Notes under the pieces: generated by a model
Seen by the model: only the letters and a program-made list of their open reading frames with translations
What the model was told of the DNA's origin: nothing
The model's database searches: none
Source of the DNA: Fimbriimonadaceae bacterium
GTDB taxonomy: Bacteria; Armatimonadota; UBA10988
Direction: 5' to 3'
Length of the DNA stretch: 64,000 bases
Assembly (NCBI GenBank): GCA_020850355.1
Contig: JADZEX010000081.1
Span: forward strand, 1 to 64,000
Part shown: in pieces, positions 1 to 64,000 of the stretch
Position numbering within the stretch: the first letter of the stretch is position 1
Layout: each line of letters begins with the position of its first letter
Program-made: the position numbers and the translations under genes

Positions 1-82
1 CCGTAACGGGCGCCCTCTGCCAGGCGCCCGACTGCCGTAACGGGCGCCCTCTGCCAGGCGCCCGACTGCCGTAACGGGCGCC
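1..82. repeat. 34-base tandem repeat with internal hairpin
   Basis: Two identical 34-base units (1-34 and 35-68) are followed by a partial third (69-82). Each full unit holds a perfect 8-base inverted repeat, CGGGCGCC...GGCGCCCG, with an 8-base loop (7-14 and 23-30 in unit 1). The array lies just past the stop codon of the minus-strand gene ending at 90, so it could act as a repeated transcript-end hairpin, though no T-tract follows. It is cut by the window edge, so the copy number is unknown. Confidence 0.85.
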
Positions 83-89
83 TGGTGGT

Positions 90-1178
90 TCAGCGGACCT
101 TGCCGCGGGCGCTGATGCGGAGGGTGTCGACCACCTCTTCGCCGCGCACGGCGGTCATCTCGTCGAACAGGTTGACCACCGGGCAGACGTGCGAGGGGAT
201 CCAGGTCAGGCGGTCGCCGAGCTTGACCGGCGGGGCGCCCTCGCCGCGCCACTCGGCGTGGCCGTGCTCCTCGCTGCACTTCTCCAGCCGCAGGTCGGGG
301 TGCTCGACGCACATCGCCCGGCCCCAGCTCGCGAACTGGTCGTTGAAGAAGGTCTTCGAGCCGCCATCGACGATCACGCGGCGCTCGGCCGGCAGGTCCA
401 CCACCGTGGTGAGCACCCGCAGACCGCAGTCGGCCGCCGTCAGGTCCATGCACTCGACGCACATCATGTCGTAGAACAGGTAGGTGCCCGGCCGCACTTC
501 GGTCACGCCGGGGTAGCTGGCCAGGTCGGCGGCGGTGGGGGTGCCGCCCGGGGCGACCTCGTCGCAGGGCAGCCCGGCGGCTCGCAGCGCCGCGGCGACG
601 TCGACCAGTTGCTGGGCCGCCTGACGGCCGATCGCCTTGACCTCGTCGAAGTTGTGGCCCTTGTGAGCCTGCCCCTCGTGGGTAAACACCCCGATCAGCT
701 CGATCCCCGGGAGCGCGGCGATCCGTTGCGCGTCGGCGACCGCGCGGGCGGCCGTCATGCCGTCGCGGTCGAGGCCGGTGTCGACATTCAGCCGGACCTT
801 CACCGGTGCCCCGCCCAGCGCCGCGCTGAGGATCTCGGCCTGCGCCAGGCTGACCACCGAAACGCGCACCTCGGCCCGCTCTTGCAGCGCGCGTAGCCGC
901 GCCGCCTTGTCGGCGCCCAGCAGCGAGTAGGCGATGAAGAGGTCGGTGCAGCCCGCCTCGTCGGCCATCACCTCGGCCTCGCCGAGCTTGGCGCAAGTCA
1001 GCCCGCAGGCGCCCAGTTCGAGCTGCCACTTCGCCAGGGCCGGGGTCTTGTGGGTCTTGATGTGCGGCCGCAGCCCGACGCCGCCAGCGTCGGCGGCGGA
1101 CTGCATCGCCCGCAGGTTGCGCTCGGTGATGTCGAGGTCGCAGATCAGGCCGGGGGTTTCGAGCTGCGCGATGGTCAT
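90..1178 (-). CDS. D-threonine aldolase / D-serine dehydratase-like PLP enzyme (DSD1 family)
   Basis: This 362-residue protein has the fold-type III (alanine racemase-like) PLP barrel of the DSD1 family. The motif RPHIKTHK near residues 37-44 carries the PLP lysine (about Lys41). A C-terminal His-x-Cys (SHVC, about His330 and Cys332) matches the metal site of D-serine dehydratase and D-threonine aldolase. Family members cleave or deaminate beta-hydroxy D-amino acids; the exact substrate cannot be told from sequence. The ATG overlaps the stop of the upstream amidohydrolase (ATGA, 1175-1178), so the two are probably co-translated. With the D-aminoacylase at 6654-8255 it suggests D-amino-acid use. 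Confidence 0.88.
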   Translation of the reverse strand: MTIAQLETPGLICDLDITERNLRAMQSAADAGGVGLRPHIKTHKTPALAKWQLELGACGLTCAKLGEAEVMADEAGCTDLFIAYSLLGADKAARLRALQERAEVRVSVVSLAQAEILSAALGGAPVKVRLNVDTGLDRDGMTAARAVADAQRIAALPGIELIGVFTHEGQAHKGHNFDEVKAIGRQAAQQLVDVAAALRAAGLPCDEVAPGGTPTAADLASYPGVTEVRPGTYLFYDMMCVECMDLTAADCGLRVLTTVVDLPAERRVIVDGGSKTFFNDQFASWGRAMCVEHPDLRLEKCSEEHGHAEWRGEGAPPVKLGDRLTWIPSHVCPVVNLFDEMTAVRGEEVVDTLRISARGKVR

Positions 1179-2023
1179 GCCTCAATCTCCAGCACCGCCA
1201 GCGCGTCGCGGGCGATGATCGCTTCGAGTTGGTCCAGGTCGACGCGGGGCAGTTTGGTGCCCTCCAGAATGTCGTTCACCGCGCGCGTCCCGGCGGCGGT
1301 GGCGGCCGGCGTGGCGATGGGGTAGTCGCTGCCGAAGAAGCACTTGTGCAGCACCTGGTACTCCTGCGCCAGCCGCAGGATGTTGTAGTACTGCCAGGGC
1401 CGGTACCACAGGCCACTGAGATCGGTGTAGACGTTCGGCTGCTTGCGGATCAGGACGATCGTCTCTTCTTCCCAGGGATGCCCCCAATGCGCGATCCAGA
1501 CCTTCAGGTCGGGAAAGGCCAGGGCGACGTCCTCCAGCAGCTCGGGGTGAGCGTACTTCAGCGGCGCGCGGCGCGGGAAGGTGGTGCCCTGGTGAAACAG
1601 CACCGGCAGCCCGAGCCGTTCGGCGGCCGCCCAGATCCGGAGGCAGCGCTCGTCGAGCGGATGGATGCCCTGGTAGACCGGCGCCATCTTCAGCCCGACC
1701 AGCCCCAGATCGTGTTTGGCGCGCTCCAGCTCGGCGACCGGGTCGGCCCAGTGCGGGTCGACCGAGGCGAAGCCGAACAGTCGGCCGGGGTGCTGCCGGC
1801 AGTAGGCGGCGACGAAGTCGTTGCCCACCGACAGGCCCAGATGCACGCTCTCGAAGGCCAGTACCACCGCCTTGGCGACCTGCGACCCCAGCTCGGCCCA
1901 GTGCTGCTCCGGCGTGCAGGTCATGTCGATGGGCGTCGTGCGCATGAGCTGCGCTTCACGGCAGAACTCGGGCGTCAACTGGCTGTCGGCCAGCCAGACG
2001 TGGGTGTGGCAATCGACGAGCAC
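1175..2023 (-). CDS. Amidohydrolase family protein (amidohydrolase_2 type)
   Basis: This 282-residue TIM-barrel metal hydrolase opens with the metal-binding motif DCHTHVW (His6, His8). A GSDYP motif near the C-terminus supplies the usual catalytic Asp, and HWGHPW in the middle offers further metal ligands. The family includes decarboxylases, lactonases and small-amide hydrolases; the substrate here is unknown. The start is GTG, with GGGAG about 8 bases upstream. It is first in a two-gene operon with the PLP enzyme, overlapping it by 4 bases, so a shared catabolic route is likely but unproven. Confidence 0.82.
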   Translation of the reverse strand: MLVDCHTHVWLADSQLTPEFCREAQLMRTTPIDMTCTPEQHWAELGSQVAKAVVLAFESVHLGLSVGNDFVAAYCRQHPGRLFGFASVDPHWADPVAELERAKHDLGLVGLKMAPVYQGIHPLDERCLRIWAAAERLGLPVLFHQGTTFPRRAPLKYAHPELLEDVALAFPDLKVWIAHWGHPWEEETIVLIRKQPNVYTDLSGLWYRPWQYYNILRLAQEYQVLHKCFFGSDYPIATPAATAAGTRAVNDILEGTKLPRVDLDQLEAIIARDALAVLEIEA

Positions 2024-2041
2024 GGCCCGCTCCCAGGGCGG

Positions 2042-2070
2042 AGGATACCATCCCCGCCGGACCGCCGCAA
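2042..2070 (-). promoter_or_regulatory. Candidate sigma70-like promoter for the amidohydrolase/PLP operon
   Basis: On the minus strand, TTGCGG (2065-2070) is separated by 17 bases from TATCCT (2042-2047). The -10 is about 18 bases ahead of the GTG start, leaving a short leader with the SD. Match quality is moderate, and chance matches are common. Confidence 0.3.
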
Positions 2071-2189
2071 CGCCGCGCCAGCCGCCACGCAGGTTGGCCG
2101 CGCGGCCGCGGCCCGGCTAAAGGCCGACCTCCGACTCGCCGATGTAGGGAGTACGGAGCCGTGCGTCTGACGGCTCCCGAGAACGCGCC

Positions 2190-4214
2190 ATGCGGCCGAC
2201 CATTGCGCTGTGCATGATTGTGAAGAACGAAGAGAGCCAGCTCCCGCGCTGCCTGGCGAGCGTGCAGGGCGTGGTGGACGACATGATCGTCGTCGACACT
2301 GGCTCCACTGACCGCACGGTGGCCATCGCCACGGAGTACGGCGCGCGCGTCGTGGAGCACCCCTGGGACGGCAGTTTCAGCTCCGCGCGGAACGTCTCGC
2401 TGGACCAGGCCACGGCCGACTGGGTGCTGATCCTGGACGCCGACGAGTGCCTCGCGGACGGCTCCGCGTTGCTGCGGGGGGTGGCCACGGCGCCGGCCGA
2501 GTTCGAGGCCTTCATCCTGCCGCTGGTCAACTTCGTCGGCGAGCGGGCCAATGAGGAAGCGGTCACCGCGCCGGGTGTGCGGCTGTTTCGCAACCGGCCG
2601 GAGTACCGCTACTCGCGGGCCCTGCACGAGCAGATCATGCTGTCGATCCAGGCCGCCCGGCCGGACGCCGGAGTCGGCTACCTCGACGCGCCGATCGAGC
2701 ACTACGGCTACCTCAACGGCCTGGTCACCGACAAGGACAAGATCCGCCGCAACCTGGCGCTGGCCAGCGAGGAGGTGCGGCGCTACCCGCGGGACGCCTT
2801 TTCCTGGTACAACCTCGGTCAGGAGCACTTCCGGCTGGGCGAGTGGGACCAGGCCATCAACGCCTACCAGACGGGCTTCCCATACCTCCAGTCGCTGGCC
2901 GCCGGGTTCGCTCCGGCCCTGATCAAGCACCTCTGTGTCTGTCTGCTCAACTGCAACCGCAACGCCGAGGCGGTCGAGGTGATCGACGACGCGGTGCAGG
3001 TCTACGAGGCCTTCACCGACCTCTACGTGCTGCGCGGCCTGGCCCGCTTGCAGGATGGCGATCCCGAGGCGGCCCTGGCCGAGTTCCGACTGGCGTTGGC
3101 GAAGGGTGAAGTCGGCGGCGGCTTCTTCATCAGCGACGAGGGGGTCGGCAGCTACAAAGCCCTGTGGTGGATCGGCGCCTGTGAGCTGCAGCTCGGCCAC
3201 CTCGCCGCGGCCGAGGCCGCCTACGCCGCCAGCCTGCACGACCTTGCGGCGCGGCACCGCTATCTGACGATGCCGCTGAGCGGTCTGCTGCAGGTCTGGG
3301 GCCTGCAGAAGCTCGACGAGGCGACGCAGTTGCGGCGGTTGGGCCAGGTCCTCGAGCTCAGCGATCCACGCTGGCGGCAGCTCGCGGCGCGGCTCCTGCT
3401 GGAGCAGAACCGCCTGACGGCGGCCGAGGAGCTGCTCCAAGAGACCACCACCTGGGAGCCCGCCACGTTGCTGGCGCTCGGCGTGGCGCAGCTCCGGCAC
3501 GGCCACGCCGCCGCGGCGTTGCAGGCCTGGGACGCGGTGCCGGCGACGGCCCTCGAGCGGCTGACCGCCGACTGGCACCGGCTGCTGGCGCTCGGCGTGA
3601 CCGGCGACGTCGCGGGGGCCGCCGAGCTGCTGGAGACCCGCTTGGCGGCTCACGGCGAAAGCGAGCTGGTGACGCTCTACCGCGCCGTCGTGCGGCTCTG
3701 GCAGGGCGCTCCCGAGCCGGCCCGGCCGCCGGTCTTCGAGCGCGGCACCGAGCGGCTGCGGGCCCACCTTTGCGGCGTGCTGGAACTGCTGCTGGCGGCC
3801 GAGGCGTACGAGGTCTTCGAGCAGACCTGCCCGGCGCTCGGCTGGCTGGGCTGCAGCCCGGCGCAACAGGCCGGCGTGTTGGGCCGCCTGTACTACGCCG
3901 CCGGCCTCAGCGAGCCGGCCTTCGAAACGCTGGTGCTGGCGATTGAGGGCGGCGAGACCGACAGCGAGCACCTCCGACTGCTCGGCTTGCTGTGCCTGCG
4001 GCGGGGGCAGTACGCCGAGGCCGAGGGGCTGCTGGGCGAAGTGCTGCGCCGGCAGCGTGCGGCGGGCCTGCCGCTCGGGCGGCAGAACACGACCTTGCTG
4101 GGTTTCCTGTCGGCGCTCTCGGCGCAGGGCAAGAACGACGAGGCAGAACCACTGTGGCAACAGCTCTTGGCAGACGAGCCGGCGAGCCCGGCCTGCAGCG
4201 CGAGCATCGCTTGA
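2190..4214 (+). CDS. Family 2 glycosyltransferase with C-terminal TPR repeats
   Basis: The N-terminal ~230 residues form a GT-A fold glycosyltransferase of family 2. They begin LCMIVKNEE, followed by VVDTGSTDRT and the metal-binding segment ILDADE. Helical tetratricopeptide-like repeats fill most of the remaining ~440 residues, a layout known from SunS-like and flagellin-modifying glycosyltransferases that act on proteins. No signal peptide or membrane segment is seen, so it is cytoplasmic. Its stop overlaps the TTG start of the next gene, and fliD follows. Modification of a flagellar or surface protein is a reasonable inference; the donor sugar is unknown. Confidence 0.87.
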   Translation: MRPTIALCMIVKNEESQLPRCLASVQGVVDDMIVVDTGSTDRTVAIATEYGARVVEHPWDGSFSSARNVSLDQATADWVLILDADECLADGSALLRGVATAPAEFEAFILPLVNFVGERANEEAVTAPGVRLFRNRPEYRYSRALHEQIMLSIQAARPDAGVGYLDAPIEHYGYLNGLVTDKDKIRRNLALASEEVRRYPRDAFSWYNLGQEHFRLGEWDQAINAYQTGFPYLQSLAAGFAPALIKHLCVCLLNCNRNAEAVEVIDDAVQVYEAFTDLYVLRGLARLQDGDPEAALAEFRLALAKGEVGGGFFISDEGVGSYKALWWIGACELQLGHLAAAEAAYAASLHDLAARHRYLTMPLSGLLQVWGLQKLDEATQLRRLGQVLELSDPRWRQLAARLLLEQNRLTAAEELLQETTTWEPATLLALGVAQLRHGHAAAALQAWDAVPATALERLTADWHRLLALGVTGDVAGAAELLETRLAAHGESELVTLYRAVVRLWQGAPEPARPPVFERGTERLRAHLCGVLELLLAAEAYEVFEQTCPALGWLGCSPAQQAGVLGRLYYAAGLSEPAFETLVLAIEGGETDSEHLRLLGLLCLRRGQYAEAEGLLGEVLRRQRAAGLPLGRQNTTLLGFLSALSAQGKNDEAEPLWQQLLADEPASPACSASIA

Positions 4215-4726
4215 GCGGCTATCTGACGGTCCGCGAGACGGCAGAAGTGCTCAACATGCACTTCATGTCGGTCTACAAGCTGGTCCAGTCAGGTGAGCTG
4301 CCGGCGCTGAAGATTGGGAGTCGCTGGAAGATCGACCCGGGGCAGCTCGACGACTGGATTGCCCGCCGCCGCGGGATCCAGCGCGAGTGGCTGCTGGTCG
4401 GTGGCGGCGAACGGCTGCTGGCGGCGGTCGAGCACAGTGTCGGACCGGCTGCCGCGGTCCACCAGGTGCCCTTCGGCGCGGTCGGCGTGGCTCTCAGTGA
4501 CTCGCCCGACGTCGTGCTGATCGATGCCACCGGCGACGGCCACGCGGCCCTCGCCGCGCTCGATGTCTGTCGGTCCCAGGAGCCACCCCCGCTGGCGGTG
4601 CTGCTGGTCGACCAGCCGTCGCCGGCGCTGGTCGACGCAGCGTTGGCGCATGGTCTGACGACCCTGATGCCGGCCCCGGCCTGCGAGCAGTGGGTGGCTC
4701 AGGTCGAGGCGGTTCTGAGCGATTGA
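4211..4726 (+). CDS. Excisionase-type helix-turn-helix protein with degenerate receiver domain
   Basis: This 171-residue protein starts at TTG 4211, overlapping the preceding TGA; no ATG or GTG fits. Residues 3-52 match the helix-turn-helix_17/excisionase pattern (YLTVRETAEVLNM, then LPALKIGSRWKI). Residues ~60-170 have receiver-like alternation: VVLID with Asp105 where the phosphoacceptor sits, then LAVLLV. The acidic pair of strand 1 is replaced by VGGG and the conserved Lys of strand 5 is absent (TLMPAP), so phosphorylation is doubtful. It is probably a DNA-binding regulator. No phage genes surround it, so a true excisionase role is unlikely. Confidence 0.75.
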   Translation: MSGYLTVRETAEVLNMHFMSVYKLVQSGELPALKIGSRWKIDPGQLDDWIARRRGIQREWLLVGGGERLLAAVEHSVGPAAAVHQVPFGAVGVALSDSPDVVLIDATGDGHAALAALDVCRSQEPPPLAVLLVDQPSPALVDAALAHGLTTLMPAPACEQWVAQVEAVLSD

Positions 4727-4768
4727 CGGGCGTCGGCGCGGCTGCCCGCGCCGGCCGAGGAGACGACC

Positions 4769-6601
4769 ATGGGGTTCAGCCTCAGCGGCCTCAACAGCAC
4801 CGGGATCGACTTCAGCGCCCTGGCTGATGCCCTGATCCAGATCGAGCGCGCCCCGATCGACGCGCTGGAGCTGAAGAAGGAACAGGCCAGCAGCCGCAAG
4901 TCGATGCTCAACGAGGTCTCGGCGGCGCTGAAGAGCCTGAAGACTTCCGCCGAGGCGCTCGCCAAGCCGAAGAGCCTGAGCTTCGTGAAGGCCACCAGCC
5001 AGGATGCCGACCTGCTCGGGATCAGCGCCACCAACGACGCGGCGCTCGGCACCTGGCAGGTCACGGTGCAACAGCTCGCCAGCTCGACCCGCGTCACCAG
5101 CGGCTTTGCGACCCAACTCGGGATCTCCGCGGCGGCCAACCTGAACGCCAACCTGGGCACCGCGGCGGCCAACCTCGGCGGCGGGTTGACCGACGGCTAC
5201 GTCACCATCAACGGCCACCAGATCGACATCAACATCGACACCGCCGACCCCAACAACGCCGCCACCAATGACACGCTGCAGGAGGTGATCGACCGCATCA
5301 ACGGCGAGCTTGGCGCTGGCTTCGCGCGCTACGATGCAGCGACCGACAAGCTGGTCTTCACCTCCAGCTCGGCAAGCACCGTCGGCGCGCCCGGAGACAC
5401 CAGCAACTTCCTGGCCAAAGTCGGGCTGCTGGCCTCGCCCGAGACCATCAACGGCAGCGACCACGAGCGTTGGACGACCCACCGCCTGGGCCGCGTCAAC
5501 CCCAGCGCCAAGCTCAGCGAGAGCTCGCTGGCCACCGCCCTTGGCGCCAGCGGCAAGTTCGAGATCAACGGCACCGAGGTCACTTGGGACGCCGCCACCG
5601 ACAGCCTCAACGACGTGCTCAGCCGCATCAACAGCAAGGTCTCCAGCGTCGTGGCGACCTACGACGCGCAGACCGACAAGGTGGTCCTGACCTCCCGCGA
5701 GACCGGCAGTCTGGGCATCACGCGCGAAGACACCGGCAGCAACTTCCTGGCGGCCATCGGCCTGCGCGACAACGCCGGCGAGTCCCAGGCGGCCGCCAGC
5801 CTGGGGCAGAATGCCAAACTCAGCATCCCCGGTTTCAACAACGGGCAGCCCATCTACTCGACCTCGAACACCGTCACCGACGCCATTCCCGGGGTCAGCC
5901 TGACCCTCAAGCAGGCCGACCTGGTGAACCCCATCGAGGTCAGCACGGCCCGCGACACCAGCGACCTGAAGACCAAGCTGCGCGACTTTGTGACCAGGTA
6001 CAACGAGGCCACCAACCTGATTCAGACCCGCCTCAACGAAGAGCCCCTGGAGAACGCCAGCAGCGTCACCACCCGCCGCGTCGGCCTGCTGCGGGGCGAC
6101 TCGATGCTCGCCCGGATGCGCTCACAGATGGCGCAGGCGGTCACCAACACGCTGCAAGACCTGCCGACCGACTTCAACCGACTGGGCAACCTTGGGGTGA
6201 CCATCCAGAAGGACGGCAGCCTGTCGTTCGACGAGACGAAGTTCGACGAGAAGATCAAGACCGACTTCGAGCAGTCCTACGACGTCCTGTTCGCCGACGA
6301 CGACGGCGACGGCAGCATCGACGACGGCGAGGGCGGCATGGTGCCGCGTCTGGTCGAGGCCCTGGACCTGCTGATCGACACCGACTCCAAGAACTACAAC
6401 GGCACCTCGGTCCCGCTGGGCGACATCGCGCGGCGCAACTGGACCTACGACCAGAACGTCAAGTCGTACAACCTGCGGATCGACGAACTGGAGCGCCAGC
6501 TCGAAGTGCGTGAGGCCGGCCTCCGCGCCAAGTTCCTGGCGGCCGAACGAGCCATCAACCAGCTCAGCAGCAACGCGGGCAGTCTGATCGGCACCGGATA
6601 G
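4769..6601 (+). CDS. fliD: Flagellar hook-associated protein 2 (filament cap) FliD
   Basis: This 610-residue protein has the FliD N-terminal domain (GIDFSALADALIQIERAPIDALE, in two conserved blocks) and a C-terminal coiled-coil domain ending in a helix rich in E, R and L. Two hook-IN-type repeats occupy the middle (around GHQIDINI and GTEVTWD; each followed by a D/RIN segment and a TDKLV/TDKVV strand). FliD caps the filament and guides flagellin polymerisation outside the cell. Residues 510-521 form a textbook EF-hand calcium loop. GAGGAG precedes the ATG. It follows a glycosyltransferase and a regulator on the same strand; no other flagellar gene is in the window. Confidence 0.93.
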   Translation: MGFSLSGLNSTGIDFSALADALIQIERAPIDALELKKEQASSRKSMLNEVSAALKSLKTSAEALAKPKSLSFVKATSQDADLLGISATNDAALGTWQVTVQQLASSTRVTSGFATQLGISAAANLNANLGTAAANLGGGLTDGYVTINGHQIDINIDTADPNNAATNDTLQEVIDRINGELGAGFARYDAATDKLVFTSSSASTVGAPGDTSNFLAKVGLLASPETINGSDHERWTTHRLGRVNPSAKLSESSLATALGASGKFEINGTEVTWDAATDSLNDVLSRINSKVSSVVATYDAQTDKVVLTSRETGSLGITREDTGSNFLAAIGLRDNAGESQAAASLGQNAKLSIPGFNNGQPIYSTSNTVTDAIPGVSLTLKQADLVNPIEVSTARDTSDLKTKLRDFVTRYNEATNLIQTRLNEEPLENASSVTTRRVGLLRGDSMLARMRSQMAQAVTNTLQDLPTDFNRLGNLGVTIQKDGSLSFDETKFDEKIKTDFEQSYDVLFADDDGDGSIDDGEGGMVPRLVEALDLLIDTDSKNYNGTSVPLGDIARRNWTYDQNVKSYNLRIDELERQLEVREAGLRAKFLAAERAINQLSSNAGSLIGTG

Positions 6602-6653
6602 CCGCTCCGGGCCGGCCCGGTGGGGCGCTGCGCTGGCCGCGACGCGGCGGTGC

Positions 6654-8255
6654 TCAGGCGGCCGGGCGGCCGCGGCGGAGGGCGCGGCCGGCCAGCACGC
6701 CGGTGTGCTCGCCCTGATCCTTGACCACCTGCCCGTTGACAATCACGTAGGGCAGGCCGGTCGGGTACTGGCGGGGCGACTCGAAGGTCGCCGTATCGGC
6801 GATCGTCGCGGGGTCGAACAGGGCCAGGTCGGCGGCGAAGCCGGCTTGGAGCAGGCCGCGGTCGACCAGGCCGAGGCGCGCTGCCGGGCCGCCGGTCATC
6901 TTGCGGACGCAGGTGGGCCAGTCGAGGATGCCGAGTTCGCGGACGTAGCGGCCGAGGTAACGGGGGAAGGTGCCGTAGACCCGCGGGTGCGGCCGGTCGC
7001 CGACCAGGATACCGTCGCTGCCGATCAGGTGGGCCGGGTGCCGCATGATGTGCTGCACCGCGTGTTCGTGACCGAAGAACGAGACGATGTTGACCTGGCC
7101 GTCGTTGTCGATCAGCAGGCGCCGGGCGACCTCCCACGGGCTGCGGCCGAGCTGGCGGCCGAGTTCGTCGAAGCGGGTGCCCAGGCGACTGGCCCAGTCG
7201 GGATGCCGGGCCGCGGCCAACTGCAGCCGGGACCAGTCGATCGGCACGCCGTGGGTGCCGTCGCAGCCGGTCTCTTCGATCTCGTGCCGCAGCCGCTCGG
7301 CGGCCTCAGGGTCGCGCAGCAGTTGGACCACCGCGGCGCGGCCCTGCCCCTGCGCCCAGCCTGGGAAGAGGCCGATCAGGTAGGTCGAGCCGGCGATGTA
7401 GGGGTAGCTGTCGCAAGTCACGTCGAGGCCGGCGGCGCGCGCGTCGTCAATCAGAGCGGTGTACCAGACGTGGTTGTCCTTGTTGCAGTCGAAGACCACC
7501 TGGTGGTGCGTCAGGTGCAGCGCGATGCCGGCTTCGCGGGCGATCTGCAGCGCCTCTTCGGTGGCCGCCACGACGCCGGTGCCGTAGCTGCGCAAGTGCG
7601 GCATGAACGACACGCCGTACGGCGCCGCGGCGCGGCAGAGGGCAACCAGCTCGGCGGTGTCGCCCCAGACGCAGGGCGCATAGGTCAGCCCAGTGCTGAA
7701 CCCAACCGCGCCATCGCGCATGCCCTGGTCGACCAGTTCCTGCATCGCCGCCAGCTCGCTGGCGTTGGCCTGGCGGTCGCTGACGCCGAGGACGCTGACC
7801 CGCACCGGGCCGTGGGGCAGCAGGTAGGCGACGTTGACGGCGACCTGACGGTCGAAGCGGTTGAGGAAGTCGTCGACGCTGCGCCAGGAGTAGTCGAGGT
7901 CGGGCTTGCCATTGAGCGCCGCGACGGTCTCGACGAAGTAGTCCAGCGCGGCGGCCGTGACGGGGGCGTAGCTCAGGCCGTCCTGGCCAATCACGTCGGT
8001 GGTGACGCCCTGCATCACTTTCGGCTCATGCCGCGGGTTGGCCAGCAGTTGCAGGTCGCTGTGGGTGTGCAGGTCGATGAAGCCCGGGCAGACGAACAGC
8101 CCCGTGGCATCGATCACGCGGTGGGCGCGACCCACCGCGGGGCGCCCAACCGCGACGATCCGGCCGTCGCGGATGGCGACGTCGCCGTAGAACCAGGGAT
8201 TGCCCGTGCCATCGAGAATCCGGCCGCCCCGGATCAGGAGGTCGATCTCGGCCAC
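6654..8255 (-). CDS. N-acyl-D-amino-acid deacylase (D-aminoacylase)
   Basis: This 533-residue protein belongs to the amidohydrolase superfamily, D-aminoacylase branch. It has the N-terminal beta-sandwich start (LLIRGGRILDGTG), the metal motif FIDLHTHSD, and GVTTDVIGQDGLS as in D-aminoacylases. A later catalytic Asp (IGSDGI) and the terminal sandwich (ADLALFDP) complete the family layout. It removes acyl groups from N-acyl-D-amino acids, probably in the cytoplasm since no signal peptide is seen. The start is GTG, with GAGAGG upstream. It is last in the operon after the sulfatase, 13 bases downstream. Confidence 0.9.
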   Translation of the reverse strand: MAEIDLLIRGGRILDGTGNPWFYGDVAIRDGRIVAVGRPAVGRAHRVIDATGLFVCPGFIDLHTHSDLQLLANPRHEPKVMQGVTTDVIGQDGLSYAPVTAAALDYFVETVAALNGKPDLDYSWRSVDDFLNRFDRQVAVNVAYLLPHGPVRVSVLGVSDRQANASELAAMQELVDQGMRDGAVGFSTGLTYAPCVWGDTAELVALCRAAAPYGVSFMPHLRSYGTGVVAATEEALQIAREAGIALHLTHHQVVFDCNKDNHVWYTALIDDARAAGLDVTCDSYPYIAGSTYLIGLFPGWAQGQGRAAVVQLLRDPEAAERLRHEIEETGCDGTHGVPIDWSRLQLAAARHPDWASRLGTRFDELGRQLGRSPWEVARRLLIDNDGQVNIVSFFGHEHAVQHIMRHPAHLIGSDGILVGDRPHPRVYGTFPRYLGRYVRELGILDWPTCVRKMTGGPAARLGLVDRGLLQAGFAADLALFDPATIADTATFESPRQYPTGLPYVIVNGQVVKDQGEHTGVLAGRALRRGRPAA

Positions 8256-8268
8256 CGCTGCTGCCTCT

Positions 8269-9594
8269 CTACTCGCCGCCGAGTTCCTCGCCCAGCCGTT
8301 CGGCCAGGCGGGTCAGCATCTCGGGATGCCGCTCTGCCAGGTTGCCCGTTTCGAGCGGGTCTTCCTCCAGGTCGAAGAGCACCGCAATCTGACCATCGCG
8401 GACGACCAGCTTGAAACGCCGAGTGGCAATCGCGCGGTGGCCCGGCAGCAGGCTGACGACCTCGTCGCGATGCTCGCTGGTGCTGCCGTCCAGCAGGCCG
8501 GTGAGGCTGCGCGCCTCGAACTGCTCGGGCGGTTCCAGGCCGGCGGCGGCCAGGCAGGTCGGGGCCAGGTCGGGCAGCTCGACCAGCGCGTCGCAGGTGC
8601 GGCCGGGCTGCGTCACGCCGGGGCCGGCGACCAGCAAGGGGACCGCCATCGCCGGCTCGTAGAAGGTCTGCTTGCCCCAGGCCTGATGATCGCCCAGCAT
8701 CTCCCCGTGGTCGCTGGCGAAGACCACCAGGGTCTGCTCCAGTTCGCCGCGGGCCTCGACCGTCGCCAGCAGCCGGCCGATCTGGTGGTCGAGCATTTCG
8801 AGTAGCGCGGCGTAGGAGCGGCGCGCGGCGAGGTGCTCGGCCGGGCTGAGGCGCGGGCCGGGATCGAGCGGTTGGGGCAGGTCGGCGTCCTGCCAGCGCT
8901 CCAGCCACTCGGCCGGCGGGTCGTACGGCTCGTGGGGCGAGGGGAAGTTGACCTGCAGGTACCACGGCGCCTGGCGCGGAAACTGCTCCAGCAGGCGCAC
9001 CGCGGCGCCGCCGACGAAGCTGTCGGGATGGTGCTCGGTCGGCAGCGGCGAGGCCCAGACGCCGCGGGGCTTGGGCAGCGCGCGGCGTTTGGCGTAGTCG
9101 GCGACGTGGGCGTCGAGCAGGTGATGCCGCGCGAGGTGCCGCGTGTAGGGGTCGTGCGGCTCGGGGCGGCAGTGGTTGACGGCGTCCCACTTGCCGGCGC
9201 TGTCGCAGGCTTCGGTGAAGCCGAGCACGCCCAACCGGGGGGTCCAGCCATCCGGCCCATTGACGTGGGTCGCCTTGTGCAGGTCGCATTTGCCGACCAC
9301 GGCGACGCGGTAGCCGGCGCCGCGGAGGTGCTGGTAGAAGGTGGGCTGGTCCAACGGGAAGTCGTCGTCGTTGGTGTGGACCCCAACCCGGTGCGGCCGG
9401 CGGCCGGCGGCCAGGCTGGCCCGCGACGGGGCGCACAGCGGCGCCGTGCAGTAGGCCCGGGTGAAGCGCACGCCGCGCGCGGCGAGGGCGTCGAGGACCG
9501 GCGTCCGCAACCAGCTCGCGCCGGCGCAGCCGAGCCAGTCGGCGCGCCACTGGTCGGGGAACAGCAGCAGGATGTTCGGCCGCCCGGCTTCCAT
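8269..9594 (-). CDS. Sulfatase (arylsulfatase family, type I)
   Basis: This 441-residue member of the alkaline-phosphatase/sulfatase superfamily carries CAPSR, whose Cys (about residue 54) is converted to formylglycine, as in type I Cys sulfatases. Metal ligands are visible in NILLLFPDQWRADW at the start and in FASDHGEMLGDH further on. There is no obvious signal peptide, so a cytoplasmic role on imported sulfated sugars is possible. An ATG preceded by GAGGAGA at 7-base spacing is preferred over the GTG five codons upstream. It lies between a nitrilase-like gene and the D-aminoacylase, all on the minus strand. Confidence 0.92.
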   Translation of the reverse strand: MEAGRPNILLLFPDQWRADWLGCAGASWLRTPVLDALAARGVRFTRAYCTAPLCAPSRASLAAGRRPHRVGVHTNDDDFPLDQPTFYQHLRGAGYRVAVVGKCDLHKATHVNGPDGWTPRLGVLGFTEACDSAGKWDAVNHCRPEPHDPYTRHLARHHLLDAHVADYAKRRALPKPRGVWASPLPTEHHPDSFVGGAAVRLLEQFPRQAPWYLQVNFPSPHEPYDPPAEWLERWQDADLPQPLDPGPRLSPAEHLAARRSYAALLEMLDHQIGRLLATVEARGELEQTLVVFASDHGEMLGDHQAWGKQTFYEPAMAVPLLVAGPGVTQPGRTCDALVELPDLAPTCLAAAGLEPPEQFEARSLTGLLDGSTSEHRDEVVSLLPGHRAIATRRFKLVVRDGQIAVLFDLEEDPLETGNLAERHPEMLTRLAERLGEELGGE

Positions 9595-9612
9595 GGCAGG
9601 TCTCCTCACGAC

Positions 9613-10941
9613 TCAACGGGTCAAGTCGCCGTAACTGTTCGGCCGTCGTTCCTGGCGCCAGATGCTCTCCCAACTGGCCCCCGCCGCGCTGGACAGCCAG
9701 GGCGTCTGGCGCCGTTCGGCGAGGTCGACCGTGGCGATCGCCAGCCCTTCGCGGCCGGCGGTGTCGGCGCGCAGGTTGCCCCAGGGGTCGATCACCAGGC
9801 TGCGCTTCTGGCTGTAGTTGGCGGCGACATGGTAGAGGCCGTTGTCCATCGCGCGGGCCCGCGGGATGACGTCCCAGGCGGTATTGTTGAAGCGGCCGTC
9901 GCCCCAAATGGGGGTACACAGGATCTCGGCGCCGTTGAGGGCCAGGGCGCGGGCGACTTCGGGGAAGTCGTCGTCGTAGCAGATCTGCAGGCCGATCCGG
10001 CCGAGGGAGGTCTCGAAGACCGGGTAGGCGTCGCCCGGCGTCAGCCCGGCCAGCGCCTCGGTTTCCGGCAGGTGGACCTTGCGGTACTTGCCGACCAGGC
10101 CCTGCGGGCCGATCAGCACGGCGGTGTTGTAGTAGGTGTCGCCATCCTGTTCGTAGACCCCGGCGACGATGTAAAGGTCGTGCTGTTTGGCGACCGGCGC
10201 CAGCGCGGCGGTGGTCGGGCCGGGCACCGGCTCCAGGCACTCGATCATCGAGAGGCTGCTGCCGACCATCGCGACGCCCTCGCCGAGGACCACCAGATCG
10301 GCTCCCTGGGCGCCCGCCTCGGCCACCTTCTGGGCCCAGCCGGCGCGGTTGCTGGCGGGGCTGCCGCCGGTCGGCACCCAGCAGACCGCCGCCAGCTTGA
10401 CCTGGCGGGGGGCCGGCGGCAGCGCTTCGGTCACTTCCACCTCGTCGAACCGGACCGTGCCGCTGGTCCAGCGGAGCATCAGGTCGAGCTCGACCGCGAC
10501 GCTCTTGGCCGGCGCCTGGAAGGTCTCCGCAGTGCGTTCCCAGCCGTCGCCGAGGTCGTCTCGGCGGTGGACGTAGTCGGTCCGCAGCGGCTGGTCGGCG
10601 GCGTCGGTCCAGGTCAGCTTGAGCCACACGGCGTGCGCCGGCCAGGCGATCTGGTCGGGCCGGTAGCTGGCCCCGACGCGGTACCATTGCCCGCCGCGCA
10701 GGCCGCTGGCGGTGGTCCGCCAGGCGCCGAAGGTGCGTTCGCCGACGCCGGTCAGAATCGCGGCGGCACCGCCCGAGCGACCGCCGGCAGCGTCGCGCGA
10801 GAGCCGCGGCATGACCTCCTCGCGCGGCGCAGCGACGCTCCAGTGGGTCGGCAGGCCCTGCGGGCCGGTCTCCTCGAAGCGGGGGTTGGGCACCAGGTTG
10901 GCTGGGGCATTGAGGGCGGTCAGCAGCAACAGCGGCAGCAT
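9613..10941 (-). CDS. Secreted carbon-nitrogen hydrolase (nitrilase superfamily) with N-terminal carbohydrate-binding-like domain
   Basis: The product is 442 residues when started at the ATG that gives a signal peptide (MLPLLLLTALNAPA). Residues ~20-175 look like a jelly-roll binding module (NLVPNPRFEETG ... GTVRFDEVEV), as often found attached to glycosidases. The remainder is a nitrilase-fold domain with the Glu-Lys-Cys triad: VVLGEGV, KYRKVHL and LQICYDDDF. Such enzymes hydrolyse amides or transfer acyl groups. Secretion and a binding module are unusual and suggest an amidated polymer as substrate. It heads the operon with the sulfatase, 18 bases away. Confidence 0.85.
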   Translation of the reverse strand: MLPLLLLTALNAPANLVPNPRFEETGPQGLPTHWSVAAPREEVMPRLSRDAAGGRSGGAAAILTGVGERTFGAWRTTASGLRGGQWYRVGASYRPDQIAWPAHAVWLKLTWTDAADQPLRTDYVHRRDDLGDGWERTAETFQAPAKSVAVELDLMLRWTSGTVRFDEVEVTEALPPAPRQVKLAAVCWVPTGGSPASNRAGWAQKVAEAGAQGADLVVLGEGVAMVGSSLSMIECLEPVPGPTTAALAPVAKQHDLYIVAGVYEQDGDTYYNTAVLIGPQGLVGKYRKVHLPETEALAGLTPGDAYPVFETSLGRIGLQICYDDDFPEVARALALNGAEILCTPIWGDGRFNNTAWDVIPRARAMDNGLYHVAANYSQKRSLVIDPWGNLRADTAGREGLAIATVDLAERRQTPWLSSAAGASWESIWRQERRPNSYGDLTR

Positions 10942-11041
10942 GGCGGTTGTCCCGGCGGTCGGTTTCACGCTGCGGGCGGTGGTTCCTGCCGCCACGGAGG
11001 AATGCCGGGGGCGGCGGCCGAAGCACCCGCCGGAGGTGCGG

Positions 11042-12073
11042 ATGAGCGGCTGCCTGGTGCTGCTGCTGTTGGCCGCGGCCGAGCCGGCGACTCCCCCGGA
11101 GCCGACCCTGAGCGGGCTGTGGTGGTCGCAGAGCGCGGCCGGCGAGGCCTGCCTGGAGGTCTACGGCCAGCGCCGCTTCGTGCTGCGCGACGGCCGCGGC
11201 GGCACCGAGGCCGGCGATCTGCAGGTCAAGGGCCGCACCCTCTGGCTGCTCAACGCGAACCAGCAACGGGTCTTCGTGTTCGACCTGACCGCGGAGTCAC
11301 TCTACCTGACGCCCGACCTGGACGACGCCCCGGTGCCACCGGGTGTGCTCGCCGAGATGCGGCCACACGGGCCGGAGCAGGTCACCTGGCACCGTCGCCG
11401 CGGGGCCCTGGAGGCGCTGCCGCTGGGCAGTGCGGGCGAGCTGGTTGGCAGTTACACGCTGCCGGCCGCCGACCAGCCGGAGGTGCTGACCTTTCAGCCG
11501 GGCGGCCGGTTCACCTGGCAGGGCCCGGCCCGGCTGCGGGCCAGTGGCGCCTACGAGCTGGTCGACGGGCAGTTGCAGCTCACCGCCGGAGAGGTCCGCC
11601 GGCGGTTCACCCCGCGGCTGGAGTGCGGCCCGGCTGGCTGGGCGCTGACCTTGGCGCGGACCGCCGAGGACCAGCCGATGCTGGTTGGCGATCTGGCCGA
11701 CCTGCCGCCCTGCCTCGACTCCACCGCGGTCTGGCGCGCGCCGTTGCGGCCGGTCGAGCCGGGACACCTGATCGGCAGTTGGGAGTGCCGCGACGGCGAG
11801 ATCAAACACCGGCTGAGCTTCGACGCCGACGGTGCGGTGCAGCATAGCACGGCGCCCGACGCGGTCAGCGCCTACCAGTACAGCCTGCGCGGCGCGGTGC
11901 TGACCATCGGCGCGACCGCCGACGACGGGCAACTGGTCGGCCGCCGGTTTCTGGTGCAGCCGCAGATCAACGGCCTGCTGCTGGTCCGCCTGGACCCGCC
12001 GCCAGGCGGCGCACACGGCGTCAGCAGCATGCCGCCGACGAGCCCGCGGCTGGCCCTCTGGGAGGCCCGCTGA
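11042..12073 (+). CDS. Secreted protein with three lipocalin-like repeats, function unknown
   Basis: This 343-residue protein is not recognised as a named family. It has a short signal peptide (MSGCLVLLLLAAAEPA) and GGAGG five bases before the ATG. Three segments share the pattern G-[SL]-[YW] ... F ... G.Y ... L.L: around SGLWWSQ (~25-75), LVGSYTL (~127-180) and LIGSWEC (~228-290). This is typical of small beta-barrel lipocalin-like domains. It may be an extracytoplasmic ligand-binding or structural protein. It is divergent from the nitrilase-like gene across about 100 bases and meets the next gene tail to tail with an 8-base gap. Confidence 0.65.
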   Translation: MSGCLVLLLLAAAEPATPPEPTLSGLWWSQSAAGEACLEVYGQRRFVLRDGRGGTEAGDLQVKGRTLWLLNANQQRVFVFDLTAESLYLTPDLDDAPVPPGVLAEMRPHGPEQVTWHRRRGALEALPLGSAGELVGSYTLPAADQPEVLTFQPGGRFTWQGPARLRASGAYELVDGQLQLTAGEVRRRFTPRLECGPAGWALTLARTAEDQPMLVGDLADLPPCLDSTAVWRAPLRPVEPGHLIGSWECRDGEIKHRLSFDADGAVQHSTAPDAVSAYQYSLRGAVLTIGATADDGQLVGRRFLVQPQINGLLLVRLDPPPGGAHGVSSMPPTSPRLALWEAR

Positions 12074-12081
12074 GCGGCAGC

Positions 12082-13050
12082 CTACGCCCGCAGATCGAGC
12101 CAGGCCAGTTCGGCGGCGCTCAGCTCCAGGTCCAGCGCCGCGACGTTCGCCGCGATTTCGGCAGCGTTGGCCGCGCCGACCAGCGCGAACAGGTTGAGCG
12201 GCTGCTGCAGCACGTAGGCCAGTGCCACTTGCGCCACACTGACGCCCTTGGCCGCGGCCAGCTCGGTGGCGCGGTCGAGGCGCTGGAAGTTGACCTCGTG
12301 GCAGTAGGCCCGGCGGCAGGCGCCATCGATGCCGTCAGGGTTGGCGACGAAGCTCTGGCGGCTGATCCGGCCGCTGAAGAAGCCGCGCGCCAGGCTGCTG
12401 TAGGCGAACAGCGGCAGGTCGGTGGCGGCGTACCAGGCCCGCGCGGCCTCCTGCGCCGGACCGCTGACACCGACGCAGCCCGGGCCCCAGGGGTCGTCGA
12501 CCTGTTCGGCCAGGCTGTAATGCGGGCTGCTGGCGGTGAACGGCACCAGCCCCTGGTCAGCCGCGTAGTCGTTGGCGGCCTGCAGCCGGTCGTGGGTCCA
12601 GTTGCTGCCCCCGAAGGCGCGGATCCGGCCGGCGCGGTGGTGTTCGTTGAGCGCCTCGACGATGGGCCCGACCGGCAGCGCGGGATTGTCGCGGTGCAGC
12701 AGGTAAATGTCAATGTAAGGGGTCCGCAGGCGGGCCAGGGAGTCGTGCAGGTCGGCGGCGATGTCCCACGGCGTGACCCGCTGGCGGTCGCCGTTGGGGT
12801 GCGCGCCCTTGGTCAGAATCACCATCTGGGAGCGATTGCCGCGGGCCTCCAGCCACTGCCCGACGATCCGCTCGCTGTGCCCGCCGCCGTAGACCCAGGC
12901 CAGGTCGAGCGTGTTGAGCCCGGCCGCGACCGCCGCGTCGAGCAGGGCGAAGCCTTCCTCCAGGGCGTCCGGGCGGAGGATCATCGTCCCCAGCACCAAC
13001 CGCGAGACGGGCAAGTCAACGCCGACCACACGGCCAAACTGCATCGCCAT
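12082..13050 (-). CDS. Aldo/keto reductase family oxidoreductase
   Basis: This 322-residue (alpha/beta)8 barrel NADPH-dependent reductase has the complete catalytic tetrad: Asp49 and Tyr54 in LDLAWVYGGG, Lys81 in LTKG and His119 in LLHRD. The C-terminal cofactor segment ends LVGAAN and AEIAANVAAL, as in YdjG/IolS-like members. It lies 9 bases after a Gfo/Idh/MocA oxidoreductase on the same strand, an arrangement common in sugar or inositol catabolism. The actual substrate is unknown. Confidence 0.9.
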   Translation of the reverse strand: MAMQFGRVVGVDLPVSRLVLGTMILRPDALEEGFALLDAAVAAGLNTLDLAWVYGGGHSERIVGQWLEARGNRSQMVILTKGAHPNGDRQRVTPWDIAADLHDSLARLRTPYIDIYLLHRDNPALPVGPIVEALNEHHRAGRIRAFGGSNWTHDRLQAANDYAADQGLVPFTASSPHYSLAEQVDDPWGPGCVGVSGPAQEAARAWYAATDLPLFAYSSLARGFFSGRISRQSFVANPDGIDGACRRAYCHEVNFQRLDRATELAAAKGVSVAQVALAYVLQQPLNLFALVGAANAAEIAANVAALDLELSAAELAWLDLRA

Positions 13051-13059
13051 CGGGGCACC

Positions 13060-14043
<984 letters not shown>

Positions 14044-14141
14044 CACCAACTCCAAGCTGCCCATCATAGGGCGTCTGCCGGACTGCGTCGAGGGAGGGAT
14101 TCGGGCACGGTCGGTGAAACAGCCGACGACCGGAGTGACCG

Positions 14142-17100
14142 ATGTCGCGCGTGCTGCTACTCCTCGGCCTGCTGACCGCCAGCCCGTTGCTGGCGCAGAG
14201 TGTCGATGTCCCGAACGGCTCGTTCGAGGCCGGGGCCGGCAACGCGCCCACCGGCTGGACGCTGGACGGCGGGCCGGGCGCCTGGCGCACCGATGGCGTG
14301 GTCGGCCGGCGCGCCGTGGCGCTGACCGGCAGCGGTCGCGACACCTTCGCCTGGCGCTCGACGGCCATCCCCTGGCGGCCGAATGCGCTCTATCGGCTGC
14401 GCTACCGCTGTCGCGCGGTCGACGGCGCCGGCGGCGGCACGGTGATCAGCGGGCCGGAGTTCTGCAACTGGGACATCGGTGCGCCGCCGGCGGCCTGGAC
14501 GACTTACGCGACGGCCTTTCAGGCGCCGGCCGACCCCACCAAGATGGGCGCCTTCCTGCGCTTCGGGCAGTGGCACCTGAGCGGCACGGTGGCTTTCGAC
14601 GGGGTCGAGCTGAGCCTGGCCCAGCCGCTTTACGCGCGGGCGGGCGAGCTGGAGCTGGGGTCTGGTGAGCGGCTGGTCGGCAACCGGTACGACTTCCTGG
14701 TGTCGCCGCACCCCGAGGCGCGCAACAGCTCGCGGGCGCTGCAACAGCACCAGTGCTCCTTCAACACCGACCGCTGGGTCTTCGGGTCGGACAGCTACGT
14801 GATCTACCGCCACCAACTCGGCGGCCGGCGGCTGCGGCAGGCGAAGCTCGAGGTGGGGGTGACCTGGTACCAGTCGGGCAGCCTGCGGGTCGAGGTCTCC
14901 CGCGACGGCGCGGCCTGGATCGCGCTCGGGACGATCGACGAGTTGGGCGGCGGGAGCTACGAGCTGCCGGCCGACCTGCTACCGGCCGAGGCGATCTGGG
15001 TGCGACTGACCGGGCAGGCCCGTCAGCAGGTCGGGCAGAACAGCGATCCTGGGTCGCTGCAGGTGGGCCGCTACCAGTTCAGCGCAACGGTCGACGGGCC
15101 GCCCACCGAACTGGTCGGCGCGACGCGCTATGTCGCCGTGCGGGCGGTCGATCCGCGGCTCGAGGTGACGGTCGAAGACCTCGGTACGGGCGTGCCGGGC
15201 AGCGGCAACCTGGCGCGGCTGCGGGTCACCAACCGCGGCCCGGCAGCACTGCCGGCAACCGCCACAGTGACGGCGCAGGCGGCGGGCGGGCAGCCCCGCA
15301 GCTACCGCGCGACAACCCGGCTGGCGGTCGGTGAGAACCGCCTCCAGGTACCGTTCGACCTGGACGGCACCGGGGCTCACGAGCTGGCGCTGAGCCTGGG
15401 CCAGGGGATCGGCTGGCAGGCCGAGACCGGACTGCAGGTCGCGGCGCTGTTCGACAACCGCTACGGCGAGCTGCTGCCGGGCAGCAACCCGGCAGTCGGC
15501 CTGTGGTGGTGTCAATCGGGCTGGAAGGTGGCCCAGACCCGCGGGCTGCCGACCCGACGCGGCACCGTGCTGAAGCTGGCGACGGCTCGCAACGAGGCCG
15601 ACGCGGCGCAGGTGGTGGTGCGGCCGACGGCGGCCCTGGGCGGGCTGACGGCGGTGGTCGAGGACCTGCGCGGGCCGGGCGGCGCGCTGCTGCCGGCGGC
15701 CGCCTGGCAGGTGCTGCAGGTGCGCCATGTGCCGGTGACGCACCCCACCGACAAGACTGGCGTGGCGGCGCCGTGGCCCGATCCCCTGCCGCCGATCGGG
15801 CCGGCCGGGCTCGACGTGGTGGCCGGCCAGAACCAGCCGCTGTGGTTGCGCGTGAAGCCCGGCAAGACACAAGCGGCCGGGGTCTACACCGGCAACCTGC
15901 GGCTGCGGGCAGCCGGCTGGCAGGCCAGCGTGCCGCTGGAGGTGACCGTCTGGGGCTTCACGTTGCCCGACCGGATGACCTGTCAGAGCGCTTTCGGCTG
16001 GAGCATGGGCAACGTCACGCGGTACCATGGCCTGCAGGACGGCGAGCAGCAGCGGCAGGTCGGCGAGAAGTACCTGCAGGCGCTGGCCGCCGCGCACATC
16101 TCGCCCTACGACCCAACCCCGTTCGACGAGATCCAGGTGAGCTGGCCGCAGCTCGGCAACTGGCAGGGCGGCACGCGGGTGACCGACGACAAGCACAGCG
16201 GCAGCACCGCGCTGAAGCTGGTTGACGAGAGCAGCACCGGCACCACCGCGGCGGCCTACGCGCAGCGGTTGCCGGTCGCGGCTGGCGGCTGGCGGCTGCG
16301 CTGCTGGCTGAAGACCGCGCAGCCGGGGCAGCGGGTGTTGATCAGCTTCCAGCACTACGACGCCGCCGGCACCTGGATGTCGGGCCGTAACGCCGATCTG
16401 CCGGTGACCGGGACTGGGGCCTGGCAGGCGCTCGACTATCACCTCACCGGCTTCCCGCCCGGCGCGGCCCAGGCGACGCTCTCGTTGCGGCCTTGTCTGT
16501 GGGCCGACAGCGGCAGCACCACCGGCACGGCCTGGTTCGACGACGTGACGCTGCAGGAGGCCGCCAACGGCAAGCAGTTGCTGACCGGCGGCGACTTCGA
16601 GCCGCTACCGCCGGAGGCCTACCAGCCGACTTTCGACTTCAGCCGCTGGGACGCCGCGATGACCCGTGCGATGGAGCAGTACCACTTCAACAGCTACCGG
16701 CTGGCCATCGACGGCATGGGCGGCGGGACCTTCCACAGTCGGGTCGAACCCAGCCTGCTGGGCTTCGCCGAGGGCACGCCCGAGTACCAGGCGGCCTTCC
16801 GCAACTACACCCAGGGCCTGGTGGCGCACCTCCGCGAGAAGGGCTGGCTGGACGAAGCGTACGTTTACTGGTTCGACGAGCCCGACCCGAAGGACTACGA
16901 GTTCGTGATGCGCGGCTTCCGGCGCCTGAAGGAGACGGTGCCCGACCTGCCGCGGATGCTCACGGAACAGCCCGAGCCGGAACTGCATGACGGACCGAAC
17001 CTGTGGTGTCCGCTGACTCCGAGCTACGACCCGGCGGTCGCCGCGGCCCGTCGCAAGGCCGGGGACCGCTTCTGGTGGTACGTCTGCACCGGTCCCAAGG

Positions 17101-17648
17101 CACCCTACGCGACGCTCTTCATCGACCACCCCGGCACCGAACTGCGGGTCTGGTTGTGGCAGACCTGGCAGCGCGGGATCGATGGGATCCTGGTCTGGGA
17201 GTCGACCTATTGGACCAGCTCGTCGGCCTATCCTGACCGCGAGCAGCCGCAGAATCCGTACCTGGACCCGATGGGTTGGGTCTCCGGCTACGACACCCCG
17301 GCTGGCGTCAAGCAGGCCTGGGGCAACGGCGACGGGCGCTTCCTCTACCCGCCGCTGGCCGCTGCTGACGGCCGGCCGGCGCAACCCGTGCTGGAGGGGC
17401 CGGTCAGCAGTCAGCGGCTCGAGATGCTGCGCGACGGGCTGGAGGATTACGAGTACCTGGTGCTGCTGCGCACACTGCTGGCCCGCCGCGACGCCCGCAT
17501 TCCGGCCGCCGAACGCGCCAGGCTGCAGGCCCTGCTGACAGTCCCGGCCAACATCAGCAGCGACCTGACCAGCTTCACCACCGACCCGGCGCCGATTGAG
17601 GCGCACCGCGCCGCCGTGGCGGCGGCACTGCAGCAGTGGGGGCGGTAG
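14142..17648 (+). CDS. Large secreted GH123/DUF4091-like glycosidase with binding modules
   Basis: This 1168-residue exported protein has a clear signal peptide (MSRVLLLLGLLTASPLLAQ). Residues ~20-165 and ~665-810 look like carbohydrate-binding jelly rolls (PNGSFEAG; later LLTGGDFE follows the second). The C-terminal half is a TIM barrel with YWFDEPDPKDYE, whose Asp-Glu pair matches the catalytic pair of GH123/DUF4091 enzymes. It ends with EMLRDGLEDYEYL, a hallmark of DUF4091. GH123 members cleave beta-N-acetylgalactosaminides, but the broader family is uncharacterised. It is divergent from the Gfo/Idh/MocA gene. Confidence 0.82.
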   Translation: MSRVLLLLGLLTASPLLAQSVDVPNGSFEAGAGNAPTGWTLDGGPGAWRTDGVVGRRAVALTGSGRDTFAWRSTAIPWRPNALYRLRYRCRAVDGAGGGTVISGPEFCNWDIGAPPAAWTTYATAFQAPADPTKMGAFLRFGQWHLSGTVAFDGVELSLAQPLYARAGELELGSGERLVGNRYDFLVSPHPEARNSSRALQQHQCSFNTDRWVFGSDSYVIYRHQLGGRRLRQAKLEVGVTWYQSGSLRVEVSRDGAAWIALGTIDELGGGSYELPADLLPAEAIWVRLTGQARQQVGQNSDPGSLQVGRYQFSATVDGPPTELVGATRYVAVRAVDPRLEVTVEDLGTGVPGSGNLARLRVTNRGPAALPATATVTAQAAGGQPRSYRATTRLAVGENRLQVPFDLDGTGAHELALSLGQGIGWQAETGLQVAALFDNRYGELLPGSNPAVGLWWCQSGWKVAQTRGLPTRRGTVLKLATARNEADAAQVVVRPTAALGGLTAVVEDLRGPGGALLPAAAWQVLQVRHVPVTHPTDKTGVAAPWPDPLPPIGPAGLDVVAGQNQPLWLRVKPGKTQAAGVYTGNLRLRAAGWQASVPLEVTVWGFTLPDRMTCQSAFGWSMGNVTRYHGLQDGEQQRQVGEKYLQALAAAHISPYDPTPFDEIQVSWPQLGNWQGGTRVTDDKHSGSTALKLVDESSTGTTAAAYAQRLPVAAGGWRLRCWLKTAQPGQRVLISFQHYDAAGTWMSGRNADLPVTGTGAWQALDYHLTGFPPGAAQATLSLRPCLWADSGSTTGTAWFDDVTLQEAANGKQLLTGGDFEPLPPEAYQPTFDFSRWDAAMTRAMEQYHFNSYRLAIDGMGGGTFHSRVEPSLLGFAEGTPEYQAAFRNYTQGLVAHLREKGWLDEAYVYWFDEPDPKDYEFVMRGFRRLKETVPDLPRMLTEQPEPELHDGPNLWCPLTPSYDPAVAAARRKAGDRFWWYVCTGPKAPYATLFIDHPGTELRVWLWQTWQRGIDGILVWESTYWTSSSAYPDREQPQNPYLDPMGWVSGYDTPAGVKQAWGNGDGRFLYPPLAAADGRPAQPVLEGPVSSQRLEMLRDGLEDYEYLVLLRTLLARRDARIPAAERARLQALLTVPANISSDLTSFTTDPAPIEAHRAAVAAALQQWGR

Positions 17649-17685
17649 CCCGTCTGGACGCTGCCCAGTGGCGTGTCACACTAGG

Positions 17686-17709
17686 GGAACACCTTGATTG
17701 GAGTGTTCC
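17686..17709. promoter_or_regulatory. Inverted repeat overlapping the ribosome binding site of the next gene
   Basis: GGAACAC (17686-17692) and GTGTTCC (17703-17709) form a perfect 7-base inverted repeat with a 10-base spacer ending directly at the ATG at 17710. The likely SD (TTGGAG, 17698-17703) falls in the spacer and the edge of the right arm. It could be an operator or an RNA hairpin that modulates translation. Confidence 0.45.
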
Positions 17710-18894
17710 ATGCAGTACCGTCGGTTCGGCCGCACCGAGTTGCGGATGCCTGTCCTGTCGTGCGGCGGGATGCGTTATCAGCAGGCCTGGCAGGATGTGC
17801 CGGTCGCGCAGATTGAGGCTGCCGGGCAGCGCAACCTCGAAGACACCATCCACGCCGCCCTGGCGCACGGCATCAACCACATCGAGACCGCTCGCGGTTA
17901 CGGCAGCAGTGAGGTGCAGCTCGGGCAGGTCCTGCCCAACCTGCCGCGTCAGGAGCTGATCGTACAGACGAAGGTCGGGCCGCAGGAATCGGCCGACGCC
18001 TTCCGGCGGACCTTCGACACCTCCCTGGAGCGGCTGCGGCTGGACTATGTCGACCTGCTGGCGGTGCATGGCATCAACAACCGCGAACTGCTCAACGCAA
18101 CGCTGGCGCCGGACGGCATGTTGGCGGCGGCGCGGGCGATTCAGGCCGAGGGCCGGGCGCGGCACATCGGCTTTTCGACCCACGCCCCGCTGGACGTGAT
18201 CCTCGACGCCATCGGCTCCGATGGCTTCGACTACGTCAACCTGCACTACTACTGGGCTGACCAGATCAAGGCCCCAGCCGTGGCGGCGGCGGCCGCGCAC
18301 GACATGGGGGTGTTCATCATCAGCCCCAGCGAGAAGGGCGGCCGGCTGTTCGACCCGCCGGCCAAGCTCAGCGCGCTCTGCGCGCCGCTTAGCCCGCTGG
18401 CTTTCAATGACCTGTGGACACTGGCCAACCCCGCCGTCCACACCCTGAGCGTGGGCGCTGCCAGGCCCAGCGACTTCGAGGCGCACGTGGCCGCCGTGGC
18501 GCAGCTCGAGCAGGCCGCCGCGCTGACCTCGCCGATCGCCGCGCGGCTGCAGGACGAGGCGGTGGCGGTCTGGGGCGAGGAGTGGATCAACGGCTGGGCG
18601 GTTGGCCTGCCCGCCACCGACGCCGTGCCGGGGACGGTCAACCTCTACCATGTCCTGCGGCTCTACACGCTGGCCCGGGCCTTCGACCTGGTCGAGTACG
18701 CGCGCTGGCGCTACAACCTGTTTGGCAACGGTGGGCACTGGTTCTACGGCAACAAAGTGGACCAGCTCGACTTCACCGCGCTGCCGGCGGTGCTCCGCGA
18801 CTCCCCGGTCGCCGCGCGGATTCCCGCGCTGTTGCACGAGGCGCACGAGCTGCTTGCCGGTGAGGCCAAGAAGCGGCTGAGCGAGGGTGGCTGA
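17710..18894 (+). CDS. Aldo/keto reductase of the predicted-oxidoreductase (COG1453-like) group, cluster-less
   Basis: This 394-residue protein has an aldo/keto reductase barrel (MQYRRFGRTELRMPVLSCGGMRY; HIETARGYGSSE with catalytic Asp replaced by Glu before Tyr; QTKVG; LLAVHGINN). The C-terminal ~110 residues end with WRYNLFGNGGHWFYGNK. In related proteins this region is preceded by ferredoxin-like cysteines, but here no CxxCxxC motif exists. The ATG at 17710 is preferred over a TTG four codons earlier. It overlaps the next gene by 8 bases. Reductase activity on a sugar or aldehyde is inferred only. Confidence 0.8.
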   Translation: MQYRRFGRTELRMPVLSCGGMRYQQAWQDVPVAQIEAAGQRNLEDTIHAALAHGINHIETARGYGSSEVQLGQVLPNLPRQELIVQTKVGPQESADAFRRTFDTSLERLRLDYVDLLAVHGINNRELLNATLAPDGMLAAARAIQAEGRARHIGFSTHAPLDVILDAIGSDGFDYVNLHYYWADQIKAPAVAAAAAHDMGVFIISPSEKGGRLFDPPAKLSALCAPLSPLAFNDLWTLANPAVHTLSVGAARPSDFEAHVAAVAQLEQAAALTSPIAARLQDEAVAVWGEEWINGWAVGLPATDAVPGTVNLYHVLRLYTLARAFDLVEYARWRYNLFGNGGHWFYGNKVDQLDFTALPAVLRDSPVAARIPALLHEAHELLAGEAKKRLSEGG

Positions 18895-19891
18895 GCCGCT
18901 GCCGGTCCGCCGCGCCACGCTGGCCGACGCGCGGGCCATCGCCTGGGTGCAGGTCGACTCCTGGCGGGCCGCCTACCGCGGGCTGGTGTCGCAGCGCTTC
19001 CTCGACGATTTCGACATCACCACTCGCCAGGACATCTGGGCCCGGGCGCTGACGCAGCCGCGGCCCGATGAGGTGCTCTTCCAGGCCAGCGATGGCGCCG
19101 GTCCGGTCGGCTTCGCCTACGGTTCGCCCGGCGACGACGCGTCGTACGAACTCGGCGCGCTGTACCTGTTGCCGGCAGTGCAGCGACAGGGCTTGGGCCG
19201 GCGTCTGGTCGGCCGCATCGCCGCCACGGCCCTGGTGACCGGCGCGACGCGGCTGACTTGCGCGTCGTTCCGCGACGCCCCGGCCGCCGACTTCTACCGC
19301 CGCCTGGGCGGCCAGGTGGTGGGCGAGGCCACCCGCTCCTTCGGAAGCTGCCAACTACCGGTCCTGCACTGGGCGTGGGACGCTCCCCTGGCCCTGCTGC
19401 TACCGCCCGGAGCGCGCCTCGCGGCGGCGACCAGCGACGCTGAGTTTGCCGCGGCGCGGGCCCTGATCGAGGAGTACCAGGCCTGGCTGGCCGTGGATCT
19501 GTGCTTCCAAGGCTTCGCTGCTGAGCTGGCCAGCTTGCCGACGGTCTACGGCCCGCCGCGCGGGCAGTTGCTGCTGGCCTGGCAGGACGACCGACCCGTC
19601 GGCTGTGTCGGTCTGCGTGCGCTGGACGCTGGCCTGGCCGAGCTGAAACGGCTCTGGGTCCGGCCGAGCCACTGGGGCAGCGGCCTTGGTCGGGCGCTGG
19701 CCGCCGCCATCACCGGCTGGGCGCGGCAGGCCGGCTACGCCGCCGTGCGGCTCGACTCGCTGCGGCGCCTGTCGGCCGCGCTGCAGCTCTACGACGATCT
19801 CGACTACCGCCCGATCCCACCCTACCGCGCCAACCCGGAGCCGGAAGTGGTCTACCTGGAACGCCGCTGGGAGGCCCTGCCGGCGGGCTGA
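18887..19891 (+). CDS. Tandem GNAT-family N-acetyltransferase
   Basis: This 334-residue protein has two GNAT domains. The first (~5-170) has the acetyl-CoA loop LLPAVQRQGLGRRL. The second (~180-330) has WVRPSHWGSGLGRAL followed by LDSLRRLSAALQLYDDLDY. GNAT enzymes move an acetyl group from acetyl-CoA to an amine; duplicated forms are often single-substrate, with one domain degenerate. The GTG start lies inside the end of the preceding aldo/keto reductase gene (8-base overlap). The substrate is unknown. Confidence 0.87.
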   Translation: MAEPLPVRRATLADARAIAWVQVDSWRAAYRGLVSQRFLDDFDITTRQDIWARALTQPRPDEVLFQASDGAGPVGFAYGSPGDDASYELGALYLLPAVQRQGLGRRLVGRIAATALVTGATRLTCASFRDAPAADFYRRLGGQVVGEATRSFGSCQLPVLHWAWDAPLALLLPPGARLAAATSDAEFAAARALIEEYQAWLAVDLCFQGFAAELASLPTVYGPPRGQLLLAWQDDRPVGCVGLRALDAGLAELKRLWVRPSHWGSGLGRALAAAITGWARQAGYAAVRLDSLRRLSAALQLYDDLDYRPIPPYRANPEPEVVYLERRWEALPAG

Positions 19892-19915
19892 CGAAACGGC
19901 TCGCCGGAGATTCCG

Positions 19916-20779
19916 ATGCCGTCTGAGGTTCGCCTCGAACTGCTCCGCCCGGCGGCCATCGAGGCCGCGCTGGCGGCCTGTCCCACGCTCTTCCAGCCGC
20001 TCGGGACCATCGAGTGGCATGGCCTCCACAACATCGTGGGCCTGGATGCCGTGAAGGCCCACCACCTTTGCGTCCGGGCGGCGCAGCGCGGCGGGGGGCT
20101 GGTCGCGCCGCCAGTCTACGGCGGCATCGGCGGGCTCGACGAAGTCTACACCTTCGTCACCGAGGCGGAGGACCAGACCACCAGCGTGCTGCTGCGCAAC
20201 TGGCTCGACCGGCTGGTGCGTGAGGCGGTGCGGAGCGGTTTTCGGGCGGTGATCTTGCTGACCGGGCACTACGGCTCGGGGCAGCAGATGATCGTCCGCG
20301 ACGCGGCGGCGCAGTTGACCCAGACCTTGGGCGTGCCCGTGCTCGGAACGCCCGAGTACCTCTTGGCGGTGGATGCCGGCTACCACGGCGACCACGCGGC
20401 CTGGGGTGAGACGGCGCTGATGTTGGAGCTGGACCCGACCTGCGTGGACCTGAGCACGCTGGGCGAGCCGCCGCACCGCGGGGTCGGCGGCCGCGACCCA
20501 CGCGAGGCGACGGCGGCCGACGGCGCGCGGCTGGTCGAGGTGATTGTGAGCCGCCTGGCGCGGCTGGCGGCCGCGATGCCGACCTGGGACCGGGCCACCT
20601 GCTGGCGTTTCGCGGCGGCCGAGGCGGCGATGGTCGCACGCCAACGCGAGCTGGCCGTCGAGTGCGGCCAGACCTGGGCGGCCTGGCGGCAGATCCACCA
20701 GGGCAGTTGGGACGCCTATCCCGACGCCCTGGTCGACGGCCGGTTCGAGGACTACGCGGCCCTGATCGCCGGCTGGTAG
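19916..20779 (+). CDS. Creatininase-family metal-dependent amidohydrolase
   Basis: This 287-residue protein has the creatininase signature: PLGTIEWHGLHNIVGLD holds the Glu, His and Asp metal ligands, LTGHYG replaces the usual NGHGGN block, and GDHAAWGETAL holds the last His/Glu. The family opens cyclic amides (creatinine, mycofactocin or riboflavin-pathway intermediates), and many members act in unknown catabolic routes. GGAG stands six bases before the ATG. It is third in a run with the aldo/keto reductase and GNAT genes, and its stop faces the next gene 4 bases away. Confidence 0.86.
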   Translation: MPSEVRLELLRPAAIEAALAACPTLFQPLGTIEWHGLHNIVGLDAVKAHHLCVRAAQRGGGLVAPPVYGGIGGLDEVYTFVTEAEDQTTSVLLRNWLDRLVREAVRSGFRAVILLTGHYGSGQQMIVRDAAAQLTQTLGVPVLGTPEYLLAVDAGYHGDHAAWGETALMLELDPTCVDLSTLGEPPHRGVGGRDPREATAADGARLVEVIVSRLARLAAAMPTWDRATCWRFAAAEAAMVARQRELAVECGQTWAAWRQIHQGSWDAYPDALVDGRFEDYAALIAGW

Positions 20780-20783
20780 CCGC

Positions 20784-23700
20784 TCACTGGAAGGTTCCGA
20801 CCACGCGCACCGGGCCGGCCAGGGCGCCCAGGTTGACGATGCCGCTGGCCGTCTGGCAGGCGGCCGGCCGGCCGTTGATGGTGGCTCGTTGCAGCCGCAG
20901 CCCGCGCGGGTGGCGGAGCCGCAGCGAGAGCGCCGGGAGCTGCTGCCCGCGGACGTCGGCAACCACCTGGCGGCCCACGGCGCGCAGCGTGAAACTGACC
21001 CGGCCACCCGCCAGCGGCAGGTCGCGGACCTCGACCGGTTGCCCCGCGGCCAGCCAGTCGAGCGGCACCGCCGGCGCCAGCAGGCGGCGGTGCGGGTCGA
21101 CCAGCAGCGCCGCCGTCTCGGCCAGGAACCAGCCGGTCTCGTGGGTCTTGTTCCAGCCACCGCCGCGTCGGAAGTGCTCCCACAGGGTGCGGTTGTCGCG
21201 GTCCAGCAGGCTGGCCAGGTTGCCGTAGTACGACCGCACGGCGGCCTTGACGTCGTCGCGAGCCAGGTGCACGGCCACGGTGCGGGTGTAGTAGGGCTGC
21301 ACCTTGCTGAACCCGCCGAGGTGGAAGCGGTCAGCGGCGTTGCCCGCGGCGGGGTAGTCGTGCCAGCCGTCGGCCAGGCACCAGCGGTCTTCCAGGATCT
21401 CGGCCATCGCTGCGGCGGCCCAATGGTCGGCCGGCAGCAGCCCCAGTGCCACGAGGTGCTGCGCGCCCAGTTCGACGTCGTAGCACCAGGAGCGGCCCCA
21501 GTCGTCGCCGGGGTAGAGGTCACCCAGGGCGTCGTGGTCGTAGACGGTCGACGCGATGCCTGGCAGGTGGCGACCATCGGACAGCCGCACGGCCGGGGTG
21601 CGGGCACAGGCCCAGTCGAAGGCTCGAAGGAGATCGCGCTGCGCTTGCGCCGCGGCTGCCGCCAGACCGGGCGGGGCGGCCTCGCCGCACAGCTCCACCA
21701 GCGCCTGCAAGCCGCGCACGTACTGCCCCTGGTTGTAGAAGCGCAGACTGAACAGCTCCCAGTCGGCGGCCACGCCCGGCGGGAAGAGTCCCGCCTCGGG
21801 GCCTGGCGCGCGGTCGGGCGGGCTGGTCTTGGCGCGTTCGGCCAGCAGCCAGCGGGCGACCGTCGCAAACTGCTCGCGGTGGGTCGGCGCCCAGGTCCGG
21901 TCGCCCGCGGTGGCCATCGCCTCGGCCGCCGTCCAGAGGTGCCAACCGGTGCCCTGGAGGGTGTACCCCGTGGTGAGATACCCTTCAGGCCGGTAACGGT
22001 GGACGAAGAACTCGAGCGCCCGGCGGGCGAAGTCGTGGTAGCCCCAGGCGGCCATCCCGCCGATCACGGCGTGCGCCTCGCTCTCCAGGGGCCCGTAACG
22101 GTCGCTGGAGATCCAGGCAGCGAGACGCTGCCCGGCGGCCTCCTGCCGCGCGGCCTGCAGGCAGTGGCGCGGCGAGTCGGCGATCACCGCCGCCAGCTCC
22201 GGCAGGCCCAGTCGCAGCGTCGCCCCGCCGGCCAGCGCGGCGTCCCAGACCTGCCGCGCCGCGGCGGCGGGCGGGAACCAGTCGGCACTGGGCGCGGCCG
22301 GTGCCGCCGCCGGCAGGCTCAGCTCGACCGCGGCCCGCTGGTCGCCGCGGAGCTGGCCGTCGATCCGCAGGCTCTGCTCGGACACTCGCGCCGTTGCCAG
22401 GGACGGGAGCTGGAGGATCGCCCGACAGGCGCCCGGCTCGCCCCAGACCCACCAGCCGCCCTGCTGCCGCCAGCCCGCCGCGGCCAAGGCGGGCGTGCCG
22501 CCGCCGTCGGCGCGTAGTTCGAGCCGGAACGGGCCGCCCGCCGCCGTGGCCGGCAGCAGGTCGTAGCGGGCCAGGCAGGTGGCCCCGGCGGCCTGCCAGG
22601 GCGCGGTCGACCCGACCGGCCGGACCTCGGCGGTCACCTGATAGGTCACGCCCGCCGCCTGCACCGACCGCCGCAGGGGCGTCGCGGCCGGGCCGGCCAG
22701 GGACGTCACCTTGAAGACCCACGACGGATGCGCCGGGCCGTCGCGATAGGGGCCGCAGGCCCCGTCGGAATCGACGATGAACTTGCGGTTGTCGGCCGGC
22801 AGGCTGAGCATCAGCGGGCCGTTGTTCTGGTGCGCGCGATGCACGTACCGCAGCGCCGCGGCCCAGGTCGCCTCGGGCCGCGCAGCCACTTCGGCGAGCG
22901 CACTCCGCCGGCCGGCAAGCTGGCGGCGGTACTCCCCCAGCGTGGGGCCGTCCAGCCGCCGGACGTACAGCCCACGGGACGGGACCCAGGCGCAGCCGTG
23001 CCGCAGCAGGTCGTCGACCGCCAGCGCGACATCCCCGAACGGCGTGCGGCAGCGCAACACCGTGCGGTCGGCGACCCCGATCAGATCCCGGGCGTACTGC
23101 AGGCGCAGCCGCTGCGGTCGCTCGGTCGACCACTGCCTGGCCTGCGTGGCCGGCAACAACTGGCCGTTGTGAACCTCCAGCGCCACCAACCGCCGCGGCG
23201 CCGGACGGTCCAGACTGAACTCCAGGTCGACCTGACCCAACGGCGCGTGGGTCCGGGCCTCCAGCCGCTCGACCACCGCGGCCGGCCCGGCGGCAAAGAC
23301 CCAGCGCAGGCGCAGCACCCCGCTGGCGCTCGGCGGCAGGTCGACGCTGGCCCGGCGGCCGCTGACCTGCGGCGTGGCCAAGGGCTGCCAGCGCCCCTGC
23401 CACCAGCTCGGCCCGACCCACCGATCGCAACGCTCCGGCAGCGGCCCGCTGGCCAGGCTGAGGGCGGCCTGTTGCAGGTGCCGCGGCGCGGTCCACTCGA
23501 GCCCCAGCGCGCCCCGCCCGTCGGCCGTGCGGGGCACCGTCCAGCCGGCGGCAACGCGGGCGACCGGGGTGGTCAGGAACAGGTCGGCGGCCGGCAACGG
23601 CGTGACCCGGTTGGCCTGCGTCCCTTCCAGCCGCGCCGGATCGCTGCTGACGACGGTGGCAAAGGGCGCGGCATCGAGGTGTTCGACGCTCCGCGCGACG

Positions 23701-24197
23701 GCCTGCGGGTCGCGGATCAGGCGAGCGTCGCACCAGTTGGCGCAGTCGCAGGTGATCCCGTCGCCGCCGTCGGTCGCCTCCAGCACCAGCACGCTGCCGC
23801 CGCGGAGGTCGACCCGCAGCGGCAGCGGCGGATCGGTCTCCCGGCGCAGCCCGCTGTCGCAGCGCGGCTGGTCGTCGACCGACACTTTGAACCGCACGCT
23901 GCCGGTGGTGCCTTGCTGCCATTGCACCCCGACGACGGCCTCGAAACGGGCGAACTCACCGCCCAGCCAGACCACGATGCGACTGTTGGCGTGGCTGCCC
24001 AGCCCGCGTTGGTAGGTCTGCTGCCCGAGCTGCAACGCCGCCGGCGGACGGCCATCGGTCGGGCGCACGGCGACGTTCAGCCCCAGCTCGCCCCACTCCT
24101 GGCGCTGCGAGAGCAGCCGCTCGCGGAGGTCGTCGGCCAACCAGCCGCCCGGGTCCGCCGCCAAGAGGCCCACCAGCAACCAGAGCCCGCTCGCCAT
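20784..24197 (-). CDS. Giant secreted NPCBM-domain protein with alpha/alpha-barrel region
   Basis: This 1137-residue protein has a signal peptide ([15 protein letters not shown]) and an N-terminal NPCBM/NEW2 carbohydrate-binding domain ([21 protein letters not shown], split by a conserved GLG-SH; then VEATDGGDG-like [10 protein letters not shown]). The middle consists of beta-sandwich-like segments. Residues ~690-1000 are rich in paired helices ([35 protein letters not shown]), like six-hairpin glycosidases or lyases. The product is probably an extracellular glycosidase of uncertain family. The ATG at 24197 has GGAG six bases upstream; a GTG one codon earlier is less likely. Confidence 0.72.
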
Positions 24198-24302
24198 CAC
24201 CGTCTCCGACTCGCCGGGCAGGGTGCCACAGGCAGCGCGCCGCGGTCAATGCCCCGGCCGCCGCCGATTCGCCAGATTGGTGACCGATCTGAGAGTGAGA
24301 AC

Positions 24303-24311
24303 TGTTATCAT
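24303..24311 (+). promoter_or_regulatory. Candidate extended -10 element upstream of the ferredoxin gene
   Basis: TGTTATCAT contains an extended -10 (TG-T-TATCAT, five of six matching TATAAT). It lies about 137 bases before the ferredoxin ATG, implying a leader of about 130 bases. No good -35 is present at standard spacing. Confidence 0.28.
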
Positions 24312-24447
24312 GGAAAGCGTCTCGGAAGATCCGCGGGCGCTGCCTTGTGCGATTCGCCGGCCGCTGCGTACTCTGTCGGGTGGTCGGTTGCGCGGTCCGG
24401 CGGCCCGCTGGTGGCAACGGCCCCAACTGCTTTGGAGGAGACTGGCG

Positions 24448-24696
24448 ATGCCGTACGTGATTTGCGAGCCGTGCGTCGACGTGATGGACAAGGCCTGTGT
24501 CGATGTCTGCCCGGTGGACTGCATCTACGAGGCGCCCGAGCACAACATGCTGCTGATCCATCCGGATGAGTGCATCGACTGCGGCGCCTGCGAACCGGAG
24601 TGCCCGGTCGACGCTATCTTTGAGGATGTCGACGTTCCCGAAGAGTGGAACGAGTACATCGAGAAGAACGCCAGCTACTTCGCCAACAAGGAGTAG
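24448..24696 (+). CDS. fdxA: 7Fe ferredoxin ([3Fe-4S][4Fe-4S], FdxA type)
   Basis: This 82-residue soluble electron carrier closely follows the actinobacterial/Thermus 7Fe ferredoxin pattern. [19 protein letters not shown] gives Cys9-x7-Cys17-x3-Cys21-Pro, and [12 protein letters not shown] gives the CxxCxxCxxxCP block. The ATG at 24448 has GGAGGAG just upstream and yields the family-length protein; longer in-frame starts add unrelated sequence. No redox partner is adjacent. A ~250-base gap separates it from the divergent NPCBM gene. Confidence 0.93.
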
Positions 24697-24714
24697 CCCG
24701 CGACCGTTGTAGCC

Positions 24715-24746
24715 GACCGCCGCCCCACGCTCGCGGGGCGGCGGTC
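24715..24746. terminator. Strong hairpin between convergent genes
   Basis: A perfect 12-base stem (24715-24726 with 24735-24746, GACCGCCGCCCC/GGGGCGGCGGTC) and an 8-base loop lie between the converging ferredoxin gene and the gene ending at 24773. No T-tract follows on either strand, so it may be a bidirectional, non-classical terminator or an mRNA-stabilising hairpin. Confidence 0.55.
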
Positions 24747-24772
24747 GTGCGTCTCGGGGGCGCCGCGCGCGG

Positions 24773-26377
24773 CTACTCCGGCGGGACCTTCGAGCTGCGC
24801 ATCCACCAACTGCCGCTGACCGCGGCGATCTTGAACGGCGGCACCTGCTTCGCAACACGGGTGTACATCGTCAGTTCGAAGACCCACACCAGGTCCTTGC
24901 CGGCGGCCGCGTCGGCCGGGTCGCGCCAGGCCACCAGCACCGGCAGGCCGTAGCTGACGATCTGGCCGAGCGCGTCCCGCTCGGCGATGTTCCAGTCGCC
25001 GTCGATCCGGATCGCCTGGACCACCTTCTGGTCGCCTGCCGGGCGGTTCGCCAGCAGCCAGTCCTGGGCCGCCTTCAGCAGCTCGGCGGGTTTGCCCGGC
25101 CCTTGGAAGCGGGCGTCTTGGCCCTTCCAGGTACGGGCGTCGATCTGCTTCTCCAGGTCAGCGGCGATCGCGGCCTTGCGCGCCGCGAAGCCTTCCACGG
25201 CGGCCTTCACGGCCGGGTCCTCGGGCGCCCACTGCGCGGCCAGTTCGAGCTTCGTCAACTGCCGGTCGACGTGCTTCAGGCGGTCGAACTCGCCGTGCTC
25301 GTTGATCTTGGCCAGTTGCTCCGCGGCATCGGCCAACAGCCGCGCCGGGACCTTCTGTCGCGCCTCGGCCACTTGCTGCAGACCCAGTCCGAGCTGCTCC
25401 CATAGGTAGCCCGGGCCCTGGTCGTAGGGCAGCGGCTTGCCGAGTTCGGCGGCCATCTTGTTCTCGATATCCATGCCGCTGCGGCCGTACTTCGCGGCGA
25501 CGTCGGCATGCAGCTTCGACGCGGCGGGGTACTCGGCCTGGTAGGCCTGCAGCACGGTGAGTTGCTGCGCCAGGTCCGCGCGCGCCTCGGCCTCCACGCC
25601 GGCCACACCCAGGGCTCGCTCGGCGGCGCGGAAGGCCGCTTCGCCCTTGGTGCGGGCGGCCTTCAGGGCGTCGACGAGGTCGTCCAGCGCCTGCTGCTTG
25701 TCGTTGGCGGCCCCCACCGCGCCGGCGGCGGTGCCCTTCAGGCGGGTCACCTCGGCGACCATGCGCTCGAACGCCGGGTGCTTCGGCAAGTCGGCCGGCA
25801 CGTCGCCCTGGCCCGCCAGCAGCGTCCGCTTGGCTTCCGCGCGCAGCGCCTCGAGGCGCTTGTCGATGTTCTCAAAGGCCGCCAGGGCGTCGTCGGTCTT
25901 GCCCTTCGCGGCCTGGTACGCCGCGTCGGCGGTGTGGTCGACAATCACCCGCATCCGGTCGAGCAGTTGCGGGGACAGCCGTGGCTCGCCGAGTCGCTGC
26001 AGCGCGAACATGCCACAGGGCTCGAACTTCGCGCGGGCGGCTTCGATGGCGTCGCGAGCCTGCTTCAGGTCGGCGTCGTCCTCGGCCCAGCCCTCGTCGA
26101 CCGCCTCGTAGTAGGACTCGATCGCGTCGCCGTAGAGCCGCCGCAGGCGGTTGGCGATGCTGCGGCCGGCGGGTTCGCCGTCGACCTCTTCGGCGAGCAG
26201 GTTCTGCTCTTTGAGCGTGGCATACCGCGCCAAGGTCGGGGCGGCCTGCTTCTCCAGCTCCAGCGCCGCCTTGACCGACTGCTGCTTGACATACTTCGAC
26301 GGCACTGCCGCCACCGGCAGGACAGCCGCCAGGCAGCACAGCACTGCCCAGCCCCCGCCCGGCTTCCAGAACGCCAT
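24773..26377 (-). CDS. Exported helical protein of unknown function
   Basis: This 534-residue protein is not recognised. The ATG at 26377 has AGGAGGTG upstream and gives a signal peptide (GGWAVLCCLAAVLPVAAV). Residues ~35-430 are dominated by Ala, Glu, Lys and Leu-rich helices and probably form coiled coils or helical repeats. The last ~100 residues change to a mixed domain (AIRIDGDWNIAERDALG; VWVFELTMYTRV) that could be a globular beta-rich module. It faces the ferredoxin gene tail to tail. It may be a periplasmic or surface protein with a structural or sensing role. Confidence 0.7.
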   Translation of the reverse strand: MAFWKPGGGWAVLCCLAAVLPVAAVPSKYVKQQSVKAALELEKQAAPTLARYATLKEQNLLAEEVDGEPAGRSIANRLRRLYGDAIESYYEAVDEGWAEDDADLKQARDAIEAARAKFEPCGMFALQRLGEPRLSPQLLDRMRVIVDHTADAAYQAAKGKTDDALAAFENIDKRLEALRAEAKRTLLAGQGDVPADLPKHPAFERMVAEVTRLKGTAAGAVGAANDKQQALDDLVDALKAARTKGEAAFRAAERALGVAGVEAEARADLAQQLTVLQAYQAEYPAASKLHADVAAKYGRSGMDIENKMAAELGKPLPYDQGPGYLWEQLGLGLQQVAEARQKVPARLLADAAEQLAKINEHGEFDRLKHVDRQLTKLELAAQWAPEDPAVKAAVEGFAARKAAIAADLEKQIDARTWKGQDARFQGPGKPAELLKAAQDWLLANRPAGDQKVVQAIRIDGDWNIAERDALGQIVSYGLPVLVAWRDPADAAAGKDLVWVFELTMYTRVAKQVPPFKIAAVSGSWWMRSSKVPPE

Positions 26378-26471
26378 CGCGCACCTCCTGGTGATCGCTT
26401 GGCGTTCCCCGCTCTCCACTGAGTCTACTCGGCCAGCGCCCGGCCGTGTACACCCCCTTGCGACGGATCTG

Positions 26472-28022
26472 TTACAGCCCGGCCAGATAGGCTGCCGCCA
26501 GTGCCAGGTCGCGCTCCAGATCCGGCTCGGCCGCGGCGAACTGGCGACGTGCCGCGCTGGCGGGCAGGTAGCTGTTGAGCATCGTACAGGCCCACCGCAG
26601 GCGCACCAGTGGCCAGACCGCGCGACACCGCGCGAGGTGTCGCGCGGGATCGGGCAGGGCCGCGCAGAGGCTCGCCGCGAAGTCGTCGTAGCCGGCGTCC
26701 GCCACCGGCAGGTCGGGCTGGCAGTAGAAATCGCCCACCAGCTTCGCCACGTCGTCCCAGCCGGCGTACTCGAAGTCCAGCCAGGCGAGCTCGCCAGCGG
26801 GCTGCCAGAGGGCGTTGTGAAAGCCGCAGTCGCTGGGCGAGAGCCAGCGCTCGGCGACGGGCAACGGCTGCTCGGGCAGCGCGGCCAGGACCGGCCGCAG
26901 GCGCTGCCAGGCGGCCTGCAGGTGCGTCTCGACGAACGTTCGGACGCGCGGCGCGGTGACCTCGGCCAGCAGCCGCTGCAGGCGCCGGTCGACCAGCGTG
27001 GCGTGCTCGGCCCGGCTGAAGGCGGCCTCGCTGGCGGCCGGCAGGTGCGCCGCCTGCGGTCCCAGCGCCTGCACCTGCCGCAACCAGTCAGCGGCCGCGG
27101 CGACGCGCTCGGCGGTGATCTCCGCCGGCCGCAGCGGCCGGCCGTCCAGCCAGGTGTAGACCGCGGCGCCCAGCGGCCGGTGCTGTGCCACCGGCCGCGC
27201 GACCTGCGGCAGCCCGGCGGCCGCGGCGACGCTCAGAAAGCCGTACTCGTGCGCCAGCCGGTCCCGCGGGTCGCCGGGGTGACGGTGGTACTCCTTCAGC
27301 AGCAGCGGCGCCGGCCCACCGTCGAGCCGCCAGACGCGGTTGTTGCGCCCCCCCCGCAGCCGCGTGGCGACGACCGGTGCGGGCAGCGTCTCGGCCAGCC
27401 AGGCCAGCAGCGCTGGCGGCGGGTCAGCGCCGCTGGAGCCGTGCAGCAGCGCCGGCAGGTCGGCCCAGGCGGTCAGGCGCTCCACACCTGCGGGCAGCCC
27501 GGCCGTGCCGTGCGGGTCGAACAGGATCCGGCGCACGCCGGTCGGGAAGGCGGCATCGCCCAGTAGCTCCGGCAGGTCGTCGACGAAGGTGGTGCAGCCG
27601 CAGGCGGCAATCCGCTGCAGTTTGGCCTCGCGGGTTGTCTCGAGCCAGACCCCGCCGGGCAGTAGCTCCAGCAGGCCCTGCCGCGCCAGCCAGTCGCGCG
27701 CCGCGCCGTGCAGGTCGGCTGGCGGGCCGGCGTAAGGCTGGCGGGTGCGGTGGCTGATCACCGCCACGCACAGCCCGGCGGCGCGCAGGGCGCGGAGGCA
27801 GTCGACGACGCCGGCGAAGGCTGGCACGCGGGCCATCGCCTGGCCATAGACCAGGCCCTGTAGCGCGGTCCAGGCAGACTCCCGTCCGCTCGCCCGCAGG
27901 TGGTCCCGGACGGCGGTCTTGGTGTGCGGCAGGTCCGGCGGCAGGAGGCCCTGCTCGGCCGCCAGGTCGCCGAAGACCTGGTCGTAGCAGGCCATCGTGT
28001 TGTCGAGGTCGAGGCCGATCAC
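26472..28022 (-). CDS. HAD-superfamily phosphatase fused to an aminoglycoside-phosphotransferase-like kinase
   Basis: This 516-residue fusion has two domains. Residues 1-~190 are HAD-like: DLDNT (Asp5, Asp7), ISHRT (~89), a Lys near 134 and FVDD (~147). Residues ~205-516 are APH/choline-kinase-like: LRGGRNNRVW, LLLKEY (ATP Lys), SPSDCGFHN (catalytic Asp) and WLDFEYAGWDD (metal site). It could phosphorylate and dephosphorylate sugar intermediates. The GTG start overlaps the upstream dehydrogenase stop (GTGA, 28019-28022), placing it as the last gene of the six-gene sugar cassette. Confidence 0.85.
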   Translation of the reverse strand: MIGLDLDNTMACYDQVFGDLAAEQGLLPPDLPHTKTAVRDHLRASGRESAWTALQGLVYGQAMARVPAFAGVVDCLRALRAAGLCVAVISHRTRQPYAGPPADLHGAARDWLARQGLLELLPGGVWLETTREAKLQRIAACGCTTFVDDLPELLGDAAFPTGVRRILFDPHGTAGLPAGVERLTAWADLPALLHGSSGADPPPALLAWLAETLPAPVVATRLRGGRNNRVWRLDGGPAPLLLKEYHRHPGDPRDRLAHEYGFLSVAAAAGLPQVARPVAQHRPLGAAVYTWLDGRPLRPAEITAERVAAAADWLRQVQALGPQAAHLPAASEAAFSRAEHATLVDRRLQRLLAEVTAPRVRTFVETHLQAAWQRLRPVLAALPEQPLPVAERWLSPSDCGFHNALWQPAGELAWLDFEYAGWDDVAKLVGDFYCQPDLPVADAGYDDFAASLCAALPDPARHLARCRAVWPLVRLRWACTMLNSYLPASAARRQFAAAEPDLERDLALAAAYLAGL

Positions 28023-29062
28023 CCGGCGGCTCGGAAGTCGATCAGGGGCCGTACGGCACGCCCCTCGGCGAGGTCGTCCAGCGCTTCGTTGATCTGCTCC
28101 AGCCGGTAGACGTGCTGCCGCAAAGGCGCCAGGTCCAGCCGGCCGGCCGCAATCAGACCAGCGTAGCGGGGCAGGTCGACCTCCGGCGCGGTGTCGCCGC
28201 CCCAGGTGCCGAGCAGCCGCTTGCCCTGGTTGAACTGCCGCGGGTCGAGCACCAACTCAGCCCCGGCGCGGGCGTTGCCGACCACCACGGTCTGCCCGCC
28301 GCGGGGCCGCACCGCGGCCAGCGCCTGGGCCATCACCGTCGGTTGGCCGGTCGCCTCGACGGCGTGGTCGAGCCCGGCAGGCAGCAGGCTGGCCAGCGCC
28401 AAGACGGGATCCTGAGCGCTGGCGTCGACCGTGGCGCTGGCGCCGCAGCGGGTGGCCAAGGCCAGGGCCGCGGGGCGGACATCGACCGCCACCACCGCCG
28501 CGCAGCCGGCGAGGTGCGCGGCCAGCACGGCACAGAGCCCGACGCCGCCACAGCCGAAGACGGCCAGACGGTCGCCCGGCCGCGGCCGCAGGACCTTCAG
28601 GACCGCGCCCAGCCCAGTCGGCGCGGCGCAGCCGAGCAGGGCGGCGTCGGCCGGGTCGAGGCCGCCGGGAAGCGGGGTCAAACGGTTCTCGGAGACCACC
28701 GCCAGCCGCGTGAAAGTGGCCACCGGACCCGCATTGACGAGCTGCTCGCCGCGGCGGTATTGCGGACCGCGAGTGTTGGCCCCGGGGCCCTGCAGCCAGC
28801 TCAGGATCACCGGATCACCCGGCGCCACGCGGCTGACGCCGGGGCCGACCGCAGTGACCACGCCGCTGCCCTCGTGGCCAAGGGTGTGCGGCAGCCAGGG
28901 ATCCGGGCCGCGCAGCCCGCGCACCTCGAGCAACTGCGTGTGGCAGACGCCGCTGTAGGTCAGCTCGACCAGCACCTGGCCCGGCAGCAGCTCCGGCACC
29001 GTCAGCTCTTGCAGCTCCAGCGGCTGACCCAGTTCCACCAGCACCGCCGCCAGGGTTGTCAC
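28019..29062 (-). CDS. Zinc-type (MDR) alcohol dehydrogenase, structural-zinc lobe missing
   Basis: This 347-residue medium-chain dehydrogenase has the catalytic zinc ligands (YSGVCHTQ and TLGHEGSG) and the NAD-binding AVFGCGGVGL. The usual four-cysteine structural-zinc loop is replaced by GPGANTRGPQYRRGE. It probably interconverts an alcohol and a ketone or aldehyde on a sugar intermediate. The GTG start (29062) overlaps the stop of the transketolase C-subunit, and its own stop overlaps the HAD-kinase start. A role in the same pathway is therefore likely. Confidence 0.88.
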   Translation of the reverse strand: MTTLAAVLVELGQPLELQELTVPELLPGQVLVELTYSGVCHTQLLEVRGLRGPDPWLPHTLGHEGSGVVTAVGPGVSRVAPGDPVILSWLQGPGANTRGPQYRRGEQLVNAGPVATFTRLAVVSENRLTPLPGGLDPADAALLGCAAPTGLGAVLKVLRPRPGDRLAVFGCGGVGLCAVLAAHLAGCAAVVAVDVRPAALALATRCGASATVDASAQDPVLALASLLPAGLDHAVEATGQPTVMAQALAAVRPRGGQTVVVGNARAGAELVLDPRQFNQGKRLLGTWGGDTAPEVDLPRYAGLIAAGRLDLAPLRQHVYRLEQINEALDDLAEGRAVRPLIDFRAAG

Positions 29063-29976
29063 GTCACGTCTCCCAGTTGCTGCCGCCAGGTGCGGACCTG
29101 CGCCACGATCCCGGCGGTATCGATCCCGCAGGCCGCGCGTTGGGCTTCCTGGCCGCCGGCGGTGACCAGAAACTGGTCGGGCACGCCCAGGGTCAGCAAC
29201 CGTGCCGGCTGCCCGCTGGCCGCCAGCCAGGCCGCCACCGCTGCGCCGAGACCGCCCCGCAGGGCGTGCTCCTCGACCGTTACCAGCCGCCCCGTCGCCG
29301 CCAGCGCGGCCAGGCCGGCGGTGTCCAGCGGCTTCACCGTCGGGACCGCCACCACCGTGGCATCGAGCGCCGCGCCGGCCGCGAGGACCTCCGGCAGCAG
29401 CGGGCCGTAGGTCAGCAGCACGACCTCGCGACCGGCCCGCAGCGGTCGCAGTGCGCCGATCTCGAACGGCGGTTCGGCGTCGAAGACGTCCGGCTCGCCC
29501 TTCTTGCCCAGCCGCAGGTAACACGGCCCAGCGTGTGCCAGCGCCGCGCGGAGCGCGGCTCGCGTCTCACGGGCGTCGGCCGGGCAGAGCAGGGTCAGGT
29601 CCGGCAGCAGACCCAGCAGGCCGAGGTCGTCGCAGGCGTGGTGGGTCGGTCCCAGTTCCGCATACGACAACCCCGCGCCGACCCCGACGACCACCACCGG
29701 CAGCCGGTGGGCGCAGATGTCGAGCTTGATGAACTCCAGGCAGCGCGTTGTGTTGAACGGCGTGATGGTGTAAGTGAGCGGCCGCAGCCCCGCCTTGGCG
29801 AGCCCGGCGGCGACGCCGGTCATGTTCGCCTCGGCCACGCCGCAGTTGTAGAACCGTCCCGGAAAGCGCTCCTTGAAGCGGTCGAAGAGGCGGTTGCCGA
29901 TATCGCCCGAGAGCAGCACGATCCGCGGGTCCTGGGCGGCCAGCTCTTCGAGGCAGGCGGCGAAGGCGTTTCTCAT
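29059..29976 (-). CDS. Transketolase, C-terminal (pyrimidine-binding) subunit
   Basis: This 305-residue protein has the pyrimidine domain of transketolase (RIVLLSGDIGNRLFDRFKERFPGRFYNCGVAEANMTGVAAGLA). The Glu in GVAEANM activates thiamine diphosphate. A C-terminal transketolase domain (LLTYGPLLPEVL; VTVEEHALRGGLGAAV) follows. It works with the adjacent N-terminal subunit as a two-chain thiamine-diphosphate enzyme that moves two-carbon ketol units, or a DXS-like reaction. The ATG overlaps the N-subunit stop (29973-29976), and its stop overlaps the dehydrogenase start. Confidence 0.92.
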   Translation of the reverse strand: MRNAFAACLEELAAQDPRIVLLSGDIGNRLFDRFKERFPGRFYNCGVAEANMTGVAAGLAKAGLRPLTYTITPFNTTRCLEFIKLDICAHRLPVVVVGVGAGLSYAELGPTHHACDDLGLLGLLPDLTLLCPADARETRAALRAALAHAGPCYLRLGKKGEPDVFDAEPPFEIGALRPLRAGREVVLLTYGPLLPEVLAAGAALDATVVAVPTVKPLDTAGLAALAATGRLVTVEEHALRGGLGAAVAAWLAASGQPARLLTLGVPDQFLVTAGGQEAQRAACGIDTAGIVAQVRTWRQQLGDVT

Positions 29977-30812
29977 GCCAACCCCAACTCGGCCCGCGCC
30001 GCGGCCACTTCGGCGGCGGTCGGCAGGCGGTAATGCCAGTTGTTGTCGTCCTCCATGAACGACACCCCCCGGCCCTTGACCGTGCGAGCGATCACCGCCA
30101 GCGGCTGGGTGGCATCGCGAGCCTGGCGGTAGGCCGTCACCAGCGCCGCCAGGTCGTGCCCGTCGACCTCGCGGGTGGCCCAGCCGAAGGCCGCCCACTT
30201 GGCAGCCAGCGGTTCCAGGGCCAGCACCTCCGGACTGCGCCCGGTGGCCTGCCAGCCGTTGGCGTCGACCACCACCAGCAGGTTGCCGAGCTGTTGAGCC
30301 GGCGCGAAGGCGGCTGCTTCCCAGACCGCACCTTCGTTGCACTCGCCGTCGCTGAGCACGGCCAAAACCCGCGTGTCGCGGCCGCTGATCCGGGCGGCCA
30401 GCGCCAGCCCGCAGGCCACCGGCAGGCCGTGACCGAGCGACCCGGTGGCGTGGTCAAGGCCGGGCACACAACCTGGCACGGGGTGCTCCGGCAGCGCGGT
30501 GCCGGGCTGGGCGTAGGTCTCCAGCCAGTCCAGCGGGAAGTAGCCCCGCCAGGCCAGGACGGCGTACAGCGCGGCGATGGCGTGGCCCTTGCTGAAGATC
30601 AGCGCGTCGCGGTGCGGCAACTGGACGACCCGCGGATCGAGCCGGAAGGGGCCCCCATAGGCGGCCAGCAGAATCTCGACACACGACAGCGCCGACCCGA
30701 GGTGCGCGGCCCGCCCGCGGTGGCTCATCGCGACGATCTGCCCCCGCACCTCGCGAGCGGCGTTGGCCAGCACGCGCAGCCGATTGCCGGTGATCGGCGG
30801 ACGCTCTTTCAT
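29973..30812 (-). CDS. Transketolase, N-terminal (ThDP pyrophosphate-binding) subunit
   Basis: This 279-residue protein carries the thiamine-diphosphate/Mg motif SDGECNEG ... VVDANGW (the GDG-x26-N type), plus the His of ALIFSKGHAIAALYA and SLGHGL that line the active site. The N-terminal half ends at the usual split point (ARTVKGRGVSFMEDDNNWHY). It pairs with the C-subunit gene by an ATGA overlap (29973-29976). The upstream epimerase also overlaps it (30809-30812). Its place in a nucleotide-sugar-like cassette argues for a dedicated carbon-transfer step rather than the housekeeping pentose pathway. Confidence 0.92.
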   Translation of the reverse strand: MKERPPITGNRLRVLANAAREVRGQIVAMSHRGRAAHLGSALSCVEILLAAYGGPFRLDPRVVQLPHRDALIFSKGHAIAALYAVLAWRGYFPLDWLETYAQPGTALPEHPVPGCVPGLDHATGSLGHGLPVACGLALAARISGRDTRVLAVLSDGECNEGAVWEAAAFAPAQQLGNLLVVVDANGWQATGRSPEVLALEPLAAKWAAFGWATREVDGHDLAALVTAYRQARDATQPLAVIARTVKGRGVSFMEDDNNWHYRLPTAAEVAAARAELGLA

Positions 30813-31807
30813 GCCAGTCGCAGCGCCTGCATCGTCTTGATGTTGGAGTAGCGCGCCGCGGTCAGGGCGTCGGGCACCTGGCCGGCGTCGAAGGCCGCGA
30901 CGAGATCGCTGACGGCCTCCTTGATGCTGTGCCGCGGCACGAAGCCGAGGTCGCGGCGGATCTTCTCCGACGAGATGTGGTAGCTGCGGTGATCGTCGCT
31001 GGGGGTCGTCACGATCTCGATCCGGGGACCGATCACGTCGCGCACCAGCTCGGCAATCTCGCGCACTCGGTGGTTCTCCCAGCCAGCGTTCCAGACGCCG
31101 CCGTTGACTTGCGCCGCGGGGCGGGCCAACAGGTCGACATAGAGGTCGGTGATGTCCTCGATATGGATGTTCGGCCGGCGCTGCTCGCCACCGAAGACGG
31201 TGATCTGACCCTTGTGCCAGGCGTGGCAGGTCAGGATGTTGACGGTCAGGTCCAGCCGCAGCCTCGGTGACCAGCCGCAGACCGTCGCCGGGCGCACGGT
31301 GACGGCGCAGAACTCGTCGCTGGCGTACTCCGCCAAGATCGCCTCGCACAGCGCCTTGTACTTGGAGTAGTCGGTGAGCGGCTCCAGCGGCAGCTCCTCG
31401 GTGACGTTGTCGACCTCCTTGATGCCGTAGACCGAGCTGCTGGAGGCGTAGACGAAGCGCTGCACGCCAGCGGTGCGGCTGGCTTCGAGCAGTGGCCGGA
31501 AGCAGTCGTAGTTGATCGACTTGCCGAGGGTTGGGTCGAGCTCGAACGACGGGTCGTTGGAGATGCAGGCGAGGTGGATCACCGCCTGGCAGCCGGCCAG
31601 CGCGGCGGCGACGGTCGCCGGGTCGCGGAGGTCGCCCACCACCAGCTCGTGGGCGGGGTGACCGGCGACGTCGGCCAGCACCTCGCGGCCGAACCAGCAG
31701 AGGTCCAGGACCCGGACCCGGTAGCCGGCGGCCAGCAGCTTCGGGACCAGCACCGCGCCGACGTAGCCGGCGCCGCCAGTGACCAACACGCGGGGAGCGG
31801 GGGACAT
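30809..31807 (-). CDS. NAD-dependent epimerase/dehydratase (extended SDR)
   Basis: This 332-residue extended short-chain dehydrogenase/reductase has an N-terminal Rossmann motif VTGGAGYVGAVLV (GxxGxxG), SSSSVYG for the catalytic Ser, and YSKYK with the catalytic Tyr-x3-Lys. Such enzymes epimerise, dehydrate or reduce NDP-sugars. The ATG at 31807 has AGGAGG upstream; a TTG two codons earlier is less likely. It lies 10 bases after the kinase/nucleotidyltransferase fusion and overlaps the transketolase N-subunit by 4 bases. The substrate may be the NDP-sugar made by that fusion. Confidence 0.92.
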   Translation of the reverse strand: MSPAPRVLVTGGAGYVGAVLVPKLLAAGYRVRVLDLCWFGREVLADVAGHPAHELVVGDLRDPATVAAALAGCQAVIHLACISNDPSFELDPTLGKSINYDCFRPLLEASRTAGVQRFVYASSSSVYGIKEVDNVTEELPLEPLTDYSKYKALCEAILAEYASDEFCAVTVRPATVCGWSPRLRLDLTVNILTCHAWHKGQITVFGGEQRRPNIHIEDITDLYVDLLARPAAQVNGGVWNAGWENHRVREIAELVRDVIGPRIEIVTTPSDDHRSYHISSEKIRRDLGFVPRHSIKEAVSDLVAAFDAGQVPDALTAARYSNIKTMQALRLA

Positions 31808-31817
31808 CGCCAACCTC

Positions 31818-33356
31818 CTACCTCAAGAGCGATTCGATGCTGCGCGTCAGCCGCAGTTTCTGCAACGGCTGCGGCCCGTAGGCCGACGAGACCACTTCGG
31901 CCGCCGCCACATTGCCCAGGAAGGCGACCACCTCGAGCGGCGCGCCCTGCGCCGCGGCGAGGGCTGAGAGGGCCACAAAGGCCTCGCTGGCGCCGGTCCG
32001 GTCAACCACCTGGGTGGCCACGGCCGGGGCCTCGTTGAAGCTCTCACCGCTGTGGGCCAGACAGCCGTGCTTGCCCCGTGTGACCATCGCCACCGACGCG
32101 CGCAGCCGGCCCGCCACCAGTGGCAGCAGGGTGCGCAGTTCGCCGTAGGGGCTGTGGCAGTCGAGCCGCAGGTCCTGCTCGGTGAGGCAGACATAGTCGG
32201 CCCGCGGGTAGTGCGCCGTGCTGAGGTAGCCGACGTTGGTGCCCTGCGCCTGCACGTGCAGGCTGAGGTGCCGCGCCTGCCGGGCGATCCGGCCGATCGC
32301 CGCAGCGGTCAGCAGGGAGTGCCCGTAGTCGGCGACGATCACGGCGTCGTGTTGCGGCAGCAGGTGGTCCAGCCGGTCCAGCAGCCAGCCCTCGTCGGAC
32401 GCGGTCAACGGCTCCTCGTCGACGCGGCAGACCTCGAACACCGGCGTGCCGAAGTAAGTCTCGCGGTAGCGCCGAGTGAGCGGGGTGGGGGCGCCCGCCT
32501 TGCGTAGGAAGTGCGCCTTGATGCCCGGCTGCAGGTGCTTCAGGGCCCAGCGCTCCTCGGCATCCTCGGCGCCGACCAGCGAGACCAGGCTGACCTTGGC
32601 GCAGAACGCGGCGAGGTGGTTGGCCAGCGCGGCCGCGGCGCCCAGCCAGCGCTCGCTGGTGAGCAGCCGCATCGTCGCCACGGCGGCCCGCGGCGAGCGG
32701 CCGGTCGCCTGCACGAAGACGTGCTCGTCGATCATCGTCTCACCGACCACCAGCAGCCGCAGGTCGGCGGCGCGCTCCAGCCAGGCCAACAAGCTGGGCG
32801 TGGCGTGATTCTCGCTGAGCCGCAGCAGGTACTCCTGAGTCTCGTCGTCGAACGGCGAGAAGTGGCGGTTGAGGAGGTGCGAGGAGCTCGACCGGAGGTC
32901 GTCGACGTAGGCCATCTGCGCGCCGAGCGCGGTCACGGCGGCCTCTTCAGCAATGATCTCGGGCGTCCGCTTGTCGCGGTACTCGCCGCCCTTGGCGTAG
33001 ATGTCGGGCCGGATCGCCTGCACCGTCTCGACCGCCGTCGGCCAGCGGTTGACGGCCACCAGGTCGACGCACTCCAGCGCGGCCAGGGCCTCGGCGCGGA
33101 GCTGTTCGCCAAAGGCCGGGCGGAGCGGTCCTTTGTTGACCCACACATCGGGCGTCAGCGTGACCACCAGCAGGTCGCCCAACGCGCGGGCCCCGGCGAG
33201 GTAGCGGAGGTGGCCGATGTGCAGCAGGTCGAAGACCCCGTGGCAATGCACGACGCGCTGCCCGACGGCGCGCGCCGCCGCCACGGCGGTGGCGAGCTGG
33301 TCGATGTCGACCACCTTCGCTGACGGCGTCCGACGGGTCGTGTCCTCGGCTGCCAC
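31818..33356 (-). CDS. Nucleotidyltransferase-PfkB kinase fusion, HldE-like with reversed domain order
   Basis: This 512-residue protein starts at GTG 33356, preferred because GGAGG sits 6 bases upstream; an ATG 13 codons earlier has no SD. Residues ~10-165 are a cytidylyltransferase-like domain (HGVFDLLHIGHLRYL, with HIGH ~46-49; YAKGGEYRDK). Residues ~200-512 are a PfkB/ribokinase domain (LLVVGETMIDEHVF). HldE proteins have kinase first and nucleotidyltransferase second; here the order is reversed. The kinase motif DTxGAGD reads DRTGASE, so the catalytic Asp becomes Glu (~458). It may activate a sugar phosphate. It is the first gene of the six-gene cassette. Confidence 0.88.
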   Translation of the reverse strand: MAAEDTTRRTPSAKVVDIDQLATAVAAARAVGQRVVHCHGVFDLLHIGHLRYLAGARALGDLLVVTLTPDVWVNKGPLRPAFGEQLRAEALAALECVDLVAVNRWPTAVETVQAIRPDIYAKGGEYRDKRTPEIIAEEAAVTALGAQMAYVDDLRSSSSHLLNRHFSPFDDETQEYLLRLSENHATPSLLAWLERAADLRLLVVGETMIDEHVFVQATGRSPRAAVATMRLLTSERWLGAAAALANHLAAFCAKVSLVSLVGAEDAEERWALKHLQPGIKAHFLRKAGAPTPLTRRYRETYFGTPVFEVCRVDEEPLTASDEGWLLDRLDHLLPQHDAVIVADYGHSLLTAAAIGRIARQARHLSLHVQAQGTNVGYLSTAHYPRADYVCLTEQDLRLDCHSPYGELRTLLPLVAGRLRASVAMVTRGKHGCLAHSGESFNEAPAVATQVVDRTGASEAFVALSALAAAQGAPLEVVAFLGNVAAAEVVSSAYGPQPLQKLRLTRSIESLLR

Positions 33357-33563
33357 CCCGTCCCTCCGGCCCGGAGCGCGGGCTGCTCCCACCATTCGGA
33401 TCGCAGCGCGGGGCTCCTGCCGGCAGGCCGCGGCAGTTTACCTTGGCGTCACCGGCCCGGCAGTTCGACGGCACGTAGGCGGCGCGGGATCGGCCGATTG
33501 GGCCCTAAACCCGCCCGCCTCTGCGACGATGACTCTGTGGGCAGAGTGTCGGAGCGTACCACC

Positions 33564-34370
33564 ATGGCGATGACCCAGGTGCTCGTCGTAGACGATGTCG
33601 CCGTCTTCCGCTACATGACTCGGCAGTTGCTGGGTCGGGAGGAGGACCTGGAGGTCGTTGCCGAGGCCGCCAGCTCGAAGCAGGGCGTCGAGCTGTACCA
33701 GTGGTGCAAGCCCGACATCGTGCTGCTGGATCTCCACCTGCCCGATGTCGATGGCATCGAGACGCTGCGGCGGCTCCGCCAACTGGACCCCCAGGCACGG
33801 GTCGTGATGGTCACCGCCGCGCCGGACGCCGAGCACGAGCAGGCGGCCTACGGCGCCGGCGCGATGGCCTTTCTGAGCAAGCCCGTCAACGCGGCGCGGC
33901 TGATCGCCGAGATCCGCCGCGTGCTGGAAACCCCGATTCAGGAGCCGGTGACGGCGGTGCGGCCGGATGCGCTGACCGCCGAGCCGGGGGTGCTGGTGGT
34001 CGACGACGACCCCATCGTGCGGAAGGTGCTCGAGAAGCTGATCGGTGAGGCGGGCGGCCGGCTGGCCGCCGGGGCCGGCACTGCGCCGGGGGCCTGGAAG
34101 CTGTTCCAAAAGCACGACCCCGACCTGGTGCTGCTCGACCTGACCCTCGGCGCTGGCTACGGCCTGGACCTGCTGCGCGACATCCGCAAAGTGAACCAGG
34201 CCGTGCCGGTGGTGGTGATCACCAGCGACAACCGGGCCAGCACGGCCCGGCAGGCGCTCAGCCTGGGCGCCTCAGGCTACCTGCTGAAGCCGGTCAGCCG
34301 CGAGGTGACCATCGACATGCTGCGCAAGCAGTTCCTCAAGGTGCGCCGGCAGATGGCGGTCTCGGCGTGA
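33564..34370 (+). CDS. Double-receiver response regulator
   Basis: This 268-residue protein consists of two complete CheY-like receiver domains. In the first (~4-120) the acidic pair is LVVDD, the phosphoacceptor is in DIVLLDLHLP, and the switch residues are MVTAA and LSKPV. In the second (~140-260) they are VVDDD, DLVLLDLTLG, VITSD and LLKPV. There is no DNA-binding output domain, so it probably relays phosphoryl signals or acts through partners. GGAG lies about 9 bases before the ATG at 33564. The porin gene starts only 40 bases downstream. Confidence 0.9.
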   Translation: MAMTQVLVVDDVAVFRYMTRQLLGREEDLEVVAEAASSKQGVELYQWCKPDIVLLDLHLPDVDGIETLRRLRQLDPQARVVMVTAAPDAEHEQAAYGAGAMAFLSKPVNAARLIAEIRRVLETPIQEPVTAVRPDALTAEPGVLVVDDDPIVRKVLEKLIGEAGGRLAAGAGTAPGAWKLFQKHDPDLVLLDLTLGAGYGLDLLRDIRKVNQAVPVVVITSDNRASTARQALSLGASGYLLKPVSREVTIDMLRKQFLKVRRQMAVSA

Positions 34371-34410
34371 CGGCGACCGGCCGGTGGTGACTCGAGAAGG
34401 GTGGGCTCGA

Positions 34411-35592
34411 ATGTCCGACAGTCGTGTTCGGGTCTGGCGCTGGCTGACGCTGGGAGTGGCCCTGGCGGCCGGGCTGGCGCAGGCCAATCCGCGTGAGGAG
34501 CTGCTGGAGCATCTTCGCAGCGAACACCTCGGCCGCGGGCTGGGCTGCGCCGAGTGGTGGGCCGAGCACGGGCTCGACCTCGAACTATGGCACGCCAGCG
34601 AGTTCGCCTGGAACACCGGCGGCGGCCTCAGTGCCCGCCGGGCGTTGGATTACGTTGGTTACTGGACCGCCACCGCGTTGCTCGACACCGGCACCGCCGG
34701 CTGGTGGCCCGGTGGCCAGTTCTACGCCGCGGCGGAGTCCTACTACGGTCGGCCGCTCAGCTCGACCAAGGTTGGCGACTACTGGTACTTCAGCAATCTC
34801 ACCTTGACCGACAACACCACCCGGCTGGCCGAAGCCTGGTACCGTCAGGACTTCGGCGGGCGGGGCTGGCTGCAAGCGGGTCTGCTCGACGCCTCCTGGA
34901 CCTTTGGCAACCCGCAGGGCTGCGGTGAGCTGAACAACAGCTCGGCCTGGGCCAACCCGGCGATCCCGCTGCCGGTCTCGCCCGTGCCGAACTGGGGCGC
35001 GCTGGGCGGCTGGCAGGTCACCGACCGCTGTGAGCTACGTCTTGGCCTGCTGCACAACAAGCCCGGCGGCCCGTTCCTGATTGCGCAGCCGGTGTTCGGT
35101 TACACCTCCCAAGGTCAGCCGGGCCGGTTGGCCCTCGGCGCCTGGTGGAACGGTGGCGACGCCGCGGCGGTGGACCCCGCCGACCCGCGCGTCTACAACC
35201 ACACCTGGGGGCTCTACGCCAACTGGGACCAGCGCCTCTGGGCGGCCAGCGACGCCGCGGACGAACCCCGCGGCCTGGACCTGTGGGCCAGCTACGCGTA
35301 CGCCAAGGCCGACCGTGCCGTGCTGGAGCACTTCCTCGCCGGTGGTGCCACCTGGTCAGGCCCGCTGCGCGCCCGGCCCGCTGACGCCCTGGCCTTCGGC
35401 GCCTTCCACCTCAAGTTCAGCCCCGCCGCCGGCCTGCCGCACGACGCCGAAACGACCCTCGAGGTAGTCTACCGGGCACAGCTCGCGCCGTGGCTACAGG
35501 CGCGCTTCGATGCCCAGTACATCATCTCGCCGTCGGGCGCCGACCTGAAGCCGGCGAAGGTGGTCGGCGTGCGGCTCGAGACCCTCTTCTGA
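34411..35592 (+). CDS. OprB-type carbohydrate-selective porin
   Basis: This 393-residue protein has an export signal (RWLTLGVALAAGLAQA) and then amphipathic beta strands rich in Trp, Tyr and Gly (YWTATALLDTGTAGW; QAGLLDASWTF; GLRLETLF end). It finishes with a C-terminal Phe, as outer-membrane barrel proteins do. The layout fits the OprB sugar porins of Pseudomonas and cyanobacteria. It should sit in the outer membrane and admit sugars or oligosaccharides. This is the best evidence in the window for a two-membrane cell. It precedes three secreted glycosidase-like genes. Confidence 0.86.
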   Translation: MSDSRVRVWRWLTLGVALAAGLAQANPREELLEHLRSEHLGRGLGCAEWWAEHGLDLELWHASEFAWNTGGGLSARRALDYVGYWTATALLDTGTAGWWPGGQFYAAAESYYGRPLSSTKVGDYWYFSNLTLTDNTTRLAEAWYRQDFGGRGWLQAGLLDASWTFGNPQGCGELNNSSAWANPAIPLPVSPVPNWGALGGWQVTDRCELRLGLLHNKPGGPFLIAQPVFGYTSQGQPGRLALGAWWNGGDAAAVDPADPRVYNHTWGLYANWDQRLWAASDAADEPRGLDLWASYAYAKADRAVLEHFLAGGATWSGPLRARPADALAFGAFHLKFSPAAGLPHDAETTLEVVYRAQLAPWLQARFDAQYIISPSGADLKPAKVVGVRLETLF

Positions 35593-35658
35593 GGTCGGCC
35601 GGCGCCCCACGCAGGAACTCGACCGCGCGGCCCCGAAACTGGTCGGTCGGAGTGCTGC

Positions 35659-38600
35659 ATGGTCCCCCAGGCTGCCCTGACGCTCTGCCTCTGTGCGGTC
35701 GGCCAACCCGGCGCCGCGATCCCGCTCGAGCTGAGCCCCACGGTGGTCCACGCCGCCAGCGTGCGGCAGACCGGCGACGTGACCACGGTGCAGTGTACCG
35801 GCGACGACCCCTACGTGCTCTGCCGCGAGGTCACCGCACCGTATGACTCGGCGGCGCTCTACCTGGTCAGCTTCGAGTACCGCAGCCCGCAGCCGCAGGA
35901 CTTCGAGCTCTACTTCATCGCGCCGGGGCTCGGCTGGACCGCGGCCCGTCCGCCGCAGCAACCGGCCACGGCCGACTGGCGCGCGGTGGTGGTCGACCTG
36001 CGGACGGCGCGGCAGGACGGCTGGCGGCCGGGCGTGCAGCAGTTCCGGCTCGACTGCAGCGGCGGGCAGTATGCGCTGGAGGTGCGTCGTCTGGTGCTGC
36101 GGGGGCCGACTGCCGCGGAACAGGCCGCGGCCCGCGACGCGGCGGCGGCGGCCGAGCGCGAGCGCCTCGCCCAGGTGGCCGCGGTCGAGCGCACGCTGAT
36201 CGCCCCGCGCCGGCTCGGCGAGGTTGGCGACAGCCTGGGCGGCAGCCTGCGCTACGCCGACGCCGACGGCACCTTGGCGGTGGCGGTGGTCGGGCGGCAG
36301 ACCGATCTGGTCAGCCAACTGGCCGCCCACCCGGAGGTGCGCCCCAGCGCGCCGCTCGCGCCGGCGCTGGTAGTCGGTGAGGGGCCGCATCCCGACAACC
36401 ACAGCGTCGTGCGGATCCTCGACCAGCACGGCTTGGCGGTGGCGCAGGTCCTGGCCTTCGACCCGGATCTCCGCGGCGGCGTGCGGGTGGCTGCCTGGCC
36501 CGACGGCCGCCTGGCGGTCACGCCGGCCCTGGCGCCGGGCGGGCAGGTCGCCGTGTTCAGCCGCTGGGGGCTGCCCCTGCAGCGGTTCCAGGCGCCCGCC
36601 GAGCTGGGCGGGCCGCTGCTGCTGGCGGCCGGGCCGCAGCTCGCGCTGGCGCCAGCCCAGGCCGCGGGCGAGGTCGTGCCGTTCAGCCTGCACGACTCCA
36701 CGGGCCAGCGCGTCGGCGGCGGTCAGATCAGCCTGCCCGGCCCGGCGCCGCGGCGGGTGCTGCTGGCCTGGGACGGCCCACGGTTGCTGCTGGGGGTGGC
36801 TGGCGGGCCCTTGGTGGCCTGGACCCCCGCCGGCCAGACGCCGCCACTGGCGACGCTGCCGGGCAACGCCCTGGCCGTGTCGGCATCGGGTGACCCGGTT
36901 CGGCCGTTCACGGTGACTCTGGCGGACGGGGAGGTCTCGCAGATCGCCCGGCTGGGGGCCGCCGCCCCTGTGCTGGTCGAGGTCGGACAGCGCGAGCGGC
37001 TGTTCTGGCAGACCTGGCACGACGTGCCTGAGACGACCTACGTCCGCCACGCCGAGTTTGCGCATCTGCGGGTCGACTTCGCCAGCCCGGCGGCGCGCCA
37101 GCCCGACTTCACTCGTCGCGACGCCGCGTTCTGGGCCGGTGAGCAGTTCAAGGGCTACCTCGACAGCACCGTCGGCCGCTACGACCAGCGGGCCCCAACC
37201 TGCTGGGAGCCCTGCTTCACCCACCGCTGGTTCTACGACCAGGCGAAGGCCTGGCGCGAGGCCAACGACCCCGAGACCGGGCTGCCGGCCTACGTGCTGG
37301 TCGACCGCGACAACAACCAGGGCACCTACGGCGAGTTCGGGGAGACGAAGTCGTTCGTCTCGGGCAGCTACGCCCCCGACGTGGCGCCGGTCGAGGACTT
37401 CTACACGCTGCCGCTGCGGGCCTTTCTGCACCGGCTGGTGCAGGCTCATCGCCGCAATCCGGAGCACTTCGTGGCGGTCGAGCCAAACCACGAAATGGAG
37501 ATCAACGCCGAGAGCGAGACCACCCACGGCGACTACAATCCGAACATGCTGCGGGCCTTCTGCCGCTACGTCGCCACGCTCTACGGCGGGCTGGAGGGGA
37601 TCAACCGGACCTTCGGCACGGCTTTCACGCCCGACCGCTTCGATGCCCCGCGCAACCTGGGTCGGGGGCCGTGGGACCGCTACGCCGTCGAGAACCGCTA
37701 CTACCTGGTCTGGATGCGCTTCCTGAACCAGGTGATCTACCAGGTCGTCGCGGGCACTTACCGCGAGGCGCTGCTGGCCGGCTTCCCGCCCGAGGCGGTG
37801 CGCTGTCACCAGATCCCCGACCATTACGCCATCGCCAGCCTGACGCAGTTCAGTCGCCCGGCGCAGCGGATCACGCCGATCGACTGGAACCTCAACGCCG
37901 GGGTGGGCTACGGCTTCACGAAGTACGGGGTCTGGTACGACCAGCCGCACAACGTGGTGCAGGGCGGCTGGTCGTCGGGCTTCGACCAGATGCTGATCGG
38001 GGAGTACCACAGCCTGACCCCGGACCCGGCCCCGGCGCTGGCGCAACTGCGCTACCTGCGCGACCACGGGGTCAGCTTCATCCACTGCATGACCTGGCCG
38101 GCGGGGCACGATCGAGGGTACAACGCCGCGCTGCGCAGCGCGCTGCAGCAGTTGGCGGCCGACAACCAGCCCCGCCCGGGGGTCACCGGCGGCACCGGCG
38201 AGCTGCGCCGGGCGACCGTCGGCGGGCGGCCGGTGGAGTTGGTCAGCGTCGGTGTCGGCGAGCGCACCGGGCTGCTCAAGAGTATCGCCGCCGATGGGTC
38301 GTGGGAGGGCAGCGTCTACGTCGTGCCGTTCCATAGCCAGGTGGCCGTCGCGCCGGGCCGCCGGGAGGCGCGGCTGGAGCTGACCGCGGCGGGCACCCGC
38401 CTCGGGGCCTGGGACGGCCTCGACGCCGGCAACCTGCTCGAAGTGACCGCCCTGGCGGCTGGCCCGGCGGGTGGCGAGCTGACGCTGCGGGTCTGCCATG
38501 GGGAGGTGGAACTGCCGGGCTGCCGCCTGCGTCTGCCCCTCACGGCCGCGCCCCGGCCGGTCCGGCTGCTGGTGCGGGTGCAACTGGAGACCGACCGGCT

Positions 38601-38754
38601 GGTGCTGGAGCTGGCCGGCCCGGCGACCTTGACCGACCTGACCGTAGTGCACCACCGCGAGCAGACCACGAAGCTCAAGCGGGGCATCCTGGCCGGCACC
38701 CGTCACCGCGGCGGGGTGAGCTTCGACGTGATTCCCGAGGAGGCCGTGCGATGA
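35659..38754 (+). CDS. Giant secreted GH-A clan-like glycosidase (beta-galactosidase-like)
   Basis: This 1031-residue protein has a signal peptide (VPQAALTLCLCAVGQPGAA) and two N-terminal beta-rich regions (~30-160 and ~185-450). A TIM barrel follows (~480-860) in which VAVEPNHEME holds the likely acid/base Glu and MLIGEYHS the likely nucleophile Glu, as in clan GH-A. The GINRTFGTAFTP segment also occurs in GH42-like enzymes. A C-terminal beta domain covers the rest. Hydrolysis of a beta-linked glycan is probable; the family is unsure. The stop overlaps the next start (ATGA, 38751-38754). Confidence 0.78.
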   Translation: MVPQAALTLCLCAVGQPGAAIPLELSPTVVHAASVRQTGDVTTVQCTGDDPYVLCREVTAPYDSAALYLVSFEYRSPQPQDFELYFIAPGLGWTAARPPQQPATADWRAVVVDLRTARQDGWRPGVQQFRLDCSGGQYALEVRRLVLRGPTAAEQAAARDAAAAAERERLAQVAAVERTLIAPRRLGEVGDSLGGSLRYADADGTLAVAVVGRQTDLVSQLAAHPEVRPSAPLAPALVVGEGPHPDNHSVVRILDQHGLAVAQVLAFDPDLRGGVRVAAWPDGRLAVTPALAPGGQVAVFSRWGLPLQRFQAPAELGGPLLLAAGPQLALAPAQAAGEVVPFSLHDSTGQRVGGGQISLPGPAPRRVLLAWDGPRLLLGVAGGPLVAWTPAGQTPPLATLPGNALAVSASGDPVRPFTVTLADGEVSQIARLGAAAPVLVEVGQRERLFWQTWHDVPETTYVRHAEFAHLRVDFASPAARQPDFTRRDAAFWAGEQFKGYLDSTVGRYDQRAPTCWEPCFTHRWFYDQAKAWREANDPETGLPAYVLVDRDNNQGTYGEFGETKSFVSGSYAPDVAPVEDFYTLPLRAFLHRLVQAHRRNPEHFVAVEPNHEMEINAESETTHGDYNPNMLRAFCRYVATLYGGLEGINRTFGTAFTPDRFDAPRNLGRGPWDRYAVENRYYLVWMRFLNQVIYQVVAGTYREALLAGFPPEAVRCHQIPDHYAIASLTQFSRPAQRITPIDWNLNAGVGYGFTKYGVWYDQPHNVVQGGWSSGFDQMLIGEYHSLTPDPAPALAQLRYLRDHGVSFIHCMTWPAGHDRGYNAALRSALQQLAADNQPRPGVTGGTGELRRATVGGRPVELVSVGVGERTGLLKSIAADGSWEGSVYVVPFHSQVAVAPGRREARLELTAAGTRLGAWDGLDAGNLLEVTALAAGPAGGELTLRVCHGEVELPGCRLRLPLTAAPRPVRLLVRVQLETDRLVLELAGPATLTDLTVVHHREQTTKLKRGILAGTRHRGGVSFDVIPEEAVR

Positions 38755-41543
38755 GGCGTCCCACGCTGCGCCTGTTGGTTGGAGGGGCGCTGCTGCTCCT
38801 GACCCGTGCGGCGCCGGCCACCCCGGCTGGGCAGTACCGCCTGCTGCTGCGCGCCGACATGCTCCAAAGCAGTTCGCCGCTGGCCGACTTCGGCGGCCTG
38901 GTCGACGAGCAACTCGAGCTCGGCGACCCGCCTGCCGGCAAGCCCACCAGCGGCTGGAAGATCGGCTCGCAGCACAACGCCAAGTTCCCCTTCGCCGTCA
39001 CCATCGACCTGGGTGCCGCGACCCCGCTGGCCACGCTGTGGCTGTTCGACACCCACAACATCGGCGACCTCAAGGTGCAGGTCGGCTCGCCGGACGCCTG
39101 GCGCGAGGTGGCCACCGTCACTACCAATCTCTACCAGGCCTGGCGCAGCCTGCCCTTGGATGTGGCGACCCGTTACCTGCGGATCGAACTGCTGACGCCC
39201 GCGGCGATTGTCACCGAGCTGGCCGTCGACGCCTGGTCGCCGGCGGGCTGGCAGGCTCGGCAGCAGCAGCTCGCCGCCGCCGCGCAGCAGGAGGCCGACC
39301 GCCAGGCGGCTCTGGCGCGGGCCAAGGAGGAGGCCTTGCGCCGACCGCTTCTGGAGTTGCCGCCGTTCGGCAAACTCAGCCTGGTCGACGAGGTGACCGC
39401 CGCCAGCGCTCCCGCCGAGCAGCCGGCCGGCGCCAGCCGGGTCGAGACGATCCTCGGGTCGGCGGCCCGCGTCGTGGCGCCGCGGCCGGGCGAAGCGGCC
39501 TACGTGGCCTACCAACTGGGTCGCCAGAAGCTGCTGCGGCCGGGCGGCAGCTACGTGCTGCTGCTGGAATACCCCGAAGATGGCCCCCGCAGCATGGTCG
39601 TGCTGAACTCCGGCAATGAGAGCGCGCAGGGCTTCCACACCGGCCTGACGGTCGGCGACTGCCTCCGCGCGAAGTATGTCAACAGCCTCTGCGAGAGTCT
39701 CGACCTGCCGCTCTCGGGGCGCTACGAACGCTGGACCGCGCTGTTTCGGCTGCACGACCGGTTCCCCAGACGCGGCCCACTGCGCGGCCCCGAGCCGCGG
39801 CCGGGGCTGCCCGAGGAGGGCTTCGACGTCACCCTCCTGACCTTCGCCGCGGACCAGGACCCGCTCTCGCGCGGTCTCGCCTTCCGGCGGCTGGCGCTCT
39901 ATGAGGTGGTCGACCCGGAGGCGCTGGCGCAACCGTTGCGGCTGCCGCCGCCGGCCCTGCCGCACCGCCGGATCTTCTGGCGCGAGGAGATGGCCGACGG
40001 CGTGATCAGCGGCAAGACCCCCGAGACTCGCGGGCTGGTCAACGAGCTCGACTGGTACCGCCACAAAGCCGACCTGATGCGGTTTCTGGGGATCAACTGC
40101 TACAGCAAGGACCTGCTGGAGTTCGGGGCCTGCCAGCACTGGGACCCCACCAAGTATGGCGGCAATGCCTGGGTCCACTTCGATGGCCGCACCAAGGACC
40201 TCTGGGGGCAGATCGTCAAGCTGATGGGCGGCTACGGCTATGAGGTGCTGCCCTACTACGAGTACTCCGGCAGCAAGGGCGACCAGGGGCTGGGCTACCA
40301 GAAGCGCTGCCAGCCGCTGACGCGGGACGACGCCTTCACGCACATCACCTGGGTCGAGTCGGCCAACGCCGACGTCAGCGACCCCGACGCGCTGGCCGAC
40401 TTCTGTAAGATGCTCGACTGCACGGTGCTGCCGTTTCTTGATGTGGCGCGCTTCCCAGGCGTCTGGCTGCGCACCCGGTCGCAGTTGCCGGTCAGCTTCA
40501 GCGAGGCCACCCGCCGGCGCTTCGGCGCGGCCCACGGCGGACCGACTCCCAGCCGGGAGCAGCTCAAGGCCGACCGCGCGCTCTACGACCGCTACCTGGA
40601 GTGGTGGCACGAGCAGCGCCGGGCGTTCTTCGGCGGCGTCCGCGACTACCTCCGCGGCAAGGGCCTGCCCGACGCGTTCGTGCTCTACACCGGCGTGCCG
40701 GGTGAGCCCGGCGTCGGCTGGGCCGACTGGACGCCTCGCCTGGTGACCGACAGTCCGGCCTCTTGGAGCGAGGTGCTGGCGCGGCCCGAGCAGAAGCAGC
40801 GCGACCAGATCGTCGCGACGCCGACGCCGGCCGAGATCGCCGCTCAGGGGCTCTACCGGCAGGCGCTGCTGGCGCCGGGACTGAACTGGGGCAACTGGGA
40901 GGTCCACCACGCCCAGCCCGCCGACGACCCGCAGCGCTACCAGCAGACCCCCGGCGTGATGCTCAGCCACGCCTTCAACCGGAGCTACACCGTGGCCGAT
41001 CCGGCGACCCTGGAGCTGTACCGCAGCCCGGCCGGCCTGACGCTGCTGCGCCATTATGCGCTGAACGAGCACATGGCCTACGACGCGGCGGGGAAGGACC
41101 TCTGCCAGTACTTCGTGGCCGACATCGAGGCGGCCGGGCCGTACTGCATGCTGGCCGAAGCGCTGGCCGTGGCCCACGGCGATCCGACGCAGTTGGGTTA
41201 CCTCACCGGCGCCAACTACAGCCGCGGCTTTCCGCAGTATGTCCGCGACTTCAATGCCAACTTCCTGGCGCTGCCGGCCTTGCCCAGTACGCGGCTGGCC
41301 GCGGCGGCGGCGGCCCCGTTGGTGGTGCGGGCCATCGACACCGGGGCCGGGGGAGTCTACCTGGCACTGGTCAACACGGCGGCCCGCCCGCTGACCGCCG
41401 CGCAGGTGAAGCTGCCGCGGCCGGGAAAGGTGCGCCGGTTGGTCAGCGGGGAGCCGCTGACAGTGACCGGCGGGACAATCACCGTCGACCTGCGGCCGTA
41501 CCAGTTGCTGGCTCTCGGGCTGGATGTCCCGAACGGAGAGTAG
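38751..41543 (+). CDS. Giant secreted protein with discoidin-like domain and TIM-barrel-like region
   Basis: This 930-residue protein has a signal peptide (LRLLVGGALLLLTRAAPA). Residues ~65-160 resemble an F5/8-type C (CBM32) domain (SGWKIGSQHNAKFPFAVTIDLG; WLFDTHNIGDLKVQVG; RYLRIELL). A charged helical linker (~165-205) follows. Residues ~405-780 look barrel-like (GINCYSKDLLEFG; EVLPYYEYSGSKG; DAFVLYTGVPGEPG), perhaps a glycosidase, but no catalytic pair is obvious. It overlaps the upstream gene by 4 bases and lies 4 bases before the GH2 gene, so all three form one operon. Confidence 0.72.
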   Translation: MRRPTLRLLVGGALLLLTRAAPATPAGQYRLLLRADMLQSSSPLADFGGLVDEQLELGDPPAGKPTSGWKIGSQHNAKFPFAVTIDLGAATPLATLWLFDTHNIGDLKVQVGSPDAWREVATVTTNLYQAWRSLPLDVATRYLRIELLTPAAIVTELAVDAWSPAGWQARQQQLAAAAQQEADRQAALARAKEEALRRPLLELPPFGKLSLVDEVTAASAPAEQPAGASRVETILGSAARVVAPRPGEAAYVAYQLGRQKLLRPGGSYVLLLEYPEDGPRSMVVLNSGNESAQGFHTGLTVGDCLRAKYVNSLCESLDLPLSGRYERWTALFRLHDRFPRRGPLRGPEPRPGLPEEGFDVTLLTFAADQDPLSRGLAFRRLALYEVVDPEALAQPLRLPPPALPHRRIFWREEMADGVISGKTPETRGLVNELDWYRHKADLMRFLGINCYSKDLLEFGACQHWDPTKYGGNAWVHFDGRTKDLWGQIVKLMGGYGYEVLPYYEYSGSKGDQGLGYQKRCQPLTRDDAFTHITWVESANADVSDPDALADFCKMLDCTVLPFLDVARFPGVWLRTRSQLPVSFSEATRRRFGAAHGGPTPSREQLKADRALYDRYLEWWHEQRRAFFGGVRDYLRGKGLPDAFVLYTGVPGEPGVGWADWTPRLVTDSPASWSEVLARPEQKQRDQIVATPTPAEIAAQGLYRQALLAPGLNWGNWEVHHAQPADDPQRYQQTPGVMLSHAFNRSYTVADPATLELYRSPAGLTLLRHYALNEHMAYDAAGKDLCQYFVADIEAAGPYCMLAEALAVAHGDPTQLGYLTGANYSRGFPQYVRDFNANFLALPALPSTRLAAAAAAPLVVRAIDTGAGGVYLALVNTAARPLTAAQVKLPRPGKVRRLVSGEPLTVTGGTITVDLRPYQLLALGLDVPNGE

Positions 41544-41547
41544 AGCG

Positions 41548-44500
41548 ATGGCGACCCGGCGCTTCGTGTGGCTGGCGACCGTGGGGCTGCTGCTGAGTGC
41601 GGCCGGCGCGCAGACGCCCAGCGGGCTGCTCTGGATCGAGGCCGAGAACACGGCCCAGCGCAACTTCAACCCGCAGGTCAGCGGATGGGGCAACACGCAG
41701 TTCCTGTCGGGCGGGAGCTGGGCCACGGTGAGTATTCCGGCCGACCGCCTGAACGTCGACCTGCCCCCGAACGGGGTGCTGCTGGAGTACCGTCTGCCGG
41801 TCACCAAACCGGGCCGTTACGGGATCTGGAACCGGATCGGCATGGAGTTCGTGCGCTCGGTCTTCGAGTGGCAGATCGACAACGGGCCGTTCACCACGGT
41901 CAGCCCGGAAGCCCTGACGACCGACCTGATGGAGCTGGCGACCTGGAACGAGGTGGCCTGGCTGAAGCTCGGCGACGTGACCCTCAGCGCGGGGGATCAC
42001 AAGCTGACCATCCGGCTGCCGCAGACCAAGGACAAGGACGGCAAGCCGGCGCGGGTGCTCTACTCCAGCGACCTGATCTGCCTCTACCCCGGCCCGCGCG
42101 AGTTTCAGCCGCACGGCAAGCACAAGCCCGGCGCTCCGTGGCGCAGCGAGGCCGACGACGCGGCCGCCAAGCAGGTCTTCAAGGTCCCCGTGCCGACCGT
42201 CCCCGGCGCCCGCGCGACGGTCAAGCTGGCCGGCGACTGGGAGGTCTGCCGGTTCGACGAGCAGTTGCCCGGCGACGACATCGCCGTGCCGATCAAGGAC
42301 CTCCCAGCGGCGCCCTATTGGAGTGCCATCCCGGTTCCCAGCGACAAGAACGTCAGCCGGCCCGACCTGGTGTTCTGCCACCGCCTCTGGTACCGCACGC
42401 GGTTCGAGGTACCGCCGGCGCTGGTCGGGCGGTCGTTCCAGGTGGTCTTCCCGCAGAACAACCTCAATACCACGGTGCGTCTCAACGGCACGCTGTGCGG
42501 TTTCAACAAGAACCCCTTCGCGAAGTTCAGCATCGACCTCAGCGCCGCCGTCCGCCCGGGGGTCAATGAGCTGTGGGTCGGCCTCCGCGACGCCTGGTAC
42601 GGCTACACCAACAAGCCGGGTGACCCGCTGGCGCTGCGGCGCAAGTTCAACCTGCCGGTGAGCTTCGGTAGCGCCGGGTTCCAGCCGCTGGCGTACCCCA
42701 TCTGGAACCACTTCCAGTCGGGCATCCTGGTCGCCCCGGAGCTGATCTGCGGCGGCTCGACCTACGTCAGCGACGTGTTCTGCCAGCCCAGCGTGGCCGA
42801 CCACGCGCTGGGGCTTGAGGTCACCCTGAAGAACCCGACGCAGCGCCCGGCGCAGGGCGAGCTGCGCTGCGAAGCGGTGCGGGTGCAGACCGGCGAAGTC
42901 GAGCGGCGCCTGGCGCCGCAGCCGGTCAACCTCAGCGGTGGGCAGGAGCAGGTCCTGAAGCTCCGCGAGTCGTGGCCCGAGGCGACGCTCTGGTGGCCCG
43001 ACGACCCGCAGATGTACCGCCTGCGGACAACGGTGGTGGTGGGTGGCAAGCCGGTCGACAGCCTCGAGACGCCCTTCGGCTTCCGCGAGTGGGGCGCCCG
43101 CGGCAAGGACTTCACGCTCAACGGCCTGGTCTGGCACGGATGGGCCGACTGCCACACGGCGGCCACCAAGGAGGCCTGGCTGGAGCACTACCGCCGCAGC
43201 AACCAGAAGATGATGCGCTTCTGGGGCACCTCCTGGCAGGGCCTGCCGCCGGCCGAGGCGCTCGACTGGTTCGACCAGCAAGGCGTCCCGGTGCGCCGGT
43301 CGGGAATCCTGGATGGCGAGGCGATCGGCTACTTTGCCGTCGAGCAGGACCCCGACCTGCGGAAGCTGTGGGGCAGCGAAGTCAAAATGGACCTCATGCG
43401 CAACTGGCAGGACCAGCTCTGCGCGCAGGTCCGCGGCGAACGCAACCACCCGTCGGTGATGCTCTGGTCGATTGAGAACGAGTGGCTCTACATCAACTGC
43501 ATCAACCTCTATGGACGGCTGATGGACGACTTCGAGAAGGTCGTCACCGATGTCTCGAACGCAGTCCGGGCGGTCGATCCGACGCGCGCCACGATGGTCG
43601 ATGGCGGCGGCGCGACGAAGGCACAGTCGCTGCCGGTGCATGGCGACCATTACGTCTTCAGCCCCAGCAACACGGGCTACCCGGCGCTGGCCTACGAGCC
43701 GAACGTGACCGGTGGCGGCCGCGGGCGCTGGCAGTGGGACCAGCAGCGGCCGCGGTTCCTGGGTGAGGACTACTTCGCCAACGGCATCAACCCCGCCGAC
43801 TACGCCATCTTCGGCGGCGAGGAGGCCTTTGGCGGCAAGGCCCAGGCGCGGCCGGCGGCTGGGATCATCTTCCGGATGCTGACCGAAGGCTACCGCTGGG
43901 CCGAGTATGGCGCCTGGCAGTTCTGGATGGGCCAGCACGAAGCGCTCGAGCAGTACGGCTCCAACGCCTGGCGGGCGGTCTTCTGCCGGCAGTGGGACTG
44001 GACTTTCGCCAGCGGCGCGACCGTGCCGCGGACCCTGCGGATCTTCAACGACACCCGCTTCAGCGACCCCTTGACCCTCACCTGGACGCTCAGCGTCGGC
44101 GGCGCCAAGGTGGCCGGCGAGAGCAGCGAGCACGCCGTGCCGCCCGGCGGCAGCGTGACCTTGGAACCAACCCTCAAGCTGCCCAACGTGACCGACCGCA
44201 CGGCGGGCGAGCTGGTGCTGACCCTGGCCGCCAAGCGCGCGCAGGTCTTTCGCGATGTCAAGCCCCTGGCGGTGCTGCCGCCGCCCACTGCGCCGGTGGC
44301 GGGCAAGCTGATCGCCGCGGCGCCGGCCGGGCTGGAAGTCTACGACCCGGCCGGCGAGGTGCGTGCCTGGCTGACCGCGCGAGCGCTGCCGCACCGGGTC
44401 GTGGAGTCGCTGGAAGCCGTGACACCCACCGCGCCGCTGCTGCTCCTGGGCCGCAACTCCCTGACCGCGCGCGAAGCGACCTCCAGTCGGCTGGCCGCCT

Positions 44501-46584
44501 GGGCTGCTGCGGGCAAGCGGGTGATCGTGCTGGAGCAGGACCATCCGCTGCGCTACCAGGGGCTGCCGGCCGAGATGGAGGCAACCGCTTCCGACGGCCG
44601 GCTGGCTTTCCCCGAGGATCTGGGCCACCCGCTGTTGCGCGGCCTGCAACCGCCCGACTTCTTCACCTGGGCGCCCGACGAGCGGGTCTACCGCAACGCT
44701 TACGCCAAGCCCACCCGCGGGGCCAAGTCGCTGGTGCAGGCCGGGCCGCGGCTGCAGCACAGCCTGCTGGCCGAGGTGCCCTGCGGGCAGGGCCTGCTGC
44801 TGGTCTGTCAGATGCTGGTCGCCGAGAAGCTGGCCGCCAGCCCGGTCGCGGCGCAACTGCTACTGAACCTGCTGACCACCGCGTCCGAGTACAAGCTGGA
44901 GTACCGTCAGGTGGTCGCGGCCGTCGCCGACGCCCCGCCGCTGGCGGCCGCACTGGGGGCGATCGGCCTGAAGTACCAGCCGACCGCTGACCCGCTCACC
45001 GCGCTCAACGACCCGGCCGTTGGCCTGGTGCTGCTGGCGGCGACGCCCGCCCGGCTGCAGGCGCTGGCCGCGGCGCAACCGCAGGTCGAGGCGTTCTGGG
45101 CCCGCGGGGGCTACCTGGTGGTCTGCGGCCTGACCCCCGAGGGGTTGGGGGCGTACAACAAGCTGGTCGGCTACGAGCACCTGATCCGTCCGTTCCGGAT
45201 GGAGCGGGTGCAGTTCAGCACGCCGCGCCACCCGCTGACCGCCGGCATCACCACCGGCGACATCGTGCAGCTCTCCGGCGAGCGGATCTTCGGCTGGACC
45301 AGCGACGAGTTCGTCTCCAAAGAGGTCTTCAGCCACTGCGTCGACTACGACGATGTGGCGCCGTTTGCGGAGTTCCCCAGCGACTACCACCTGAACACCG
45401 TCAACGGCTTTGTCTCGGCCGATGCCTGGAAGTACATCTTCAGCTTCGAGAAGCCGAGCGAGAAGACGCCGGCCTTCACGATGAAGTGGCCGACCGAGCA
45501 GACGTTGGTGCAGCTCGACTGGATCGGCAACGGCTTCTACCACCTGGTCAGCCAACTGCAGCTCAGCATGGACCTGCAGCCACCGCGGACCATCGAGACG
45601 GTGCCCAACAACGAGCCGCAGTCCTTCGAGCTGACCCCGCCGCTGGTCGGCAAGGCGCTGGAACTGAAAGTCAGCAAGTGGCAAGTCACCCCCGGCAAGG
45701 GCGAGGTGGTGGGGATCGACAACCTCTGGCTGAAGGCCAAACGCCCGGCCGGGTTCTACGAACGGGTCAAGCCGCTGCTCAATGTCGGCGGCCTGCTGGA
45801 CTACCCGCGCGGCCGGGGCGGACTGCTGCTGTGCAACCTGAAGTTCGCGGAGACCGAGGCGGTACCCGTCAACAAGCTCAAGAAGCAGCGCATCCTGGCA
45901 GCGCTGCTGCGCAACCTGCAGGCCCCCTTCGCCGGCGGCGGGGCGGTGATCGCGGGGGCCGGCCTGACGTACGAGCCGGTCGACTTGTCTAAGTCGTGCA
46001 ACCAGTTCCGCAACGAGAAGGGCTGGTTCGGCGACCCGCAGACGAGCTTCGCCGACCTGCCGACGGGCCGCCAGACCTTCGCCGGGGTGCAGTACGAAGT
46101 CTACGAGTTTCCGACCTCGCCGGTGCCGAATGCGGTCATGCTGGGCGGCCCGCGGGTGCCGGGGAACCTGCCGGCCGAAGTGAAGGACATCCCCGTCGGC
46201 AAGCGCGCCGACGCGCTCTTCTTCCTGCATGCGGCGCGGCTCGACGCCCGGCGCAATGATCGGGAGAAGCGGGACGGCAAGCAGTACGAACTGGCCCACT
46301 ACACGGTGACCTACGCCGACGGCCAGACGGCGACCGTGCCGGTGCTGGCCGAGACTGACGTCGAGGAGTACCGCCAGGCCGAACCGGCGGCGGTGCCGGG
46401 GGCGCAACTGGCCTGGACCAAGCCCTACGCCAACCGCAACCAGAGTGCGGTGGCCTACAGCTTCCAGTGGACCAATCCGCGCCCGGAAGTCGAGATCCGC
46501 AGCCTCACCCTGACCGCGGCCGAACCGCGCCGGGGGGTGCTGGCGCTGCTGGCGTTGACCACGGCGCGGCAGCTCGCGCCGTAG
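41548..46584 (+). CDS. Very large secreted GH2-like glycosidase
   Basis: This 1678-residue protein has a signal peptide (RRFVWLATVGLLLSAAGAQ). A beta-sandwich sugar-binding region precedes a GH2 barrel. WSIENEW (~640) holds the acid/base Glu, and the nucleophile is likely the Glu in RFLGEDYF (~740). The long C-terminal ~850 residues are mostly beta domains, with one glutamine-amidotransferase- or Trimer-like stretch (LLLGRNSLTAREA; GKRVIVLEQDHPLRY) resembling class I GAT-like folds. GH2 enzymes remove beta-galactose, mannose or glucuronate residues; the specificity is unknown. The ATG at 41548 has GGAGAG upstream. Confidence 0.82.
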   Translation: MATRRFVWLATVGLLLSAAGAQTPSGLLWIEAENTAQRNFNPQVSGWGNTQFLSGGSWATVSIPADRLNVDLPPNGVLLEYRLPVTKPGRYGIWNRIGMEFVRSVFEWQIDNGPFTTVSPEALTTDLMELATWNEVAWLKLGDVTLSAGDHKLTIRLPQTKDKDGKPARVLYSSDLICLYPGPREFQPHGKHKPGAPWRSEADDAAAKQVFKVPVPTVPGARATVKLAGDWEVCRFDEQLPGDDIAVPIKDLPAAPYWSAIPVPSDKNVSRPDLVFCHRLWYRTRFEVPPALVGRSFQVVFPQNNLNTTVRLNGTLCGFNKNPFAKFSIDLSAAVRPGVNELWVGLRDAWYGYTNKPGDPLALRRKFNLPVSFGSAGFQPLAYPIWNHFQSGILVAPELICGGSTYVSDVFCQPSVADHALGLEVTLKNPTQRPAQGELRCEAVRVQTGEVERRLAPQPVNLSGGQEQVLKLRESWPEATLWWPDDPQMYRLRTTVVVGGKPVDSLETPFGFREWGARGKDFTLNGLVWHGWADCHTAATKEAWLEHYRRSNQKMMRFWGTSWQGLPPAEALDWFDQQGVPVRRSGILDGEAIGYFAVEQDPDLRKLWGSEVKMDLMRNWQDQLCAQVRGERNHPSVMLWSIENEWLYINCINLYGRLMDDFEKVVTDVSNAVRAVDPTRATMVDGGGATKAQSLPVHGDHYVFSPSNTGYPALAYEPNVTGGGRGRWQWDQQRPRFLGEDYFANGINPADYAIFGGEEAFGGKAQARPAAGIIFRMLTEGYRWAEYGAWQFWMGQHEALEQYGSNAWRAVFCRQWDWTFASGATVPRTLRIFNDTRFSDPLTLTWTLSVGGAKVAGESSEHAVPPGGSVTLEPTLKLPNVTDRTAGELVLTLAAKRAQVFRDVKPLAVLPPPTAPVAGKLIAAAPAGLEVYDPAGEVRAWLTARALPHRVVESLEAVTPTAPLLLLGRNSLTAREATSSRLAAWAAAGKRVIVLEQDHPLRYQGLPAEMEATASDGRLAFPEDLGHPLLRGLQPPDFFTWAPDERVYRNAYAKPTRGAKSLVQAGPRLQHSLLAEVPCGQGLLLVCQMLVAEKLAASPVAAQLLLNLLTTASEYKLEYRQVVAAVADAPPLAAALGAIGLKYQPTADPLTALNDPAVGLVLLAATPARLQALAAAQPQVEAFWARGGYLVVCGLTPEGLGAYNKLVGYEHLIRPFRMERVQFSTPRHPLTAGITTGDIVQLSGERIFGWTSDEFVSKEVFSHCVDYDDVAPFAEFPSDYHLNTVNGFVSADAWKYIFSFEKPSEKTPAFTMKWPTEQTLVQLDWIGNGFYHLVSQLQLSMDLQPPRTIETVPNNEPQSFELTPPLVGKALELKVSKWQVTPGKGEVVGIDNLWLKAKRPAGFYERVKPLLNVGGLLDYPRGRGGLLLCNLKFAETEAVPVNKLKKQRILAALLRNLQAPFAGGGAVIAGAGLTYEPVDLSKSCNQFRNEKGWFGDPQTSFADLPTGRQTFAGVQYEVYEFPTSPVPNAVMLGGPRVPGNLPAEVKDIPVGKRADALFFLHAARLDARRNDREKRDGKQYELAHYTVTYADGQTATVPVLAETDVEEYRQAEPAAVPGAQLAWTKPYANRNQSAVAYSFQWTNPRPEVEIRSLTLTAAEPRRGVLALLALTTARQLAP

Positions 46585-46682
46585 CGCACGCTGCTCCGGC
46601 AGCCGCGCCGACCGGCGCCGCGGAGCCCCCAGGCGGGCTGGCCAGTCGGTTGAAGCGGCCCCGTGCGGGAAGGACGGCGGTG

Positions 46683-47837
46683 ATGCAACGACGGCTCTTG
46701 GCGCGGACTGGCTGGGAGGTGGCGCCGCTCGGCTTCGGCTGTATGCGATTCCACGACGAAGAGACTGCCATCGCGGCCGTCCACGCGGCGCTCGACGCGG
46801 GAGTCAACTACTTCGACGTAGCGCCGCTCTATGGCGGCGGATCGGCCGAGGTGCGACTCGGCAAGGCCCTGGTGGGGCGGCGCGCCGAGGCCATCGTGAC
46901 GGCCAAGTCATCGCCCGGCAACGGCGGTGACGGGCTCTGTGAGGCGAACCCGGTGACGGGTTTCGGGATCCGCACCGCCGACCAGGCGCGCGCGCAGATC
47001 GAGCGCTCGATGCGCCTGCTGGGTGTCGATCACCTCGACATGTACCAGCTCTGGGCCTGTCACAGCCCGCTGATCTTCGAGGAGGCGCTGCGGCCCGGCG
47101 GGTTCCTGGCGGGGGTCCTGAAGGCCCACGCCGAGGGCCTCTGCGACCAGATCGGCCTGACCACGCACGGCAGCGCGGCGGACATCATCCGGTTCCTGCG
47201 CGAGTCGCCCTACGAGTTCGACCTGGTGACGCTGCCGTTCCACCCCCAGAACACCTCCCGCGCCCCGGCCGTGGCCTACTGCCTCGAGCGTGGCATCGGC
47301 GTGGTTGCGATGAACCCGCTGGCGGGCGGTCGTTTCGCGCAGCCCAGCAGCCTGCTGCAACGGCTGGCCGGCGAGGCGGGCTGCGCCACGTTCGTCGAGG
47401 CGGCGCTGCGCGCAGTGGCCTTCTGGCCGGGCATCACCTGCGCCCTCAACGGCATCACTTTCGCCGACCATGTCGCGCAGGGCGTTGCCGCGATGGGCGA
47501 GGGGCCGCTGCCGGCGACGGCCGTGACGCGCCTGACGGCGGCGCTCGACGAGGTCTACCAGAACGTCCGGCACTTCTGCACCGGCTGCGGCTACTGCGGC
47601 GAGTGTCCGGTCGGCCTGCAGATCCCGGAGATCCTGGCGAGCTACTCCCACCTGCTGGTCCCGAGCCTGTGCGACGAGGCCGCCAGCGAGTTGCGCGCGC
47701 TGCTGGCCGCCGGCGTCGGCGGGCTCGATCCCAGCGTCTGCGAGGCCTGCCAGCGGTGTGAGGAGCAGTGCCCCAACAAGCTACCCATCGCCAGCCTGAT
47801 GCGCGAGGCCGTGGCGCTCTGGCCGGCGGCCGACTAG
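46683..47837 (+). CDS. Aldo/keto reductase with C-terminal ferredoxin-type Fe-S domain
   Basis: This 384-residue protein has a barrel with FDVAPLYGGG (Asp, Tyr), TAKSS (Lys) and LWACHSP (His) as the catalytic tetrad. The C-terminal ~100 residues carry two cysteine blocks, CTGCGYCGECP and CEACQRCEEQCP, each able to hold a 4Fe-4S cluster. This COG1453-type layout allows ferredoxin-linked reduction. It lies 98 bases after the GH2 gene, so it may reduce a sugar released by the upstream enzymes. Its end overlaps the convergent beta-propeller gene by 4 bases. Confidence 0.88.
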   Translation: MQRRLLARTGWEVAPLGFGCMRFHDEETAIAAVHAALDAGVNYFDVAPLYGGGSAEVRLGKALVGRRAEAIVTAKSSPGNGGDGLCEANPVTGFGIRTADQARAQIERSMRLLGVDHLDMYQLWACHSPLIFEEALRPGGFLAGVLKAHAEGLCDQIGLTTHGSAADIIRFLRESPYEFDLVTLPFHPQNTSRAPAVAYCLERGIGVVAMNPLAGGRFAQPSSLLQRLAGEAGCATFVEAALRAVAFWPGITCALNGITFADHVAQGVAAMGEGPLPATAVTRLTAALDEVYQNVRHFCTGCGYCGECPVGLQIPEILASYSHLLVPSLCDEAASELRALLAAGVGGLDPSVCEACQRCEEQCPNKLPIASLMREAVALWPAAD

Positions 47838-49147
47838 GGGGCCTCCTCGTCCGGCGGCAGCACGCGGCCATTACGGCTTGGGCCGCCACCCGGGACCGGC
47901 CAGGGCAGCGGGCCGCTGGCGCCGGGCAGGTCCAAGGCCAACAAGGTGCCGCTGCCGGTCGTGACGTAGGCGCGCTGCGCCAAGAGGCTGACCACACCGC
48001 GCAGTGGCTCGGCCTGACCGTCGGCGGTCCGGGCCGTGAACTGCCAGGGCGGCTGGTCAGTGGAGAAGGCCACGGCGTGCAGTTGGCCGTCGCCGGCAAC
48101 CACGAAGGCCCGCCCGTAGCCAATGGTCGGACTGCCCACCGGCGGTGGTGCACTGGCCTGCCAGACCGGGCTGCCAGCGGCGGTGTCGGCGGCCAGGAGC
48201 CGTTCGCCGGCGGCTGCCACAACCCAAGGCCCCGCCAGAGCCAGGTGCGGTGCAAAGGGCGCGGTGACCGTGGCGGTCTGCCAGACCGCGCTGCCGTCGG
48301 CGGCATCCCAGGCGCGCAAGGTGCCATCGGCCAGGCCGCCGAGGACCAGCCCAGCAGTCGCCAGCAGTCCGGTCTGCGGCGCGGCTGGTAGGGCGATCCG
48401 CCAGAGTCGGTCGCCACTGCGGGCGTCGACCGCCTGGAGGGTGGTGGCGCCGGCCAGGTAGACGCTGCTGCCGTCGCTGGCCAGCGGGGCGGTCACCTCG
48501 CCGACCTCGACCGACCAGCGCGGCTCGATCAGGTCGGACACCGCGGCCAGCCGGCCTGCCGCGGCGAAGAGGTAGTTGCGGCCGACCACCAGCGGTCCAA
48601 CGGCCGCCGGGCCGGTGCTGTCGACGGTCCAGGGGTCGGTCTCGCGATCGCCCAGTCCGAGCGGCCAGAGGTGCAGCACACCGGCCGGGTTGGCGGCCAG
48701 GGCCACCTTGCGCAATAGCGCTGGCAGGCCGACCAGCCCGCCCGGCGCGGTGACCCGCCGCTCGGCCCAGCCGCGCGGCGAGAGCACCGCCAGATCGCCC
48801 AGCAACGGCGCGGCCTCGCCGCTCCGCGGGCCGCCGACCAGCACCGCCTGCGAGGCCTCGCCGGTCGCCAGCACGGTCGCCCCGGGCGCCACGCCGCCCA
48901 GCCGCCAGGCAACCTGCGGCGGAGGGCAGGTGCCCACCAGGTCACTCGGCAACGCCGCCGCGGGGGCCGCCCGGGCGACTACCAGGCACCCTGCAAGATG
49001 AAGGGCGCCCAGTAGAATGGATGCTCGCGCGTGGTGCGGAGCTCCAGTGCTGCGGTGCGCAGGGCGGTGGCCTTGTCGACGCCCTGGCGTAGTTGCTCGT
49101 AGAAGCGGCTCATCAGTTGCTCGGTAGCGTCGTCGCTGACCTTCCAT
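47834..49147 (-). CDS. Exported PQQ-like beta-propeller protein, start uncertain
   Basis: The readable product has repeated blades of the pyrrolo-quinoline-quinone type (LQAVDARSGDRLWRI; LRAWDAADGSAVWQT; LLAADTAAGSPVWQA), spaced about 40 residues apart and typical of a 7-8-blade propeller. A signal-like stretch ILLGALHLAGCLVVARA contains a lipobox-like LAGC. The only standard start retaining it is ATG 49147, which overlaps the CHAT gene by 169 bases and gives a long Arg-rich lead. ATT at 49018 or TTG at 48952 are alternatives. It is probably an extracytoplasmic scaffold or binding protein; no quinone site is claimed. Confidence 0.65.
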   Translation of the reverse strand: MEGQRRRYRATDEPLLRATTPGRRQGHRPAHRSTGAPHHARASILLGALHLAGCLVVARAAPAAALPSDLVGTCPPPQVAWRLGGVAPGATVLATGEASQAVLVGGPRSGEAAPLLGDLAVLSPRGWAERRVTAPGGLVGLPALLRKVALAANPAGVLHLWPLGLGDRETDPWTVDSTGPAAVGPLVVGRNYLFAAAGRLAAVSDLIEPRWSVEVGEVTAPLASDGSSVYLAGATTLQAVDARSGDRLWRIALPAAPQTGLLATAGLVLGGLADGTLRAWDAADGSAVWQTATVTAPFAPHLALAGPWVVAAAGERLLAADTAAGSPVWQASAPPPVGSPTIGYGRAFVVAGDGQLHAVAFSTDQPPWQFTARTADGQAEPLRGVVSLLAQRAYVTTGSGTLLALDLPGASGPLPWPVPGGGPSRNGRVLPPDEEAP

Positions 49148-52100
49148 TGGCTCACCACTATCGACCGCGCGCCGGCCGCGGTGAGGGCCCAGGAGAGTCC
49201 CAGCAGGCCCTCTCCCGGTTGTACCTTGCCGCGGCCGGTTTCACAGGCACTCAGAGTCACCAGATCGGCCTGGAGCTGCAGCCCCAGCAGTTCGCGCGCT
49301 TCGAGCTGCCCATCCTCGGCGCTTCCTTCGGGCGGCTCGGCCAGGACCACCGAGCTGTACAACGGATTGGCGCTGTCGAGCAGGCCGTGCGTCGCGAAAT
49401 GGACGTAACGGTAACGCCCAATCTCGGCCTTCGCGCGCTCCTCGGTCGCCTCCTGGAGCTGGTAGGTCTTGGCCTGATCGCCGTAGCGCGCTGCTAGCGC
49501 GGCCGCCTCGCGGGCGGTGCCCGGCAGCTCGGCCAGGGCCGTGCCGCGCTGCAGGTCGATCGACCGGACCAGGCTCCCGAAGTGCGGGTTGGCGAAAGTC
49601 ACCAGGCCGCCGACCCCGCTGGCTGCCCGGCGGCGAGTCTGGGCCAGCAGGCTGGCACTGGCGGCATAGCTGATGCGGTAGCGCTCCCAGAGCACCTGCT
49701 GACCGACCGGCAGGGCGTGAAAGGGCAGCTCGTAGAGCGCCTGGTCGGGCACAATCACCAGCGCGGTGATGCCCGGGTCGAGCCCTTCCAGCAGCGGCTG
49801 CAGCAGCTTGCTGGTGACCTCGCTGCCCTTCGCCTGCCACTTCTTGCGGGGGCTGGCGCAGGAGCTGCGGAAGGCGTCGGTGAGCTCCCAGGCGGCCGCC
49901 GCGGTGGTCTCCAGGTTGACAGCCTTGACCTGCACCCCGGCGCGGTTCGTAACCTGAAATCCGACGGTCCCGCGCTCGCCCAGCTTGTACGCCAGCAGCG
50001 CGGTGTCGGCCGGCAGCACCGGCGCCAGGTCGGCCGCCGTCGCCGGGTTGGCGCTGCGCTGCTGCCCCAGCTCGGGGTGCGTCACGTACAGCTCGGAACG
50101 GTACTGTTTGAGCGCGTCGCGGGCCGCGATCACGGCCTGCCGGGTGGTCTGCAGCTCCGCCTCGGGCGGCGTCTCCAGCGCCAGCAGGCGGCCGACGCGC
50201 ACGTTGAGCTGCGCCAGGTTGCGCTCCAGATCGGCTTCGCGGGCGCGCTGCTCCGGCGTCAGGCCGGCGTTCAGGTTGACCCCCGCGTCGACCACCATGT
50301 CGAGTAGCGTGCGGGCGTGGGCTTCTTCGGCTACGGCAAACGCCTCGGCCGCCCGGTTGAGCTTCAGCAAGACTCGAATCAGGGCCTCGTAGTAGTTCAG
50401 GTAGTCGCTCTGCAGGGCCTGCTGCTCGGCCTGGCCGCCGGCCCGCTGCCGCAGTTGCTCGACGATCTCGAGGCTCATGCGGTAGTTCTCGACCGAAGCC
50501 TCGAGCCGCGGCGGGGTGACCATCTCACACAGCTCGCCGAGCCGGTAGAGCGCTTCCGCCATGAGGCTGCGGGTGCCCGTCCGCTCGGCCAGGCTGAGGG
50601 CTTTGAGGTAGCCCTTGTAGGCCAGGTTGGCGTCGCCGGCGCGGGCGCAGAGCAGGCCCAGCTCCAGCGCCGGCAGCGCCGCGCCTTGCGGGTCGCCGGC
50701 CTGCTCGGCCTGGCCCATCGCGTCCAGCAGCAGCTCGATGGTCGGCTCCAGGTCGGCCCCCCGCTGGGCCATCAACTGGCCGATCTGGTACTTCGCGGCG
50801 GCCTGGCCGAGGGCGTCGTTGGTCCGTTCGAAGATCGCCAGGGCGGCCCGCAGCAGGCGCTCGGCCTCGTCCAGCTCGCCGGCCGAGCGGGCCAGCGCGG
50901 CCAGGGCGCGTTGGCAGTTGGCGATGCCGGGCTGGTCGCCCAGCCGCTCGAAGGTCGTCAACGCCTGCGCGGCCTTCGCCTGGGCGTCGGGGCGGTAGCC
51001 GATGATGCGGTAGCAGTGGCTGAGCTTCAGGTTGACGTTGGCCTGGCCCAGGTAGTTGCCGCTGCGGTCGTACTCGCGGTAGGCGTCCTCCAGCGCGGCA
51101 ACGGCACGGGCGCGGTCGCCGAGGTAGATCCAGTTGGTGCCCCGCACGAACTGGCAGTCGGCCAGGCCGCCGGGGCTGTCCGCGGCACGGTAGATCGCCT
51201 CGGCCAACTGCAGCTCAGCCTCCACGGAGTCGTGCTGCCCGGAGTTCTGCCTCGCGGTGGCACGCACGTAATGGACCCGCGCCAGGTCGATCCGGGCCGC
51301 CGGCCCGACCTCCTGCAACGGCGGCACCGCGGCCTGCAGGTGCTGCTCCGCGGCGGCGAACTCGGCGCGGTCCATCGCCAGTTCGGCGAACCCGAGGTGC
51401 GAGCGGCCAACCTGCCAGGAGTTGCCGATCCGCGTCGCCAGCGCCAGGCAGCGCTCGTACGTCTCCCGGCACTCGGCCTGCTTGCTCTGGTAGAAGCAGA
51501 CCAGTCCCAGCCGGTCCAGGGCGAGGCTCAGCGGCAGCTCCAAGCGGGCCGCCTCGTAGCCGGTCACCGCGCGGCGGTACCAGGTCTCGGCGGCCGGCCA
51601 GCGTTGCCAGTCTTCCTCGAGCTCACCGCGGCAATGGCTGGCCCAGGCGGTCAGGGCGCCGCGGTCGGCGGCGGCGGCCAGCAGGGCCGGGCGGCTGCGG
51701 GCGTCGGCCGGCAGCGAGCGCGGCAGCCAGTCGCCGGCCGGCTCGCCCAGCCGCTGGGCGCAGACCGCCCGCCAGGCCAGGCAGACCCGCTGCGAGCTGC
51801 TGGCGTCGTCCCAGAGGCTGGCGCCCTGGCCAAACGCCGCGGCCGCGGTCGGCCACTCCTCGCGCGCGACCGCCACATAGCCGCGATAGAGGGCCGCCGT
51901 GGCCAGCGCTTCGCGCGAGTCCAGGGCCGCCGCGATGTCGGTGAGGATCGCCGTCACCTTGACGCCCCGCGGTTCGCCGGCGAGACCCTCGGCGGCGCGT
52001 CCCAGACCGCGCACCGTGGCGGTCGAGAGACGTTCGCGATGCTCCTGAATCTTGGCCCGCCAGGCGGCTGCGTCGGGGGCCTGCAGAATCTCGTCCAACC

Positions 52101-52233
52101 AGTTGTAGTCTTGCGCGCTGGTTGGTGGCAGACTAACAGCCAGGCAGGCCGCCAACAGCGCGACGCGCTGCCAGCGGTGGCTTGTCACAGAAGCGCAACA
52201 GGCGCGGCGGGCTGGCCTACGTTGTGGAATCAT
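48979..52233 (-). CDS. Exported TPR-CHAT protein (caspase-like peptidase domain)
   Basis: This 1084-residue protein starts at ATG 52233, giving an export signal (QRVALLAACLAVSLPPTSAQ). Residues ~80-620 are many tetratricopeptide repeats (DWQRWPAAETWYRRAV; EAELQLAEAIYRA). The last ~350 residues are a CHAT domain with FATHG (catalytic His, ~949) and LSACETG (catalytic Cys, ~997), the caspase-like dyad. CHAT enzymes cleave partner proteins when triggered. Export to the periplasm or outside is deduced from the signal. It is divergent from a TPR/M48-like gene across ~96 bases. Confidence 0.88.
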   Translation of the reverse strand: MIPQRRPARRACCASVTSHRWQRVALLAACLAVSLPPTSAQDYNWLDEILQAPDAAAWRAKIQEHRERLSTATVRGLGRAAEGLAGEPRGVKVTAILTDIAAALDSREALATAALYRGYVAVAREEWPTAAAAFGQGASLWDDASSSQRVCLAWRAVCAQRLGEPAGDWLPRSLPADARSRPALLAAAADRGALTAWASHCRGELEEDWQRWPAAETWYRRAVTGYEAARLELPLSLALDRLGLVCFYQSKQAECRETYERCLALATRIGNSWQVGRSHLGFAELAMDRAEFAAAEQHLQAAVPPLQEVGPAARIDLARVHYVRATARQNSGQHDSVEAELQLAEAIYRAADSPGGLADCQFVRGTNWIYLGDRARAVAALEDAYREYDRSGNYLGQANVNLKLSHCYRIIGYRPDAQAKAAQALTTFERLGDQPGIANCQRALAALARSAGELDEAERLLRAALAIFERTNDALGQAAAKYQIGQLMAQRGADLEPTIELLLDAMGQAEQAGDPQGAALPALELGLLCARAGDANLAYKGYLKALSLAERTGTRSLMAEALYRLGELCEMVTPPRLEASVENYRMSLEIVEQLRQRAGGQAEQQALQSDYLNYYEALIRVLLKLNRAAEAFAVAEEAHARTLLDMVVDAGVNLNAGLTPEQRAREADLERNLAQLNVRVGRLLALETPPEAELQTTRQAVIAARDALKQYRSELYVTHPELGQQRSANPATAADLAPVLPADTALLAYKLGERGTVGFQVTNRAGVQVKAVNLETTAAAAWELTDAFRSSCASPRKKWQAKGSEVTSKLLQPLLEGLDPGITALVIVPDQALYELPFHALPVGQQVLWERYRISYAASASLLAQTRRRAASGVGGLVTFANPHFGSLVRSIDLQRGTALAELPGTAREAAALAARYGDQAKTYQLQEATEERAKAEIGRYRYVHFATHGLLDSANPLYSSVVLAEPPEGSAEDGQLEARELLGLQLQADLVTLSACETGRGKVQPGEGLLGLSWALTAAGARSIVVSQWKVSDDATEQLMSRFYEQLRQGVDKATALRTAALELRTTREHPFYWAPFILQGAW

Positions 52234-52329
52234 CGGGCGCCTCTGACTGCATTCTGACGGCGTCCAGCCGGCGGCGGTTGCGCCCCGGTCACACGAAAGC
52301 AACGGGCTCGGGTTGCCCAGGAGACGGCG

Positions 52330-54111
52330 ATGCGACTGCTGCTGGTCCTCGGGACTGCCATGCTGGCACTGTCCAGCGTCCCGGCGCGGGCTGTCTTGGC
52401 CTTGCCGCTACCCATCGATTGCCTCCCACGCGCCACCGCCGATCAGTGGGTGGCCGCTGCCAGCGCTACCCCGCAGCCCGACGAGGCGTTGACCAAAGCG
52501 GTCAACGACCTGGTCGACTACCTCGACCCGCCCCGCGGCCTGACGCTGACCGTCAGCGTGGTGCCGCTGGAGCGCGGCCTGGCGGTGGCCTTGCCCAACG
52601 GCAGCCTGTACCTCAGCAGCAGCGTGCAGCAGGCGCTGCGCGCCGATGCCGAGCGGACCGCCTTCCTGCTGGCCAGCCTGGCGGCCCTGGTGATCGACGG
52701 CACCGACCGCGAGGACGAGGCCGTCGCCGCGGCGCTGGAGAAGGGCGGCGCGCAGGCGCCGACCGGCTTCTGGGCGGCGCTTGAAGGGCTGCTCACCCCG
52801 GAGCGGGTGGCCGCCGCCGACCGCGTGGCCATCCTCGGCCTGGTGCGCGCCGGCCTGCCTCCGCTGGAAGGCGTCCGCGCCCTCGACGACCTGGCCCGCG
52901 CCGGGTACGACAACCTTACGCTGACCGATCCCCGGTCGACGCCGAGCCTGCTGGACCGCAAGGTCAAAGCGACGCAGGCGGCGGCCGACCTGATCAAGGC
53001 GGCCAGCGAGTTCGACCTGGCGGTCGTCGATCTGGTCGAGAAGGACTACGAGACCGCCGCGCAGCGCTTCCAGTCGTTCCTGGAGATCATCCCCCGCAAC
53101 TACGCCGGTTGGAACAACCTCGGCTTGTGCGAGTACCACCTCGCCTGCGAGCCGCTCGGCCCGCCGCGGCTGTTGCTGGCCGACGCCATCGCCGAGTTCG
53201 ACACCAGCTACCTCACCCGCTCCCGCGGGCGACCCGACATGGAACGTTGGCAGAACGCCTTCGAGGCCTACCGGCGCGCCGCCGAGCTCGACCCGCTGCG
53301 GGTCGAGGCGCTCAGCAACCTCGGCAACCTGCACGCGGTCGCCAACGACTACGTCAAGGCGCGCCACTACTACGACCTGGTGCTGAGCGTCCAGCCGCGC
53401 TTCGCTCCAGCGCTCAACAACTACGGGGTGGTGCTGGCCGAGGAGATTCAGGGCGACTTCCCGGAGGCGGCGCTGGCCAAGTTCCAGGCGGCCGTGGCGG
53501 CCGACACCACCTTGGCCGAGGCCCAGTTCAACCTCGGCGCGGCCCTCCGCGAGCTGGCCCGTGAAGGCTGGCAGGAGCCGTTCAAGCGCTACCTGGCGCT
53601 GAACCCCAGCGGCCAGAAGGCCAACAGCGTGCAGTTGGCGCTGGGCAGCCGGCCGACCCAGCCGACAGGCCCGACCGTGGTGGCCGCGGCCGAGAACGAC
53701 CTGGAGCTCTGGAATCGGGTCCACCTGGCCCTGGCCACCGGCAAGCGCGACCTGGTGGCGATGGTCGCCAGCCGGCCCGACCAGGACCGCGGACTGCCGA
53801 ACACCAACCTCAACGTGATGGAATGGAGCAGCGAAGGGCTGGTCGTCGAACTGCTCGCCGGCCGGGTCAACCGCGTGCTCGCCGGCCGCCCGCCGGGCCA
53901 CGAGGCGAAGACCCAGAAGGGCGTCAAGGTCGGCTACACCGCCGACGACCTGAAGGCGCAGTACGGCGCGCCGCCGGCGGTCAGCAAGCAGAACGGCTTT
54001 GACGTCTGGCTCTACCCGCAGGCCGGCCTCGGCTTCTTCGTGCGGCAGCAGGGCGTCAACAAGATCTTCCTGTTCCAGGTGCAGACCGCCGAGCAGCGCG
54101 CCAACCGCTGA
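52330..54111 (+). CDS. Exported TPR protein with M48-like N-terminus lacking HEXXH
   Basis: This 593-residue protein has a signal peptide (MRLLLVLGTAMLALSSVPARA) and AGGAGA upstream. Residues ~50-130 resemble the region around the active site of M48 peptidases (VALPNGSLYLSSSVQQAL), but where HEXXH would stand it reads ASLAAL, so zinc binding is lost. TPR repeats fill ~225-440 (NYAGWNNLGLCEYHLA; RVEALSNLGNLHAVA). The end (VGYTADDLKAQYG, then GLGFFVRQ) looks like a small BamE-like module. A BepA-related pseudo-peptidase or assembly factor is one reading. Confidence 0.68.
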   Translation: MRLLLVLGTAMLALSSVPARAVLALPLPIDCLPRATADQWVAAASATPQPDEALTKAVNDLVDYLDPPRGLTLTVSVVPLERGLAVALPNGSLYLSSSVQQALRADAERTAFLLASLAALVIDGTDREDEAVAAALEKGGAQAPTGFWAALEGLLTPERVAAADRVAILGLVRAGLPPLEGVRALDDLARAGYDNLTLTDPRSTPSLLDRKVKATQAAADLIKAASEFDLAVVDLVEKDYETAAQRFQSFLEIIPRNYAGWNNLGLCEYHLACEPLGPPRLLLADAIAEFDTSYLTRSRGRPDMERWQNAFEAYRRAAELDPLRVEALSNLGNLHAVANDYVKARHYYDLVLSVQPRFAPALNNYGVVLAEEIQGDFPEAALAKFQAAVAADTTLAEAQFNLGAALRELAREGWQEPFKRYLALNPSGQKANSVQLALGSRPTQPTGPTVVAAAENDLELWNRVHLALATGKRDLVAMVASRPDQDRGLPNTNLNVMEWSSEGLVVELLAGRVNRVLAGRPPGHEAKTQKGVKVGYTADDLKAQYGAPPAVSKQNGFDVWLYPQAGLGFFVRQQGVNKIFLFQVQTAEQRANR

Positions 54112-54125
54112 GCCGGGCGGCCAAC

Positions 54126-54815
54126 TCAGCCCTCGGCCGCCTGGCTCTTCTCCCGGAACTCCCGCCCGCGGTGGCGGACAATCTCGCCGTCGGCCATGTA
54201 GAGCACGTCTTTGGCAATGCTGGTGGCGTGGTCGGCGATGCGTTCGAGGAAGCGGCAGACGCCCATCCACTGCACCAACGCTTCGACTTCGGCGCCGGGC
54301 TCGCGCAGGCGGGCGGTGACCGTCTGGTACATCGCCTTGTGAATCGCGTCGACCTCGCTGTCTTTGAACCAGACCTCGCGACCGAGGTCGCTGTCCAGGT
54401 TGACCAGCGCGTCGATGCTGCGGCCGAGCATCCACTGCACCCGCTCGGTCATGCCGCGCAGGTCGAACGGGCAGTCCACCGGAGCCAGGGCGCAGAGCTC
54501 GATGTTGCGCCCGGCGATATTGGCCGCCAGGTCGCCGATCCGCTCCAGCTCATCGTTCATCTTGAGCGACGTTACGATGAACCGCAGATCGGTGGCGACC
54601 GGCTGGTGCAGCGCCAGCACTTTGAGGCACTCTTCTTCGACCTCGACTTCCATCAGGTCGATGTGATGGTCCGACGAGATCACGTCCCGCGCCAGGTTGG
54701 CGTCCCGCCGGTTGAGCGAGGTGACAGCCTTCTGGACCGCTTCCTCGACCATCGCGCTGAGTGCCAGGATGTTCTTCTTGAGCCGGTCGATTTCGCGTTG
54801 TAGATGCCGCGCCAT
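54126..54815 (-). CDS. phoU: Phosphate transport system regulator PhoU
   Basis: This 229-residue protein forms two PhoU three-helix bundles with the conserved D/E-x3-D metal motifs (DELERIGDLAANIA and RFLERIADHATSIA). PhoU links PstSCAB to the phosphate sensor kinase and represses the Pho response when phosphate is plentiful. It starts at ATG 54815 behind GGGAGGGGG, 17 bases after the pstB stop. It is the last gene of the pst operon, the usual place. Confidence 0.95.
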   Translation of the reverse strand: MARHLQREIDRLKKNILALSAMVEEAVQKAVTSLNRRDANLARDVISSDHHIDLMEVEVEEECLKVLALHQPVATDLRFIVTSLKMNDELERIGDLAANIAGRNIELCALAPVDCPFDLRGMTERVQWMLGRSIDALVNLDSDLGREVWFKDSEVDAIHKAMYQTVTARLREPGAEVEALVQWMGVCRFLERIADHATSIAKDVLYMADGEIVRHRGREFREKSQAAEG

Positions 54816-54832
54816 GCGGTCCCCCTCCCGAA

Positions 54833-55663
54833 TCAGCCGAAGCGGCCGGTGATGTACTCTTCGGTCTGCTTCTGGTCAGGATTGGTGAAGATCTTCTGGG
54901 TCGGTCCATGCTCCACCAGGTTGCCCTCGTACAGGAAGGCCGTCAAGTCGCTGACGCGGGCCGCCTGCTGCATGTTGTGGGTCACGATGATGATGGTGAA
55001 GCGGGTTCGCAGCTCGTCGATCAGGTCCTCGATCCGGAGCGTGCTGCGCGGGTCCAGCGCCGAGCAGGGCTCGTCCATCAGGATCACTTCGGGGTCCATC
55101 GCCAGCGCCCGCGCGATGCAGAGGCGCTGCTGCTGACCGCCCGACAGGCTGAGGCCGGACTCGTGCAGCCGGTCCTTCACCTCGTCCCACAGCGCGGCGC
55201 CCTCCAGGCAGCGCTGCACCAGCTCCTGCTGCCAGGCCTTGCGACCGCTGCGCGGCGCCAGGCCGTTGATCATCGGACCCCAGACGATGTTCTGGAAGAT
55301 CGACTTCGGGAACGGGTTCGGCTTCTGGAAGACCATCCCGATCCGCCGGCGCACCTCGACCGGGTCGACCTCGCGGCCGTACAGATCGCGGCCGTGGTAG
55401 AGGATCTGACCCTCGATCTTGATGCCCGGGATGAAGTCGTTCATGCGGTTGAAGCTGCGCAGCAGCGTCGATTTGCCGCAGCCCGACGGGCCGATCAGCG
55501 ACGTCACCTGCTTCGCCGGGAAGTCGAGCGTGACGTCCTTCACCGCCGGGTTGTCGCCGTACTTGACCCAGGCCGAGCGGCACTCGATCACGGTCGGCTG
55601 CGCGCTGCCGGTGACCTCGGCGGGGGTGCCCTCCGTCGGCTGCTCGAGGTACTCGCTCACCAT
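54833..55663 (-). CDS. pstB: Phosphate ABC transporter ATP-binding protein PstB
   Basis: This 276-residue ATPase has a Walker A motif (GPSGCGKST, ~58-66), the PstB-specific [14 protein letters not shown], the signature LSGGQQQR and a Walker B motif ([13 protein letters not shown]). The final His of the switch is in IVTHNM. It energises phosphate import through PstC/PstA. An AGAGGAG site precedes the ATG at 55663, which overlaps the pstA stop by 7 bases, so translation is coupled. Confidence 0.97.
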
Positions 55664-56538
55664 TTGAGACTCCTCTCGGCACGATTGCGAATGGCAATCG
55701 CCACGGCGTTCATCGACAGCAGGAGGGCCATCAGCACGATGATCCCGGCCGCCGCCAGTTCGTGGAACTCCTGCTGCGGGCGGGCCGCCCAGTTGTAAAT
55801 CTGCATCGGCATCGCGGCGAAGCGGCTCAGCAGGCCGTCCGGCCCGCTGGTCACGAAGACCGGCACCCCAAGCGTGATCAACGGCGCCGTCTCACCGATG
55901 CCGCGGCTGAGGGCCAGAATCACGCTGGTCAGGATGCCGGGTAGCGCCGCCGGCAGGGTGTGGTGCTGAATCGTCTGCCAGCGCGTGGCGCCCAGGGCGA
56001 AAGCACCTTGCCGCAGCGTCGGCGGCACGGCGCGAATCGCCTCGCGGCTGGCGATGATGATCGTCGGGAGGACCAGCAGGCTGAGGGTCAAGGCGCCTGC
56101 CAGGACGCTGGCGCCGAGGTTCAGGGCCCGCGCGAAGAGCGCCAGGCCCAACATGCCGTAGACGATCGACGGCACCCCGGCGAGGTTGTTGATGTTGGTC
56201 TCGACCCACCGCGAGAAGGGGCCGCGGTGGCTGTACTCTTCCATGTAGACCGCCGCGCCGAGACCCAGCGGGATGGCGATCAGCGCGGTCAGGAACATCA
56301 GCCAGAAGGTTCCCTGGAGCGCCGGCCAGATCCCCGCCGCCGCCCACCGGCTGCTGGGCGGACTGCTCAGGAACTGCCAGTCGAGGTGCCGCAGGCCCTG
56401 GAGCAGGACGCCCCCGACGAGCACGCCCAGCAGCCCGATGGCGACCCAGATCATGCCCTGACAGACCCGCCCGAACCAGCGGTCGAAGCTCCGCCGCCGG
56501 GCCACCTGCGCGCTGACTTCGGCGCTGCTGAGGCTCAT
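55657..56538 (-). CDS. pstA: Phosphate ABC transporter permease PstA
   Basis: This 293-residue inner-membrane protein has about six hydrophobic spans ([56 protein letters not shown]). The PstA loop [16 protein letters not shown] couples to the ATPase. The ATG overlaps the pstC stop (ATGA, 56535-56538) and GGAGGAG lies upstream. It forms the channel with PstC. Confidence 0.96.
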
Positions 56539-57479
56539 TCATACTCCTCCCGGAAGCGCCGCATGATGGCCTGCGCAATCATGTTCATGACGAGGGTGAT
56601 CCCGAACAGCAGCGTCCCGACCGCGAACAGCGTGCGATAGCCGACGGTGCCGTAGGGGTTGTCGCCGAGCGAGATCTGGACCATGTAGCCGGTCATCGCC
56701 TGGATGCTGACCAACGGGTTGAGCGTCATCTTCGGCGTCGACCCGGCCGCCAGGGTGACCGCCATCGTCTCACCGATGGCCCGGCTAAGCGCCAGCACGA
56801 TGGCCGCCAGCACGCCCGACAGGGCCGCGGGGAAGACGATCCGCGTGGAGACCTCGAAACGCGTCGCGCCGAGGCCGTAGGCCCCGTCCCGCATCGCCCG
56901 CGGGACGGCCCGGAAGGCGTCGTCACAGAGCGAGGCGACCGTCGGCAGGATCATGATGCCAACCACGACGCAGGCGCTGGCGGCGTTGAAGACCTCAGTG
57001 CTGGGGATCCAGCGCTGCAGGAACGGCGTCACGAAGGCCACCGCGAAGTAGCCGTAGACCACCGTCGGCACGCCGGCCAGCAGCTCCAGGATGGGCTTCA
57101 CGCGACGGCGGAACGACTCCGTGGCGTACTCGGCCAGGTAGAAGGCGCTGCCCAGCCCCAGGGGTACGGCAATCAGGGACGAGCCGACCGTCACCAGGAC
57201 GGTGCCGCAGACCAGCGGCAACACGCCGAAGGCCGGCGGCTCGAAGAGCGGATGCCACTGGGTTCCGAAGAAGAACTCCAGCGGCGAGACTTCGCGGAAG
57301 AAGCCAATCGTCTCGAAGGCCAGGACCAGGACGATCCCCACGGTGACGGCGATGGAGAGCGCCGCGCTGCCGCCAAGCACGCCGCCAATCAGGCGTTCGA
57401 CGCGCTCGCGCAGTTGCTTGCTGCGACCGAGGTCCAGCTCGCCGGCACCGCTATTGGTCGTCCTGGTCCCGCTGGCCAT
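56535..57479 (-). CDS. pstC: Phosphate ABC transporter permease PstC
   Basis: This 314-residue inner-membrane permease has a short cytoplasmic N-terminus (ASGTRTTNSGAG), then spans starting at ALSIAVTVGIVLVLAF. The coupling loop LALSRAIGETMAVTLAAG is typical of PstC. The ATG at 57479 is preferred because it yields the family length; longer readings run into pstS. It begins 4 bases after the pstS stop codon. Confidence 0.95.
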   Translation of the reverse strand: MASGTRTTNSGAGELDLGRSKQLRERVERLIGGVLGGSAALSIAVTVGIVLVLAFETIGFFREVSPLEFFFGTQWHPLFEPPAFGVLPLVCGTVLVTVGSSLIAVPLGLGSAFYLAEYATESFRRRVKPILELLAGVPTVVYGYFAVAFVTPFLQRWIPSTEVFNAASACVVVGIMILPTVASLCDDAFRAVPRAMRDGAYGLGATRFEVSTRIVFPAALSGVLAAIVLALSRAIGETMAVTLAAGSTPKMTLNPLVSIQAMTGYMVQISLGDNPYGTVGYRTLFAVGTLLFGITLVMNMIAQAIMRRFREEYE

Positions 57480-57483
57480 CGAG

Positions 57484-58572
57484 CTACTTGCCCTTCTCGC
57501 CGGCTGGCGCCGCGGGAGCAGCCGCAGGCGTGGCCGCCAGGCCGTCGGCGAGGCTGCCCTTGTGGCCGCTGAAGGTCGAGCCGGTGGTCTTGGCGCTGAG
57601 CCGCTCACCGACCTTGGTGACGATCTCGGCGGGCAGGCCGACGTAGCCGACCTGGGCCGCCAGCGTGGCGCTCTGCTCGACGTAGAACTTGGCGAAGGCC
57701 GCCACTTCCGGCCGCTCCAGCGCCTTGGCGCTGACGTAGATGAACAACGGGCGGGACAGCGGCTTGTAGCTGCCGTCGCGGACCGTCGTCTCGCTCGGCT
57801 CGACCGGCTGGCCACCTTCGGCCTGCACCGGGACGACCTTCAGCTTGTCCTTGTTGTTGACGTAGTAGCTGAAGCCGAAGTAGCCCAGGCCGCCCTTCGA
57901 CCCGGCGACGCCCTGCACCAGCGTGTTGTCGTCTTCGCTGGCCGTGTAGTCGGTCCGCGAGGCGCCTTCCTTGCCGCAGATCTCGTCGGTGAAGTAGTCG
58001 AAGGTGCCGCTGTCGGTGCCGGGCCCGAACAGCTTGACCGGCTCCGCCGGGAAGCTCGCGCGGACGTCCTTCCAGGTCTTGACCTTGCTGCTGGGCTCCC
58101 AGATCTTCTTCAGTTCGGCCACGGTCAGGTGGTCGACCCAGTCGTTCTGCGGATGCACCACCACCGCCAGCCCGTCGTAGGCCACCGGCAGCTCGACGAA
58201 GTCGATGCTGGCCGTCTGGCAGGCCTCGATCTCTTTGTCCTTGATCGGCCGCGACGCGCCGGTGACTTCGATCTCCCCCGCGCCGAACTTCTTCATGCCG
58301 CCGCCGGTGCCCGCCTCGCCGACCGTCACCTTGACGTTCGGGTTGCCCTTCATGAACTCCTCGGCGACCGCCTCGGAGATCGGCATCACCGTGCTGGACC
58401 CCGACACGTTGATCGCGCCGCTCAGATCGGTCGCCGCCGGGGCGCCCGGCTCGGCCGCCACCGGGGCGCCGCCCTCGGGCGTCGGCGCGGGCGTCGGCGC
58501 CTCGTCGGCCGGCTTGCTGCAACCGCTCAGGATCACCGCGGCCAGCAGCCCGGCACACCAGAATCGCTTCAT
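57484..58572 (-). CDS. pstS: Phosphate-binding lipoprotein PstS
   Basis: This 362-residue periplasmic-type binding protein has a lipoprotein signal (MKRFWCAGLLAAVILSGC, lipobox LSGC with Cys18). A low-complexity Pro/Ala/Glu linker follows. Phosphate-site motifs are visible: VSGSSTVMPISEA, GAGTGGGMKKF and GTDSGTFDYF. GAGGAG lies upstream. It captures phosphate outside the cytoplasmic membrane for PstCA. It is first in the operon under the Pho box at 58656-58688. Confidence 0.96.
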   Translation of the reverse strand: MKRFWCAGLLAAVILSGCSKPADEAPTPAPTPEGGAPVAAEPGAPAATDLSGAINVSGSSTVMPISEAVAEEFMKGNPNVKVTVGEAGTGGGMKKFGAGEIEVTGASRPIKDKEIEACQTASIDFVELPVAYDGLAVVVHPQNDWVDHLTVAELKKIWEPSSKVKTWKDVRASFPAEPVKLFGPGTDSGTFDYFTDEICGKEGASRTDYTASEDDNTLVQGVAGSKGGLGYFGFSYYVNNKDKLKVVPVQAEGGQPVEPSETTVRDGSYKPLSRPLFIYVSAKALERPEVAAFAKFYVEQSATLAAQVGYVGLPAEIVTKVGERLSAKTTGSTFSGHKGSLADGLAATPAAAPAAPAGEKGK

Positions 58573-58655
58573 GCGCTCGGCTCCTCGGGGCTGCGCGCGG
58601 CCCGCCAGCGAGCGGCTACAGCGCCGTCCAGCCCACGACTCCGTAGCCTGGAGCG

Positions 58656-58688
58656 AGTGCGTTAGCGGTGTGTTAGATGCGGGTGAAC
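58656..58688 (-). promoter_or_regulatory. Pho box: three 11-base direct repeats upstream of pstS
   Basis: On the minus strand, three back-to-back 11-base units are read: GTTCACCCGCA (58678-58688), TCTAACACACC (58667-58677) and GCTAACGCACT (58656-58666). They share T.AC.C at equal places. The first closely matches the actinobacterial PHO box unit GTTCACCCGGC; the others resemble cyanobacterial Pho boxes. They lie about 85 bases before the pstS ATG and next to the previous gene's stop, so a PhoB/PhoP-type regulator probably binds here. Confidence 0.7.
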
Positions 58689-58690
58689 CA

Positions 58691-61600
58691 CTAGAAAGCG
58701 ATCTCGTAGCGGCCTGCGCCGGGCTGGCCCACGGTGAAGGTTACCCACCCGTCGGCGGCCGTCGCGGCGACCTCACCGAGGTCCTGGCCGCTGCCGGCGG
58801 CCAGCGCGCGCACCCGCAGCCGGGGTCGCGGGGTGCCGACTTGGACGCTGACCTGGAAAGCGCGACCACGCGGGTAGGGGTAGACCACCCAGCTCCGCGC
58901 GCTGCTCGCCACCAGCTTCGCGGCGCCGGTCGTCCGCAGCAGGCCGTGGGCGGCCGCGGTGGTCGGCGGATTGAGGCGGACGTTCCAGTCTGGCTGCGGC
59001 CCGACCTGATCGTCGGTCGTCGTCACCGGCTGCGGACTAACCTTGGTGACCTGGCCGTTCGTCTGCGTAATCGCCAGGCGGCCGAGCAGGATGCGCTCAC
59101 CCTTCGCCCGTACACCGCTCAAGCGCAGGCGGCCGGTCTTCCAGAGGCCGATGGTGATGTCGTGCGTCGCGAACTTGGTGGCCGGCACGGTCAGTCGGTG
59201 GGGGCCGTCGACGATCACCTCGCCGGGCTGCCACTGGCTGGTCGGCTTCGGCAACCCGTGGTCGTGCTGCCACAGAATGTCATCCCCGCCCCACTGGTCG
59301 GCGGCATCGTTGGTGAAGTGGACGAAGCAGTGGTAGTCGTCGTCCAGCTTCTGCCCGACCCGCCACTCGTAGGTCACCTCGATCTGGTCGCCGCCGAGGT
59401 GCTTCAGCTCCCGCAGGCGCGGCTCGACGTCGATCGGCCGGTTGACGTACGGCTGCGGATACCAGGTGCGGGCGTCGACGTAGGTGTAGTCCGGCGTCTG
59501 GGCGACGTCGACGACCTTGCCGTCGCGCAGCTCACAGGCCGCCTCCGAATCCGGCCCGACCGCCCGCCAGCCCCACTGCGGCAGGGCGTGACCGTCCACC
59601 GTCCAGGGCTCCGCGGCCCAGTTGACCCACACCGTCAGCCCGCTGGCGTAGCGGATCCGCTGGCGCTGCGTCTGGCTCACCGCGAGGGCCAGACTGGCAC
59701 TGACGAAGCGCTCGCCGACGGCGTAGTCGACGGCTGTGACGCGCGAGGTGTTGGCGAGCCGCTGCACGGCGTGCAGCAGGTGATGCTCTTTGGCGATGTG
59801 CTCGACGTTGCCGGTCAGCGCATGGCCGATGAAGCCGGCGTGGCCGTAGGTAATCTCCTGCGCGCGGTACTTGTCCAGATCGGTGGCCGTCCCGACGTTC
59901 TGGCCGAAGTGCGCGTCGTAGCCCTGGCGGAACCAGCGCTCGTAGTAGCCCATGCCGTGATTGACCATCTGGGGATGCAGCTTCAGCAGGTCGAAGTCCA
60001 ACAGCGCGGTGTGGTCCTCACCACCGCTGACCTGCGCCTCGACACCGTCGCAGCGGCCGGCCCAGTAAAACTGGTTGTTGCCCTCGCCAAACAGCGGCCC
60101 CTCGTGCGCCTGGCGCATGTACTGGTAGAGCGCCGTGTCGTGTTGCACCTTCGAGAGCGCCATCCCCGCCAGCGGTTGGCCAGCCTCGTGGTCGAGTTGG
60201 TGCCACGGCGGCACGCACGTATGCACATCGAGGTAGGCTGCGTTGGTGCCGAACTGCTGGTGCGCTGCGGGGGCGACCTGCTTGGCATACTCCAGCGCTC
60301 GGTTGCACTTCAGCCCGTAGCTCTGGACCTTGGTGCCAGGGTTGTACCAGGCCGGCGACGGCTGGCCGTCCGCCTGCAGCACCCGCGCGCTGGGGTCGTA
60401 GGACGGCGCGTCTGGGTAGAGGTCGATGTAGTTCTCGTGCAGTGACCAGACATAGCCGCACTCGCGGGCCGCCTTCCCGAACTCGGCCATCCCCGCCGCG
60501 CCGCCGTAGGCCGGGTTCGGCGGCAGGTGGTCCGGCAGCTTCACGTCGTAGCCATAGCGCTGCCAGTCGTGCTGGATGATCGCCACGTGGTCGACGCCGT
60601 GGTCCTTCAGGTTGCGCAGCAGCGCCGCATCGCCGGCGTAGCCGCCCGGCTGGTGGCCCCACAGGTCGAGCATCACCTTCGGCCCGAGCAGGGCCAGGTA
60701 GGGCGAGACCGGGTGCGGCAAGTTCGGCAGCACCTCGGCGAAGTGCGGCGAGACCACCACGTAGCCCGACTCCAGCAACGCGTTGCGCCGACCATCGGTC
60801 AGGGTGTGGTAGGCCGCCTCGCCCTGCGGGCAGGCCGAGGCGTGGCTGACGGTCCAGTCGAGGTAGCGGCTGGCGAACAGCGCGTCGGCCGGGAGGTAGT
60901 CGCAGGCACCCAGCAAGTAGGGCACGCCCAACCGTCGCCGCAGCGCCGCGCCGGCCAGTTGGCCCAACGAGAAGCTGCTGACCTGCGCAGTGGCGCACTC
61001 CGCGCGCACCGCCAATGCCCGGCCAGCGAGGCCCAGCGTCCAGGTCACCACCGCGCCGCCCTGCTCGGCCGGGTAGCGCCACTCGACCCGCGCACTGCGG
61101 CGGGCGGCGTCGGCAGTGGCGCTGACCAGACTGCCGCCCTGCCCGCGGATGGGCCGCTCGCCGACCACCAAGGTTACCCCGCCGCCGGCCGCCGGCCGCA
61201 GCACGCGCCCGTCATCGACCTGCACGGTCAGATCGTCGAGCGTGCCGCTGGTTGGCCGCCAGTTGTAGACCACCGTGGCGTCGGCCGCTTTGGTGATGAA
61301 CCGAAAGCCGTCGGCGGCGCGCTCCAGGGCCGTCTCGGCGGGCAGCAACGTGGCCGGGGCCACGCCCTGTTCGGCGCCGGGGCGGTTCGCCACGGCCTCC
61401 AGGCTGACACCCTCGACAGCGCGGTAAGCCGGCTTCGCCAGCAGCTCGGCCAGCCGGTCGCGCGGTGCCGTGCCGGGCGGGCCGCAGATGATCTGCGGTT
61501 GGCTCCAGTACGAGAAGTCGAAGCTCGAGTTGCGAGCCGGGCCGGGCTCGACCTGCAGCCGGAGCACCACCTCACGTCCGGCCGACGCCGACAGGTCGAA

Positions 61601-62059
61601 GCTGAAATCCTTCCACGCGGCCTGGGCGTAGTGCTCGCGAAACAGCTCGCGCTCGGTGCCGTCCAGCAGTGCCGCGCTGAAGGTGACGCCGTCGCTGCGG
61701 TCGGGCTCCATGCTGTAGGGGTTCATCGTGATGCCGGTCCGGAAACTGATCGGCGTCGCCTGCGGTAGCCGCAGCCGGTACTCGACGAACATCCGCCCCG
61801 GCGCCACCCGCCACGGCGAGTGCAGCAAGATGGCTGGCCGCCCGAGCACCTGGTCGCCCAGATGGTACGAAATCCCGGTGCGGTCGTCGAAGTGGCTGCT
61901 CCAGCCGTCGGGCATGTACTCGACCGGCTGGTCGTACGACTGCCAGCCGACCCGAAACAGCCCGACCTCGGCCAACTCGGTGACCCCCGGCGCCACCGTC
62001 ACCGCCTCCTGCGCCACCACGGCGGACAGACAACAGAGACCCAGCCAGGCTGCTCGCAT
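58691..62059 (-). CDS. Giant secreted glycosidase-like protein, family uncertain
   Basis: This 1122-residue protein has a signal peptide (RAAWLGLCCLSAVVAQ). Residues ~30-210 look like a jelly roll. The middle (~430-740) is barrel-like, with HVAIIQHDWQRYGYD, AYLDVHTCVPPW (candidate nucleophile Asp) and PLFGEGNNQFYW (candidate acid/base Glu). Beta domains complete it. It resembles DUF5696/GH101-GH36-like proteins, which act on alpha-linked sugars; this is a tentative assignment. The ATG at 62059 has GCGGAG seven bases upstream. Its stop abuts the Pho box. Confidence 0.68.
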   Translation of the reverse strand: MRAAWLGLCCLSAVVAQEAVTVAPGVTELAEVGLFRVGWQSYDQPVEYMPDGWSSHFDDRTGISYHLGDQVLGRPAILLHSPWRVAPGRMFVEYRLRLPQATPISFRTGITMNPYSMEPDRSDGVTFSAALLDGTERELFREHYAQAAWKDFSFDLSASAGREVVLRLQVEPGPARNSSFDFSYWSQPQIICGPPGTAPRDRLAELLAKPAYRAVEGVSLEAVANRPGAEQGVAPATLLPAETALERAADGFRFITKAADATVVYNWRPTSGTLDDLTVQVDDGRVLRPAAGGGVTLVVGERPIRGQGGSLVSATADAARRSARVEWRYPAEQGGAVVTWTLGLAGRALAVRAECATAQVSSFSLGQLAGAALRRRLGVPYLLGACDYLPADALFASRYLDWTVSHASACPQGEAAYHTLTDGRRNALLESGYVVVSPHFAEVLPNLPHPVSPYLALLGPKVMLDLWGHQPGGYAGDAALLRNLKDHGVDHVAIIQHDWQRYGYDVKLPDHLPPNPAYGGAAGMAEFGKAARECGYVWSLHENYIDLYPDAPSYDPSARVLQADGQPSPAWYNPGTKVQSYGLKCNRALEYAKQVAPAAHQQFGTNAAYLDVHTCVPPWHQLDHEAGQPLAGMALSKVQHDTALYQYMRQAHEGPLFGEGNNQFYWAGRCDGVEAQVSGGEDHTALLDFDLLKLHPQMVNHGMGYYERWFRQGYDAHFGQNVGTATDLDKYRAQEITYGHAGFIGHALTGNVEHIAKEHHLLHAVQRLANTSRVTAVDYAVGERFVSASLALAVSQTQRQRIRYASGLTVWVNWAAEPWTVDGHALPQWGWRAVGPDSEAACELRDGKVVDVAQTPDYTYVDARTWYPQPYVNRPIDVEPRLRELKHLGGDQIEVTYEWRVGQKLDDDYHCFVHFTNDAADQWGGDDILWQHDHGLPKPTSQWQPGEVIVDGPHRLTVPATKFATHDITIGLWKTGRLRLSGVRAKGERILLGRLAITQTNGQVTKVSPQPVTTTDDQVGPQPDWNVRLNPPTTAAAHGLLRTTGAAKLVASSARSWVVYPYPRGRAFQVSVQVGTPRPRLRVRALAAGSGQDLGEVAATAADGWVTFTVGQPGAGRYEIAF

Positions 62060-62194
62060 CACGCACTCCGCGGCGCTTCCTTCGCGTTCGTCCGGGGAGT
62101 TCCTTGCAGTGGCCAGGGGGCCGGCCGGTCGAGTGTGGATTGTGTGCGGTATCCACTCCAAGTCCGCGTGGCGAGCGCTGCGGCCCGGCCGAGG

Positions 62195-62437
62195 CTAGCC
62201 GTCGCGCTCCGCCAGCACGGCCTCGCGCAGCAGCGGCCACTCGGGGTGATCCGCGGCGATCCGCCAGCGATCCCCAGCGACGGTCCCGCCGAGGGGACCC
62301 AGGACCCCGGCCACCGCGGTCACGACCGCCGGCAGGCGGCTGGAGGGCCACAGCTCGATGGTCCCGTCGGGATGCAGCGCCCAGTCCAGATCGTCATGCC
62401 GGCGGAGCCGCAGCAGGGCATGGAGCAGGTCTGACAT
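62195..62437 (-). CDS. Small protein of unknown function
   Basis: This 80-residue reading frame (MSDLLHALLRLRRHDDLDWALHPDG with a break at ~15; ends LLREAVLAERDG) lies 7 bases after the acetyl xylan esterase stop. It has no clear SD, signal peptide or known motif. The regular alternation and position suggest a real translated product, though a chance frame in GC-rich DNA is possible. Confidence 0.4.
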   Translation of the reverse strand: MSDLLHALLRLRRHDDLDWALHPDGTIELWPSSRLPAVVTAVAGVLGPLGGTVAGDRWRIAADHPEWPLLREAVLAERDG

Positions 62438-62444
62438 CGGCTGG

Positions 62445-63731
62445 CTACGGCGCGGTGCGTTGCTGCTCCATGAAGGTCCCGTGGGCACTGTAGAAGGCGG
62501 CGTGGGCGTTGTTGCCGCCGCCGTGGCCGGCCAGGGGGAGGATCACCAGTTGCTTTGGGCAGGGCAGGGCGTTGTAGGCGGCGATCACGCCGGCTGGGGC
62601 GCAGGTGGTGTCGATCAGGCCGACGCCCAGCAGCGCCGCCTTGCACTTCACGCGGCGGGCGAAGTTGACCGCGTCGAAGTACCGACTGACCTCCAGGGCC
62701 TTCTCACTGTCGGGCTGGGGCCCCCAGCCGACCAGTCGCGGCCAGCCCGGCGAGCGGTTGGCGAGGTGGCCGGTGTGGTCGCAGAGCGCCGCCACATTGG
62801 CGCTGAGGGCGGTCACCGCCGGATGCAGCCCGGCCGTGATCAGCGACTGCCCGCCGCCCTGGCTGCCGCCTTGGACCACCATCGTGCGCTGGTTCCACTC
62901 CGGCTGTTTGGTGAGGAAGTCGATGGCGCGATAGCAGGAGAGGTACATCCGCAGGAAGTAGCTGGTCTCGCGATCCTCGCGCCCCTGGCCGCTGTAGCCC
63001 CGCAGCGTCGTGGCGTCGAGGTTCTTGTAGTAGTCGGCAGGCTGGTCGATGGGGCAGTCGTGGGCGATGATGTTGAACATCAGCCAGCCCTGGGTGGCCG
63101 GCCAGATCACCCAGTTGCGGTCGAGCGGGTAGACGCCCGCCCACTGCACCTGCAACTGCGCCGGCAGGTTGGTCTGGCCCTTCGGCCGCGCCAACTGCCC
63201 GTAGATCTTGGTCCCGCGAATGTTGTCGAGGGTGACCTTGAAGTACTCGATGTTGGGCTCGCCGACGTCGACCGGCTCCATCTGCACGTTCAGCGGCACC
63301 GCGGCCAGTTCGGCCAGCTTGGCCGCCCAGAAGGCGTCGAAATCGGCCGGTGGGGGCGCCGAGGGGCCGATCCGGTCGGGATCGAAGACCGCCCCGCCGA
63401 GGGCGTTGACCGGCGGCGCGCCCTCGACCTTGTACTGCACATTGAGCAGCAGCGTCCCGGCGTCGGCCCGCGTGCCGCTGACGGTGGCCTGGCCGTCGAC
63501 CAACGGTGCGGTGCCAGCGCTCAGTTGCGCCAGCCCGCCGTTCTGCACCCGCCACTGCACCTCGCCGGTCGCCGGCTGCCCGTCGGCCGTGGCGGCGATG
63601 CTCCAGGTGACGGTCTCGCCAGGGGCGTAGACCCCGGTTGGGTGATCCGGCGCGACCTCGACCTTGACCTCGGCGGCACAGGCCACCAGCGGGGCGAGCA
63701 GCAACCAGCAGAGCGAAAGGCGACGCAGCAT
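62445..63731 (-). CDS. Acetyl xylan esterase / CE7-type carbohydrate deacetylase, lipoprotein-like
   Basis: This 428-residue protein has a signal with a lipobox-like LVAC (LCWLLLAPLVAC). After an N-terminal beta domain (~20-125), an alpha/beta hydrolase of the AXE1/cephalosporin-C deacetylase family begins. The nucleophile Ser is in GGSQGGG, the Asp is in GLIDTTCAP and the His is in LAGHGG. It removes acetyl groups from xylan or acetylated sugars outside the cytoplasm. The ATG at 63731 is chosen because it gives the signal peptide. It is followed by a small unknown gene. Confidence 0.9.
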   Translation of the reverse strand: MLRRLSLCWLLLAPLVACAAEVKVEVAPDHPTGVYAPGETVTWSIAATADGQPATGEVQWRVQNGGLAQLSAGTAPLVDGQATVSGTRADAGTLLLNVQYKVEGAPPVNALGGAVFDPDRIGPSAPPPADFDAFWAAKLAELAAVPLNVQMEPVDVGEPNIEYFKVTLDNIRGTKIYGQLARPKGQTNLPAQLQVQWAGVYPLDRNWVIWPATQGWLMFNIIAHDCPIDQPADYYKNLDATTLRGYSGQGREDRETSYFLRMYLSCYRAIDFLTKQPEWNQRTMVVQGGSQGGGQSLITAGLHPAVTALSANVAALCDHTGHLANRSPGWPRLVGWGPQPDSEKALEVSRYFDAVNFARRVKCKAALLGVGLIDTTCAPAGVIAAYNALPCPKQLVILPLAGHGGGNNAHAAFYSAHGTFMEQQRTAP

Positions 63732-63823
63732 GGCCGAGCGCGGCACGGGCAGACTCCTGCAAGCGCGCCGACGATACCACAGCGGTGGGCCGGCGCCAAG
63801 CCGGGCGAACCGGCCGCGGCGTC

Positions 63824-63861
63824 CCCAAAGCAAACGGCCCGGTTCGGATTGAACCGGGCCG
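63824..63861 (-). terminator. Rho-independent terminator of the initiator tRNA gene
   Basis: A perfect 11-base stem (CGGCCCGGTTC, 63835-63845, with 63851-63861) and a 5-base loop lie directly downstream of the tRNA on the minus strand. The T-containing run TTTGCTTT follows, completing a classical intrinsic terminator. Confidence 0.85.
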
Positions 63862-63864
63862 CTA

Positions 63865-63938
63865 TAGCGGGGGCAGGATTCGAACCTGCGACCTGCGGGT
63901 TATGAGCCCGCCGAGCTACCAGACTGCTCCACCCCGCG
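63865..63938 (-). tRNA. tRNA-fMet (initiator, anticodon CAT)
   Basis: The 74-base gene folds into a standard cloverleaf. The acceptor begins CGCGGGG and ends CCCCGCT plus discriminator A. The D arm carries GGAGCAG...CTGGTAGCTC. The anticodon loop is CTCATAA, and the T arm is GCAGG-TTCGAAT-CCTGC. Three G-C pairs in the anticodon stem (GGG/CCC) and an unpaired first base mark it as the initiator. Position 1:72 is C-U rather than the usual C-A. CCA is not encoded; the next bases are TAG. Confidence 0.97.
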
Positions 63939-63950
63939 TCGGGGATCATC

Positions 63951-63979
63951 AAGGTAGCACCGCTCGCCGAAGCTGTCAA
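63951..63979 (-). promoter_or_regulatory. Consensus sigma70-type promoter of the initiator tRNA
   Basis: On the minus strand, TTGACA (63974-63979) is a perfect -35. A 17-base spacer separates it from the -10 TACCTT (63951-63956), four of six to consensus. The tRNA starts 12 bases after the -10, as expected for a short leader. This is the strongest promoter-like element seen in the window. Confidence 0.8.
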
Positions 63980-64000
63980 GAGGGATCGGCGGGCGATTTG

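Follow-up and report, generated by a model that had tools for sequence, protein, structure and literature searches.

A conserved six-gene cassette with a divergent split transketolase in a Fimbriimonadaceae bacterium, a possible route to a branched nucleotide sugar

Layout of the cassette

The DNA examined here, referred to as the window, is a stretch of 64,000 nucleotides from a Fimbriimonadaceae bacterium. A sequence-only reading of it had described a cassette of six minus-strand genes at 26472–33356, five of them joined by four ATGA or GTGA stop-start overlaps and the sixth lying 10 bases upstream. All six open reading frames are present (Table 1). The overlaps at 30809, 29973, 29059 and 28019 can be seen in the junction sequences, which read GGCATGAAA (30812), GGCATGAGA (29976), GACGTGACA (29062) and GGGTGATCG (28022), and the 10-base gap separates the end of NTPfk (31818) from the start of the SDR gene (31807). 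The domain families assigned in that reading to NTPfk, the SDR, the two-chain transketolase and the zinc dehydrogenase were confirmed by Pfam-type domain matches. The HAD-APH fusion it had named holds for the window but not for relatives, in which the two parts are encoded by two genes. In genome G013, for example, HAD and APH are separate adjacent genes that are 44–47% identical to the corresponding parts of the window protein.

Table 1 Genes and domains of the cassette, with positions in the window
Feature	Position	Strand	Domains or motifs
Nucleotidyltransferase-PfkB fusion (NTPfk)	31818..33356	minus	CTP_transf_like + PfkB domains
NAD-dependent sugar-nucleotide SDR	30809..31807	minus	Epimerase SDR domain
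Split transketolase N chain (TkN), ThDP-binding half	29973..30812	minus	Transketolase_N
Split transketolase C chain (TkC)	29059..29976	minus	Transket_pyr + Transketolase_C
Zinc-type alcohol dehydrogenase (ADH)	28019..29062	minus	ADH_N + ADH_zinc_N
HAD phosphatase-like domain, N-terminal part of HAD-APH fusion	27444..28022	minus	four HAD motifs
APH/choline-kinase-fold kinase domain, C-terminal part of HAD-APH fusion	26472..27437	minus	Lys, SPSD..FHN, DFE motifs

Stop-start overlaps are by themselves an ordinary feature of operons; the feature that goes beyond chance is the conservation of the six-gene order in other phyla. Recent import was not supported by composition, as the GC content of the cassette (72.8%) is close to that of the window (71.3%). 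A scan of 17 window open reading frames around and beyond the cassette revealed no glycosyltransferase.

The zinc ADH, as read from its sequence, keeps the catalytic-zinc ligands and lacks the four structural-zinc cysteines. The window copy of HAD-APH gave no Pfam match, while the APH protein of G013 matches PF01636. Separate alignments of the two families demonstrated that all motifs are kept in HAD (D-x-D-x-T, S, K and DD) and in APH (Lys, SPSD..FHN and DFE). AlphaFold models of the G013 proteins (pLDDT 97 for HAD and 93 for APH) have HAD and kinase folds. Fold searches with these models returned a 5'(3')-deoxyribonucleotidase as the nearest match for HAD (TM 0.71) and choline kinase/APH-like structures for APH, that is, general folds only, with no substrate indicated.

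Recurrence of the gene set and its sugar context

When a genome collection was scanned with the window SDR, eighty homologous loci from many phyla were obtained, with SDR identities of 58–69%. Since these loci were picked by SDR similarity and are related, the counts given below do not represent independent events and p values are indicative. L007 (genome G013), L020, L026, L050 and L086 have the full order SDR-TkN-TkC-ADH-HAD-APH, and the same order runs through ADH up to the contig end in L060, L063 and L075. G013, in which the whole set recurs, shares its phylum but not its family with the window genome; the neighbours of its locus, named by eye, are a glycosyltransferase-like open reading frame, methyltransferase-like open reading frames and an ABC exporter. 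Another arrangement, SDR-HAD-APH-TkN-TkC, occurs commonly in Pseudomonadota as well as in other groups. Co-occurrence in relatives had been named in advance as a test of the cassette, and it was passed: gene set and order recur in G013 and four other genomes, with three more cut by contig ends. A chance neighbourhood is ruled out by this conserved gene order.

Transketolase genes were found in 42 of the 80 loci; cultured strains among the carriers are Azospirillum brasilense BR 11650 (L079) and Crocosphaera watsonii WH 8501 (L022). In 12 others a pyruvate dehydrogenase (PDH) E1-like alpha/beta pair lies near the SDR gene in place of the transketolase, and the two never overlap in the 80 loci (p 4.5e-5). 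Of the 59 loci whose sequence continues for 4 kb or more downstream, 15 showed neither enzyme, which means that the SDR takes part in other pathways too.

The window SDR has the catalytic pair Y147-x3-K151. Roles as a dehydratase or a GalE were rejected, as the dehydratase signature is absent and no NCBIfam equivalog scored above its cut-off. Its best solved structures in the PDB are 6vo6 and 6vo8 (E 7e-38, about 30% identity), with which it has an SPR-x-RLDL-x-VN block in common; we take 6vo6 to be Campylobacter jejuni Cj1427, an assignment that rests in part on reference 21 of PMC10680097. Cj1427 is a GDP-heptose C4-dehydrogenase in a pathway fed from sedoheptulose-7-phosphate (PMC10680097). 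We propose that the cassette SDR is a putative NDP-heptose (C4) dehydrogenase. Its oxidation of C4 is inferred; with only about 30% identity to Cj1427, this activity and the specificity for heptose are both extrapolations.

NTPfk, whose domains are HldE/RfaE-like but in inverted order, is present in 62 of the 80 loci, and in 43 of these 62 a GmhA-like SIS gene, a GmhB-like phosphatase gene or both lie alongside it. Within the phylum of the window genome a full-length nucleotidyltransferase-kinase is rare (2 of 291 genomes). Given these neighbours of NTPfk and the Cj1427-like SDR, the core of the pathway is probably NDP-heptose followed by NDP-ketoheptose, a prediction from homology.

The split transketolase

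TkN keeps the ThDP motif and four active-site histidines, and its best structural match is the N chain of a split transketolase, 6yak (E 2.5e-58). With separate chains and with ThDP motif and catalytic Glu intact, the window TkN-TkC pair passes as a split two-chain ThDP transketolase. Its substrate pocket is altered. Crystallography has shown that five transketolase residues, R318, S345, H416, R474 and D424 (human transketolase numbering), bind either the phosphate of the substrate or the hydroxyl of the acceptor. In the window TkC four of them differ from the canonical pocket (S345R, H416G, D424L and R474K). The same pattern was observed in the 39 TkC chains of the module, where H416 is replaced by G and D424 by L or N in every chain, S345 is never S and R474 is K in 38 of 39, while no chain has lost R318 or the catalytic Glu. 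Twenty canonical chains, which include the housekeeping copy of the window genome, human transketolase and 6yaj, all keep H416, D424 and R474, and 19 of them keep S345. The classes were sorted by the pocket signature itself; a tree also splits them into clades (99%), although the signature columns were included in it. Type A TkC chains, with the window chain among them, group in a single clade (98% SH-aLRT) that spans at least eight phylum-level lineages.

The second test named in the sequence-only reading was whether the pair is the only transketolase of the genome. It is not: a canonical split transketolase is encoded at G000:C65. This copy and the differing pocket residues exclude the cassette enzyme as the housekeeping transketolase.

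Other transketolases suggest how the pocket may be read. The azinomycin enzyme AziC5/C6 extends an aldehyde that carries no phosphate (PMC9570651). LysW-linked transketolases on Streptomyces plasmids keep H416 and have D424 changed to Y, and one further, unannotated Streptomyces locus has D424 changed to L. Judged by this pattern, the change of D424 would fit a new acceptor, and the added loss of H416 would fit a donor without the usual phosphate.

Another possible role for the enzyme would be precursor supply. Sedoheptulose-7-phosphate is the normal product of transketolase, and GmhA-like SIS genes, whose products act on it, accompany the cassette in relatives; the enzyme could make this or a longer ketose phosphate for a heptose route that ends in an ordinary modified heptose. 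We consider this unlikely. The residues that bind the phosphate and the acceptor 2-OH are changed in 39 of 39 module chains, a canonical split transketolase already exists in the genome, the window cassette has no GmhA-like gene, and the same slot is filled in 12 loci by an E1-like pair that would not be expected to yield sedoheptulose-7-phosphate.

The alternative that we favour, C2 transfer by the cassette enzyme to a keto sugar, is suggested by the company that these enzymes keep. The putative NDP-ketosugar maker, the Cj1427-like SDR, is encoded directly upstream of the cassette transketolase. Non-canonical transketolases outside the module but within the same phylum lie in three sugar clusters (L135, L136 and L139) in the order RfbF, dehydratase-like SDR, then SDR, TkN and TkC. 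RfbF scored above its cut-off there, and the dehydratase-like SDR is closest to CDP-glucose 4,6-dehydratase but below the cut-off. A plasmid cluster of Paenibacillus with annotated rfbF and rfbG encodes TkN as a fusion with a sugar SDR; its TkC carries G at position 416 and Q at 424. PDH-E1-like pairs have been proposed as the C2-branching enzymes for the acetyl branches of eurekanate and paulomycose (PMC10338323, PMC4425429), and YerE performs C2 branching for yersiniose (PMC12247030).

Known branched-sugar routes contain no step for HAD and APH. The two accompany the transketolase in 28 of 30 loci, with the remaining pair of loci truncated, and among the 80 loci they never accompany the PDH-E1-like pair. 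It is conceivable that transketolase, HAD and APH together build a non-sugar or short-chain unit, e.g. a C3–C5 ketol or its phosphate, that decorates a heptose produced by the remaining genes, so that the nucleotide sugar would not itself be their substrate. Besides this strict association, both enzymes are intact and the changed transketolase pockets would suit a small unphosphorylated substrate too. Nevertheless, such a unit appears improbable to us: no HAD-APH-like neighbours were found, in the set tested, beside the sister transketolases of the CDP-4-ketosugar clusters, one sister transketolase is fused to a sugar SDR, and four transketolase-bearing module loci (L034, L040, L061 and L074) show no HAD-APH.

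Precursor supply and the proposed pathway

The window NTPfk is 50% identical to its ortholog in L007 (L007:3525-5042). It matched TIGR02198 (E 2e-31) and TIGR02199 (E 2e-29), both under the curated equivalog cut-offs. Its nucleotidyltransferase motifs HIGH and SSS are intact. The kinase motifs are altered (GG to LG and GAGD to GASE), and the PfkB domain, judged by these motifs, looks degenerate; most relatives have GAGD intact, and its catalytic Asp is also missing in L026, L034 and L040. None of these three loci, nor the window, has an adjacent GmhA-like gene, and neither GmhA nor GmhB is present in the window cassette. Genes that may serve the cassette lie elsewhere in the window genome: a stand-alone HldA-like kinase (C10), RfaE2- and GmhB-like genes (both at C38) and, at C87, a GmhA-like gene. 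Because neither the HldA-like nor the RfaE2-like gene reaches its equivalog cut-off, and GmhA and GmhB were assigned by a general SIS model and by matches to locus sequences, this supply is plausible and not shown. With two motif residues of the kinase lost and no GmhA-like gene adjacent, the pathway might start from a different sugar phosphate. However, that the cassette makes a branched sugar from some other NDP sugar, with PfkB as a relic and the SDR retained, as the altered kinases of the window, L026, L034 and L040 might suggest, is very unlikely, given that the SDR is 71% identical to that of G013 and 58–69% identical to module SDRs that mostly have GmhA/GmhB-like genes, and that the stand-alone genes are present.

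Our preferred reading is that the cassette makes a C2-branched nucleotide sugar of seven plus two carbons. We place this somewhat below even odds (about 0.45), in the absence of substrate, product or activity data. Computation established the gene set with its order and conservation, the state of domains and motifs, and the residue changes, and substrates and products are inferred. The nucleotidyltransferase domain would convert heptose 1-phosphate into NDP-heptose; its substrate would come, in relatives, from the fused PfkB kinase and the GmhA/GmhB-like neighbours. The Cj1427-like SDR would then oxidise NDP-heptose, probably at C4. TkN-TkC would move a hydroxyacetyl group from a ketol donor, perhaps hydroxypyruvate, onto the sugar ketone and so form a tertiary alcohol, a step inferred solely from the gene neighbours and the residues of the pocket. 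The zinc dehydrogenase is proposed to reduce the ketone of the new branch, by inference and as has been proposed for the oxidoreductase step of paulomycose. HAD and APH would add or remove phosphate at a step that we could not place. The end product would be a C9 branched sugar, which in G013 probably enters a surface polysaccharide.

The sequence-only reading had suggested a non-standard activated sugar, perhaps with a nucleotide sugar, or a precursor of one, as the site of two-carbon transfer. The heptose context, the changed transketolase pocket, the sister transketolases in CDP-4-ketosugar clusters and the exclusive replacement by an E1-like pair support that inference, with the product unproven.

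No description of this cassette was found in the literature searched, which was limited to open-access papers. The closest pathway is that of GDP-heptose in the C. jejuni capsule (GmhA/HddA/GmhB/HddC and Cj1427), which has the same heptose activation logic and a downstream Cj1427-like SDR. In the cassette, however, nucleotidyltransferase and kinase are a single inverted HldE-type fusion, and the C3/C5 epimerases and C4 reductases that follow in C. jejuni are replaced by split transketolase, zinc ADH, HAD and APH. For the nucleoside antibiotics miharamycin and amipurimycin, split-gene transketolases have been proposed as the enzymes that attach hydroxyacetyl to a keto sugar (PMC12247030), likewise within a sugar pathway and with a ketone as the proposed acceptor, and the enzyme idea itself is therefore not new. 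According to the same 2025 review, the 13 candidates are all from Streptomycetes and none has been characterised in vitro (PMC12247030), whereas the cassette occurs in at least eight phyla, in an NDP-heptose context and with another gene set. AviB1/AviB2, Pau11/Pau12 and EvdU5/EvdS3, the PDH-E1-like pairs of acetyl branches, and YerE are ThDP enzymes that add C2 to a 4-keto sugar; the cassette enzyme belongs to the transketolase superfamily, and the group that it is expected to transfer is hydroxyacetyl instead of acetyl. The split transketolase of Carboxydothermus hydrogenoformans (6yaj/6yak), the AziC5/C6 type and the LysW-linked enzymes have the same two-chain architecture and catalytic residues, but 6yaj keeps S/H/D and the LysW-linked enzymes keep H416, while every one of these positions differs in the module enzymes. 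What appears to be new is the family, its breadth, the heptose context and the residue signature.

More tentatively still, we suggest for the family as a whole that a split-transketolase subfamily of at least eight phyla, without sugar-phosphate activity, transfers hydroxyacetyl to NDP-ketosugars (here NDP-ketoheptose) and gives C9 sugars of surface glycans, the E1-like pair in the same slot being the acetyl-branched counterpart. The module provides dozens of candidate ketone-accepting transketolases with a predicted acceptor and a residue signature that sets them apart from ordinary transketolase, and whether transketolases can form tertiary alcohols on nucleotide sugars would become directly testable. 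If the proposal is true, it would represent a widespread route to branched nine-carbon surface sugars, and biocatalysis would gain enzymes for hydroxyacetyl-branched tertiary alcohols.

Pocket types of other split transketolases

The LysW-linked split transketolases encoded on Streptomyces plasmids keep His at position 416 (human transketolase numbering) and carry Tyr at 424. They constitute a third pocket type besides the canonical one (H416, D424) and that of the sugar module (Gly at 416, Leu or Asn at 424). A further non-canonical group of split transketolases, of unknown function, has Trp at 424 and is located away from the sugar module (loci L117 and L128; L144 and L145); a Gfo/Idh-like open reading frame adjoins one member.

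Coordinates of the loci and neighbouring genes (positions within each locus or the window)
Feature	Position
LysW-linked split transketolases	L154:7030-8921; L155:7060-8888; L160:7096-8921
SDR-TkN fusion	L156:6097-8004
pDCAR1 NT-PfkB region	L016:13911-16992; L159:6076-8939
PDH-E1-like module variant	L017:14010-21489; L023:12711-14749
Receiver-domain gene	window:33540-34367
OprB-type porin	window:34384-35589
~900-aa divergent protein gene	L068:4683-7439; L035:4669-7515; L062:1185-3944; L081:4670-7414

Plasmid-borne arrangements and a module variant

On a Paenibacillus cellulosilyticus plasmid, a gene annotated as SDR encodes a protein of 635 aa in which a sugar SDR is fused to a transketolase N chain (TkN); rfbF, rfbG and a C-chain (TkC) gene adjoin it. 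Solidesulfovibrio plasmid pDCAR1 groups within one region an NT-PfkB gene with an SIS gene close by, APH and radical SAM genes, and two distinct TkC genes, one canonical and one of module type. In the module variant of L017 and L023, the place of the transketolase is taken by a PDH-E1-like alpha/beta pair together with two genes for DegT-like aminotransferases, a candidate pathway to an acetyl-branched amino-heptose.

Neighbours of the modules

The divergent neighbour of the window cassette encodes two response-regulator receiver domains, with no recognised output domain, and is followed by an OprB-type carbohydrate porin gene. Beside mostly type-B heptose modules, a protein of ~900 aa is divergently encoded, both in the four tabulated loci and in six more of alphaproteobacterial type; the L068 copy contains SBBP beta-propeller repeats. 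This protein may be a glycoprotein that carries the module's sugar.
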